A DNA stretch of 34,106 nt from Acidimicrobiales bacterium. GTDB taxonomy: Bacteria; Actinomycetota; Acidimicrobiia; Acidimicrobiales; Iamiaceae. Below, one piece after another: positions 1-34,106 of this stretch. The position numbers and the translations under genes are program-made. The stretch lies in NCBI GenBank assembly GCA_020439505.1, contig JAGQSO010000205.1:1-34106 (forward strand), given 5' to 3'. Below the pieces are notes generated by a model. It worked only from the letters and a program-made list of their open reading frames with translations, was not told the DNA's origin and ran no database searches. Position 1 is the stretch's first letter, and the number at the start of each line of letters is the position of its first letter.

Positions 1-383
1 GTAATGAGTTGACCAACACGCGGAACACACCGATCGAGGCCCTGGAGCGGGCGTTCCCGCTGCGGGTGCTGCGCTACCGCCTGCGGCGCGGCAGCGGTGG
101 TGCCGGATGGTCCGCTGGCGGCGAGGGCATCGAGCGTGACCTCCTGATGCTGGAGGACGTGACGGTCAGCCTGATCACCGAGCGGCGGGTGTCACAGCCC
201 TGGGGTCTCGCTGGTGGCGAGCCCGGAGCGGTCGGGGAGAACTGGCTGCTGCCAGGCGGGGACGAGGCCCGGGCCCGATCGTTGCCTGACAAGTGCACGA
301 TCCAGCTGAAGGTCGGCGATGTCCTCCGGATGCTGACGCCCGGTGGAGGGGGTTGGGGCCGGGTAGTCACCAGGAGCTGTTGA
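1..383 (+). CDS. Hydantoinase B/oxoprolinase family protein, C-terminal end (partial)
   Basis: About 127 C-terminal residues of a hydantoinase B/oxoprolinase subunit; the gene begins upstream of the window, because the frame is already open at base 3 with no plausible start nearby. The segment matches the end of the family: an N-T-x-N-T-P-x-E-x-x-E block, then a PLRV-x-x-Y-x-LR strand, a G-x-GG glycine-rich stretch, and a closing LTPGGGGWG motif near the C terminus. Such subunits pair with a HyuA-type ATP-dependent subunit to open hydantoin or 5-oxoproline rings in the cytoplasm. The partner is not visible here and substrate cannot be told from this fragment. Family assignment is confident; specificity is not. 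Confidence 0.85.
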   Translation, partial: NELTNTRNTPIEALERAFPLRVLRYRLRRGSGGAGWSAGGEGIERDLLMLEDVTVSLITERRVSQPWGLAGGEPGAVGENWLLPGGDEARARSLPDKCTIQLKVGDVLRMLTPGGGGWGRVVTRSC

Positions 384-467
384 CCGGGCGCACGACCGCC
401 CGGTTGCGCTGGGCAGAGCGACACCGCTTCGCTGGGTACCGATGGTCCATCCAGGGATTACCAACGG

Positions 468-513
468 GTCCAAATGGGTAGAGGCACTCGGTCCATTTGG
501 GTATTCTGGCGAG
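468..513 (+). promoter_or_regulatory. Leaderless-type promoter with two near-identical 13-bp repeats
   Basis: A TATTCT -10 element (502-507) lies six bases before the ATG at 514, which fits transcription starting on the start codon. Two 13-mers, GTCCAAATGGGTA (468-480) and GTCCATTTGGGTA (491-503), are direct repeats 23 bp apart; their cores CCAAATGG and CCATTTGG are reverse complements of each other. The second copy runs into the -10 box, so a bound protein would block polymerase. The operator role is inferred. Confidence 0.5.
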
Positions 514-1764
514 ATGTCGAGCTACATCCAGCGGATCGTCGACGAGGAACTGGCGGAGGGCATGCGCGAGCACCCGGCGATCCTTCTCGTGGGTCCTCGG
601 GCTGCCGGTAAGACCACGACCGCTCGTCGTCACGTAGCGAACGTCGTTCGCCTCGATCGTCCAGCCGAGGCAGCGGCGTTCGAAGCAGATCCCGACGCAG
701 CACTGGCGCGCCTTGAAGGACCGATCTTGCTCGACGAGTGGCAGGCGGTCCCAGGGGTGCTCGCAGCGGTCAAGAGAGCCGTCGATGACGACCGGAGTCC
801 GGGAAGGTTCTTGCTGACCGGGAGCGTGCGAGCCGACCTCGAGGCGGAGACTTGGCCTGGAACCGGTCGTCTCGTGCGCGTCTCCATGTACACGCTCTCC
901 CAACGCGAGTTGACCGGGGTAGCGGCAGGTCTGAACCCGGTCGACGTAATTGCGGCCGGCGAGGCACTCTCGCTCGCCGTATCCGGGCCATCCCCAGTTC
1001 TCCCGGACTACATCGAGATGGCGCTCCGGGGTGGCTTCCCGGAGGCAGTGATCGAGCTCGGTGAGCATGGTCGTACTCGATGGCTCACGAGCTACCTCGA
1101 ACAGCTGTTGACTCGTGACGCGATCGGCGTCTCGGGCCGGGACCCGGCGAGGCTCGCCCGGTATTTCGAGGTCCTCGCGCTGAACTCGGCGGGCATCGTG
1201 AGCAACGCGACCCTCTACGGGGCTGCGAACATCGACAAGAAGACGGCAGACGCCTATGACCGCCTGCTCTCGGATCTCTTCGTGCTCGACGTCGTTCCCG
1301 CCTGGCTCACGAACCGGCTCGCTCGCCTCATCAAGACGCCGAAGCGCTACATCGCCGATCCTTCACTTGTCGGGGCGGCGCTGAGGACCGACCTCGACGC
1401 CGTCCTGCGCGACGGGGACCTTCTCGGACGGATCCTCGATACCTTCGTCGCTGCCCAGCTTCGGCCCGAACTCGCGGTGAGCGCGGCGCGTCCTCGCCTG
1501 TTCCACCTGCGCGAGAAGAACGGCCGCCATGAGGTCGACCTCTTGGCAGAGCTCGGCGGGGACAGGGTCTTAGCGATCGAGGTCAAGGCGACTGCAGCAC
1601 CGAAGCGAAGTGATGCCTCCCACCTAGAGTGGATGCGGGATCACCTCGGACAGCGGTTCGTCGCGGGCGTGGTCTTTCATACGGGACCTTCGGCCTTCAC
1701 CTTGGCAGAGCAGATCACCGCGTTGCCCATCGCGGCGCTCTGGTCGGTCGGCAACGCCGCTTGA
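514..1764 (+). CDS. AAA ATPase with DUF4143 domain
   Basis: A 416-residue protein of the AAA_14/DUF4143 family. The N-terminal ATPase has a Walker A loop (GPRAAGKTT, about residues 27-35) and a Walker B-like LLDEWQ near 75, followed by a sensor-like LTGS. The middle carries the DUF4143 helical region (YLEQLLTRD, then the DKKTADAYDRLLSDLFVLD stretch). The C terminus has an EVDLL...IEVKAT pattern like a PD-(D/E)XK nuclease fold. The ATG at 514 was chosen over an upstream in-frame start at 442 because homologues begin close to the SxYIxRxxDEEL segment and a -10 box sits just before it. The cellular role of the family is not established; members are patchily distributed. Codons such as GCA, GAA and CCA are commoner than in neighbouring genes, a weak hint of horizontal transfer. 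Confidence 0.85.
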   Translation: MSSYIQRIVDEELAEGMREHPAILLVGPRAAGKTTTARRHVANVVRLDRPAEAAAFEADPDAALARLEGPILLDEWQAVPGVLAAVKRAVDDDRSPGRFLLTGSVRADLEAETWPGTGRLVRVSMYTLSQRELTGVAAGLNPVDVIAAGEALSLAVSGPSPVLPDYIEMALRGGFPEAVIELGEHGRTRWLTSYLEQLLTRDAIGVSGRDPARLARYFEVLALNSAGIVSNATLYGAANIDKKTADAYDRLLSDLFVLDVVPAWLTNRLARLIKTPKRYIADPSLVGAALRTDLDAVLRDGDLLGRILDTFVAAQLRPELAVSAARPRLFHLREKNGRHEVDLLAELGGDRVLAIEVKATAAPKRSDASHLEWMRDHLGQRFVAGVVFHTGPSAFTLAEQITALPIAALWSVGNAA

Positions 1765-1896
1765 CCATCCGACCCGGCGCGTGAAGCAGTCGACGAGTGA
1801 GTGGAGGAGCGGGCCTTCCCTATGCAGCGGCTCCGGTTCTCCTTTGGCGGCATCGGCGGGGGCTGGGCCCACCGCCGGCCACCGTCGATTGACGCG
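1765..1896. other. Non-coding remnant between the DUF4143 gene and PIN fragments
   Basis: Together with the PIN relic that follows, this makes about 290 bases without an intact gene. Open frames crossing it have arginine/proline/serine-rich translations with no recognisable domain. No antitoxin-like gene is visible on either strand. I see no tRNA, hairpin or repeat here. Confidence 0.4.
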
Positions 1897-2061
1897 TCAG
1901 GGGGCGAGTACCTCGATGGGACAGGTGATTCCCGGGGCGCGGGACAACCTGTTGTCGGCGGTGAGCAGCGTCCAGCCGAGGTGCTCGGCGATCCCGACCT
2001 CGGGGTCGACGCGGCGGCCGTAGTGGGTGATGTCGAGGCCGGCCGCTCCGAACGGTGATCG
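1897..2061 (-). pseudogene. Relic of a PIN-domain (VapC-like) toxin, C-terminal part only
   Basis: On the minus strand, an open stretch of about 54 codons ending in TGA (1897-1899) encodes AEHLGWTLLTADNRLSRAP followed by GITCPIEVLAP. This is the typical end of a VapC-like PIN ribonuclease: the last catalytic aspartate in L-T-A-D, then LxRAPG and a terminal hydrophobic strand. The N-terminal two thirds, with the first catalytic aspartate and glutamate, are missing: an in-frame stop lies at 2062-2064 and the plus-strand PIN gene begins at 2055. The homology stops where the other PIN gene starts, so a rearrangement probably fused two toxin loci. The PIN identity rests on motif recognition only. 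Confidence 0.6.
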
Positions 2062-2462
2062 TCATCGACGCGTCGGCGGCGATCCTCGCTCTCCTCAACG
2101 ACGGTGAGGCCCGCGCGATGCTCCGAGAGGGAGCGGTCGTCTGCCCCCACCTGGCTGATTCCGAACTGGCCCATGTGCTGCGGTCCCAGGTTCTGCGAGG
2201 TGATCTCAAAGCTGCCGATGCCGGGCGAGCCATCGACGTGTGGGGGCGCCTCGGCATCGAACGGATCGGCGTTCAGCGCCTGCTCCCCCGGATCTGGGAA
2301 CTGCGGGAGAACGTGAGTGCCTACGACGCCACCTACGTGGCGGTGGCCGAGGCACTGGAGGTTCCCCTTGTCACCGCCGACGGTGCCTTGCTGGGGCACC
2401 AGGCCCGCGCTGTTCGATCACGGTGGTTCCCCGCTGACCGAGCGGGCTGGCGCTCGAGGTGA
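2055..2462 (+). pseudogene. PIN-domain (VapC-like) ribonuclease, probable C-terminal frameshift
   Basis: The 135-residue reading frame starts with GTG and has PIN landmarks: V-I-DAS at the N terminus (catalytic Asp), DSELAHVLR (Glu, near 36-37), S-A-YDATYVAVAEAL (Asp) and LVTADG (Asp). Toxins of this family cut RNA and are normally held in check by an antitoxin encoded just upstream; none is visible. After TADGA the frame continues as LGHQARAVRSRWF, unlike the family, whereas the frame one base back reads LAGAPGPRCSITVVPR and stops at 2435-2437, a textbook VapC ending. One missing C around 2385-2389 explains this. The four acidic residues precede the shift, so activity is possible. A sequencing error is the main alternative. 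Confidence 0.65.
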
Positions 2463-2476
2463 TCACCATCCTCGGG

Positions 2477-3148
2477 TCAGGCGGTCAGCGCCAAGCCTGA
2501 GCCGATCATCTTGGCGGCCAGCAGGATGAAGATGACCATCATGATGGTGGAGGAGTTGGCCAACAACCAGGTCTTCAGTTCATCCAATGGTTGGCGGGTG
2601 CGATCGCCCAACACCAGTACGGCGGCTACCGCGACGAGGACCACACTCGATCCCGCCACCGCGAATGAAACCACCGACGAAATCCCGACGGACGGAGAGG
2701 ACTGGGCGAGGGTGACGCCGGCGCTGATGCCGAGCGGAAGGTTCTTGGGGTTCAGCGCGGCCGAGACGAACCCGACACCGAGGACCTTCAACGGCGGCAT
2801 CGAATCGATGGCCCCCACCAGCTTGGGAGTGGCTGGCTCCTCGCCGGGTCGGGGTCGCTTCTGCCATTGCTTGGCCGCGAAGGCAAGGAACAACAGACCT
2901 AGGCCGATCTGCAACAGGTTGGCCCCGTCGGCGGCTGTTGTGTCCGTGGCCACATCGGCGCCATCGGCCAGGAGAAAGGCGGACGCGGTCAATGCGAACA
3001 GCCCGGCCAACCAGCCCACGGCAAATGCCGGCCCCGAGGACCGGGCCCGGGGGGAGACCAGCACCAAGATGACCAGTACCAACGGGATCGGGCTGAGGGC
3101 GATGGCCAGTGCCTGAGGAAGGACATCGCCGAGGGCGGACCAGTTCAT
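2477..3148 (-). CDS. GAP/Sap (SfLAP) family membrane protein
   Basis: A 223-residue, very hydrophobic protein resembling the sulfolipid-1-addressing protein family (SfLAP, 'GAP family protein'), distant relatives of LysE-type exporters. About six membrane segments can be drawn: roughly 5-30, 38-60, 72-90, a middle pair near 115-165 and a C-terminal one near 195-220. The family signature ALSPIPLVLVILVL is present at the N terminus. In mycobacteria, Sap-like proteins help move glycolipids across the membrane; here the substrate is unknown. The ATG start at 3148 has only a weak ribosome site (ACCGAG). It lies 24 bases downstream of the CbrC-like gene on the same strand, so they may be co-transcribed. 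Confidence 0.75.
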   Translation of the reverse strand: MNWSALGDVLPQALAIALSPIPLVLVILVLVSPRARSSGPAFAVGWLAGLFALTASAFLLADGADVATDTTAADGANLLQIGLGLLFLAFAAKQWQKRPRPGEEPATPKLVGAIDSMPPLKVLGVGFVSAALNPKNLPLGISAGVTLAQSSPSVGISSVVSFAVAGSSVVLVAVAAVLVLGDRTRQPLDELKTWLLANSSTIMMVIFILLAAKMIGSGLALTA

Positions 3149-3172
3149 CTCGGTGATCCGTCGCTCACCGGG

Positions 3173-3751
3173 TCACTCGAGATCCGCATAGGCCAAATGC
3201 GTACCGCAATGAAGACACCGGAACAGGTATGCGGTGGCAGATCCGTCGACGTCGAGTGAACCGACCAGCATCTCGGTCTCATCGGCGTCCATTCCCCAGC
3301 CCGCAATCTGCACGCGGAGGGCGCCGAGCGCGTCGGGGTGATCCTCTAGATCTTCCCACCCGGCCGGCCCCACGAACGCGGCAGCGTCGTCGCAGTGGAA
3401 CAGCCACCGCTCCTGCTGCCATCCGCTGAAGCCGGGGGTCCGTTCCTCCAACTCCCGAATGACCGCTTCGGGTATGGCGTCGGGGGCGTCAACTATCTCC
3501 GTGAAACGGACCTCGTGGGTCGACGCGGCGGAGCCGTCCGCTATGCACCACGGGCACACCTCGTCGCGCAGGTTCCGCGGTCCGTAGGCGCCGAGTACGT
3601 AGAGCCAGCCGGGGTTCTCGCCACAGACCAGACAGCGCCCGTCCATCTGCTCGAACGCTCCGTTGGCGGCAGGATCCGGGTGATAGCGGAAGGTGGGCAG
3701 CTCCCGTCGGCTTCTGGCGTTGCCTCGCCCCGTCGTCTCGCCGGGGCTCAA
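3173..3751 (-). CDS. CbrC family protein (UPF0167)
   Basis: About 192 residues of the CbrC family, cytoplasmic proteins of unknown biochemical role named after an E. coli gene linked to colicin E2 tolerance. The diagnostic LPTFRYHPDP block lies near residue 18, followed by three cysteine pairs (CLVCGE, CPWC and, near the C terminus, CLHCGTH) that look metal-binding. No ATG or GTG precedes LPTFRY in a useful position. The TTG at 3749-3751, which overlaps the TGA stop of the L,D-transpeptidase gene, is the best start; the CTG at 3698-3700 is an alternative. The overlap implies translational coupling to the upstream gene. The same frame stays open far upstream, antisense-like across the transpeptidase gene, but that part is only a frame shadow. 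Confidence 0.75.
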   Translation of the reverse strand: MSPGETTGRGNARSRRELPTFRYHPDPAANGAFEQMDGRCLVCGENPGWLYVLGAYGPRNLRDEVCPWCIADGSAASTHEVRFTEIVDAPDAIPEAVIRELEERTPGFSGWQQERWLFHCDDAAAFVGPAGWEDLEDHPDALGALRVQIAGWGMDADETEMLVGSLDVDGSATAYLFRCLHCGTHLAYADLE

Positions 3752-4572
3752 GAGATGAGAACGGGCACGCCGAGGGGCAGTTGAAGGTCGACCATCGACT
3801 TGATGGCGTCGTTGGTGAGACGGATGCAGCCGTGAGAGACAGCCTGTCCGATCAGGTCGGGCTGGTTGGTGCCGTGGATGCCGACCTGACCGGGTCCGCC
3901 GTTGAACTCGGTGAGGGTCTCGGAGTGCATGGCCAGGCCGAAGGCGTACGGGCCGTAATCGCCCGAGGGGTTGGTGTTCTGGATCAATTCGGTGACGAAG
4001 CTGGCCCCGACCGGGGTCGGGTTCTCGTCGGTTCCGATGGCCACCGTGGTGTCGAAGACCGACGCGCCGTTGTTCTCCACCCGGAGCTTGCGGTTGGCGA
4101 GATCGATGAACACCCGCATCGGCGTCTGGGTGAGCGTCACCGACGCCGCCGGTACCCAACCGGTTCCCTGGTTGGGCCGGGTCGGGAGCAGGATCTTGTA
4201 CCAGCCGCTGGTGGCGGCGGCGGTCACCCCGGGGTCGCCGATCACCGCGAAGGTGGTGGGAGCGCCGACCTCGGTGGTCGGGCCGATGTCGAGCTTCTCG
4301 GCCTGGGGGTCCGGAGCGGTTCGCACGTCGGGATCGGCCAGCGGTGTGGCGATGTAGCCGAGGAGGTTCTCCGTGCCAGGGGCGAGCTCGTCGAGGCGGA
4401 TCGTGGTGGACGTGGGGCCACCGGTGGTGGAGGTGACCGAGGTCGACGCCGGTCGGTCGGCGAGGGTGGGCCGGTCGCCGTTGCTGCACGCTCCGAGCAC
4501 CAAGACAGCGGTAGCCACCAGGGTCGGAAGGGCCGAGCGGTACCGACGGATACGAGGGGAGGTCGAAGTCAC
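3748..4572 (-). CDS. Lipoprotein L,D-transpeptidase (YkuD domain)
   Basis: A 274-residue secreted lipoprotein that should make 3-3 crosslinks or link proteins to peptidoglycan outside the membrane. A basic N terminus (IRRYR), a hydrophobic segment and a lipobox L-G-A-C with the lipidated cysteine at residue 29 are followed by a Ser/Thr-rich spacer. Next come an SH3-like region (about 75-140, ending WYKILLPTRP...GWVPA) and the YkuD domain (about 150-274). The catalytic signature HGTN...SHGCIRL is intact near the C terminus. GTG at 4572 is preferred to the TTG at 4581 because TAGCGT (4581-4586) sits eight bases before it, fitting a leaderless or near-leaderless message. The stop overlaps the start of the CbrC-like gene. 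Confidence 0.9.
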   Translation of the reverse strand: MTSTSPRIRRYRSALPTLVATAVLVLGACSNGDRPTLADRPASTSVTSTTGGPTSTTIRLDELAPGTENLLGYIATPLADPDVRTAPDPQAEKLDIGPTTEVGAPTTFAVIGDPGVTAAATSGWYKILLPTRPNQGTGWVPAASVTLTQTPMRVFIDLANRKLRVENNGASVFDTTVAIGTDENPTPVGASFVTELIQNTNPSGDYGPYAFGLAMHSETLTEFNGGPGQVGIHGTNQPDLIGQAVSHGCIRLTNDAIKSMVDLQLPLGVPVLIS

Positions 4573-4580
4573 GTCGAACA

Positions 4581-4586
4581 ACGCTA
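4581..4586 (-). promoter_or_regulatory. -10 box of the L,D-transpeptidase gene
   Basis: TAGCGT on the minus strand matches TANNNT and lies eight bases before the GTG at 4572. No convincing -35 box is seen, and there is no ribosome binding site. Confidence 0.4.
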
Positions 4587-4632
4587 GTTGGCCGCCGCGT
4601 CCAGACCGCGGCGGCCTGCTCCTATTCGCATC

Positions 4633-4654
4633 TTGACCGGACAGTCAATAGAGT
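4633..4654 (+). promoter_or_regulatory. Palindromic operator abutting a -10 box
   Basis: TTGAC (4633-4637) and GTCAA (4644-4648) form a perfect inverted repeat around a 6-base spacer, followed directly by TAGAGT (4649-4654), a TANNNT -10 element eight bases before the ATG at 4663. The size and symmetry suit a TetR-type repressor, as used for fatty-acid and lipid degradation genes in actinobacteria. The regulator is not in the window, so the assignment is inferred. Confidence 0.5.
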
Positions 4655-4662
4655 TCGCGGCC

Positions 4663-5445
4663 ATGGAGATCAACGGGATCAGTGCAATCGTCACCGGAGG
4701 TGCTTCGGGCCTCGGTGAAGCAACCAGTCGCGGCCTTGCGGCCCTCGGAGCCAAGGTCGTCGTAGCCGACCTCGACCGGCAGGCCGACAAAGGTGAGGCG
4801 CTCGCCAAGGAGATCGGTGGCGTGTTCGCCCCGTGCGACGTGGTCGACACCGACCAGGTGATCGCCTCGGTCGAAGCGGCCAAGAACCTCGGCCCGCTCA
4901 AGGCCCTGGTGAACTGCGCCGGCATCGGCTGGGCCACCCGCACCATCGGTAAGGACGGGTCCTATGACTCCGCCCACGACCTCGACATCTTCAAGAAGGT
5001 TGTCGAGATCAACCTCATCGGTACCTTCAACTGCATCCGCATCGCCGCCACGGCCATGTCGCAGAACGAGGCGGACGAGTTCGGTGAGCGGGGTGCGATC
5101 GTCAACACCGCTTCGGTGGCGGCCGAGGACGGCCAGATCGGCCAGGCCAGCTACTCGGCGTCCAAGGGCGGCGTGGTCGGCATGACCCTTCCCATCGCCC
5201 GCGACCTCGCCGCGGTCGGCGTGCGGGTCAACACCATCCTTCCCGGCCTCATCGACACCCCGATCTACGGCCAGGGTGAGGCTTCCGAACAGTTCAAGGA
5301 GCGCCTGGCCGCGGGGGTCCTGTTCCCCAAGCGCCTCGGCCAGGCCGACGAGTTCGCCTCGCTGGCCGTCGAACTGCTGCGCAACAGCTACATGAACGCC
5401 GAGTCGATCCGCATCGACGCCGGCATCCGCATGCAGCCCAAGTGA
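4663..5445 (+). CDS. SDR oxidoreductase, type II 3-hydroxyacyl-CoA dehydrogenase-like (HSD10 type)
   Basis: A 260-residue classical short-chain dehydrogenase. It has the NAD-binding TGGASGLG motif near residues 11-18, an acidic VVADLD at the end of the second strand (favouring NAD over NADP), LVNCAGIG (N-A-G motif), a catalytic serine in NTASVAA, and the Y-S-A-S-K pair near 165. The insertion before the active site and the PGLIDTPIYG segment resemble HSD10/3-hydroxy-2-methylbutyryl-CoA dehydrogenases, which oxidise hydroxyacyl-CoAs in fatty-acid and isoleucine breakdown. An in-frame upstream TTG (4588) was rejected because ATG at 4663 begins the conserved MEINGxxAIVTGG start and follows a promoter box. 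The gene stands alone. Exact substrate is not readable. Confidence 0.9.
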   Translation: MEINGISAIVTGGASGLGEATSRGLAALGAKVVVADLDRQADKGEALAKEIGGVFAPCDVVDTDQVIASVEAAKNLGPLKALVNCAGIGWATRTIGKDGSYDSAHDLDIFKKVVEINLIGTFNCIRIAATAMSQNEADEFGERGAIVNTASVAAEDGQIGQASYSASKGGVVGMTLPIARDLAAVGVRVNTILPGLIDTPIYGQGEASEQFKERLAAGVLFPKRLGQADEFASLAVELLRNSYMNAESIRIDAGIRMQPK

Positions 5446-5480
5446 CCAATCGCCCTGAGGGGCGAGTCACCAAGACCGAC

Positions 5481-5514
5481 AACGACCGCCCGTGGCCCCG
5501 CCCGGGCGGTCGTT
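5481..5514. terminator. Strong hairpin between convergent genes
   Basis: AACGACCGCCCG (5481-5492) pairs perfectly with CGGGCGGTCGTT (5503-5514) across a 10-base loop. It sits between the stop of the dehydrogenase (5445) and the stop of the HAD gene (5536), so it can end transcription from both sides. There is no long U tract, which is common in high-G+C actinobacteria. Confidence 0.75.
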
Positions 5515-5535
5515 CGCGTTCCACGGCCGGGCCCG

Positions 5536-6168
5536 TCAGCGGTGGTGAGTGCCGTCGACCCACACGGCAATGTCGGCCATGGCCAACAGCTCACGATCAC
5601 CCGATGAGTTGCCGTAGGCCCACATCGTCTCGGGCGGTTCACCGGCGAGCCACGCCCGCAGCCGGTACTCCTTCTCGGGGCCACGCACATTGGGCCCAGT
5701 GAGGTTACCGGTGAGGACCCCGTCGGCATCCTCCTCCAGGCCCACCGCGATCACGTGGTCGACGCCGTGCTCAGGCGCGAAGGGCTCCAGATAGGCCAGC
5801 AGCGACGCTGACACGATGACCACCTCGTGGCCCCGGTCCTGGTGCCACTGGAGTTGTCGCATCATCTCGGGGCGAAGCCGGTAAGGAAGCAACTCGGCGT
5901 AGCATCGGCCGGCGTCCTCGAGCCAAGCGGCCTCCCGACCGCACATCAGTTGGGCCAACAATGCTTCCTTGGCCCGGTCGCGCGGGTGCGCGATGGTGTC
6001 GGTCCTGGCCAGTCGAGCGCGGACGACGCCCGGCGCGACGTTGGACACTGCCATGGTGACAGCCCGTCGACCACAGGCGAACACCAGGAAGGGCACGAGG
6101 GTATCCCGCCTGGTGAGGGTGCCGTCGAAGTCGAACGCCGCCAAGCGCCGAGGTGATTCCGGGTCCAT
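5536..6168 (-). CDS. HAD-IB family phosphatase
   Basis: A 210-residue haloacid-dehalogenase-superfamily hydrolase of subfamily IB (SerB-like). Motif I is FDFDGTLT (residues 13-20, nucleophile Asp and acid/base Asp); motif II is the serine in VIVSAS; a lysine for motif III lies in the GPEKEYRL region; motif IV is YGNSSGDRELLAMAD. A small helical cap lies between motifs I and II. Such enzymes remove phosphate from phosphoserine, phospholipid headgroups or similar small molecules in the cytoplasm; the exact substrate is not evident. The ATG at 6168 is preceded by an AGAGAG ribosome site. It converges with the dehydrogenase gene. Confidence 0.85.
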   Translation of the reverse strand: MDPESPRRLAAFDFDGTLTRRDTLVPFLVFACGRRAVTMAVSNVAPGVVRARLARTDTIAHPRDRAKEALLAQLMCGREAAWLEDAGRCYAELLPYRLRPEMMRQLQWHQDRGHEVVIVSASLLAYLEPFAPEHGVDHVIAVGLEEDADGVLTGNLTGPNVRGPEKEYRLRAWLAGEPPETMWAYGNSSGDRELLAMADIAVWVDGTHHR

Positions 6169-6199
6169 TTCGCTGCTCTCTTGGAAGTCCGAACGCGAC

Positions 6200-6227
6200 G
6201 GAACCCCCAGCCGAAGCCGGGGGTTCC
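6200..6227. terminator. Hairpin terminator downstream of the LPRTG gene
   Basis: GGAACCCCC (6200-6208) pairs with GGGGGTTCC (6219-6227), with further GC/GC pairing inside around a CGAA loop. It lies 35 bases past the stop of the minus-strand LPRTG gene and before the HAD start, so it probably ends the LPRTG transcript. Confidence 0.7.
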
Positions 6228-6261
6228 GAAGGCTTACGAGGTGGACCAGATGGTCCGGTCG

Positions 6262-6705
6262 TCAGGCGGCGGTGCGCTTGCGGGTGGCGAGCATGGCGCC
6301 ACCGAGGGCCAGCATGCCGGCACCGACCAGAGCCATGGTGTTGGAGTTGCTACCGGTGCGGGGCAGCGGGGTGGTGGGGGCGGTGCCGGTGGACATCACG
6401 GTCAGGGGCGTGGTGCGGACGACCGAGCCACAGGTGGCGGTGATGGTGTGGGTACCGGGGCTCAGGTTGGCGCGGAAGGCACCGTTGAAGTCGCCGCTGG
6501 CGTCAGCGGTCACGGTGGCCAGAACGGTGCCACCGGTGGTGATGGTCACGGTGCTGCCGGGGGCGCAGCCGCGTCCCTGGAAGGTGGCGTTGCCGCCGAC
6601 CGAGACGGAACCGGGGGTGATGGCGAAATCACCGTACTGGGCAGCAGCAGGTGCAGCCACCAGAGCGGCGATCATCAGTGCACCGATAAGAATCTTGCGA
6701 AGCAT
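6262..6705 (-). CDS. Small LPXTG (LPRTG) cell-wall-anchored protein
   Basis: A 147-residue sortase substrate. It has a signal peptide (1-22, cleavage expected after the A-A-A run), a single Ig-like beta domain (about 25-103, containing cysteines 47 and 92 that could form a disulfide), a Thr/Pro linker, LPRTG at 114-118, a membrane helix at 123-141 and a basic tail (RKR). This is the standard sorting signal, so the mature protein should be covalently joined to the wall envelope. No sortase gene is in the window. The ATG at 6705 follows a good AAGGGAG ribosome site. It lies 144 bases downstream of a DUF4012 gene on the same strand; a second DUF4012 gene at 21638 is also followed by an LPXTG gene. 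Confidence 0.9.
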   Translation of the reverse strand: MLRKILIGALMIAALVAAPAAAQYGDFAITPGSVSVGGNATFQGRGCAPGSTVTITTGGTVLATVTADASGDFNGAFRANLSPGTHTITATCGSVVRTTPLTVMSTGTAPTTPLPRTGSNSNTMALVGAGMLALGGAMLATRKRTAA

Positions 6706-6753
6706 TGCGTTGTCTCCCTTCGGGCACCAGGCCCACCACGTGTAAGTAGCCGT

Positions 6754-6773
6754 ACCTTAGTGCCCGTTGGCAC
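6754..6773 (-). promoter_or_regulatory. Promoter region of the LPRTG gene with short palindrome
   Basis: On the minus strand, a perfect dyad (GTGCC, four bases, GGCAC; 6760-6773) is followed at once by TAAGGT (6754-6759), a TANNNT box about 50 bases before the ATG. A leader with a ribosome site follows. The dyad would occupy the -35 side and may be a regulator site. Function is inferred. Confidence 0.35.
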
Positions 6774-6829
6774 TGACCGCCACTCTTTCGGCCCTTGACT
6801 TTCTCCCGAGGGTCTCGTCCGGACTCGAG

Positions 6830-6845
6830 GTTCGGAGTTCCGAAC
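6830..6845. terminator. Small hairpin just past the DUF4012 stop
   Basis: GTTCGG (6830-6835) and CCGAAC (6840-6845) form a six-base-pair stem with a four-base loop, five bases beyond the DUF4012 stop codon in the minus direction. It is short and has no T tract, so termination is only possible. Confidence 0.3.
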
Positions 6846-6849
6846 GAGA

Positions 6850-9597
6850 TCACTCGACCTCGGCGCCCAGGTCGACGGTGTCGACCATGGGCTTGTCGAG
6901 GTGGATCCCACCTCGTGTCGTGTCATCGCCGGTCATCGCTCCCCGAGCCGGAGTGACGTCGACCGACAGCCGATCGGGGTTGGCCACCGGTTGGGGGACG
7001 ATTCGCAGGTTGTAACCGTCGGTCAGGTCGACCACGCCCTCGAGCCGTATCTCCACCGTGACCGTCTTGCCCTGGGGGATCTCGAAGAACGGGGTGTCGT
7101 AGGCGTTGAGGCCGACCTCTTCCTCGGCGGTGAGGTCGACCGGCTGGCCGTCGATGGTCGCGGATCGGACCCGGTGGGGCGTGAACAGGCTCAGCCAGGT
7201 GACGTTGGTGCCGCCTTCGGCCTTCGAGCGGTTGCCCCAGACGCTCACCGGCAGGGCCGACAGCGGGAGAGGGACCTCGTTGTGGAGGGTCACCTTCAAG
7301 GTGGACGAGACCCGACCGGTAGTTGGGTCGACCTGGGCTGAGTAGGAGATCTCTCGGCGGAGGTAGGCGTCTAGCTTGTTGTTGCCGGCGTTGTTCTCGG
7401 CCAACTCGAACCCGTCGAAGCCTCGGGGGATGTCCAGGGAAGAATCAGCGTCGATCCGTTCGAACAGTTGCTGTTCGACGACCAGGGGACTCCACACCTG
7501 CAGGTGACGGCCCCGGGCGGCAGGGCCCAGCACCCGTCCGATCTCCGACGGGGACGGCAGGGAGGCGGAGGTCAGCTTGGCGAAGGTCGCCTTGGTTGCC
7601 TCGGCCAGGAAGTCCTTGCGGTAGCGGTCCTCGAGGGGTGGGCCCCCGTCGGCGGATGCGCCGCCGTCTTCCTCCCCGTCGTCGAACTTCACGTACTGCT
7701 CACGCAGCAGCAGTTCTTCGGCGTTGTCGGCGTTGAGTACCTGGTCATAGCCCTCGACCGACACCGGTCCGGTGAGGCGCAGCACCGCGGCGAGCCCGGC
7801 TGGGTCCACCCCGATCACGCCGTCGACCGCGCTGCCGCCGGCCTGGGGGTACAACTCGGCCAGGACCTTCGCGTTCGAAGGAAAGTTGGGGCTGTAGGTG
7901 GCGTCCTGGACGTAGTCGGCCGGGGTGAACCGGCCGTAGCGGTTGATGTAGTCGTCGGGGCCGGTGATCTTCCGTTCGCCGAACTCCCCGTGGTAGATCA
8001 GATCCCGGATCGGACCGGAGCGGGCCATGTCGAGACGTCCGTCGATGGCGGTCAACTCGGCGTAGCTGCCCACGAAGCCGCCGCCGCCCCGCAACTCGGC
8101 GGGGGTCACGAACACCACGAGATAGCGGCGATCTCCCTCGCCCCCGAACAGCCCGGGGGCGACCTCGAGGACGTCGCCCGCCAACTCGGAGGACTTGTGC
8201 ACCTCGGCGATCTTCATGGACAGCTCGTCGACCTGGTCCCGCAACGGCGGGACCAGCCAGACCGATCGTGCCCGGTCCAGGTTCGCGCCAGCCTGGGTCA
8301 GGACGGCCTCGATGTTGCGGGCACCCGGGGCGAGTCGCTCCAACTGGTCGACGTCGATACGTCCCTGGTAGCGGAGCTTGTCGTAGTCGGTGGTGGCCAG
8401 CAGGTCGTCCGCGGCGCGGGTGATCCGACGGCTCTCGGTCAGTGACACGTCGAGAGCCCTGACCTGCTGGGCCAGAGCCGGCACCAACCGAGCGGCCAGT
8501 GTCGTGGGAGACAGAACACTGTCAGCCCGGTCGAGGTGGTCCCCGGCCGCTTCGAGCGACAGGGTCGCCGACTCTGTGTCTCCGGCCTCCACCTGGCTCA
8601 GCGCCTTGCGCGCCGCGGTCCCACCCGAGGTCAGATCGGACATCGTCATCAGGCCGCCGGCCACGACCCCGGCCACGGCGATGAGGAACACGGCGATGGC
8701 CGGAACCAGAGCCATGCGGGTCAGCCGCTTGGGTTTGGGTCGCATGCTCCGGTAGCCCGACACGATCAGGAACGAGGCGCCGGCCAGAGCGAACCCGGCG
8801 GCCACTCCCGGGGGGAGATCCGAGGAGTACCACAAGGCGGCGTTGGCCAGCAGGCCCCCGATCGCGGCCCCGAGGGGCTTGGAGCGTTCTTGTCGGGTCG
8901 CGGCAAACGCTGCCACGACCATGGCCACGAGCACCAGCACCAGGGCGGGGCCGCGGGCGGGAACCAGGATCAACCCACCGGCGACGACCCAACTCCACCG
9001 CCGCCCATGGGCGGAGGTGAACGAGACCAACGCGGCGAAGAACACCCGTTCCACAATGTCGATCAGCCGGTGGCCGGTGAGGGTCGCTGGTGCTACAACG
9101 GCCGCCGCCGAGGCCAGGGCCACCACGGCGTAGGCGACCCGGTCCTGGATCTGGCGCCGGCGCCGCAGGCGGGCGCGCTCCTCGGCGTTCATGCGACGGC
9201 GCCCGCCGCTTCCTTCGCCCCTGTCGGCGGGGGTGTCGGGACCCGGGGGCGGGGATGCAGGTGAGGGCGAAATGGACTCGACCGGCGTCGAGCGGTGCGA
9301 GTTCCGCCTGGCGCCACCGGAACGATTCGATGAGGAACCGCCGCTGGACCGGCGACGGCGGGGAGCCTGGAGGACCGGGACCGGCTCGGTCCACAGCTCC
9401 AGGTATTCGGACCCGTCCTCGTCTTGCTCGGTGGTGCCGAAGTCGAGCGCGGGGTCGGACTCGTCAACCTTCGGTTCCGGGTCACCGTTCACCGCGGGCG
9501 GGAGGGTGTCGACCTCGTTGGGGTCGACCGGGAAGGTCGGAACATCGGCGGCGGTGGAGGCGCTCTGGCCGAGGGGATCTTCGATGGGCGGGTTCAT
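6850..9597 (-). CDS. DUF4012 domain multi-pass membrane protein
   Basis: A 915-residue envelope protein. Residues 1-76 are acidic and proline-rich; 80-150 are strongly basic (many Arg), so the N terminus is probably cytoplasmic. About six hydrophobic segments follow (roughly 154-173, 184-212, 216-233, 242-256, 263-281 and 295-317). The rest, about 600 residues, should face outside and holds a helical region and DUF4012, with landmarks FVTPAELRGGGGFVGSY, DGVIGVDPAGLAAVL, LREQYVKF, GRHLQVWS and an N-A-G-NNK block. The same landmarks recur in the gene at 21638. DUF4012 proteins often sit in polysaccharide or wall-polymer loci, but no activity is established. The ATG at 9597 has no clear ribosome site. 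It lies between the dprE1 operon and the LPRTG gene. Confidence 0.85.
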   Translation of the reverse strand: MNPPIEDPLGQSASTAADVPTFPVDPNEVDTLPPAVNGDPEPKVDESDPALDFGTTEQDEDGSEYLELWTEPVPVLQAPRRRRSSGGSSSNRSGGARRNSHRSTPVESISPSPASPPPGPDTPADRGEGSGGRRRMNAEERARLRRRRQIQDRVAYAVVALASAAAVVAPATLTGHRLIDIVERVFFAALVSFTSAHGRRWSWVVAGGLILVPARGPALVLVLVAMVVAAFAATRQERSKPLGAAIGGLLANAALWYSSDLPPGVAAGFALAGASFLIVSGYRSMRPKPKRLTRMALVPAIAVFLIAVAGVVAGGLMTMSDLTSGGTAARKALSQVEAGDTESATLSLEAAGDHLDRADSVLSPTTLAARLVPALAQQVRALDVSLTESRRITRAADDLLATTDYDKLRYQGRIDVDQLERLAPGARNIEAVLTQAGANLDRARSVWLVPPLRDQVDELSMKIAEVHKSSELAGDVLEVAPGLFGGEGDRRYLVVFVTPAELRGGGGFVGSYAELTAIDGRLDMARSGPIRDLIYHGEFGERKITGPDDYINRYGRFTPADYVQDATYSPNFPSNAKVLAELYPQAGGSAVDGVIGVDPAGLAAVLRLTGPVSVEGYDQVLNADNAEELLLREQYVKFDDGEEDGGASADGGPPLEDRYRKDFLAEATKATFAKLTSASLPSPSEIGRVLGPAARGRHLQVWSPLVVEQQLFERIDADSSLDIPRGFDGFELAENNAGNNKLDAYLRREISYSAQVDPTTGRVSSTLKVTLHNEVPLPLSALPVSVWGNRSKAEGGTNVTWLSLFTPHRVRSATIDGQPVDLTAEEEVGLNAYDTPFFEIPQGKTVTVEIRLEGVVDLTDGYNLRIVPQPVANPDRLSVDVTPARGAMTGDDTTRGGIHLDKPMVDTVDLGAEVE

Positions 9598-9720
9598 GTT
9601 GCTTGATGCGGCGCGGCCAAAGGTCTTGGGCTGTGGTGACCCGCCCCGGACCGCCAGCAGGTACGACGGAAGGGTCGACCGAGGGGCGATGGTCGGATCA
9701 GCTCAAGAGCCTAGAGCCGC

Positions 9721-9740
9721 GACCCCTCCGCTCAGGGGTC
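9721..9740 (-). terminator. Hairpin at the dprE1 stop
   Basis: GACCCCT (9721-9727) pairs perfectly with AGGGGTC (9734-9740) around a six-base loop, overlapping the dprE1 stop codon (9739-9741). It may terminate the dprE1 transcript; a TAGGCT box (9708-9713, minus strand) just beyond it could restart transcription toward the DUF4012 gene with a leader of about 100 bases. The 141-base gap holds nothing else I recognise. Confidence 0.5.
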
Positions 9741-11127
9741 AGACCAGATGGAGCCGTCGGGCCAGATCGCTGTTGAGGACGCGGTCAGGGTCGGCGGTGT
9801 CGCGGACCTTTCGCCATTCGTCGAGGCGCGGGTACATCGACGCCAGCAGTTCAGGGGCCATGCGGCTGTCCTTGGCCAGATAGAGCCGGCCCCCAACCTC
9901 GACAACCCGTCGATCGAGCTCGTCGAGTAGGTCGGCGAGACCGGGGAGGCCGACCGTCGGTACGTCGATGGCAAGGGTCCAGCCTTCCATCGGGAACGAC
10001 AGCGGACCCTGGTTGCCCGGTCCGAAGCGCTTGAGGACGTTCAGGAACGAGCTGCATCCAGAGTCCGACAGGCGGCCCACGATCCAGCGCAGGTCGTCGG
10101 TGCGGTCGAGCGGGACGGCGCATTGCCACTGAAGGAAGCCCGACCGTCCGTAGACCCGGTTCCAGTTGTGGACCATGTCGAGGGGGTGGAAGAACTGGCT
10201 GATGGACTGCAGGTGGTCCCGCTGGCGTACCGGTGCCTTGCGGTACCAGGCCTCGTTGAAGGAACGGATGGTCACCGGGTTCACCAGTCGGATCGACGGG
10301 CGTCCCGGCCAGGTGGCCAGGGTGCCGGACTTGAAGTGCAACGGATCGGCGCCGCGGCGGCGGTCCAACTGGGCCCGGGGGGCGAAACCTCCCCGCGTCA
10401 GTATCGAACGGCCCATGGATCGACCCCGCGTCATGATGTCGATCCAGGCCACCGAGTAGTCGTACTCGTGGTCTCCCGATTCCATCAGGTCGAGGGTGGT
10501 GTCGAGGTCGGGGGTGCGGTCGGTGTCGACCGACAGGTAGGAGGTCTCGATCCGGTGGAGCCCGATGGTGGCGTCGAGCACGATGCCGGTCAGTCCCATT
10601 CCCCCGGCGGTGGCCCAGAAGAGCTCGGGTTCGTCCTGGGGGGTTACGGTGATCAGGCCCCGTGCCGGGGTCACCATGGTCATGGCGGTGACGGCGTCGC
10701 ACCACGAGCCGACCCGGTGATGGTTCTTGCCGTGGATGTCCGATGCGATGGCCCCGCCCACGGTGACCTGTCGGGTACCGGGGGTGACGGGGACGAACCA
10801 ACCGAGCGGTACCAGCCAGCGCATCAGGTCTTGGAGGCTGGTCCCGGCGTCGACGGTTACCGAACCGTGCTCGAGGTCCAGGTGGTGGATACCGCTGACC
10901 GCCGTGGTGTCGATGACGACTCCGCCGGAGTTCTGGGCCGGGTCACCGTAGGACCGACCGAGGCCCCGGGCGATGATCCCACGTTCCGGGGTGACCCGGG
11001 AGTCAGTCAGGCACCCAGCCAGGTCGTCCAGGCCTTGAGGTCGCAGGACCGTCGCCGGGGACGGACTGGTGCATCCCCAGCCGGTCAGGACCTCGGTAGG
11101 GGCGACGGCGTCGAGCGGCGGATTCAC
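9739..11127 (-). CDS. dprE1: Decaprenylphosphoryl-beta-D-ribose 2-oxidase (DprE1)
   Basis: A 462-residue FAD enzyme that oxidises the C2 hydroxyl of decaprenyl-phosphoryl-ribose, the first half of its conversion to the arabinose donor. The FAD domain shows GLGRSYGDPAQNSGG, VTPGTRQVTVGGAIASDIHGKNHH (the flavin-contacting histidine region) and GSW. The substrate domain carries RFGPGNQGPLSFP, then GWTLAIDVP, and GGRLYLAKDSR with the conserved active-site lysine (419). In M. tuberculosis the residue before I-D-V-P is Cys387, the target of benzothiazinones; here it is Ala386 (codon 9970-9972). The GTG start at 11127 overlaps the ubiA stop by four bases, and the length equals the family's. It works with the upstream UbiA and with DprE2 at 13481. 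Confidence 0.93.
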   Translation of the reverse strand: MNPPLDAVAPTEVLTGWGCTSPSPATVLRPQGLDDLAGCLTDSRVTPERGIIARGLGRSYGDPAQNSGGVVIDTTAVSGIHHLDLEHGSVTVDAGTSLQDLMRWLVPLGWFVPVTPGTRQVTVGGAIASDIHGKNHHRVGSWCDAVTAMTMVTPARGLITVTPQDEPELFWATAGGMGLTGIVLDATIGLHRIETSYLSVDTDRTPDLDTTLDLMESGDHEYDYSVAWIDIMTRGRSMGRSILTRGGFAPRAQLDRRRGADPLHFKSGTLATWPGRPSIRLVNPVTIRSFNEAWYRKAPVRQRDHLQSISQFFHPLDMVHNWNRVYGRSGFLQWQCAVPLDRTDDLRWIVGRLSDSGCSSFLNVLKRFGPGNQGPLSFPMEGWTLAIDVPTVGLPGLADLLDELDRRVVEVGGRLYLAKDSRMAPELLASMYPRLDEWRKVRDTADPDRVLNSDLARRLHLV

Positions 11128-12074
11128 GGCCAGTAGACCCCGGCGGTGAACACCACGAACCACAGGGCGCCGAACCCCTGGAGGGTGCGGTCGCCCATCA
11201 CCACCTCTTCGGGGGCTCCGCCGTGACCGGTGTCGACGAGTAGGGAGTAGCGCAGCACCGCCAAGGCGAAGGGAACGATCGAAAGCTGGAACCAGGGGAG
11301 GCCACTGGAGGCGAGCTCGGCCTTCTCGAACGCCCACAGGCAGTAGCCCACGAGGACCACCGACATGGAAGCGGTCTGGAGGTGGCTGAGGTACTCGAGC
11401 GAGTAGGTGCCCAGCGTTCGGCGGGTCGCGGCCGCCCCCTCACCCAGGGCTTCCACCTCGGCGCGCCGCTTGGCCACCACCATGAACAACGATCCGAAGC
11501 AGGCGACGGTGAAGAACCAGTTTGAGATGGGTACACCAGTGGCCGTCGCGCCGGCGATGGCCCGCAGCACGAATCCGGCGGCGACCGCGACCACGTCCAC
11601 GACGGCGACGTGCTTGAGCCATGTGCTGTAGGCGGTGGTCAGCGTCACATAGGTGGCCACCACGACGGTCAGGTGCCAGTCGATCAGGGCCGAGCCGCCG
11701 ACGCCGGCCAGGATCATGAGCACCGCCAGGATCCGTGCCGTGCTGACCGAGATCTCACCGGCGGCGATGGGGCGTCGGCATTTGGTGGGGTGCGACCGGT
11801 CCGACTCCACATCGGCGGCGTCGTTGAGGAAGTAGGTGCCCGACGAGGCCAGGCAGAAGCAGACGAACGCACCTATCGACTGGGTGAGGGCGTCGCGCTG
11901 GTCCAGCACGGCCGCGGCTCCCGGGGCGGCGAACACCAGCAGGTTCTTGACCCACTGGCGTGGCCTGGCTCCAGCCATAACCGCGGCCGGCAGGGAACGG
12001 CGTGGCAGCGCGGCGGCGGGGGGCTCCGTCGGTGCGGTGTCGGGCACCGGGTCCGCCTGCTGGCTGCTGCTCAT
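11124..12074 (-). CDS. ubiA: UbiA-family decaprenyl-phosphate phosphoribosyltransferase (DPPR synthase)
   Basis: A 316-residue membrane prenyltransferase-fold protein. After a Pro/Ala-rich N terminus come RPRQWVKNLLVFAAP, typical of DPPR synthases, the metal-binding motif NDAADVESDRSHPTKCRRPIA (N-D-x-x-D-x-x-x-D), and a second loop YSTWLKHVAVVDV. About eight or nine membrane helices are predicted. The enzyme joins phosphoribose from PRPP to decaprenyl phosphate, giving the precursor that DprE1 and DprE2 act on. Assignment over other UbiA proteins rests on the RPRQWVKN motif and the GTGA overlap with dprE1. Start ATG at 12074 follows TAGGCT by seven bases; an in-frame start farther upstream would run into the sugar dehydrogenase gene. 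The phosphatase that normally removes the 5-phosphate is absent from the window. Confidence 0.9.
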   Translation of the reverse strand: MSSSQQADPVPDTAPTEPPAAALPRRSLPAAVMAGARPRQWVKNLLVFAAPGAAAVLDQRDALTQSIGAFVCFCLASSGTYFLNDAADVESDRSHPTKCRRPIAAGEISVSTARILAVLMILAGVGGSALIDWHLTVVVATYVTLTTAYSTWLKHVAVVDVVAVAAGFVLRAIAGATATGVPISNWFFTVACFGSLFMVVAKRRAEVEALGEGAAATRRTLGTYSLEYLSHLQTASMSVVLVGYCLWAFEKAELASSGLPWFQLSIVPFALAVLRYSLLVDTGHGGAPEEVVMGDRTLQGFGALWFVVFTAGVYWP

Positions 12075-12081
12075 GTCGGCG

Positions 12082-12087
12082 AGCCTA
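12082..12087 (-). promoter_or_regulatory. -10 box of ubiA-dprE1
   Basis: TAGGCT (TANNNT) on the minus strand lies seven bases before the ubiA ATG at 12074 and within the 41-base gap after the sugar dehydrogenase gene. No ribosome site precedes the ATG, so a leaderless message is likely. Confidence 0.4.
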
Positions 12088-12115
12088 GAGGCGAGGTCGG
12101 GGTGGGTTTGAGTCC

Positions 12116-13396
12116 TCAGAGGACCTCGACGCCGGGGCCCTCGATGCATCGCCGGGTGTCGAGAACCAGGGGGTGGTTCCGGACCAGTTCGAGATCGAAG
12201 TCGTCATGGTCGACCAGGATGACCACGGCGTCGGCGCGGTCCACCTCCTCCGCGCTCAGCTCCACGATCTCGGCCTGGCGGGCGGCGTGGCTCCGGGTCG
12301 GGTCGACGTGGGGATCGGCCACCACCACGTCGGCGTCGAGTTGGTGGAGCAGCTCGATCACCCGGGTGCTGGGGGACTCGCGGTCGTCGCCGGTGTTCTT
12401 CTTGTAGGCCAGCCCGAGGACCAGCACGCGACGGCCCTTGACCGGCAGCTCTCGGGTGTTGAGGGCCACCACCAGGCGGCGCACGACGTAGTCGGGCATG
12501 TGCTCGTTGATCTCGTTGGCCAGCTCCACGAAGCGGAACGTCTGGCCGAGGGACCGCTTGACCCGCCACGACAGGTAGCTCGGGTCGATCGGCAGGCAGT
12601 GACCGCCCACCCCGGGCCCGGGACGGAAGGCCATGAACCCGAACGGCTTGCTCTCCGCCGCGTCGATCGCCTCCCAGATGTCGATTCCCAGATCCCGGGC
12701 GAACATCGCCAACTCGTTGACCAGTGCGATGTTGACGTGGCGGAAGGTGTTCTCGAGGAGCTTTGTCAGCTCGGCTTCCTTGGGGGAGCGGACCGGTACC
12801 GTCCGCACCACGATCTTGTCGTAGAAGCCTTGGACCCGGGCCAGGCTGGCGGCATCGATACCCGAAACGACCTTGGGGGTGGTCTCCAGCGTGTAGGTGA
12901 GGTTGCCCGGATCGATTCTTTCCGGGCTGTAGCCGAGCTGGAAGTCATCACCGGCGGTCAGCCCGCTGGCCTGCTCCAGGATCGGGGCCACCAGTTCTTC
13001 GGTGGTTCCCGGGTAGGTGGTCGACTCCAGGATCACACAGGCTCCGGGGCGGAGGTGGGCCCCCAGCGCGGCGGCCGATATCTCGATGTAGGAGAGGTCG
13101 GGAAGGCCTTCGGTGAGCGGAGTCGGCACCGAGATGACCGCGATGTCGAATCCGGCCAGATCGTCCTGATCGGTGCTGGCCCGGTAGTTTCCCGAGGAGA
13201 TGATGGCCCCGAGCCGTGAATCGGGGATGTCCTCGATGTAGGAATGGCCGGCGTTCAGCAGGTCGATCTTGGTCTTGTCGACGTCGAAGCCCACCACGTC
13301 GTAGCCCTGCTCGGCGGCGCGCACTGCGAGGGGGAGGCCGACGTAGCCCTGGCCGACGATGACCACGCGTTCGGCGGGGTGGGTGTTGGCCGACAT
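12116..13396 (-). CDS. Nucleotide sugar dehydrogenase (UDP-N-acetylglucosamine 6-dehydrogenase type)
   Basis: A 426-residue NAD-dependent UDP-sugar 6-dehydrogenase that makes a UDP-uronic acid for surface polysaccharide. The Rossmann motif GQGYVGLPLA lies near residue 15. VPTPL and ILESTTYPGTTEE mark the family, and the catalytic cysteine is in GVGGHCLPIDPSYLSW near 255. The C-terminal domain has GLAYKKNTGDDRESPS. The STTYPGTTEE, GGHCLPIDP and SYLSW details favour the WbpA/TviB-type (UDP-GlcNAc or GalNAc) over UDP-glucose dehydrogenase; this is family knowledge, not proof. The ATG at 13396 follows a clear AAGGGA ribosome site. It sits between dprE2 and ubiA on the same strand, so uronate and arabinose donors may be made together. 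Confidence 0.9.
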   Translation of the reverse strand: MSANTHPAERVVIVGQGYVGLPLAVRAAEQGYDVVGFDVDKTKIDLLNAGHSYIEDIPDSRLGAIISSGNYRASTDQDDLAGFDIAVISVPTPLTEGLPDLSYIEISAAALGAHLRPGACVILESTTYPGTTEELVAPILEQASGLTAGDDFQLGYSPERIDPGNLTYTLETTPKVVSGIDAASLARVQGFYDKIVVRTVPVRSPKEAELTKLLENTFRHVNIALVNELAMFARDLGIDIWEAIDAAESKPFGFMAFRPGPGVGGHCLPIDPSYLSWRVKRSLGQTFRFVELANEINEHMPDYVVRRLVVALNTRELPVKGRRVLVLGLAYKKNTGDDRESPSTRVIELLHQLDADVVVADPHVDPTRSHAARQAEIVELSAEEVDRADAVVILVDHDDFDLELVRNHPLVLDTRRCIEGPGVEVL

Positions 13397-13480
13397 CTGG
13401 ATGGTCCCTTCGCGTTCCGATCGTCCCGACGGGATGGCCGACGGGCCAGAAACGCTACCGCGTCGACGATGCCGACGACG

Positions 13481-14248
13481 TCAACGAGATGCTGCCACCT
13501 TGCGCCACAGCGGGCGGGGCAGGTGACGCAGCACGGTGAACACCCAACGGAGCTTGGCCGGGGACCACACGGTGTGGGCCCCGCTGCGCAAGCCCTTCAC
13601 GATGTCGGCGGCCACCGCCTCAGGGGTGGTGGCCATCGGGCCGTCCTCCATGTGGGCGGTCATGGCGGTACGCACGAACCCGGGACGCACTACCAGGACC
13701 GAGGCACCCGAGCCGGTGAGGGAGTCGCCGAGGCCCTGGGCGAAGGCGTCGAGGCCCGCTTTGGTGGACCCGTAGACGAAGTTGTCGGCCCGGACCCGCT
13801 CCCCGGCCACCGACGAGAGGAACACCAACGTTCCGTGGGCCTGGCGTCGGAGGTGTTCGGCCACCGCGATGCCCGATGACACCGCTCCGGCGTAGTTGGT
13901 GGCGGCCAAGGCCGCCGCCGCGGCGGGATCGTCGTTCAGTTCGGACTGCTCGCCCAGCACGCCGAAGGCAACGATCACCACGTCGATGTCGGGGTGGGCC
14001 TCGAAGGTCGCGGCGATGACCTCAGCGTGGGTCTCGGGAGCCGACGCGTCGAAGTCGACCATCTCGACTGTGGTGGCGCCGGCGGTCCGCAGGCGCTCGG
14101 CGGTGCTTGCCATGCGTTCGGGGCTGCGGCCGGCGAGGACGACGGTTCGACACCGCTCACGGACCAGCAGCTCGCAGGTCGCGGCGGCGATCTCGGAGCC
14201 GCCGCCGAGGACCAGGGCTGACTGCACGGCTCCCAGCGCGTCTCGCAT
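13481..14248 (-). CDS. dprE2: Decaprenylphosphoryl-2-keto-ribose reductase (DprE2)
   Basis: A 255-residue short-chain dehydrogenase. LVLGGGSEIAAATCELL is the DprE2-like variant of the NAD(P) motif, followed by VVLAGRSPE (an arginine after the second strand, suiting NADP), VDFDA, VIVAFGVLG, a serine in LSSVAG, and the YGSTK catalytic Tyr-Lys pair near 160. The C terminus has the family's MTAHM...PMATTPEAVA and WSPAKLRWV segments. It reduces the DprE1 product to decaprenyl-phosphoryl-arabinose at the membrane's inner face. The ATG at 14248 has an AGGAG ribosome site. A possible TACAGT -10 box lies at 14300-14305. In mycobacteria it is adjacent to dprE1; here a sugar dehydrogenase and ubiA intervene. 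Confidence 0.88.
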   Translation of the reverse strand: MRDALGAVQSALVLGGGSEIAAATCELLVRERCRTVVLAGRSPERMASTAERLRTAGATTVEMVDFDASAPETHAEVIAATFEAHPDIDVVIVAFGVLGEQSELNDDPAAAAALAATNYAGAVSSGIAVAEHLRRQAHGTLVFLSSVAGERVRADNFVYGSTKAGLDAFAQGLGDSLTGSGASVLVVRPGFVRTAMTAHMEDGPMATTPEAVAADIVKGLRSGAHTVWSPAKLRWVFTVLRHLPRPLWRKVAASR

Positions 14249-14340
14249 TCGGGGCTCCTGTGGGTGTGGCCCCGGTGGGGCGGAGTCGGACGGGGCCGAA
14301 CTGTAGGTGCTCGGGTTGACGGCGGTACCATGGCAACCCC

Positions 14341-14427
14341 ATGAGCACCAGGAAGCTGATCGCCGCCGCCCTGTTGTGTGGCGTCGCCATCCTCGTGGCG
14401 TTCACCGTTCAGCTCATGATGATCTGA
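14341..14427 (+). CDS. Possible 28-residue single-pass membrane peptide
   Basis: ATG to TGA encodes 28 residues: a short polar, basic start (M-S-T-R-K), about 20 hydrophobic residues, and a short end (Q-L-M-M-I). This is a plausible small membrane protein that length cut-offs would miss. No ribosome site precedes it; a TACCAT box (14326-14331) lies nine bases before the ATG, which fits the near-leaderless pattern seen elsewhere here. It is divergent from dprE2 and 155 bases upstream of lpdA. Function is unknown, and I do not recognise a family with certainty. It could be a chance frame, though the clean topology argues otherwise. Confidence 0.5.
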   Translation: MSTRKLIAAALLCGVAILVAFTVQLMMI

Positions 14428-14491
14428 CCTCTCCCGTGGCGGCTACGGGGCGACGACGGGTTCCCTTGTCCTGGCGCGCCCGGCGGGTCGG

Positions 14492-14552
14492 TATGGTTGT
14501 CGGAGAGCTGTGCCGGTCGATCGGGCGTGCGCTCGGGCGTCCTCGTCGCCCG
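14492..14552 (+). promoter_or_regulatory. Probable lpdA promoter and structured leader
   Basis: TATGGT (14492-14497) fits a -10 box and would give a leader of about 80 bases before the lpdA GTG. Within it CGGGCG (14534-14539) pairs with CGCCCG (14547-14552). I see no known riboswitch. A convincing -35 box is lacking. Confidence 0.35.
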
Positions 14553-14582
14553 CCCGACGCCGGCCCCGATGAGAGGAACACC

Positions 14583-15998
14583 GTGACCGACGTCGCCGGT
14601 ACCGACAACCATTTCGACCTGATCGTCATCGGTGGAGGGCCCGCCGGCTACGGCGCCGCCCTCTACGGTTCCTCGGCCGGTCTGCGGGTGGCCGTGGTCG
14701 AGAAGGACAAGGTGGGCGGCACGTGCCTCCACCGTGGGTGCATTCCGGCCAAGGAACTGCTCGAGACCGCCCACGTGTTCCGGTCGGTGGCCCACGCGGC
14801 GGACTTCGGTGTCGAGGTGGGGGAGCCGGCCCTTCGATGGTCGACCACGATGGCGCGCAAGACCCAGGTCGTCGACGGGCTGTTCAACGGGCTGTCGGGA
14901 CTGCTGAAGCACCGCAAGGTGACCGTGTTCGCCGGGACCGGAACCCTCCGGGCGGACCGGTCGGTGCTGGTGACCGGTTCGGCCGGTGAGAGCGAGGAGT
15001 TGACCGCCGACGCGGTGGTGTTGGCGGCGGGGTCGGTTCCCCGGACGCTGCCGGGCTTCGAGGTGGGCGGTCCGATCCTCACCTCCGACGAGGTGTTCGA
15101 GCTGTCGGACCGTCCGGAGCGGGTGGCGGTCATCGGCGGGGGAGCGATCGGGTGCGAGTTCGCGTCGATGCTGTCGGACCTGGGCAGCTCGGTCACCGTT
15201 CTGGAGGCCCTGCCTCAGATCCTGCCGGGCGTGGACAAGGACGTCGTTTCGACCGTGCTCCGCTCGTTCAAGGGTCGAGGGATCGACGTCCGTACCGGTG
15301 TGCGGGTGAACGGGCACACCCCGGGCGGAAGCGGTACCACTCTCTCGATCGAAGGCTCCGACCCCCTCGAGGTGGACGCCGTCATCGTCTCGGTCGGTCG
15401 GCGACCGCTGTCGGAGTCCCTGGGGCTCGACGGCAGCGGCGTGTTGGTGGACGAGCGGGGTTTCGTCCAGGTGGACGAGCTGTGTCGCACCGCGGTCGAC
15501 GGTGTGTGGGCCATCGGTGACCTCATCGCCACGCCGGGACTGGCCCACGTGGGCTACGCCGAGGCGATCCTGGTGGTCAAGCAGCTCCTGGGTGAGACGG
15601 CGATCCCCGTCGACTACGCCAAGGTGGCCTGGTGCATCTACTGCCAGCCCGAGGTGGCCTTCGTCGGCATGTCCGAGCAGGCCGCCCGCGACGCCGGGTT
15701 CGACGTCGTGGTGTCCAAGCACCGCTGGGGTGGCAACAGCCGGGCGCTGATAATCGGCGACACCGAAGGCATGGTCAAGGTGATCGCCCAGAAGAACGCC
15801 GACGGAACCCCAGGGCAGGTCCTCGGGGTCCACATGTCGGGACCGTGGGTCACCGAGCAGCTCGGGCAGGGTTACCTGGCCGTCAACTGGGAGGCGACGG
15901 TCGAGGAGATCGCCCACTTCATCCAGCCCCACCCGTCCCTGTCGGAATCCTTCGGAGAAGCTGTGCTGTCGCTCACCGGCCGCAGCCTCAACTCCTGA
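14583..15998 (+). CDS. lpdA: Dihydrolipoamide dehydrogenase (E3)
   Basis: A 471-residue FAD/NAD disulfide reductase, the shared E3 of 2-oxo acid dehydrogenase complexes, reoxidising dihydrolipoyl groups and passing electrons to NAD. The FAD motif GGGPAGYGAA is at residues 17-26; the redox cysteines are in GGTCLHRGCIPAK near 50; the NAD motif GGGAIGCEFASM is near 185; a second FAD site (AIGDL) is near 312; and the C-terminal interface has HPHPSLSESF-like catalytic His-Glu (QPHPSLSESFGE). GTG at 14583 is chosen because GAGAGG lies six bases upstream and the preceding in-frame codons are arginine/proline-rich and non-conserved. It leads an operon with the E2 gene and the lipoate genes. Confidence 0.95.
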   Translation: MTDVAGTDNHFDLIVIGGGPAGYGAALYGSSAGLRVAVVEKDKVGGTCLHRGCIPAKELLETAHVFRSVAHAADFGVEVGEPALRWSTTMARKTQVVDGLFNGLSGLLKHRKVTVFAGTGTLRADRSVLVTGSAGESEELTADAVVLAAGSVPRTLPGFEVGGPILTSDEVFELSDRPERVAVIGGGAIGCEFASMLSDLGSSVTVLEALPQILPGVDKDVVSTVLRSFKGRGIDVRTGVRVNGHTPGGSGTTLSIEGSDPLEVDAVIVSVGRRPLSESLGLDGSGVLVDERGFVQVDELCRTAVDGVWAIGDLIATPGLAHVGYAEAILVVKQLLGETAIPVDYAKVAWCIYCQPEVAFVGMSEQAARDAGFDVVVSKHRWGGNSRALIIGDTEGMVKVIAQKNADGTPGQVLGVHMSGPWVTEQLGQGYLAVNWEATVEEIAHFIQPHPSLSESFGEAVLSLTGRSLNS

Positions 15999-16044
15999 CC
16001 CCCATCCGTCGAACGCATCGTCAACCCGAGAAAGCGAGCCTCCC

Positions 16045-17361
16045 ATGGCCGACATCGAGCTCCCCCAGCTAGGCGAGAGCGTCACCGAAGGCACCATCAC
16101 CCGGTGGTTCAAGTCGGTCGGAGATCAGGTGGCCGAGGATGAGCCCCTGTTCGAGGTCTCCACCGACAAGGTCGACTCCGAGGTGCCGTCCCCGGTCGGA
16201 GGGTTCCTGGTCGAGATCCTGGTGGCCGAGGGCGACACCGTCGACGTCGGAACCCGCTTGGCGGTGATCGCCGACTCGGCGCCGGAAGGAGGAGCGGCAG
16301 CTTCGGCCACTCCGGAAGCGGCCCCCGCACCCGAGCCGACTCCCGCCCCGGAACCGGCCCCGGCTCCTGCCCCGGCCCCGGCTCCCGCCCCTGCTCCACC
16401 GGCGGCCCCGGGGGTCTCGGCCGGCACCGGGGTGCTGCTGTCTCCGGTGGTTCGTCGCCTCGTCGATGACGCCGGCGTCGACCCCGCCTCGATCACCGGC
16501 ACGGGAGTGGGGGGACGGATCACCCGGTCCGACGTGGAAGCTCACCTCCGCAACCGCCCGGCCGCCGCGCCTGCTGCCCGCGCCGCGTCGGCCCCGGGTC
16601 GACCGACACGGCCCGCACCCCCGGCCCCGACCGTCGCCGCCGGTGCCGACACCCCGGTGCCCCTCAACAAGATCCGGCGGATCACCGCCGAACACATGGT
16701 TCGTTCCCTGGAGACCTCCGCCCACGCCTACGTGAGCACCGAGGTGGACTACGAGGCGGTCGAGCGGGTCCGGAAATCGGTCAAGGACTCGTTCAAGGTC
16801 GAGGAGGGCTTCTCTCTCACCTACCTTCCCTTCGTGGCCCGTGCACTGATCGACGCCCTGGCCGAGTATCCGCTCGTCAACTCGTCCATGGGTGAGGACG
16901 CGGATCGGATCGTGGTGCACGGCAGCATCAACGTGGGAATAGCGGTGGACCTCGATCACGAAGGTCTGATCGTCCCCGTGGTCCACAACTCCCAGGACCA
17001 GCGTCTGCGGGCCCTGGCCCGCAACGTGTCGGACCTGGCTGACCGGGCCCGCGCCAGGGCCCTCACCGCCGATGACATCACCGGCGGCACGGTGACCATC
17101 ACCAACGTGGGCAACACCGGTACCACGTTCCTGCTTCCGGTGATCAACCAGCCCCAGGTGATGATCCTGTCCACCGACGGTGTGTCGCGTCGACCGGTGG
17201 TGGTGACCGACGCCGAAGGCGGGGAGAGCATCGCCATCCGGTCGCGCGGGAACCTGACGCTGGGCTGGGACCACCGCGCCTTCGACGGCGCCTACGCCGC
17301 TCAGTTCCTGGCCCGGGTACGCGAGATCCTCGAGACCCGCGACTGGTCAGCGGAGATGTAG
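16045..17361 (+). CDS. sucB: 2-oxo acid dehydrogenase E2 component (dihydrolipoamide acyltransferase)
   Basis: A 438-residue E2 core protein. One lipoyl domain (1-78) carries the lipoylated lysine K42 in S-T-D-K-V-D-S-E. An Ala/Pro/Glu-rich flexible linker (about 88-135) with tandem P-A repeats follows. The E3-binding domain is at about 140-176 (LLSPVVRRLVDDAGVD...GVGGRITRSDV). The catalytic acyltransferase domain (about 205-438) ends with the active-site motif DHRAFDG (409-415). The ATG at 16045 has an AAGCGAG ribosome site. Whether it serves 2-oxoglutarate or pyruvate dehydrogenase cannot be settled from this gene alone; actinobacterial E2s of this type are annotated either way. It sits 46 bases after lpdA and 47 before the lipoate gene, so enzyme and cofactor synthesis are co-transcribed. 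Confidence 0.9.
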   Translation: MADIELPQLGESVTEGTITRWFKSVGDQVAEDEPLFEVSTDKVDSEVPSPVGGFLVEILVAEGDTVDVGTRLAVIADSAPEGGAAASATPEAAPAPEPTPAPEPAPAPAPAPAPAPAPPAAPGVSAGTGVLLSPVVRRLVDDAGVDPASITGTGVGGRITRSDVEAHLRNRPAAAPAARAASAPGRPTRPAPPAPTVAAGADTPVPLNKIRRITAEHMVRSLETSAHAYVSTEVDYEAVERVRKSVKDSFKVEEGFSLTYLPFVARALIDALAEYPLVNSSMGEDADRIVVHGSINVGIAVDLDHEGLIVPVVHNSQDQRLRALARNVSDLADRARARALTADDITGGTVTITNVGNTGTTFLLPVINQPQVMILSTDGVSRRPVVVTDAEGGESIAIRSRGNLTLGWDHRAFDGAYAAQFLARVREILETRDWSAEM

Positions 17362-17408
17362 AGCGTGACCGGCAGACCTCGGCACTCGCACCTGGGGAAC
17401 TAGGGACC

Positions 17409-19085
17409 GTGCTGCACATCCGTTGGCTGGGGCGGGTTCGCTACCGCGATGCCCATGCGCTCCAGCACGGGTTGTCCGATCTCGGTGACCGCAACCACCT
17501 CCTACTGTTGGAGCATCCCTCGGTGTACACCCTGGGTGTGCGGGCTGACCCGGCCCACGTCCTGGTCGACCCGGCCACCGTCGGGGCCGAGCTGGTGACC
17601 GCCGACCGCGGGGGAGACGTGACCTTCCACGGGCCGGGCCAACTGGTCGGCTATCCGATCCTGACCCTCCCCGGCAAGGGAGCCGGCTCCGCCCCCGACA
17701 CCGTCGCCTACGTGCGTACCGTCGAACAGTTGGTGATCGACACCTTGGCCGACCTCGGTCTGGATGCTGGGCGGCTGGACGACTATCCCGGGGTCTGGGT
17801 CGGGGTGGGAACCGACCGGCCTCGCAAGATCTGCGCGATCGGAGTTCGTCTGAGCCGAGGCCGGACGTTGCACGGGTTCGCCCTCAACGTCGATCCCGAT
17901 CTGGCGATGTTCGATCACATCGTCCCCTGCGGCATCACCGACAAGGCCGTCACGTCGATGGCGGCCGAGGGACTGAAGGTGACAATGTCCGAGGTCGTGG
18001 ACGCGCTGGCGGCGCGGGCGATCGGGCTGTGGGGTTCGGATGGGTCGACCCGATCTGACGTCGCCTGGCGGATGCGCACCGATGACCTCGCCCCCTTCAC
18101 CCGGGGAGAGTCGACGGGGCCGACCGATCGCAGGGCGGGTCGCCGTCGGGAGGCCGGGGTGAGCGGAGGCCTGGAGATCGCCGAACGCAAGCCCTCGTGG
18201 ATGAAGGCCCGGGCCCGGTTCGGTCCCGAGTACCTGGCGGTCAAGCGGACGATGCGCGAGCTGTCGCTGGTCACGGTGTGCGAGGAGGCGGGCTGTCCCA
18301 ACATCTCGGAGTGCTGGTCGGACGGGACGGCGACGTTCATGTTGTGCGGTGAGCGCTGCACCCGGGCATGTGGGTTCTGCCTGGTCGACACCCGCCGCCC
18401 GCAGGCGTTGGACCCCGACGAGCCGGCCCACGTGGCCGAAGCTGTCGATCGCATGGGCCTGCGGTACGCCGTTCTGACCATGGTGGCCCGCGACGACCTG
18501 GCCGACGGCGGCGCGGCGCACGTCGCCGCCACCGTGGCCGCCATCCGAAGCCGTACGCCCGGAGCCCAGGTCGAGGCCTTGATCTCCGACCTCGGAGGCG
18601 ACCCCGACTCGTTGCAGGTGGTGTTCGACAGCCGACCCGACGTGCTCAACCACAACGTCGAGACCGTTCCCCGCCTTCAGCGGCTCGCTCGTCCCAACGC
18701 CTCCTACGCCCGCAGCCTCGCGGTGCTGGCTCGGGCGAAAGCGGCGGGCCTGATGACCAAGACCAGCCTGATCGTCGGTATGGGTGAGACGGTCCAGGAG
18801 GTCCACGACACGCTCCACGACCTGAGGGGGGTGGGGGTCGACATCGTGACGGTGGGCCAGTACCTCCGCCCCACCGAACAGCATCTGCCGGTGGCCCGGT
18901 GGTGGACCCCCGAGGAGCTCGAGGATCTGAAGTCGACGGGCGAGGGTCTCGGTATCGGCCACGTGGAGGCGTCGCCATTGACGCGCAGCAGCTACCACGC
19001 CCGCCAGGCCGCCGACGCCGCCGGTGGGTCGTCGCCCGAACCGGTGAGCACGCCGGTGGCGGTGGCGGTACCGTCCCGTCCATGA
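17409..19085 (+). CDS. lipB-lipA: Fused octanoyltransferase LipB - lipoyl synthase LipA
   Basis: One uninterrupted 558-residue frame holds both steps of lipoate assembly. Residues 1-208 are LipB: RGGDVTFHGPGQLVGYP (71-83 region, His74), lysine K140 in RKICAIG, and the acyl-accepting C174 in VPCGITDK. Residues 209-250 are a charged linker. Residues 251-558 are LipA, a radical-SAM enzyme: the auxiliary cluster cysteines C291, C296 and C302 (C-x4-C-x5-C), the SAM-cluster cysteines C317, C321 and C324 (C-x3-C-x2-C), and the terminal RSSY motif. LipB moves octanoyl from ACP to E2 lysines and LipA inserts the two sulfurs. Start GTG at 17409 follows AGGGA. An internal GTG at 18159 with its own ribosome site could give separate LipA. 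The stop overlaps the next gene (ATGA). Confidence 0.92.
   Translation: MLHIRWLGRVRYRDAHALQHGLSDLGDRNHLLLLEHPSVYTLGVRADPAHVLVDPATVGAELVTADRGGDVTFHGPGQLVGYPILTLPGKGAGSAPDTVAYVRTVEQLVIDTLADLGLDAGRLDDYPGVWVGVGTDRPRKICAIGVRLSRGRTLHGFALNVDPDLAMFDHIVPCGITDKAVTSMAAEGLKVTMSEVVDALAARAIGLWGSDGSTRSDVAWRMRTDDLAPFTRGESTGPTDRRAGRRREAGVSGGLEIAERKPSWMKARARFGPEYLAVKRTMRELSLVTVCEEAGCPNISECWSDGTATFMLCGERCTRACGFCLVDTRRPQALDPDEPAHVAEAVDRMGLRYAVLTMVARDDLADGGAAHVAATVAAIRSRTPGAQVEALISDLGGDPDSLQVVFDSRPDVLNHNVETVPRLQRLARPNASYARSLAVLARAKAAGLMTKTSLIVGMGETVQEVHDTLHDLRGVGVDIVTVGQYLRPTEQHLPVARWWTPEELEDLKSTGEGLGIGHVEASPLTRSSYHARQAADAAGGSSPEPVSTPVAVAVPSRP
18148..18161 (+). promoter_or_regulatory. Internal ribosome site and GTG start for stand-alone LipA
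   Basis: GGGAGG (18148-18153), five bases, then an in-frame GTG (18159-18161) at codon 251, exactly where LipA homology begins. It suggests LipA can be translated alone (308 residues, normal family length) as well as in the fusion. Confidence 0.5.
19069..19074 (+). promoter_or_regulatory. Possible -10 box inside the end of lipB-lipA
   Basis: TACCGT lies seven bases before the ATG of the gluconolactonase-like gene, so that gene may have its own leaderless message as well as read-through from the operon. There is no -35 match. Confidence 0.3.
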
Positions 19086-19981
19086 CCGAGCGGACTCTCA
19101 GCACCTTGTTGGACGGCGGCGGGTTCTTCGAAGGCCCCCGCTGGCGGGACGGATCGTGGTGGGTGTCGGACTTCTACCGCCACATCGTGTCGCGGGTGGA
19201 TCCCGACGGCACCGAGACCGTGGTGGTCGAGGTGGCTGCTCAACCGTCGGGTCTGGGTTGGTTGCCCGACGGGTCGCTGGTCATCTCCTCGATGAAGGAT
19301 CACCGTCTGCTGCGCTTCGCCGACGGTCAGCTGACCGAGCACGCCGATCTGACCGGCATGGTGGGCGGGCATCTCAACGATCTGGTGGTGAGTTCGGCGG
19401 GCCAGGTGTTCGTCGGCAACTTCGGCTTCGACCTGATGGGAGGTGGTGCTCCCGCCAACGCCGACCTGATCCGGGTGGACCTCGACGGAACGGCCACCGT
19501 CGTCGCCGCCGACATGCGTTTCCCCAACGGGGCGGTGATAACCCCCGACGGCTCGACCTTGATCGTGGGCGAGACCACCGGCAACCGCTACACCGCCTTC
19601 ACCATCGGCCCCGACGGCTCCCTTACCGATCGTCGCCCGTGGGCCGAGTTCGCCCCGATCCCCGGAGACGGCTCCTTTGCCGAGCAGCTCGCTCAGGTGG
19701 TGGTCGCCCCCGACGGCTGCACCCTCGACGCCGAGGGCCACATCTGGGCTGCCGATGCCCTGGGTAACCGGGCGGTCAGGGTGGCACCGGGAGGTGCGAT
19801 CGTCGAGGAGGTACCGGGCCCGGACGGACTGGGCGTCTACGCCTGCCAGCTCGGTGGCCCCGACGGGACGACCCTGTTGTTGTGCTGCGCCCCGGATTTC
19901 TTCGAACACACCCGGTCGGTGGCCCGTGAGGCCCGCCTGGTGACCCTCGAGGTGGACGTCCCCCACGCCGGCCTGCCCTGA
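19082..19981 (+). CDS. SMP-30/gluconolactonase-like hydrolase
   Basis: A 299-residue six-bladed beta-propeller of the SMP-30/gluconolactonase/LRE family. Metal-ligand positions are visible: Glu in FFEGPRW (about 17), Asn in GGHLNDLVV (about 100), Asn in FPNGAV and Asp in IWAADALGNRAV. Repeated strand pairs such as GLGWLPDGSLVIS and GAVITPDGSTLIVGE mark the blades. The family opens sugar lactones or related esters in the cytoplasm; the substrate here is unknown. The ATG overlaps the lipB-lipA stop (ATGA), implying translational coupling, although no metabolic link to lipoate is obvious. The C-terminal V-x-HAGLP ending is usual for actinobacterial members. Confidence 0.85.
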   Translation: MTERTLSTLLDGGGFFEGPRWRDGSWWVSDFYRHIVSRVDPDGTETVVVEVAAQPSGLGWLPDGSLVISSMKDHRLLRFADGQLTEHADLTGMVGGHLNDLVVSSAGQVFVGNFGFDLMGGGAPANADLIRVDLDGTATVVAADMRFPNGAVITPDGSTLIVGETTGNRYTAFTIGPDGSLTDRRPWAEFAPIPGDGSFAEQLAQVVVAPDGCTLDAEGHIWAADALGNRAVRVAPGGAIVEEVPGPDGLGVYACQLGGPDGTTLLLCCAPDFFEHTRSVAREARLVTLEVDVPHAGLP

Positions 19982-20021
19982 CCGCCGGGTGGGCCAGACG
20001 GAACGACCCCGGCGTCCGCCG

Positions 20022-21557
20022 TCAGTGGGCGCCTTGTCGCAATACGACGGCGGGGACCGTCTTGAGCATGATCGCCAGGTCGGTGGTGAGCGTCCAGTTG
20101 TCGACGTAGTAGAGGTCGAGGCGCGTGTAGTCCTCGAAGGACGTGTCGCTTCGGCCGTTCACCTGCCACATGCCGGTGATGCCCGGCTTCACCCTCAGCC
20201 GCTGGGCCAGGAGGGAATCCCACTCCTCGGTCTCGTGGGGTAGCGCCGGCCTCGGGCCGACGAGGCTCATGTCTCCCCGGACCACGTTCCACAGCTGGGG
20301 CAGCTCATCGATGGACGTTGCCCGGATGAGACGACCAACCCGGGTGATCCGCGGATCCTCGGCCATCTTGAACAGCGGTCCGTCGGCTTCGTTCAGGTCG
20401 ATCAAGTCGACGAGCTGAGCTTCGGCGTCGGTGACCATCGAGCGGAGCTTCAACACGTTGAACGGCTTGGAGTTCTGACCGACCCTGGTCTGGCGGAACA
20501 GAACCGGGCCCCGGGAATCGAGCTTGATGGCGATCGCCGCCACCAGCAGGATCGGCGCGGCGACGATCAGCGACAGGGTCCCCACCGTCAGGTCGAATGC
20601 CCGTTTGGCTCCCGCCCGCCATCCGTCTCGGGTGATCGGTTCCACGTAAACCATGGGGAAACGACCGAGCGGGCGGACGGTCAGCCGTTCCGAGGCGATG
20701 TCGCGCAACGTCGAGGACAGCTCTACGTGGATGCCGCGGTCGAGCAGATCTCGGGCCATTCGGTTGGTGACGGCACTGTCCACTCCGCTGGCGGCCACGA
20801 TCACCCCGGCGCTCGGATGGTTGGCGATGACCGAGGGAAGATCCGCGGTCGTGCCCAGCAGCGAGACTCCGGGGACGGGCTCGGCGGCCGCGCCGGAGTC
20901 GTCGACGAAGCCGATGACCTTGTACCCGAGCCAGCTCTCGGTCTGAAGCATCGCCGCGATGTCACGGCCTTCAGGGTTGGCGCCGGCCACGATGACCTCG
21001 CGGGTCATCCGTCCGGTGCTCCGCATCTGGTTGAAGACTCGGCGGGCGGCTTCGCGCTCGAGGCTGACGAAGGTGACGGCACACAGGGCCAAGATCACCA
21101 GTCCCGATCGGCGCAGCAAGATGTTGGCGACGTTGGCCGCCACGGCCACGCTCATGGTGCCCAGGAGGCTGGCATTGACGATGCGGTGGATCTCGTCGAT
21201 GCGTCGACCGATGAACCGGGTGTTGTACAGGCGTTGGGCCGAGAAGAGACCGATCCACACCGGAACCGTGGCGACGGTGGCCCAGAACAGGTGCAGGCTG
21301 GCCTCGTGGGCCTCGGTGTCCCACCGTTGGAGCAGGACCGCGGCGGCGGCGCCGGCCAGGACCACGGCGCCGGCATCGGCGGCCACCAGCAGGGCCTTGG
21401 CCGCGGAGGGCGGTCGTTCTCGCACCTTCGGTGGCAGGGACGCGGCCAGGACCCGGTCGGGCACAACGGGTGCCGCGTCTGCCTGGGGGCATGACGCGGT
21501 GGAGAGCGACTTGTCAGCCGATCTGAGGCTGAGGTGGGTGCCGACCCTTCCGTTCAC
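20022..21557 (-). CDS. Polyprenyl glycosylphosphotransferase (initiating sugar transferase)
   Basis: About 511 residues of the exopolysaccharide-initiating (WbaP/CpsE-like) family, which transfers a sugar phosphate from a UDP-sugar to undecaprenyl or decaprenyl phosphate. An N-terminal membrane region with about four helices (55-165) is followed by a CoA-binding-like Rossmann domain (about 185-300, REVIVAGANPEGRDIAAML). The catalytic bacterial sugar transferase domain (about 315-511) has KRAFDLTVGTLSLI, RQTRVGQNSKPFNVLKLRSM, SIDELPQLWNVVRGDMSLVGPRPALPHE and RVKPGITGMWQVNGRS. GTG at 21557 is preferred because TACGCT lies eight bases before it; GTG at 21563 is the alternative. It is divergent from the second DUF4012 gene and convergent with the gluconolactonase gene. 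Confidence 0.9.
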   Translation of the reverse strand: MNGRVGTHLSLRSADKSLSTASCPQADAAPVVPDRVLAASLPPKVRERPPSAAKALLVAADAGAVVLAGAAAAVLLQRWDTEAHEASLHLFWATVATVPVWIGLFSAQRLYNTRFIGRRIDEIHRIVNASLLGTMSVAVAANVANILLRRSGLVILALCAVTFVSLEREAARRVFNQMRSTGRMTREVIVAGANPEGRDIAAMLQTESWLGYKVIGFVDDSGAAAEPVPGVSLLGTTADLPSVIANHPSAGVIVAASGVDSAVTNRMARDLLDRGIHVELSSTLRDIASERLTVRPLGRFPMVYVEPITRDGWRAGAKRAFDLTVGTLSLIVAAPILLVAAIAIKLDSRGPVLFRQTRVGQNSKPFNVLKLRSMVTDAEAQLVDLIDLNEADGPLFKMAEDPRITRVGRLIRATSIDELPQLWNVVRGDMSLVGPRPALPHETEEWDSLLAQRLRVKPGITGMWQVNGRSDTSFEDYTRLDLYYVDNWTLTTDLAIMLKTVPAVVLRQGAH

Positions 21558-21637
21558 TGTCACTTAGCGTAGTCATCGAAGGGTGATTCGTCACTAGGTG
21601 TAGCGACAGGAAGGTCCTTTCGGCCTACGATTCGCGG
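21558..21637. promoter_or_regulatory. Divergent promoters with a 31-bp-spaced direct repeat
   Basis: The minus strand has TACGCT (21566-21571) before the sugar transferase. The plus strand has TACGAT (21626-21631) six bases before the DUF4012 ATG, with a GCGACA -35-like hexamer (21603-21608) 17 bases upstream. The pattern GTCACT-4 bases-GTAG occurs twice (21559-21572 and 21590-21603), 31 bp apart, about three helical turns. One copy covers the minus -10 box and the other reaches the plus -35, fitting one regulator for both genes. Binding is inferred. Confidence 0.5.
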
Positions 21638-23428
21638 ATGGCGTTCCTTCGTCGACATCGTCTGGTTCTGACCGTGGCGGGGACGGTGGCGGCACTGTGG
21701 ATATGTGCGGCGGCGTGGTTGTTGCGTGGCGCGGGGAACAGCCTGGCTGACGGTAGGGATGAGCTCGACGAGGCCCGACGAGGAGCCACGCCGGCGTCCC
21801 TCCTCGATCCCACCACCGAGAGTCACCTGGTCGATGCCAGGGGGGATTTCGCGCAGGCGAGGAAGCGGTTGCGTAGTCCGGTGCTGATGCCGCTACGGGT
21901 AGTGCCGGTCGTGGGTCGCCACCTCCGGTCCGCCGACCGGGTGGTGTCGAGCATCGACAAGGCGACCGCGGTCGCCCAGAGCGGGATCGACCGATTGGAC
22001 CGGCTGTCGAAGGAGCCGATGGACAGCGGCCCCGCCCGCCTGGAGGCCATCACCGAGCTCGGGCGACTGATGGCCGACACCCGGGTGGCCATGAAGGAGG
22101 TGGATCCGGGATCACCCTCCGCGCTGATCACCCCGCTGGCCGATGCCGTGACCGACGTGGCTCGCCAACGCGACGACACCCTGGCCACCCTGGAGCGGGC
22201 CGAGCGGGCCACCGAGGCGCTGAGGGACGTCATGGCGGGACCGAGCCCCTATCTCCTGCTCGGTGCCAACAACGGAGAGATGCGGGCCGGCTCGGGGATG
22301 TTCCTGTCAGCGGCGGTCGTCAACTTCGAGGGTGGAACCCTGCGGCTCGGCGAGGTTCGGCCCACCCAGGAACTGATCCTCCCGGCCGGCACGGTCGCGG
22401 TCGGTGAGGATCTGCGGAGGAACTGGCCATGGCTCGATCCGGGACGTGACTTTCGCAACCTCGGCTTGACCGCGGACTTCCCTCAGAGCGCCGAGCCCGC
22501 CACCGCCATGTGGCCACACGTTCCCGACGGTGGGCCGGTCGCCGGGGTGATCGCCGTCGACATCGATGCGCTGCGGGCGTTGCTGGGAGTGGTGGGTCCG
22601 GTCGAGGTTGATGGGGTCACCTACGACGTGGACAGCGTTCGAGGTGAGCTCCTCCGCAACCAGTACGGCCGTTTCGGAGACGGTCATGACGCCCGTGACC
22701 GACGTCGCGATGCTCTGGGTACCGTCGCCCGAGCGGTGTTCGAGAGGATCGAATCGGGAGGGTGGAAGCTGGACGAGATGGCGACCGCTCTCACCACCGC
22801 AGTCCAAGGACGCCACCTGATGGTGTGGTCGGTTGAGCCCTCTCACGCCGAGGCGTGGGCGGGGGTGGGGGCGGACGGACACCTGACCGACCGGTCGTTG
22901 TCGGTCGCCCTCGTCAACCGCGGGGCCAACAAGGCGGACTCGTTCGTGGACACGACCCTCACGGTCGAGGTCGAACCGGGAACCGGCGACCGCCAGACCA
23001 TCACCCTGACCTATGAGATCTCCAACACCACTCCACCCGACGGTCCGACCTACGTCGTGGGCCCGAACATCGAGGGGATGGTCGCCGGTGAGTACCGGGG
23101 AATCGTGGTCGTGAACCTCCCCGCCGGGACCACCGACGTCGAGATCGAGGGTGTCCGGCCGACGTTGTCCGGTCTCGACGGCCCCACCGTGGTGGTCGGC
23201 GGTGAGGTGACCGTGGCGTCGGGCGGAACGACGAAGGTGGTGGTCACCGCCCACCTGGGCCGGGGCGTCGAGGAGGTGACGCTCGAGCCGTCGGCCCGGA
23301 TCCCTCGCACCCGGCTCGTACTGGGTGGGCGTGAACCCACCGTGGACCGCCGTCGCACCATCGACCTGACCGCTCCCCTGGCCGCGGGAGTAGCTGGGGA
23401 CGGTCCCGATGCGGAACCGCAGGAATGA
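21638..23428 (+). CDS. DUF4012 domain protein, single-pass
   Basis: A 596-residue protein with a basic N terminus, one membrane helix (about 10-31) and an external remainder. Residues 40-200 are helical and Ala/Arg/Asp-rich. DUF4012 follows: YLLLGANNGEMRAGSGMF, GVIAVDIDALRALL, GELLRNQYGRF, GRHLMVWS and NRGANKADSF, each aligning with a counterpart in the larger gene at 6850, which adds more membrane helices. The C-terminal third is beta-rich with Val/Thr repeats. The role is unknown; the polysaccharide neighbours suggest a part in envelope polymer handling. The ATG at 21638 has a TANNNT box six bases upstream and no ribosome site, so it is probably leaderless. An LPXTG gene follows on the same strand, as at the other copy. 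Confidence 0.85.
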   Translation: MAFLRRHRLVLTVAGTVAALWICAAAWLLRGAGNSLADGRDELDEARRGATPASLLDPTTESHLVDARGDFAQARKRLRSPVLMPLRVVPVVGRHLRSADRVVSSIDKATAVAQSGIDRLDRLSKEPMDSGPARLEAITELGRLMADTRVAMKEVDPGSPSALITPLADAVTDVARQRDDTLATLERAERATEALRDVMAGPSPYLLLGANNGEMRAGSGMFLSAAVVNFEGGTLRLGEVRPTQELILPAGTVAVGEDLRRNWPWLDPGRDFRNLGLTADFPQSAEPATAMWPHVPDGGPVAGVIAVDIDALRALLGVVGPVEVDGVTYDVDSVRGELLRNQYGRFGDGHDARDRRRDALGTVARAVFERIESGGWKLDEMATALTTAVQGRHLMVWSVEPSHAEAWAGVGADGHLTDRSLSVALVNRGANKADSFVDTTLTVEVEPGTGDRQTITLTYEISNTTPPDGPTYVVGPNIEGMVAGEYRGIVVVNLPAGTTDVEIEGVRPTLSGLDGPTVVVGGEVTVASGGTTKVVVTAHLGRGVEEVTLEPSARIPRTRLVLGGREPTVDRRRTIDLTAPLAAGVAGDGPDAEPQE

Positions 23429-23431
23429 TCG

Positions 23432-23517
23432 GACCAAATATTACGGTCTGTAGTCATTTTGACCTTCTCATCACTCTGCGTGTTGACGATTCGGATTCGT
23501 GGTCGTACCCTCACACC
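23432..23517 (+). promoter_or_regulatory. Well-formed leaderless promoter with upstream dyad
   Basis: TTGACG (23483-23488), a 17-base spacer, TACCCT (23506-23511), six bases, then the ATG at 23518: the best promoter in the window and a clear leaderless design. Upstream, an unusually A+T-rich stretch carries a GACC (23432-23435), nine bases, GGTC (23445-23448) dyad around AATATT, a possible regulator site or weak terminator for the DUF4012 gene. Confidence 0.7.
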
Positions 23518-23817
23518 ATGGCTATGAAGCGGATCTCCCAGGCAGCGGTCGTTGCAATCCTCGCCGTGGTGTTATTGGCGGGAGGTCGGGCCGTGTCGGC
23601 CCAGGAGAACCCTGACTACACGGTTCCGGCTCCAGCGGTGGTGGTGACCGCCCCCCCGATCGAGCCGATCCGGTCCACCCCGTCGGCCCCCGCCGCCCCC
23701 GATCAGTCGCCTCTTCCAGTCACCGGATCCGACATCGTCCAGATGCTGGTCATCGGTGCGGCGCTGATCGGTGGCGGTGCCGGCCTGATGGCACTGCGCC
23801 GCAGGTCAGCGCACTGA
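23518..23817 (+). CDS. LPXTG (LPVTG) cell-wall-anchored miniprotein
   Basis: A 99-residue protein: a signal peptide (1-28, cleaved near V-S-A), about 37 Pro/Ala/Val-rich residues, the sorting motif LPVTG at 66-70, a membrane helix (73-93) and a basic tail (RRR). The mature wall-bound part has fewer than 45 residues and no domain, so it may be a spacer, a glycosylation carrier or an attachment point rather than an enzyme. An in-frame upstream start (23425) was rejected because the ATG at 23518 directly follows a strong leaderless promoter and begins a proper signal peptide. It follows a DUF4012 gene, as does the LPRTG protein at 6262. No sortase is in the window. Confidence 0.85.
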   Translation: MAMKRISQAAVVAILAVVLLAGGRAVSAQENPDYTVPAPAVVVTAPPIEPIRSTPSAPAAPDQSPLPVTGSDIVQMLVIGAALIGGGAGLMALRRRSAH

Positions 23818-23822
23818 GGGCA

Positions 23823-23837
23823 GGGGCCGAACGCCCC
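23823..23837. terminator. Short hairpin between convergent genes
   Basis: GGGGC (23823-23827) and GCCCC (23833-23837) pair around CGAAC in the 21-base gap between the LPVTG gene and the pssE-like gene. It may terminate both directions, but the stem is short. Confidence 0.4.
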
Positions 23838-23838
23838 G

Positions 23839-24369
23839 CTAACGACCGATCAACGGATTCACCTCGGCCGCGAAAGCCTCGACCGCCGGTGAGGCTCCGG
23901 TCGGGTCGGTGACGGCGAAGCGGTTCGGATCGGTGAGCGCCTCGTCCAGAAGGGCTGAAAGGGTTGACTCGTCCTCGGCTAGGGCGACTTGGCCCCGTTG
24001 TGACATCCAACGGGTGAAGGTGACCTGGTGGCCGTCGACGTGTTCACCCAGGTCCGGTCTCCGAGGTACGACGATCGGCAGACGACCGTTGCTCCTGGCA
24101 TCGGCGATTCCCGCCGGTCCCCCCTGGACCACCACGGCATCGGCGCTGGCCATGGCCTCGGTCAAGGTGTCGTAGTCGAGCATCTCGAAGGACCGCGCCG
24201 TGCGAGGTGCCCGAGACGTCCCCCGTTGCACCAGCACCGCCACGTCGGGGTGGTCATCGCACCAGCGGTCGATCCAGTCGATCAGTCGGTCGAAACGGTG
24301 GTGATCGGTTCCGACGCTCACCACCACCCGCGGGGCATCGGTCCCCGTCGACGATTCCGACGCGGTCAC
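23839..24369 (-). CDS. PssE/Alg13-like glycosyltransferase catalytic subunit
   Basis: A 176-residue glycosyltransferase family 28 C-terminal-type protein. It begins VVVSVGTDHHRFDRLIDWID, the Alg13/PssE signature, and has VLVQRGTS, then MLDYDTLTEAMASADAVVVQGGPAGIADA (nucleotide-sugar binding, equivalent to the HGGAGS region of relatives) and PIVVPRRPDLGEHVDGHQ. It needs the membrane partner encoded just upstream to add the second sugar to a lipid-linked carrier. The GTG start at 24369 overlaps the partner's stop by four bases. It fits with the sugar transferase at 20022 acting first. The sugar donated is unknown. Confidence 0.85.
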   Translation of the reverse strand: MTASESSTGTDAPRVVVSVGTDHHRFDRLIDWIDRWCDDHPDVAVLVQRGTSRAPRTARSFEMLDYDTLTEAMASADAVVVQGGPAGIADARSNGRLPIVVPRRPDLGEHVDGHQVTFTRWMSQRGQVALAEDESTLSALLDEALTDPNRFAVTDPTGASPAVEAFAAEVNPLIGR

Positions 24370-24833
24370 AGCAGGGGTCCGATGAGGGTCGAGCCTCGGT
24401 AGAGCTCCTGCTGTTCGGGCCACTGCACGAGGAACTTGGTCGACAGCGGTCGGCACAGTCGACCGGTGAGCGTCCGGCTGTCGATCCGGTCGAAGACCTC
24501 GACGTACACCGTCGGGATCCGCAGCAGTCGGGCCAACACGAAGAACGGGAGAGCCACCCCTGCGCCGCTGGACACGACCACGTCGGGCCGCATCCGGGGG
24601 ACGAGGCGTACCGCCAGGAACAGGTTGCGCACCAGGTTCCCCAGGTTTCGGGTGGTGGGGTGGAAGGCCCATCGGACGTCTTCGCCCCGCAGCTGGGAGC
24701 GGGCATCGGGCTTGTCGAAGGTGACCCAGGTTCGCTTCATCGGCTCCCACCAGGGACGAAGGCGCAGAAGGTGGGTCAGGTGGCCGCCCGATGACGCAAC
24801 GAACAGCACGTGGGGGGCCGGTCTCTCGTCCAC
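24366..24833 (-). CDS. PssD/Alg14-like glycosyltransferase membrane subunit
   Basis: A 155-residue Alg14/PssD-like protein that anchors the PssE-like subunit and binds the lipid acceptor. The N terminus has FVASSGGHLTHLLRLRPWW (the S-S-G-G-H loop). TFDKPDA and RNLGNLVRNLFLAVRLV follow, then PDVVVSSGAGVALPFFVLARLL and the T-V-Y-V-E-V-F-D-R-I-D motif. GTG at 24833 gives the usual length and starts just before the first strand; farther upstream codons do not match the family. TACCGT (24842-24847, minus strand) lies eight bases before it. It overlaps the pssE-like gene (GTGA), so the two subunits should be made in equal amounts. Confidence 0.85.
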   Translation of the reverse strand: MDERPAPHVLFVASSGGHLTHLLRLRPWWEPMKRTWVTFDKPDARSQLRGEDVRWAFHPTTRNLGNLVRNLFLAVRLVPRMRPDVVVSSGAGVALPFFVLARLLRIPTVYVEVFDRIDSRTLTGRLCRPLSTKFLVQWPEQQELYRGSTLIGPLL

Positions 24834-24919
24834 GACCGCTGACGGTAGCTCTCGCTCGGGACACCGGCGGGACGCCTGGTTTCCGGTCCAGGGCCTCCGA
24901 TCCATACCCTCGGAGCACC
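24834..24919. promoter_or_regulatory. Divergent promoter region, pssD-like and membrane protein
   Basis: A minus-strand TACCGT (24842-24847) serves the pssD-like gene and a plus-strand TACCCT (24905-24910) lies nine bases before the ATG at 24920. GGAG also lies four bases before that ATG. No clear operator was seen. Confidence 0.4.
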
Positions 24920-25771
24920 ATGATCCGCCTCGATGCCGCCACCTTCCTGCTCCAGTGGGCGGTCGGGGGCCTTTTCTTCACCTGGATCACGACCCGGCGC
25001 CGGGAGGTCGGTCTGGGATACGGCTGGATGATGCGGTCGGTCTACGCGGTCATGGCCGTCGGCTCGGTGGTGACCGGGCGCGTCCTGGGCCCGGTTCCGG
25101 TTCGCGACATCGCCGCGGTGGCGGTTGTGATGGCGACGCTGGTCGCCCTGGCGGTCTCGGTGCAACGACGTTCGGCGGGGGTCGCCGGTCAGCGCCAGCT
25201 GGTGGAGCGAAGGTCGGCCCGGATCGCGGCCATGACCGGAATCGACCGCGACGAACAGCGTTTCGACCCCGACGCCCCCGAGTTCCCGCCGGTACTGGAC
25301 CTGGTCGCTCCCCTGATCGGCGTGGTGGGCCTGGTGGCCGGTGGCATCGCGGCCGGGTCGCCGGCCTGGCTGTCGGTGGCCCGCGTGCTGGTCGGGGCGG
25401 CGTTCCTGGGAGCGGTCACCGATGCGATGTTGTTGGGCCATTGGTATCTGGTCCAGCCCGGCCTGGCCCGCGGCCCGCTGCTCGAACTCGTGCGATGGAC
25501 CGCCTGGATCTGGCCGGTCCACGTCGCGGTCATGTTGATCCCGACCGGCATGATCTCGGTCCTGAACGGGACCATCGACGACGACTACGGCGGGATCCTC
25601 GGGTGGATGTGGGTCACCTGCGCGCTGACGACATTGGGCCTCCTGGTGGTGACACGCCTGGCGCTGAAGGAACGTCAGTATTCGGCGGTCATGGCGGCGA
25701 CCGGCCTGTTGTACCTGGCCATCCTGACCGCGTTCGGGCAGGACCTGGTGGCCAGGGCCGTGCTCGGGTGA
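24920..25771 (+). CDS. Eight-helix membrane protein of unknown function
   Basis: A 283-residue integral membrane protein. Eight hydrophobic segments can be drawn, roughly at 5-25, 36-58, 67-87, 131-153, 158-184, 194-216, 225-250 and 254-280. A charged cytosolic or external loop (about 90-125, Arg/Asp/Glu-rich) separates helices 3 and 4. A distinctive T-D-A-M-LLGHWYLVQPGLARGPL motif follows helix 5; the buried His and Trp could bind a metal, haem or quinone, but this is guesswork. I do not recognise the family with confidence. The ATG at 24920 has GGAG four bases upstream; an earlier in-frame start overlaps the divergent gene. It may be co-transcribed with Ku, 46 bases downstream. Confidence 0.7.
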   Translation: MIRLDAATFLLQWAVGGLFFTWITTRRREVGLGYGWMMRSVYAVMAVGSVVTGRVLGPVPVRDIAAVAVVMATLVALAVSVQRRSAGVAGQRQLVERRSARIAAMTGIDRDEQRFDPDAPEFPPVLDLVAPLIGVVGLVAGGIAAGSPAWLSVARVLVGAAFLGAVTDAMLLGHWYLVQPGLARGPLLELVRWTAWIWPVHVAVMLIPTGMISVLNGTIDDDYGGILGWMWVTCALTTLGLLVVTRLALKERQYSAVMAATGLLYLAILTAFGQDLVARAVLG

Positions 25772-25817
25772 GCACCGGTCCGGTGCGTTTCGGGTCCCGC
25801 GGTGCGATGCTGGGGGG

Positions 25818-26624
25818 ATGGCGCGCTCCATGTGGAAGGGATCGATCAACTTCGGGCTCGTGAGCATCCCGGTGCGGTTGTTCCCCGCCACGTCCCGCAA
25901 GACCGTCCGCTTCAACCAGATCGACAGCCGGACCGGTGCCCGCGTGCGTCAGCGGCGGGTGTCGGAGGCTGACGGGACCGAGGTTCCGCTGGAGGCCATC
26001 GCCAAGGGTTATGAGCTGGCGTCGGGTCGTTACGTGATGATCAGCGACGAGGAGTTGGCGGCCCTCGATCCCAAGGCCAGCCGGACGATCGACATGGTCG
26101 AGTTCGTCGACCAGGCGGCGATCAACCCGATCACCTACGACAGCGCCTACTTCCTCGCTCCCGACGAGGCGAACGTGAAGCCCTACGCCCTGCTCCTTCG
26201 GGCCATGACCGAGGCCGACAAGGTCGGTATCGCCCGTTTCGTTATGCGGGGCAAGTCCTACCTGGCCGCCATCCGTCCCGACGGGGGGAAGCTGGTGCTC
26301 TCCACCATGCTCTACGCCGATGAGATCCGCGCTGACGACGAGGTCCCCGGCCTCGACGCCGTCGCCGCGGCCGAGGTGTCCGAACGGGAGGTCGCGATGG
26401 CGAACCAGCTCATCGCCAGCCTCGACGCCGAGTTCGACCCCACCTCCTTCGAGGACACGTATCGCCAGAAGGTCCTCGACCTCATCGAGCGCAAGTCTGC
26501 GGGGCAGGCGGACCTGATCGAATCCCCCTCGTCGGTCGAGGACAACCAGGTGGTGGACCTGATGGCGGCGCTCGAAGCCAGCGTCGCCGCCGCCAAGGCG
26601 GCCCGACAGTCGCGGTCGGCCTGA
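25818..26624 (+). CDS. ku: Non-homologous end-joining protein Ku
   Basis: A 268-residue bacterial Ku homodimer subunit that threads onto broken DNA ends and recruits LigD. The family start ARSMWKGSINFGLVSIPVRLF is intact. The bridge and core region follows, with DSRTGARVRQRRV, YELASGRYVMISDEEL, VEFVDQAAINPITYDSAYFLAPDE, KPYALLLRAM and MRGKSYLAAIRP. The C-terminal arm (VAMANQLIASL...F-DP-x-x-FEDTYRQKVLDLIE) is present. The tail after it is short and only mildly basic, unlike the long lysine-rich tail of some actinobacterial Kus. The ATG at 25818 follows a run of Gs. The polymerase gene follows 19 bases later. Confidence 0.95.
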   Translation: MARSMWKGSINFGLVSIPVRLFPATSRKTVRFNQIDSRTGARVRQRRVSEADGTEVPLEAIAKGYELASGRYVMISDEELAALDPKASRTIDMVEFVDQAAINPITYDSAYFLAPDEANVKPYALLLRAMTEADKVGIARFVMRGKSYLAAIRPDGGKLVLSTMLYADEIRADDEVPGLDAVAAAEVSEREVAMANQLIASLDAEFDPTSFEDTYRQKVLDLIERKSAGQADLIESPSSVEDNQVVDLMAALEASVAAAKAARQSRSA

Positions 26625-26643
26625 ACCGGTCGAGACGCGGGCG

Positions 26644-27546
26644 ATGGCAACCAGCCGGGTGACCGTTCAGGTCGGAGATCGTGAGCTCTCGGTCTCCAAT
26701 CTCGAAAAGGTGCTCTACCCCGAGGCATCGTTCACCAAGGCCGAGGTGATCGACTACTACCTGCGGATCGCACCGGTGATGCTCACCCATCTGGGGGACC
26801 GGGGTGTCACCCTCAAGCGGTTCCCCAACGGGGTCGACACGGAAGGCTTCTTCGAGAAGCGGTGTCCGTCCCACCGTCCTGAGTGGGTCGGCACCGCGCC
26901 CGGACCCGGTGACCGCAACGGAACCATCGGGTACTGCGTGCTCGACACGCCCGAGGCCCTGGTCTGGGCGGCCAACCTTGCTGCTCTCGAGCTCCACACC
27001 CCGATGGCACGGGCCGCCGACATCGAGTCGCCGACCATGGTGGTGTTCGACCTCGACCCCGGGCCCGGAACGACGATCACCCAGTGCTGCGAGGTGGCGT
27101 TGTGGATCCGTGACACCGTGTCGGGAGTCGGCCTGGACTGCGTGGCCAAGACCTCCGGATCCAAGGGGTTGCAGGTGTACCTCCCCCTCAACACCCCCCA
27201 CTCCCACGAGCACACGTCATCGTTTGCCCTGGCCGTCGCCCAGGTCCTCGAGCGGGCCCATCCGGACCTGGTGGTCACCAACCAGGCCCGGGCCGCCCGC
27301 CAGGACCGAGTTCTCATCGACTGGAGTCAGAACAGCCGTCACAAGACGACCATCTGCGCCTACTCCCTGCGGGCCCGGCCCACACCGACGGTGTCCACCC
27401 CGGTCACCTGGGCCGAGGTCCGGGCGGGGGCCGAGGGAGAACTGCTGAGCTTCGACGCGGCACAGGTCCTGACCCGCGTCTCCGAGTTCGGCGACCTGTT
27501 CGCCCCGGCGGCGACACTGTCCCAGCGGCTCCCGGGGCCCCGGTGA
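26644..27546 (+). CDS. LigD-type polymerase (PolDom) for end joining
   Basis: A 300-residue stand-alone archaeo-eukaryotic primase-like polymerase that fills gaps during Ku-dependent repair, often with ribonucleotides. Landmarks are the start (VxVGDRELSVSNLEKVLYPE), LKRFPNGV...FFEKRCPSHRPEW, the metal-binding F-D-L-D-PGPG (near 137-140), SGSKGLQVYLPL with the nucleotide-binding Ser-Lys, and VLIDWSQN (third acidic residue). Length matches the isolated PolDom of LigD; the ligase and phosphoesterase domains are not fused and not in the window, so a separate ATP-dependent ligase is expected elsewhere. The ATG at 26644 is 19 bases after ku, so the two form an NHEJ operon. Confidence 0.93.
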   Translation: MATSRVTVQVGDRELSVSNLEKVLYPEASFTKAEVIDYYLRIAPVMLTHLGDRGVTLKRFPNGVDTEGFFEKRCPSHRPEWVGTAPGPGDRNGTIGYCVLDTPEALVWAANLAALELHTPMARAADIESPTMVVFDLDPGPGTTITQCCEVALWIRDTVSGVGLDCVAKTSGSKGLQVYLPLNTPHSHEHTSSFALAVAQVLERAHPDLVVTNQARAARQDRVLIDWSQNSRHKTTICAYSLRARPTPTVSTPVTWAEVRAGAEGELLSFDAAQVLTRVSEFGDLFAPAATLSQRLPGPR

Positions 27547-27618
27547 CCGCCCTTGGCCCGGACCGGTCGGAATGGGCCAAACGATTCACGGTTGGGGGTC
27601 CCCGGCCGATGGGAACCG

Positions 27619-28701
27619 ATGCCCGACCTGCTCATGCGGTCCACCAGCCCCTACGGGACCCGTCGTGCGGTCCTGCTGCGCGGCTCCGACGACATCTACC
27701 TGTACCTGGAAGACCTCACCGGGGAGTATGACGAGACGAGCTCAGCGGTGTGGGTCGCCAACCACCGGCCCGTGTCGGGTCCGCCCGCAGCCGATGGCGC
27801 GGAGGACCCGGGCGCTCCGCCCCGGATGGCGGCGGGTGGCACCGCGCATCCCGAGGGATGTCCTCCGCTGGTCGACCCGGAGTTCGTGTGGTTCGAGGAG
27901 GGAGACGGGGTCGCCCTCGTCGACGGCGAGGGGATCGTGGCGGTGGTCCCCGGTTGGGCGGGACGCGACGGGTTCTACGGGTACTCGCGCTACGCGGTTG
28001 GCCACACCCCCATCGCCTGGGAGCTAGCCGACGATGCCGAGGAGCTGTTGACCTCCAAGGTCACCGAGTCCCGGGATTTCTGGACGTGGCGCACCGGTCA
28101 GTCCTGGGGCCAGATCCGTTCCACGGGTCTCGCCCACCTCGACCAGGCGATCGGCCCCCGCGACGCCACCTGGCCGCTGGGGACCTCGACGTTCCCCGAG
28201 GTCATCGCCAGCCGTCACCGGGTCGGTACCCGCGACATCTGGGTGACGGCGACCACCGGTATGTCGGCTCAGCGGATGGCCGGCGTGGAGGAGTACATCG
28301 ACGATCCCGACTCGGCGGCCCGCATCGAGCTGGCCATCGCCAGGACCCAGCCCGACCAGGTGGGCATGGAGCTGTTGACCGCGCTGGCCCAGGTGCCGTT
28401 CGGGCGATGCACATGGCTGGGGGAGGGCCACACGGTCGGGGGGGCGGCAGGCTCGTTCCCGGCCTTCGGGTCGGACCGGGCCGCGCTGCTGCTCACCGAG
28501 CATCCCCCGGCCCATGGCGATGTGCCGCCACCGGACCTCCGGGGTCTACAGCGACGGGGCGGCCCGGTGACCTACCTGTGGGTGATGCTGGTAGACGAGG
28601 AGACGTTCGGCCTCGCCCGCGGTCGCGACTCCCGAAGCGCCCTCCGCCACCTGAGGGACAAGGGTGAGAGTTGGGTCCAAGGGGCCGTGAACGACCTCTG
28701 A
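27619..28701 (+). CDS. Suppressor-of-fused (SUFU) domain protein
   Basis: A 360-residue cytoplasmic protein. The N-terminal half has a conserved M-P-D-LLMRSTSPYGTRRAVL start, DIYLYLED, AVWVANHRP, then FVWFEEGDGVALV and VAVVPGWAGRDGFYGYSRYAVG. The C-terminal half (about 190-345) resembles the SUFU domain: D-x-x-ARIELAIA, LLTALAQVPFGRCTWLGEGHTVG, ALLLTEHPP and VTYLWVMLVDEETFGLARGRDS. Bacterial SUFU-domain proteins are often immunity-like or of unknown role; none is proven for this type. ATG at 27619 is preferred to an earlier frame start at 27553, because conservation begins at MPDLL and GGGA lies close upstream. It is downstream of the NHEJ pair and convergent with metH. Confidence 0.7.
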   Translation: MPDLLMRSTSPYGTRRAVLLRGSDDIYLYLEDLTGEYDETSSAVWVANHRPVSGPPAADGAEDPGAPPRMAAGGTAHPEGCPPLVDPEFVWFEEGDGVALVDGEGIVAVVPGWAGRDGFYGYSRYAVGHTPIAWELADDAEELLTSKVTESRDFWTWRTGQSWGQIRSTGLAHLDQAIGPRDATWPLGTSTFPEVIASRHRVGTRDIWVTATTGMSAQRMAGVEEYIDDPDSAARIELAIARTQPDQVGMELLTALAQVPFGRCTWLGEGHTVGGAAGSFPAFGSDRAALLLTEHPPAHGDVPPPDLRGLQRRGGPVTYLWVMLVDEETFGLARGRDSRSALRHLRDKGESWVQGAVNDL

Positions 28702-28720
28702 TCGCCCGCCGGTGCCGGGA

Positions 28721-31700
28721 TCAGCGGGCCACGAAGTACTTGGCCTTGGGGTGGTGGCAGATGATGGCGCTGGTCGACTGTTCTGGGTGGTACTGGAACC
28801 CGGTGTCCTCGTTGACCTCGATCCCGATGCGGGCGGCGTCGAGCAGGTGGGCCACCCGTTCGTTGTCGGTCAGGTCCGGACAGGCCGGGTAGCCCCACGA
28901 GTAGCGGCCGCCCCGGTACTGCTGGCGGAACAGTCCGGCGAGGCTTGGTCCGTCCTCGTCGACGAAGCCCCACTCCTGGCGGATCCGATGGTGCCAGAAC
29001 TCGGCCAGGGCCTCGGCCATCTCGACGCCGATCCCGTGAAGCATCAGGTAGTCGTTGTACTGGTTGGACTCGAACAGTTCCTTTGTCCGCTCTGACACCC
29101 TCTCGCCCATGGTGACGATCTGGAACGCCACGTAGTCGACCTCGTCGGACTCCACGGGGCGGAAGAAGTCGGCGATGCACAGGTTGGGGTCACGGGTCGA
29201 GCGGGGGAAGGGAAAACGGGTGAGCTCGACGTCGCGTGACTCGTCGGCCCAAACCACCAGGTCGGTTCCGTCGCCGTTGGCGGGCCAGAACCCGTAGACG
29301 ACCTGGGGGACCAGGAGGTCCTCGCTGCGGGCCTTGGCGAGCTGCTCGCGCAGCAAGGGACGGAGCCGTTCCTTGAACGCGGCGTCGTCCTCGCCGTCCT
29401 CGGGGCGGTATCCCCACTGGTTGCGGAACAGGGTGGTCTCGTTCAGGTAGCCGGCGATCTCGTCCAGGGATAGGCCCTTGACGATGCGGCTGCCCAGGAA
29501 CGGTGGGGTGAACACCGGGTTGTCGGTTTCGACCTCGGGAGACCGGGCGGGAAGGGCCGCCAACTCCTCCTCGGTCGGGCCGTCGTGGAGGCGGGACGGA
29601 ACCTTGGACTCCGACGGCACCCGACCCCAGTCAGGATCGTCGGCCTCGGGGTCGCGGCGGATCTCGCCCAACCGGTCCATCACCCGTAGCCCTTCGAAGG
29701 CGTCCTTCCCGTAGAACAGCCGTCCCTCGTACACCTCGCGCAGGTCCCGCTCCACGTAGGTGCGGGTGAGGGCGGCTCCGCCCAGCAGCACCGGGATGTC
29801 GGACAGCTCCCGGGCGTTCAGCTCCTCCAGGTTGTCGCGCATGATCAGCGTGCTCTTGACCAGCAGGCCGCTCATTCCGATGGCGTGGGCGCCCACCTCC
29901 AGGGCCTTCTCGATCATCTCGGCGATCGACACCTTGATGCCGACGTTGTGGACCTCGTAGCCGTTGTTGGTGAGGATGATGTCGACGAGGTTCTTGCCGA
30001 TGTCGTGAACGTCGCCCTTGACGGTTCCCAGCACGATCCGGCCCTTGCCGGCATCGTCTTCGATCTTGTCCATGTGGGGTTCGAGGTAGGCGACCGAGGT
30101 CTTCATGGTCTCGGCTGACTGGAGCACAAAGGGAAGCTGCATCTCCCCGGCGCCGAACAGTTCACCCACCACCTTCATGCCGCCGAGAAGATGGTCGTTG
30201 ATGATCTCGAGGGGAGTGATCCCCTCGGCCATCGCCTGGTCGAGGTCGTCGGTGAGGCCCTCCCGGTCGCCGTCGATGATGCGGTGGTGGAGACGTTGAC
30301 CGACGGGCCAGCCCGAGCGGTCCTCCTTCTCGACCGTCTGGACCTTGACGTCGGCGAAGATCTCGAGCAGGCGGGTGAGCGGATCGTAGGACTCGTCACC
30401 ATCCGACAGCGCCCCGGCGGATCCCCGTCGGTCGTAGATGAGGTCCATCGCCACGTCACGCTGCTCGTCGGGGATCCGGCTGAGGGGCATGATCTTGGAC
30501 GCGTGGACGATGGCGGAGTCCATGCCGGCGGCCACGCATTCGTGGATGAACACGCTGTTGAGCACGTGCCGCGCCGCCGGCGACAGCCCGAAGCTCACGT
30601 TGGAAACGCCCAGGGTGGTGAAGCAGCCCGGGATCTCGGTCTTGATCCGGCGGATGGCCTCGATGGTGGCCATGGCGTCACCCCGTAGGTCGTCGTCGCC
30701 GGTGGAGAGCGGGAAGGTGAGGGCGTCGAAGATGAGGTCGCTGGTCTCGAGCCCGTAGGTGTTGACCGCCAGGTCGGCGATGCGGTGGGCCACCCGCAGC
30801 TTCCACTCGACGTCGCGGGCTTGGCCTTCCTCGTCGATGCACAGGCAGATCACCGCGGCGCCGTACTCCTTGGCCAGCTTGAACACGCGGTCCAGGCGTG
30901 AGCCTTCGGCGAAGCCGTCCTCGAGGTTGGCCGAGTTGAGGATCGACCGGCCTCCCACCCACTGGAGCCCGGCCTCGATCACCTCGGGCTCGGTCGAGTC
31001 GAGGACCAGCGGAGCGTTGGCCTGGGTGGCGAATCGCTTGGCGATCTCGTCCATGTCGGCGGTGCCGTCGCGACCCACGTAGTCGACGCAGACGTCGAGG
31101 ACGTGGGCGCCCTCCTTCACCTGCTGGGTGGCCATGGCGGTGCAGGTGTCGAAGTCGCCCTCGAGCATCGCCTCGCGGAACTTCTTCGAGCCGTTGGCGT
31201 TGGTGCGCTCGCCGATCATCAGGAACGAGGTGTCCTGGTGGAGGGCGACGGGGGAGTAGATCGAGGTGACCGAGGGTTCGTGGACCGGGGTCCTGGGCGC
31301 CGGCGTCAGGCTGGGTGCCATCTCGGCCAACAGGGCGATGTACTCAGGGGTCGTTCCACAGCACCCCCCGATGACCTGGACCCCCAGCTCTTCGACGAAG
31401 CGGCGTTGGTGATCGCGCAGCTCCTCGGCGGTCAGGTCGTAGTGCATCTTCCCGTCGACCACCGACGGCAGTCCGGCGTTGGGCAGCACCGATATGGGCA
31501 TGCGGGCGTGGTGGGAAAGGTGCCGGACGTGCTCACCCATCTCGGCCGGGCCGGTGGCGCAGTTCAGCCCGATGACGTCGACTCCGAGGGGGTCGATGGC
31601 GGACAGGGCCGCGGCGATCTCGGTACCAACCAGCATGCGACCGGTGAGCTCCATGGTGACCTGGGCCTGGATCGGCACCTGGCGGCCGACCTTGGCCATG

Positions 31701-32233
31701 GCGCGGCGGGCCGCGATGACCGAGGCCTTGAGGGCCAGGAGATCGAAGTGGGTCTCGAGGATGAACAGGTCCACCCCACCCTCGAGGAGGGCCTCGGCCG
31801 CCACCTGGTAGTGGTCGCGCAGTTCGGTGAAGCGGACCTGGCCCAGGCTGGGGGCCTTGGTTCCGGGGCCGAGCGATCCGGCGACGAAGCGGGGGTGGTC
31901 GGGAGTGGAGTAGCTGTCGGCGACCTCGCGGGCCAGCAGCGCGTTGGCCTTGGCGATCTCATGGGACCGGTCGGTCAGGTCGTACTCGCCCAGCGGCACG
32001 CCGAACGCTCCGAAGGTGTTGGTCTCCACCACGTCGGCCCCGACCTCGAAGTAGGCGCTGTGGAGGGCTCGGATCACGTCGGGTCGGGTGACGCCCAGGT
32101 AGTCGGTGCACCCTTCCAGTGCCTCTCCGCCGTAGTCGTCGGCGGTCAGGTTCTGGGTCTGGAGCCAGGTACCCGTCGCTCCGTCGTACACCACGACTTT
32201 TTCGGCCAGAAGGTTGAGAAAATCCGTTGCCAC
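28721..32233 (-). CDS. metH: Cobalamin-dependent methionine synthase
   Basis: A 1170-residue multidomain enzyme that makes methionine by moving a methyl group from methyltetrahydrofolate to homocysteine through B12. The homocysteine domain (about 1-305) has VYDGATGTWLQ and the zinc cysteines in GLNCATGP and GGCCGTTPEY. The pterin domain (about 340-610) starts FLMIGERTNANGSKKF. The B12 cap and B12 domain (about 640-880) hold GDVHDIGKNLVDI with the cobalt-ligating His. The reactivation domain (about 930-1170) ends with RYSWGYPACPDL and HPEQSTSAIICHHPKAKYF. All modules are intact. GTG at 32233 is chosen because TAGCCT lies seven bases upstream and the family start follows. It is divergent from a cobalamin adenosyltransferase gene. 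Confidence 0.95.
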   Translation of the reverse strand: MATDFLNLLAEKVVVYDGATGTWLQTQNLTADDYGGEALEGCTDYLGVTRPDVIRALHSAYFEVGADVVETNTFGAFGVPLGEYDLTDRSHEIAKANALLAREVADSYSTPDHPRFVAGSLGPGTKAPSLGQVRFTELRDHYQVAAEALLEGGVDLFILETHFDLLALKASVIAARRAMAKVGRQVPIQAQVTMELTGRMLVGTEIAAALSAIDPLGVDVIGLNCATGPAEMGEHVRHLSHHARMPISVLPNAGLPSVVDGKMHYDLTAEELRDHQRRFVEELGVQVIGGCCGTTPEYIALLAEMAPSLTPAPRTPVHEPSVTSIYSPVALHQDTSFLMIGERTNANGSKKFREAMLEGDFDTCTAMATQQVKEGAHVLDVCVDYVGRDGTADMDEIAKRFATQANAPLVLDSTEPEVIEAGLQWVGGRSILNSANLEDGFAEGSRLDRVFKLAKEYGAAVICLCIDEEGQARDVEWKLRVAHRIADLAVNTYGLETSDLIFDALTFPLSTGDDDLRGDAMATIEAIRRIKTEIPGCFTTLGVSNVSFGLSPAARHVLNSVFIHECVAAGMDSAIVHASKIMPLSRIPDEQRDVAMDLIYDRRGSAGALSDGDESYDPLTRLLEIFADVKVQTVEKEDRSGWPVGQRLHHRIIDGDREGLTDDLDQAMAEGITPLEIINDHLLGGMKVVGELFGAGEMQLPFVLQSAETMKTSVAYLEPHMDKIEDDAGKGRIVLGTVKGDVHDIGKNLVDIILTNNGYEVHNVGIKVSIAEMIEKALEVGAHAIGMSGLLVKSTLIMRDNLEELNARELSDIPVLLGGAALTRTYVERDLREVYEGRLFYGKDAFEGLRVMDRLGEIRRDPEADDPDWGRVPSESKVPSRLHDGPTEEELAALPARSPEVETDNPVFTPPFLGSRIVKGLSLDEIAGYLNETTLFRNQWGYRPEDGEDDAAFKERLRPLLREQLAKARSEDLLVPQVVYGFWPANGDGTDLVVWADESRDVELTRFPFPRSTRDPNLCIADFFRPVESDEVDYVAFQIVTMGERVSERTKELFESNQYNDYLMLHGIGVEMAEALAEFWHHRIRQEWGFVDEDGPSLAGLFRQQYRGGRYSWGYPACPDLTDNERVAHLLDAARIGIEVNEDTGFQYHPEQSTSAIICHHPKAKYFVAR

Positions 32234-32321
32234 GGCCGAGAGGCTACCGGCCCGACCCCGGGACGACTCGCGGGGACCCTTCGGCGTCGGATCAGCCGTC
32301 GCGTCGTTAGGCTCGCCGCCG
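32234..32321. promoter_or_regulatory. Divergent promoters of metH and the adenosyltransferase
   Basis: In this 88-base gap, minus-strand TAGCCT (32241-32246) lies seven bases before the metH GTG and plus-strand TAGGCT (32308-32313) eight bases before the adenosyltransferase ATG. The gap is too short for a cobalamin riboswitch and none of its hallmarks are seen. No ribosome sites are present, so both messages look leaderless or nearly so. Confidence 0.5.
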
Positions 32322-32867
32322 ATGAAGGTGTACACCCGAAAGGGCGACGACGGAACCACCGGGCTCTACGGCGGTGGCCGGGTTTCCAAGGATTCCGATG
32401 CCCCCGAGGCCTACGGGACCGTGGATGAAGCCCAGGCCTTCCTCGGCTTGGCCCGGGCCGAATGCGATCGGTCGTCCGAGCTCGCTTCGTTGCTCGTCGA
32501 TCTGGAACGCGATCTGTGGGTGTTGATGGCGGAGTTGGCCACCGACGTCTCCAACCGTCACAAGCTGGTGGCGGGGGCATCGCTGGTCACGCCCGACATG
32601 GTCGCCCGACTCGAGGCGACCATCGATGACTACTCGGCCCGATTCGACCCTCCGACCGAGTTCGTCGTGCCGGGGGAGAGCCGCCTGGCGGCCTTGCTCG
32701 ACGTCGGTCGCACCGTCGTGCGGCGAGCGGAGCGGCGGGCCGTGGGAGCGACGGTCGAGGGTTCCCAGGTCGGCCCCTATCTGAACCGCCTGTCCGATCT
32801 GTTGTGGACCCTCGCCCGCTGGGCGGAGGGAACGTCGTTGGCCAGCCGGACCCAAACTCGGGAGTGA
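32322..32867 (+). CDS. Cob(I)alamin adenosyltransferase (PduO type)
   Basis: A 181-residue PduO-type adenosyltransferase, a trimeric helical-bundle enzyme that adds the adenosyl group from ATP to cobalamin. The ATP-binding start Y-T-RKGDDGTTGLYGGGRVSKDS is intact, as are the E-AYGTVDEAQAFLGLAR segment, FVVPGES, RTVVRRAERRAV and YLNRLSDLLWTLARW. The ATG at 32322 begins the conserved MKVYTRKGDDG; an earlier frame start overlaps the divergent metH gene and was rejected. It neighbours metH, which uses methylcobalamin, so both ends of the B12 pool are represented. pepA follows four bases after its stop. Confidence 0.93.
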   Translation: MKVYTRKGDDGTTGLYGGGRVSKDSDAPEAYGTVDEAQAFLGLARAECDRSSELASLLVDLERDLWVLMAELATDVSNRHKLVAGASLVTPDMVARLEATIDDYSARFDPPTEFVVPGESRLAALLDVGRTVVRRAERRAVGATVEGSQVGPYLNRLSDLLWTLARWAEGTSLASRTQTRE

Positions 32868-32871
32868 ATCC

Positions 32872-34106
32872 ATGCCATTGACCATCGAGTTCGATCACGC
32901 CCCGTCGGTGGCCGCAGTCGATCAGTCCACCGCCTCGACCGACGACGGCGTCGTCCCGGTTCTGGTGGCGATCGGCGTGCGGGTGGGAGCGGTCGGCGAC
33001 GATGCGCCCGGTGTCGACGCAGCCGTTCTCGCCGGCGCGGGGTTCACCGCCAAGGTCGGCCAGAGCGTCGTCGCGCTCACCGCCGACGGCCACCGTCTCC
33101 TGGTCGGAGTTGGTGCGAACCCCGCTACGACGGACTTCCGTCGGGTGGGCGCGGCGGTGGCGAAGGGGGCCCGAGGGGTCGCCCACGTGGTGGTGGACGT
33201 ACTCGGCCCCCTCGACCCGCCCAGCCGGCCCAGCGCGGCGGAGGCGTTGGTCGAAGGGCTGGCCCTCGGCAGCTACGCCTTCTCCCGGTACAAGGACCGA
33301 CCCGACGAGGCACGCCTGGCCAGGGCCACCGTCGTCGGAGCCGGCGGACGCAAACTGGTCAACGCCATAGGGGCTGGTGAACTCAAGGCCGGCGCAGTGG
33401 CGGTGGCCCGCGATCTGGTCAACACCCCAGGAGGGGATCTGACCCCGGCGGCCTTCGCCGCCGAAGCCGAGAAACAGGCCAAAGCATTCGGTCTGACCTG
33501 TGAGGTGTGGAACAAGAAGGCCGTCGTCGGCGCCGGCTTGGGCGGCCTGTTGGGGGTCAACCGGGGTTCGGCCCAGGAACCCCGGATGGTGAAGTTGATC
33601 CACAAACCCGAGCGGGCCCGAGGCCATGTGGCCCTGGTCGGCAAGGGCGTCACCTTCGACGCCGGGGGTCTGTCGATAAAGACCTCGGCGGGAATGGAAT
33701 GGATGAAGACCGACATGGCCGGTGCCGCCGCGGTCCTGGCGGCCATGCTCCTGGTGCCGGTCTTGGCGCCGCGGCTGGCGGTCACGGCGTTCATACCCCT
33801 CACCGACAACATGCTCGGTCCCGATGCCACCCGGGTCGGGGACGTGTTGAAGACCCGCAACGGCAAGACGGTCGAGGTCCTCAACACCGATGCCGAGGGC
33901 CGCCTGATCCTGGCCGACGCCCTGGCGTTGGCGGTGGAGGAAGCCCCCGACGCGATCATCGACGTCGCCACGCTCACCGGCGCCTGCATGGTGGCGCTGG
34001 GTGACAGGACCGCCGGCCTCATGTCGAACCACGACGAGTTCGCCCGACGGGTTGCCGACGCAGCGTCGGGGGTGGGGGAGGCGGTCTGGAGACTGCCGAT
34101 GCCCGA
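32872..34106 (+). CDS. pepA: Leucyl aminopeptidase (M17, PepA), 3' end beyond window
   Basis: At least 411 residues of a cytosolic leucine aminopeptidase, open to the window's end; only some 90-100 C-terminal residues should be missing. The N-terminal domain (1-165) is variable. The catalytic domain begins ARDLVNTPGGDLTPAAFA; the metal-binding lysine and aspartate are in LVGKGVTFDAGGLSIK, another aspartate in WMKTDMAGAAAVL, and the signature NTDAEGRLILADAL supplies the last acidic ligands. The enzyme uses two metals to remove N-terminal residues from peptides in a hexamer. The ATG at 32872 has GGGAG seven bases before it, inside the end of the adenosyltransferase gene, so the pair form an operon. 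Confidence 0.95.
   Translation, partial: MPLTIEFDHAPSVAAVDQSTASTDDGVVPVLVAIGVRVGAVGDDAPGVDAAVLAGAGFTAKVGQSVVALTADGHRLLVGVGANPATTDFRRVGAAVAKGARGVAHVVVDVLGPLDPPSRPSAAEALVEGLALGSYAFSRYKDRPDEARLARATVVGAGGRKLVNAIGAGELKAGAVAVARDLVNTPGGDLTPAAFAAEAEKQAKAFGLTCEVWNKKAVVGAGLGGLLGVNRGSAQEPRMVKLIHKPERARGHVALVGKGVTFDAGGLSIKTSAGMEWMKTDMAGAAAVLAAMLLVPVLAPRLAVTAFIPLTDNMLGPDATRVGDVLKTRNGKTVEVLNTDAEGRLILADALALAVEEAPDAIIDVATLTGACMVALGDRTAGLMSNHDEFARRVADAASGVGEAVWRLPMP

Follow-up and report, generated by a model that had tools for sequence, protein, structure and literature searches.

In lipoate assembly, LipB takes an octanoyl group from ACP via its cysteine and passes it to the lipoyl lysine, after which LipA inserts two sulfurs (PMC9307952; PMC12246082). 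For LipB of Mycobacterium tuberculosis, the catalytic dyad is Cys176/Lys142 (PMC9307952). It is poorly understood how LipA encounters the octanoylated protein on which it acts and whether it cooperates with LipB. Here, we describe lipBA, a reading frame in which LipB and LipA are joined, from a draft genome of an Acidimicrobiales bacterium (contig JAGQSO010000205.1, positions 1 to 34,106; this whole stretch of 34,106 nt is referred to as the window). We read lipBA as probably encoding a one-chain bifunctional LipB-LipA lipoate-assembly enzyme, with a single origin, a benefit from proximity, and no free LipA.

The locus is a single open frame of 558 codons, with LipB and LipA both complete (Table 1). 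The frame is uninterrupted, as the preliminary description had stated; it starts with GTG, and no stop precedes the TGA at 19083-19085. Upstream of the starting GTG, back to the previous stop, there is no in-frame ATG, GTG, or TTG. The LipB part passed the curated cut-offs of TIGR00214 (144.6 bits; cut-off, 83.55) and NF010925 (194.7 bits; cut-off, 155), and the LipA part passed that of TIGR00510 (335.1 bits; cut-off, 310.25). By NCBIfam and Pfam profiles, LipB spans residues ~2-203 and LipA residues ~256-537. The same description had listed all catalytic residues of both enzymes, and these were confirmed, namely, the LipB dyad (K140 and C174, the latter pair being the counterpart of the M. 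tuberculosis dyad), the LipA auxiliary-cluster cysteines (C291/C296/C302; Cx4Cx5C), and the radical-SAM cysteines (C317/C321/C324; Cx3Cx2C). The C-terminal RSSY motif of LipA (R526-S527-S528-Y529), the serine of which goes with the auxiliary cluster, is also present, and the dyad, both cysteine triads, and RSS are invariant in an alignment of 53 sequences. Over aligned structures, identity was 51% to M. tuberculosis LipB (1W66) and 52 to 55% to M. tuberculosis LipA (5EXI, 5EXJ, and 5EXK), with the same catalytic residues in each case. From sequence, we infer that the LipB part transfers octanoyl from ACP to lipoyl domains and that the LipA part inserts sulfur. The calculated mass of the whole protein is 59.7 kDa.

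Table 1. Features of the lipBA region, with positions in the window
Feature	Position	Strand	Evidence or remark
E3 dihydrolipoyl dehydrogenase	14391..15998	+	TIGR01350, 460 bits (cut-off, 408.8); 5' limit uncertain
E2 dihydrolipoamide succinyltransferase, one lipoyl domain	16045..17361	+	TIGR02927, 431.4 bits (cut-off, 423.45)
lipBA, octanoyltransferase-lipoyl synthase fusion	17409..19085	+	558 aa; GTG start; class-wide conservation
LipB domain, residues ~1-205	17409..18023	+	NCBIfam/Pfam profiles; dyad; 1w66, Z 29.8
LipB K140	17826-17828	+	
LipB C174	17928-17930	+	
Linker	18024..18158	+	Alignment; two motifs flanking low-confidence residues 222-236
LipA domain, residues ~259-538	18183..19022	+	TIGR00510; 5exk, Z 42.6
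GGGAGG, 5 nt, GTG (proposed internal start)	18148..18161	+	Most likely ordinary codons of a conserved motif

A total of 84,980 species genomes were scanned, and the best 80 loci were read; the scan is biased because the whole fusion served as the query. Both domains shared a frame in 80/80 of these best loci, the gap between the BLAST-matched parts was 66 to 315 nt and always a multiple of 3, and the linkers held no stop, the sole stop counted (L050) being the natural end of LipA. Locus titles were Acidimicrobiia, Acidimicrobiales, and similar. Two loci with an Acidimicrobiia-type fusion carried other titles, “Bifidobacterium breve” (L076; CAMBEL010000003.1) and “Acidobacteria bacterium” (L011; JAGWYK010000010.1), and are probably mislabelled or from mixed bins. 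An even draw of same-class genomes was also used (395 taken, 363 with a match). Together with further sets (46/50 and 76/80), the matches listed from this draw gave about 270 class genomes that were read, and these had one open frame for both domains, a few being cut at contig ends; wherever both domains lay on one contig, one frame was near-universal. Small genomes of the class (about 1 Mb) keep the fusion too.

Among the exceptions opened, contig ends accounted for G195, G109, and the fused copy of G191, which also has a separate lone LipB. A frameshift lies inside LipA in G215/L119, in which the LipB frame continues unbroken up to the LipA start, and a stop codon lies inside LipB in G356/L088; in all other class matches opened with a stop reported “inside,” the stop came after LipA. 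G092 has a lone LipB and no LipA match, in a genome that is 85% complete. Secondary fission within the class was considered for G215, G356, G191, and G092 and was rejected in favor of the frameshift, internal stop, contig end, and incomplete genome, respectively. In two genomes of one family (f41; L207 and L210), a LipB that ends in a stop of its own stands alone; one of these genomes has a fused copy as well, cut at a contig end.

The fusion is genuine. The source draft assembly comprises 288 contigs, in which an assembly or sequencing error could have merged two genes, but the same fusion is found in complete genomes, e.g., IMCC26256 (L072), and in some 270 others, so that the relatives already refute such an error and its probability is negligible. 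The LipA of IMCC26256 is identical to that of another genome of the same class (G003). The doubt about a missed stop, which the preliminary description had tied to stops between the domains in all close relatives, was thus settled in the opposite direction.

LipB and LipA had been described as usually separate proteins, and this holds for the other actinobacterial classes, where, within a set of 396 genomes sampled across the phylum, the LipA frames were separate. In many actinobacteria, lipB adjoins lipA; loci L126-L133 have the neighboring genes in one frame with 1 or 2 stops between them, and elsewhere outside the class, neighboring lipB and lipA lie in different frames. A quick likelihood tree, built from 106 LipA sequences, placed the fused ones in one group, the only “split” member of which is the frameshifted L119. 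Two label changes suffice on this tree, the second being L119, and the branch with all fused sequences had an SH-aLRT of 92. Because the fused LipAs cluster on the tree, a single origin of the fusion near the base of Acidimicrobiia is likely. At that point, an adjacent lipB-lipA pair would have become one gene, whose product would have displaced free LipA.

The linker has a conserved order. A class-wide motif, DVAWR..DLAPF[ST]RGxG, follows the LipB domain (window 18030-18100; residues about 213-230), takes the form AF[ST]RG in deeply branching members, and was absent from those separate LipB proteins that were inspected. Behind its DVAWR..DLAPF[ST]RG part come residues 222-236, the only linker residues with a pLDDT of <50, and then an RLxGRLxxAGV-like motif (residues 241-251). 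Length and sequence differ widely in the middle of the linker, with the frame kept. In structural alignment, residue 11 onward of M. tuberculosis LipA matches residue 228 onward of the model, and LipA's own N-terminal arm is therefore the probable source of RLxGRLxxAGV. Cleavage of the chain in the disordered linker into two ordinary enzymes could draw on the flexible, low-confidence stretch; however, the variable part has no conserved cleavage-like sequence, and cleavage would make it unnecessary to keep the frame, so we regard it as very improbable.

The preliminary description further proposed that a ribosome site and an in-frame GTG at the exact domain border let the cell make free LipA. 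The positions are as described, with GGGAGG (18148-18153) lying 5 nt before GTG (18159-18161; codon 251). The placement at the border did not stand, as codon 251 lies within the conserved RLxGRLxxAGV motif, aligned with the N-terminal arm of LipA, and the start itself was not supported. Codon 251 encodes the valine of this motif, which is conserved as an amino acid and not as a GTG codon. Among 66 distinct AGV sequences, the valine codon was GTC in 34, GTG in 22, GTT in 7, and GTA in 3; the share of GTG (22/66) compares with 45% among all valine codons (P = 0.06, toward a deficit of GTG). Relatives without valine at this site have alanine, leucine, or other residues, and GAGG arises from the codons for Glu-Ala in this motif. 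A start with a Shine-Dalgarno (SD) match of at least 5 nt, at most 45 codons before LipA, was counted in 12/101 sequences versus 15.2 ± 3.3 in synonymous shuffles; with a match of at least 4 nt, 43 were observed versus 44.9 ± 4.2. Control stretches within LipB and LipA gave start-plus-SD counts in a similar range. No promoter- or terminator-like sites were found in window 17950-18300.

Because neither codon identity nor the shuffle counts show a signal, the internal start is best read as chance, GGGAGG, spacer, and GTG being most likely ordinary codons of the motif. Production of two proteins, the full fusion and a free LipA translated from GTG 18159 via GGGAGG (calculated mass, 33.0 kDa), has in its favor that a plausible SD with suitable spacing exists in the source genome and that the corresponding position in one further relative (L016) is occupied by a GTG with a 5-nt SD. 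Against it stand the frequency of GTG below background, the many relatives with GTC, GTT, GTA, or a different residue, and the start-plus-SD counts no higher than in shuffles, which leave two products improbable. Free LipA from the internal GTG would then have no role in normal function.

AlphaFold2 models were made for the window protein, aligned with 52 relatives, and, from a separate and likewise divergent alignment, for a divergent member (L066). Mean pLDDT was 88.4 for both, with pTM values of 0.89 and 0.90, respectively. By rough estimate, two freely oriented domains would be expected to give a pTM of about 0.55, and values of 0.84 to 0.86 already require inter-domain errors of about 2 to 3 angstroms; with pTM as an indirect measure, the models point to a fixed domain arrangement. 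The modelled folds match LipB 1W66 and LipA 5EXK (Z scores in Table 1). In both models, the aligned stretch of LplA structures begins at residue 1 and extends across the same LipA helix (aligned end points, 433-445 and 435-447); the domain arrangement therefore looks alike, a weak hint that LipA docks on LipB in the same way in two divergent members.

The gene neighborhood supplies a candidate substrate. E2 ends 47 nt before the start of lipBA (Table 1). Among the 58 relatives with enough flank, E2 lies just before lipBA in 56 and E3 is present in 57, and the run E3-E2-lipBA was found in 56/58. Given this conserved order, the cell probably produces the enzyme along with one of its substrates; the three genes would be co-transcribed as an operon-like run, and the fusion protein likely acts on the E2 of the same run. 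The fusion directly follows E3 in “Candidatus Microthrix sp.” UBA814 (L062), where no E2 was found upstream within the stretch. The source genome has one LipA, that of lipBA, and encodes GcvH, E2, and two further biotinyl/lipoyl domains. Apart from the LipB of lipBA, it has just a weak, short LplA-like protein (L113; C229:9712-10215, minus strand, 230 aa, 26 to 35 bits against LplA models). Downstream, the ATG of the following gene and the lipBA stop overlap as ATGA (window 19082-19085); by eye, the product of this gene resembles an SMP-30/gluconolactonase-type protein, and a similar gene lies near lipBA in 3/80 relatives.

In the reading that we favor, the LipB part would take octanoyl from octanoyl-ACP onto Cys174 and pass it to the lipoyl-domain lysine of the neighboring E2, GcvH, and other lipoyl proteins, and the LipA part, kept alongside at a more or less fixed position, would insert the two sulfurs. 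The 1:1 stoichiometry and proximity may be of benefit when a lipoyl domain calls at one site after the other, and proximity would be expected to favor conversion of a freshly octanoylated domain. A hand-off of octanoyl-E2 between the sites, as first proposed from the sequence, is plausible and compatible with the predicted fixed arrangement.

Alternatively, both parts of a real fusion may work with no hand-off, the tether only fixing expression and stoichiometry or being a neutral ratchet, and lipoyl domains diffusing between the enzymes as usual. Fusions can be selectively neutral, the middle of the linker is highly variable in length and sequence, and since lipB-lipA adjacency pre-exists outside the class, fusion needs just the loss of stops. 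The retention of the fusion across the whole class, genomes of about 1 Mb included, the conserved linker motifs, and the predicted fixed geometry in two divergent members argue against this account, which we consider unlikely but not far-fetched. A rigid bienzyme, on which the octanoylated lipoyl domain would stay bound while it moves from LipB to LipA, is likewise unlikely; if real, it would constitute true channelling of a protein-bound intermediate, and a whole bacterial class would have channelling as its ancestral and main way of assembling lipoate.

The lipBA fusion can mark Acidimicrobiia at the molecular level, and its class-wide occurrence and predicted fixed geometry make it a natural, ready-made construct for determining structures and for the kinetics of octanoyl transfer followed by sulfur insertion. 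Annotation pipelines may name lipBA for just one of its two activities, and UniProt's automatic annotation may assign the label “multifunctional fusion protein” to proteins of this kind.

A lipoyl-attaching enzyme also stands in front of LipA in NF053790 (LplA_LipA_fuse, bifunctional lipoate-protein ligase/lipoyl synthase), whose ligase domain is, by its name, LplA, whereas lipBA has LipB. Membership of lipBA in NF053790 was rejected (331.1 bits versus a cut-off of 800; the best stretch matches the LipA part alone). The fused lipoate ligases Lpl(AB)/Lpl(BA), as presented in passages of a survey (PMC10332631), likewise join lipoate-assembly modules, but these are the catalytic and accessory domains of one ligase, whereas lipBA joins two consecutive enzymes; those passages name no LipB-LipA fusion, and “Acidimicrob” is absent from the survey's main text. 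No description of a LipB-LipA fusion was found in the literature searched. The enzymes and the pathway are known, and the architecture is widespread and, as far as searched, undescribed. LipB and LipA are two proteins in M. tuberculosis, whereas lipBA is one chain with class-specific linker motifs.
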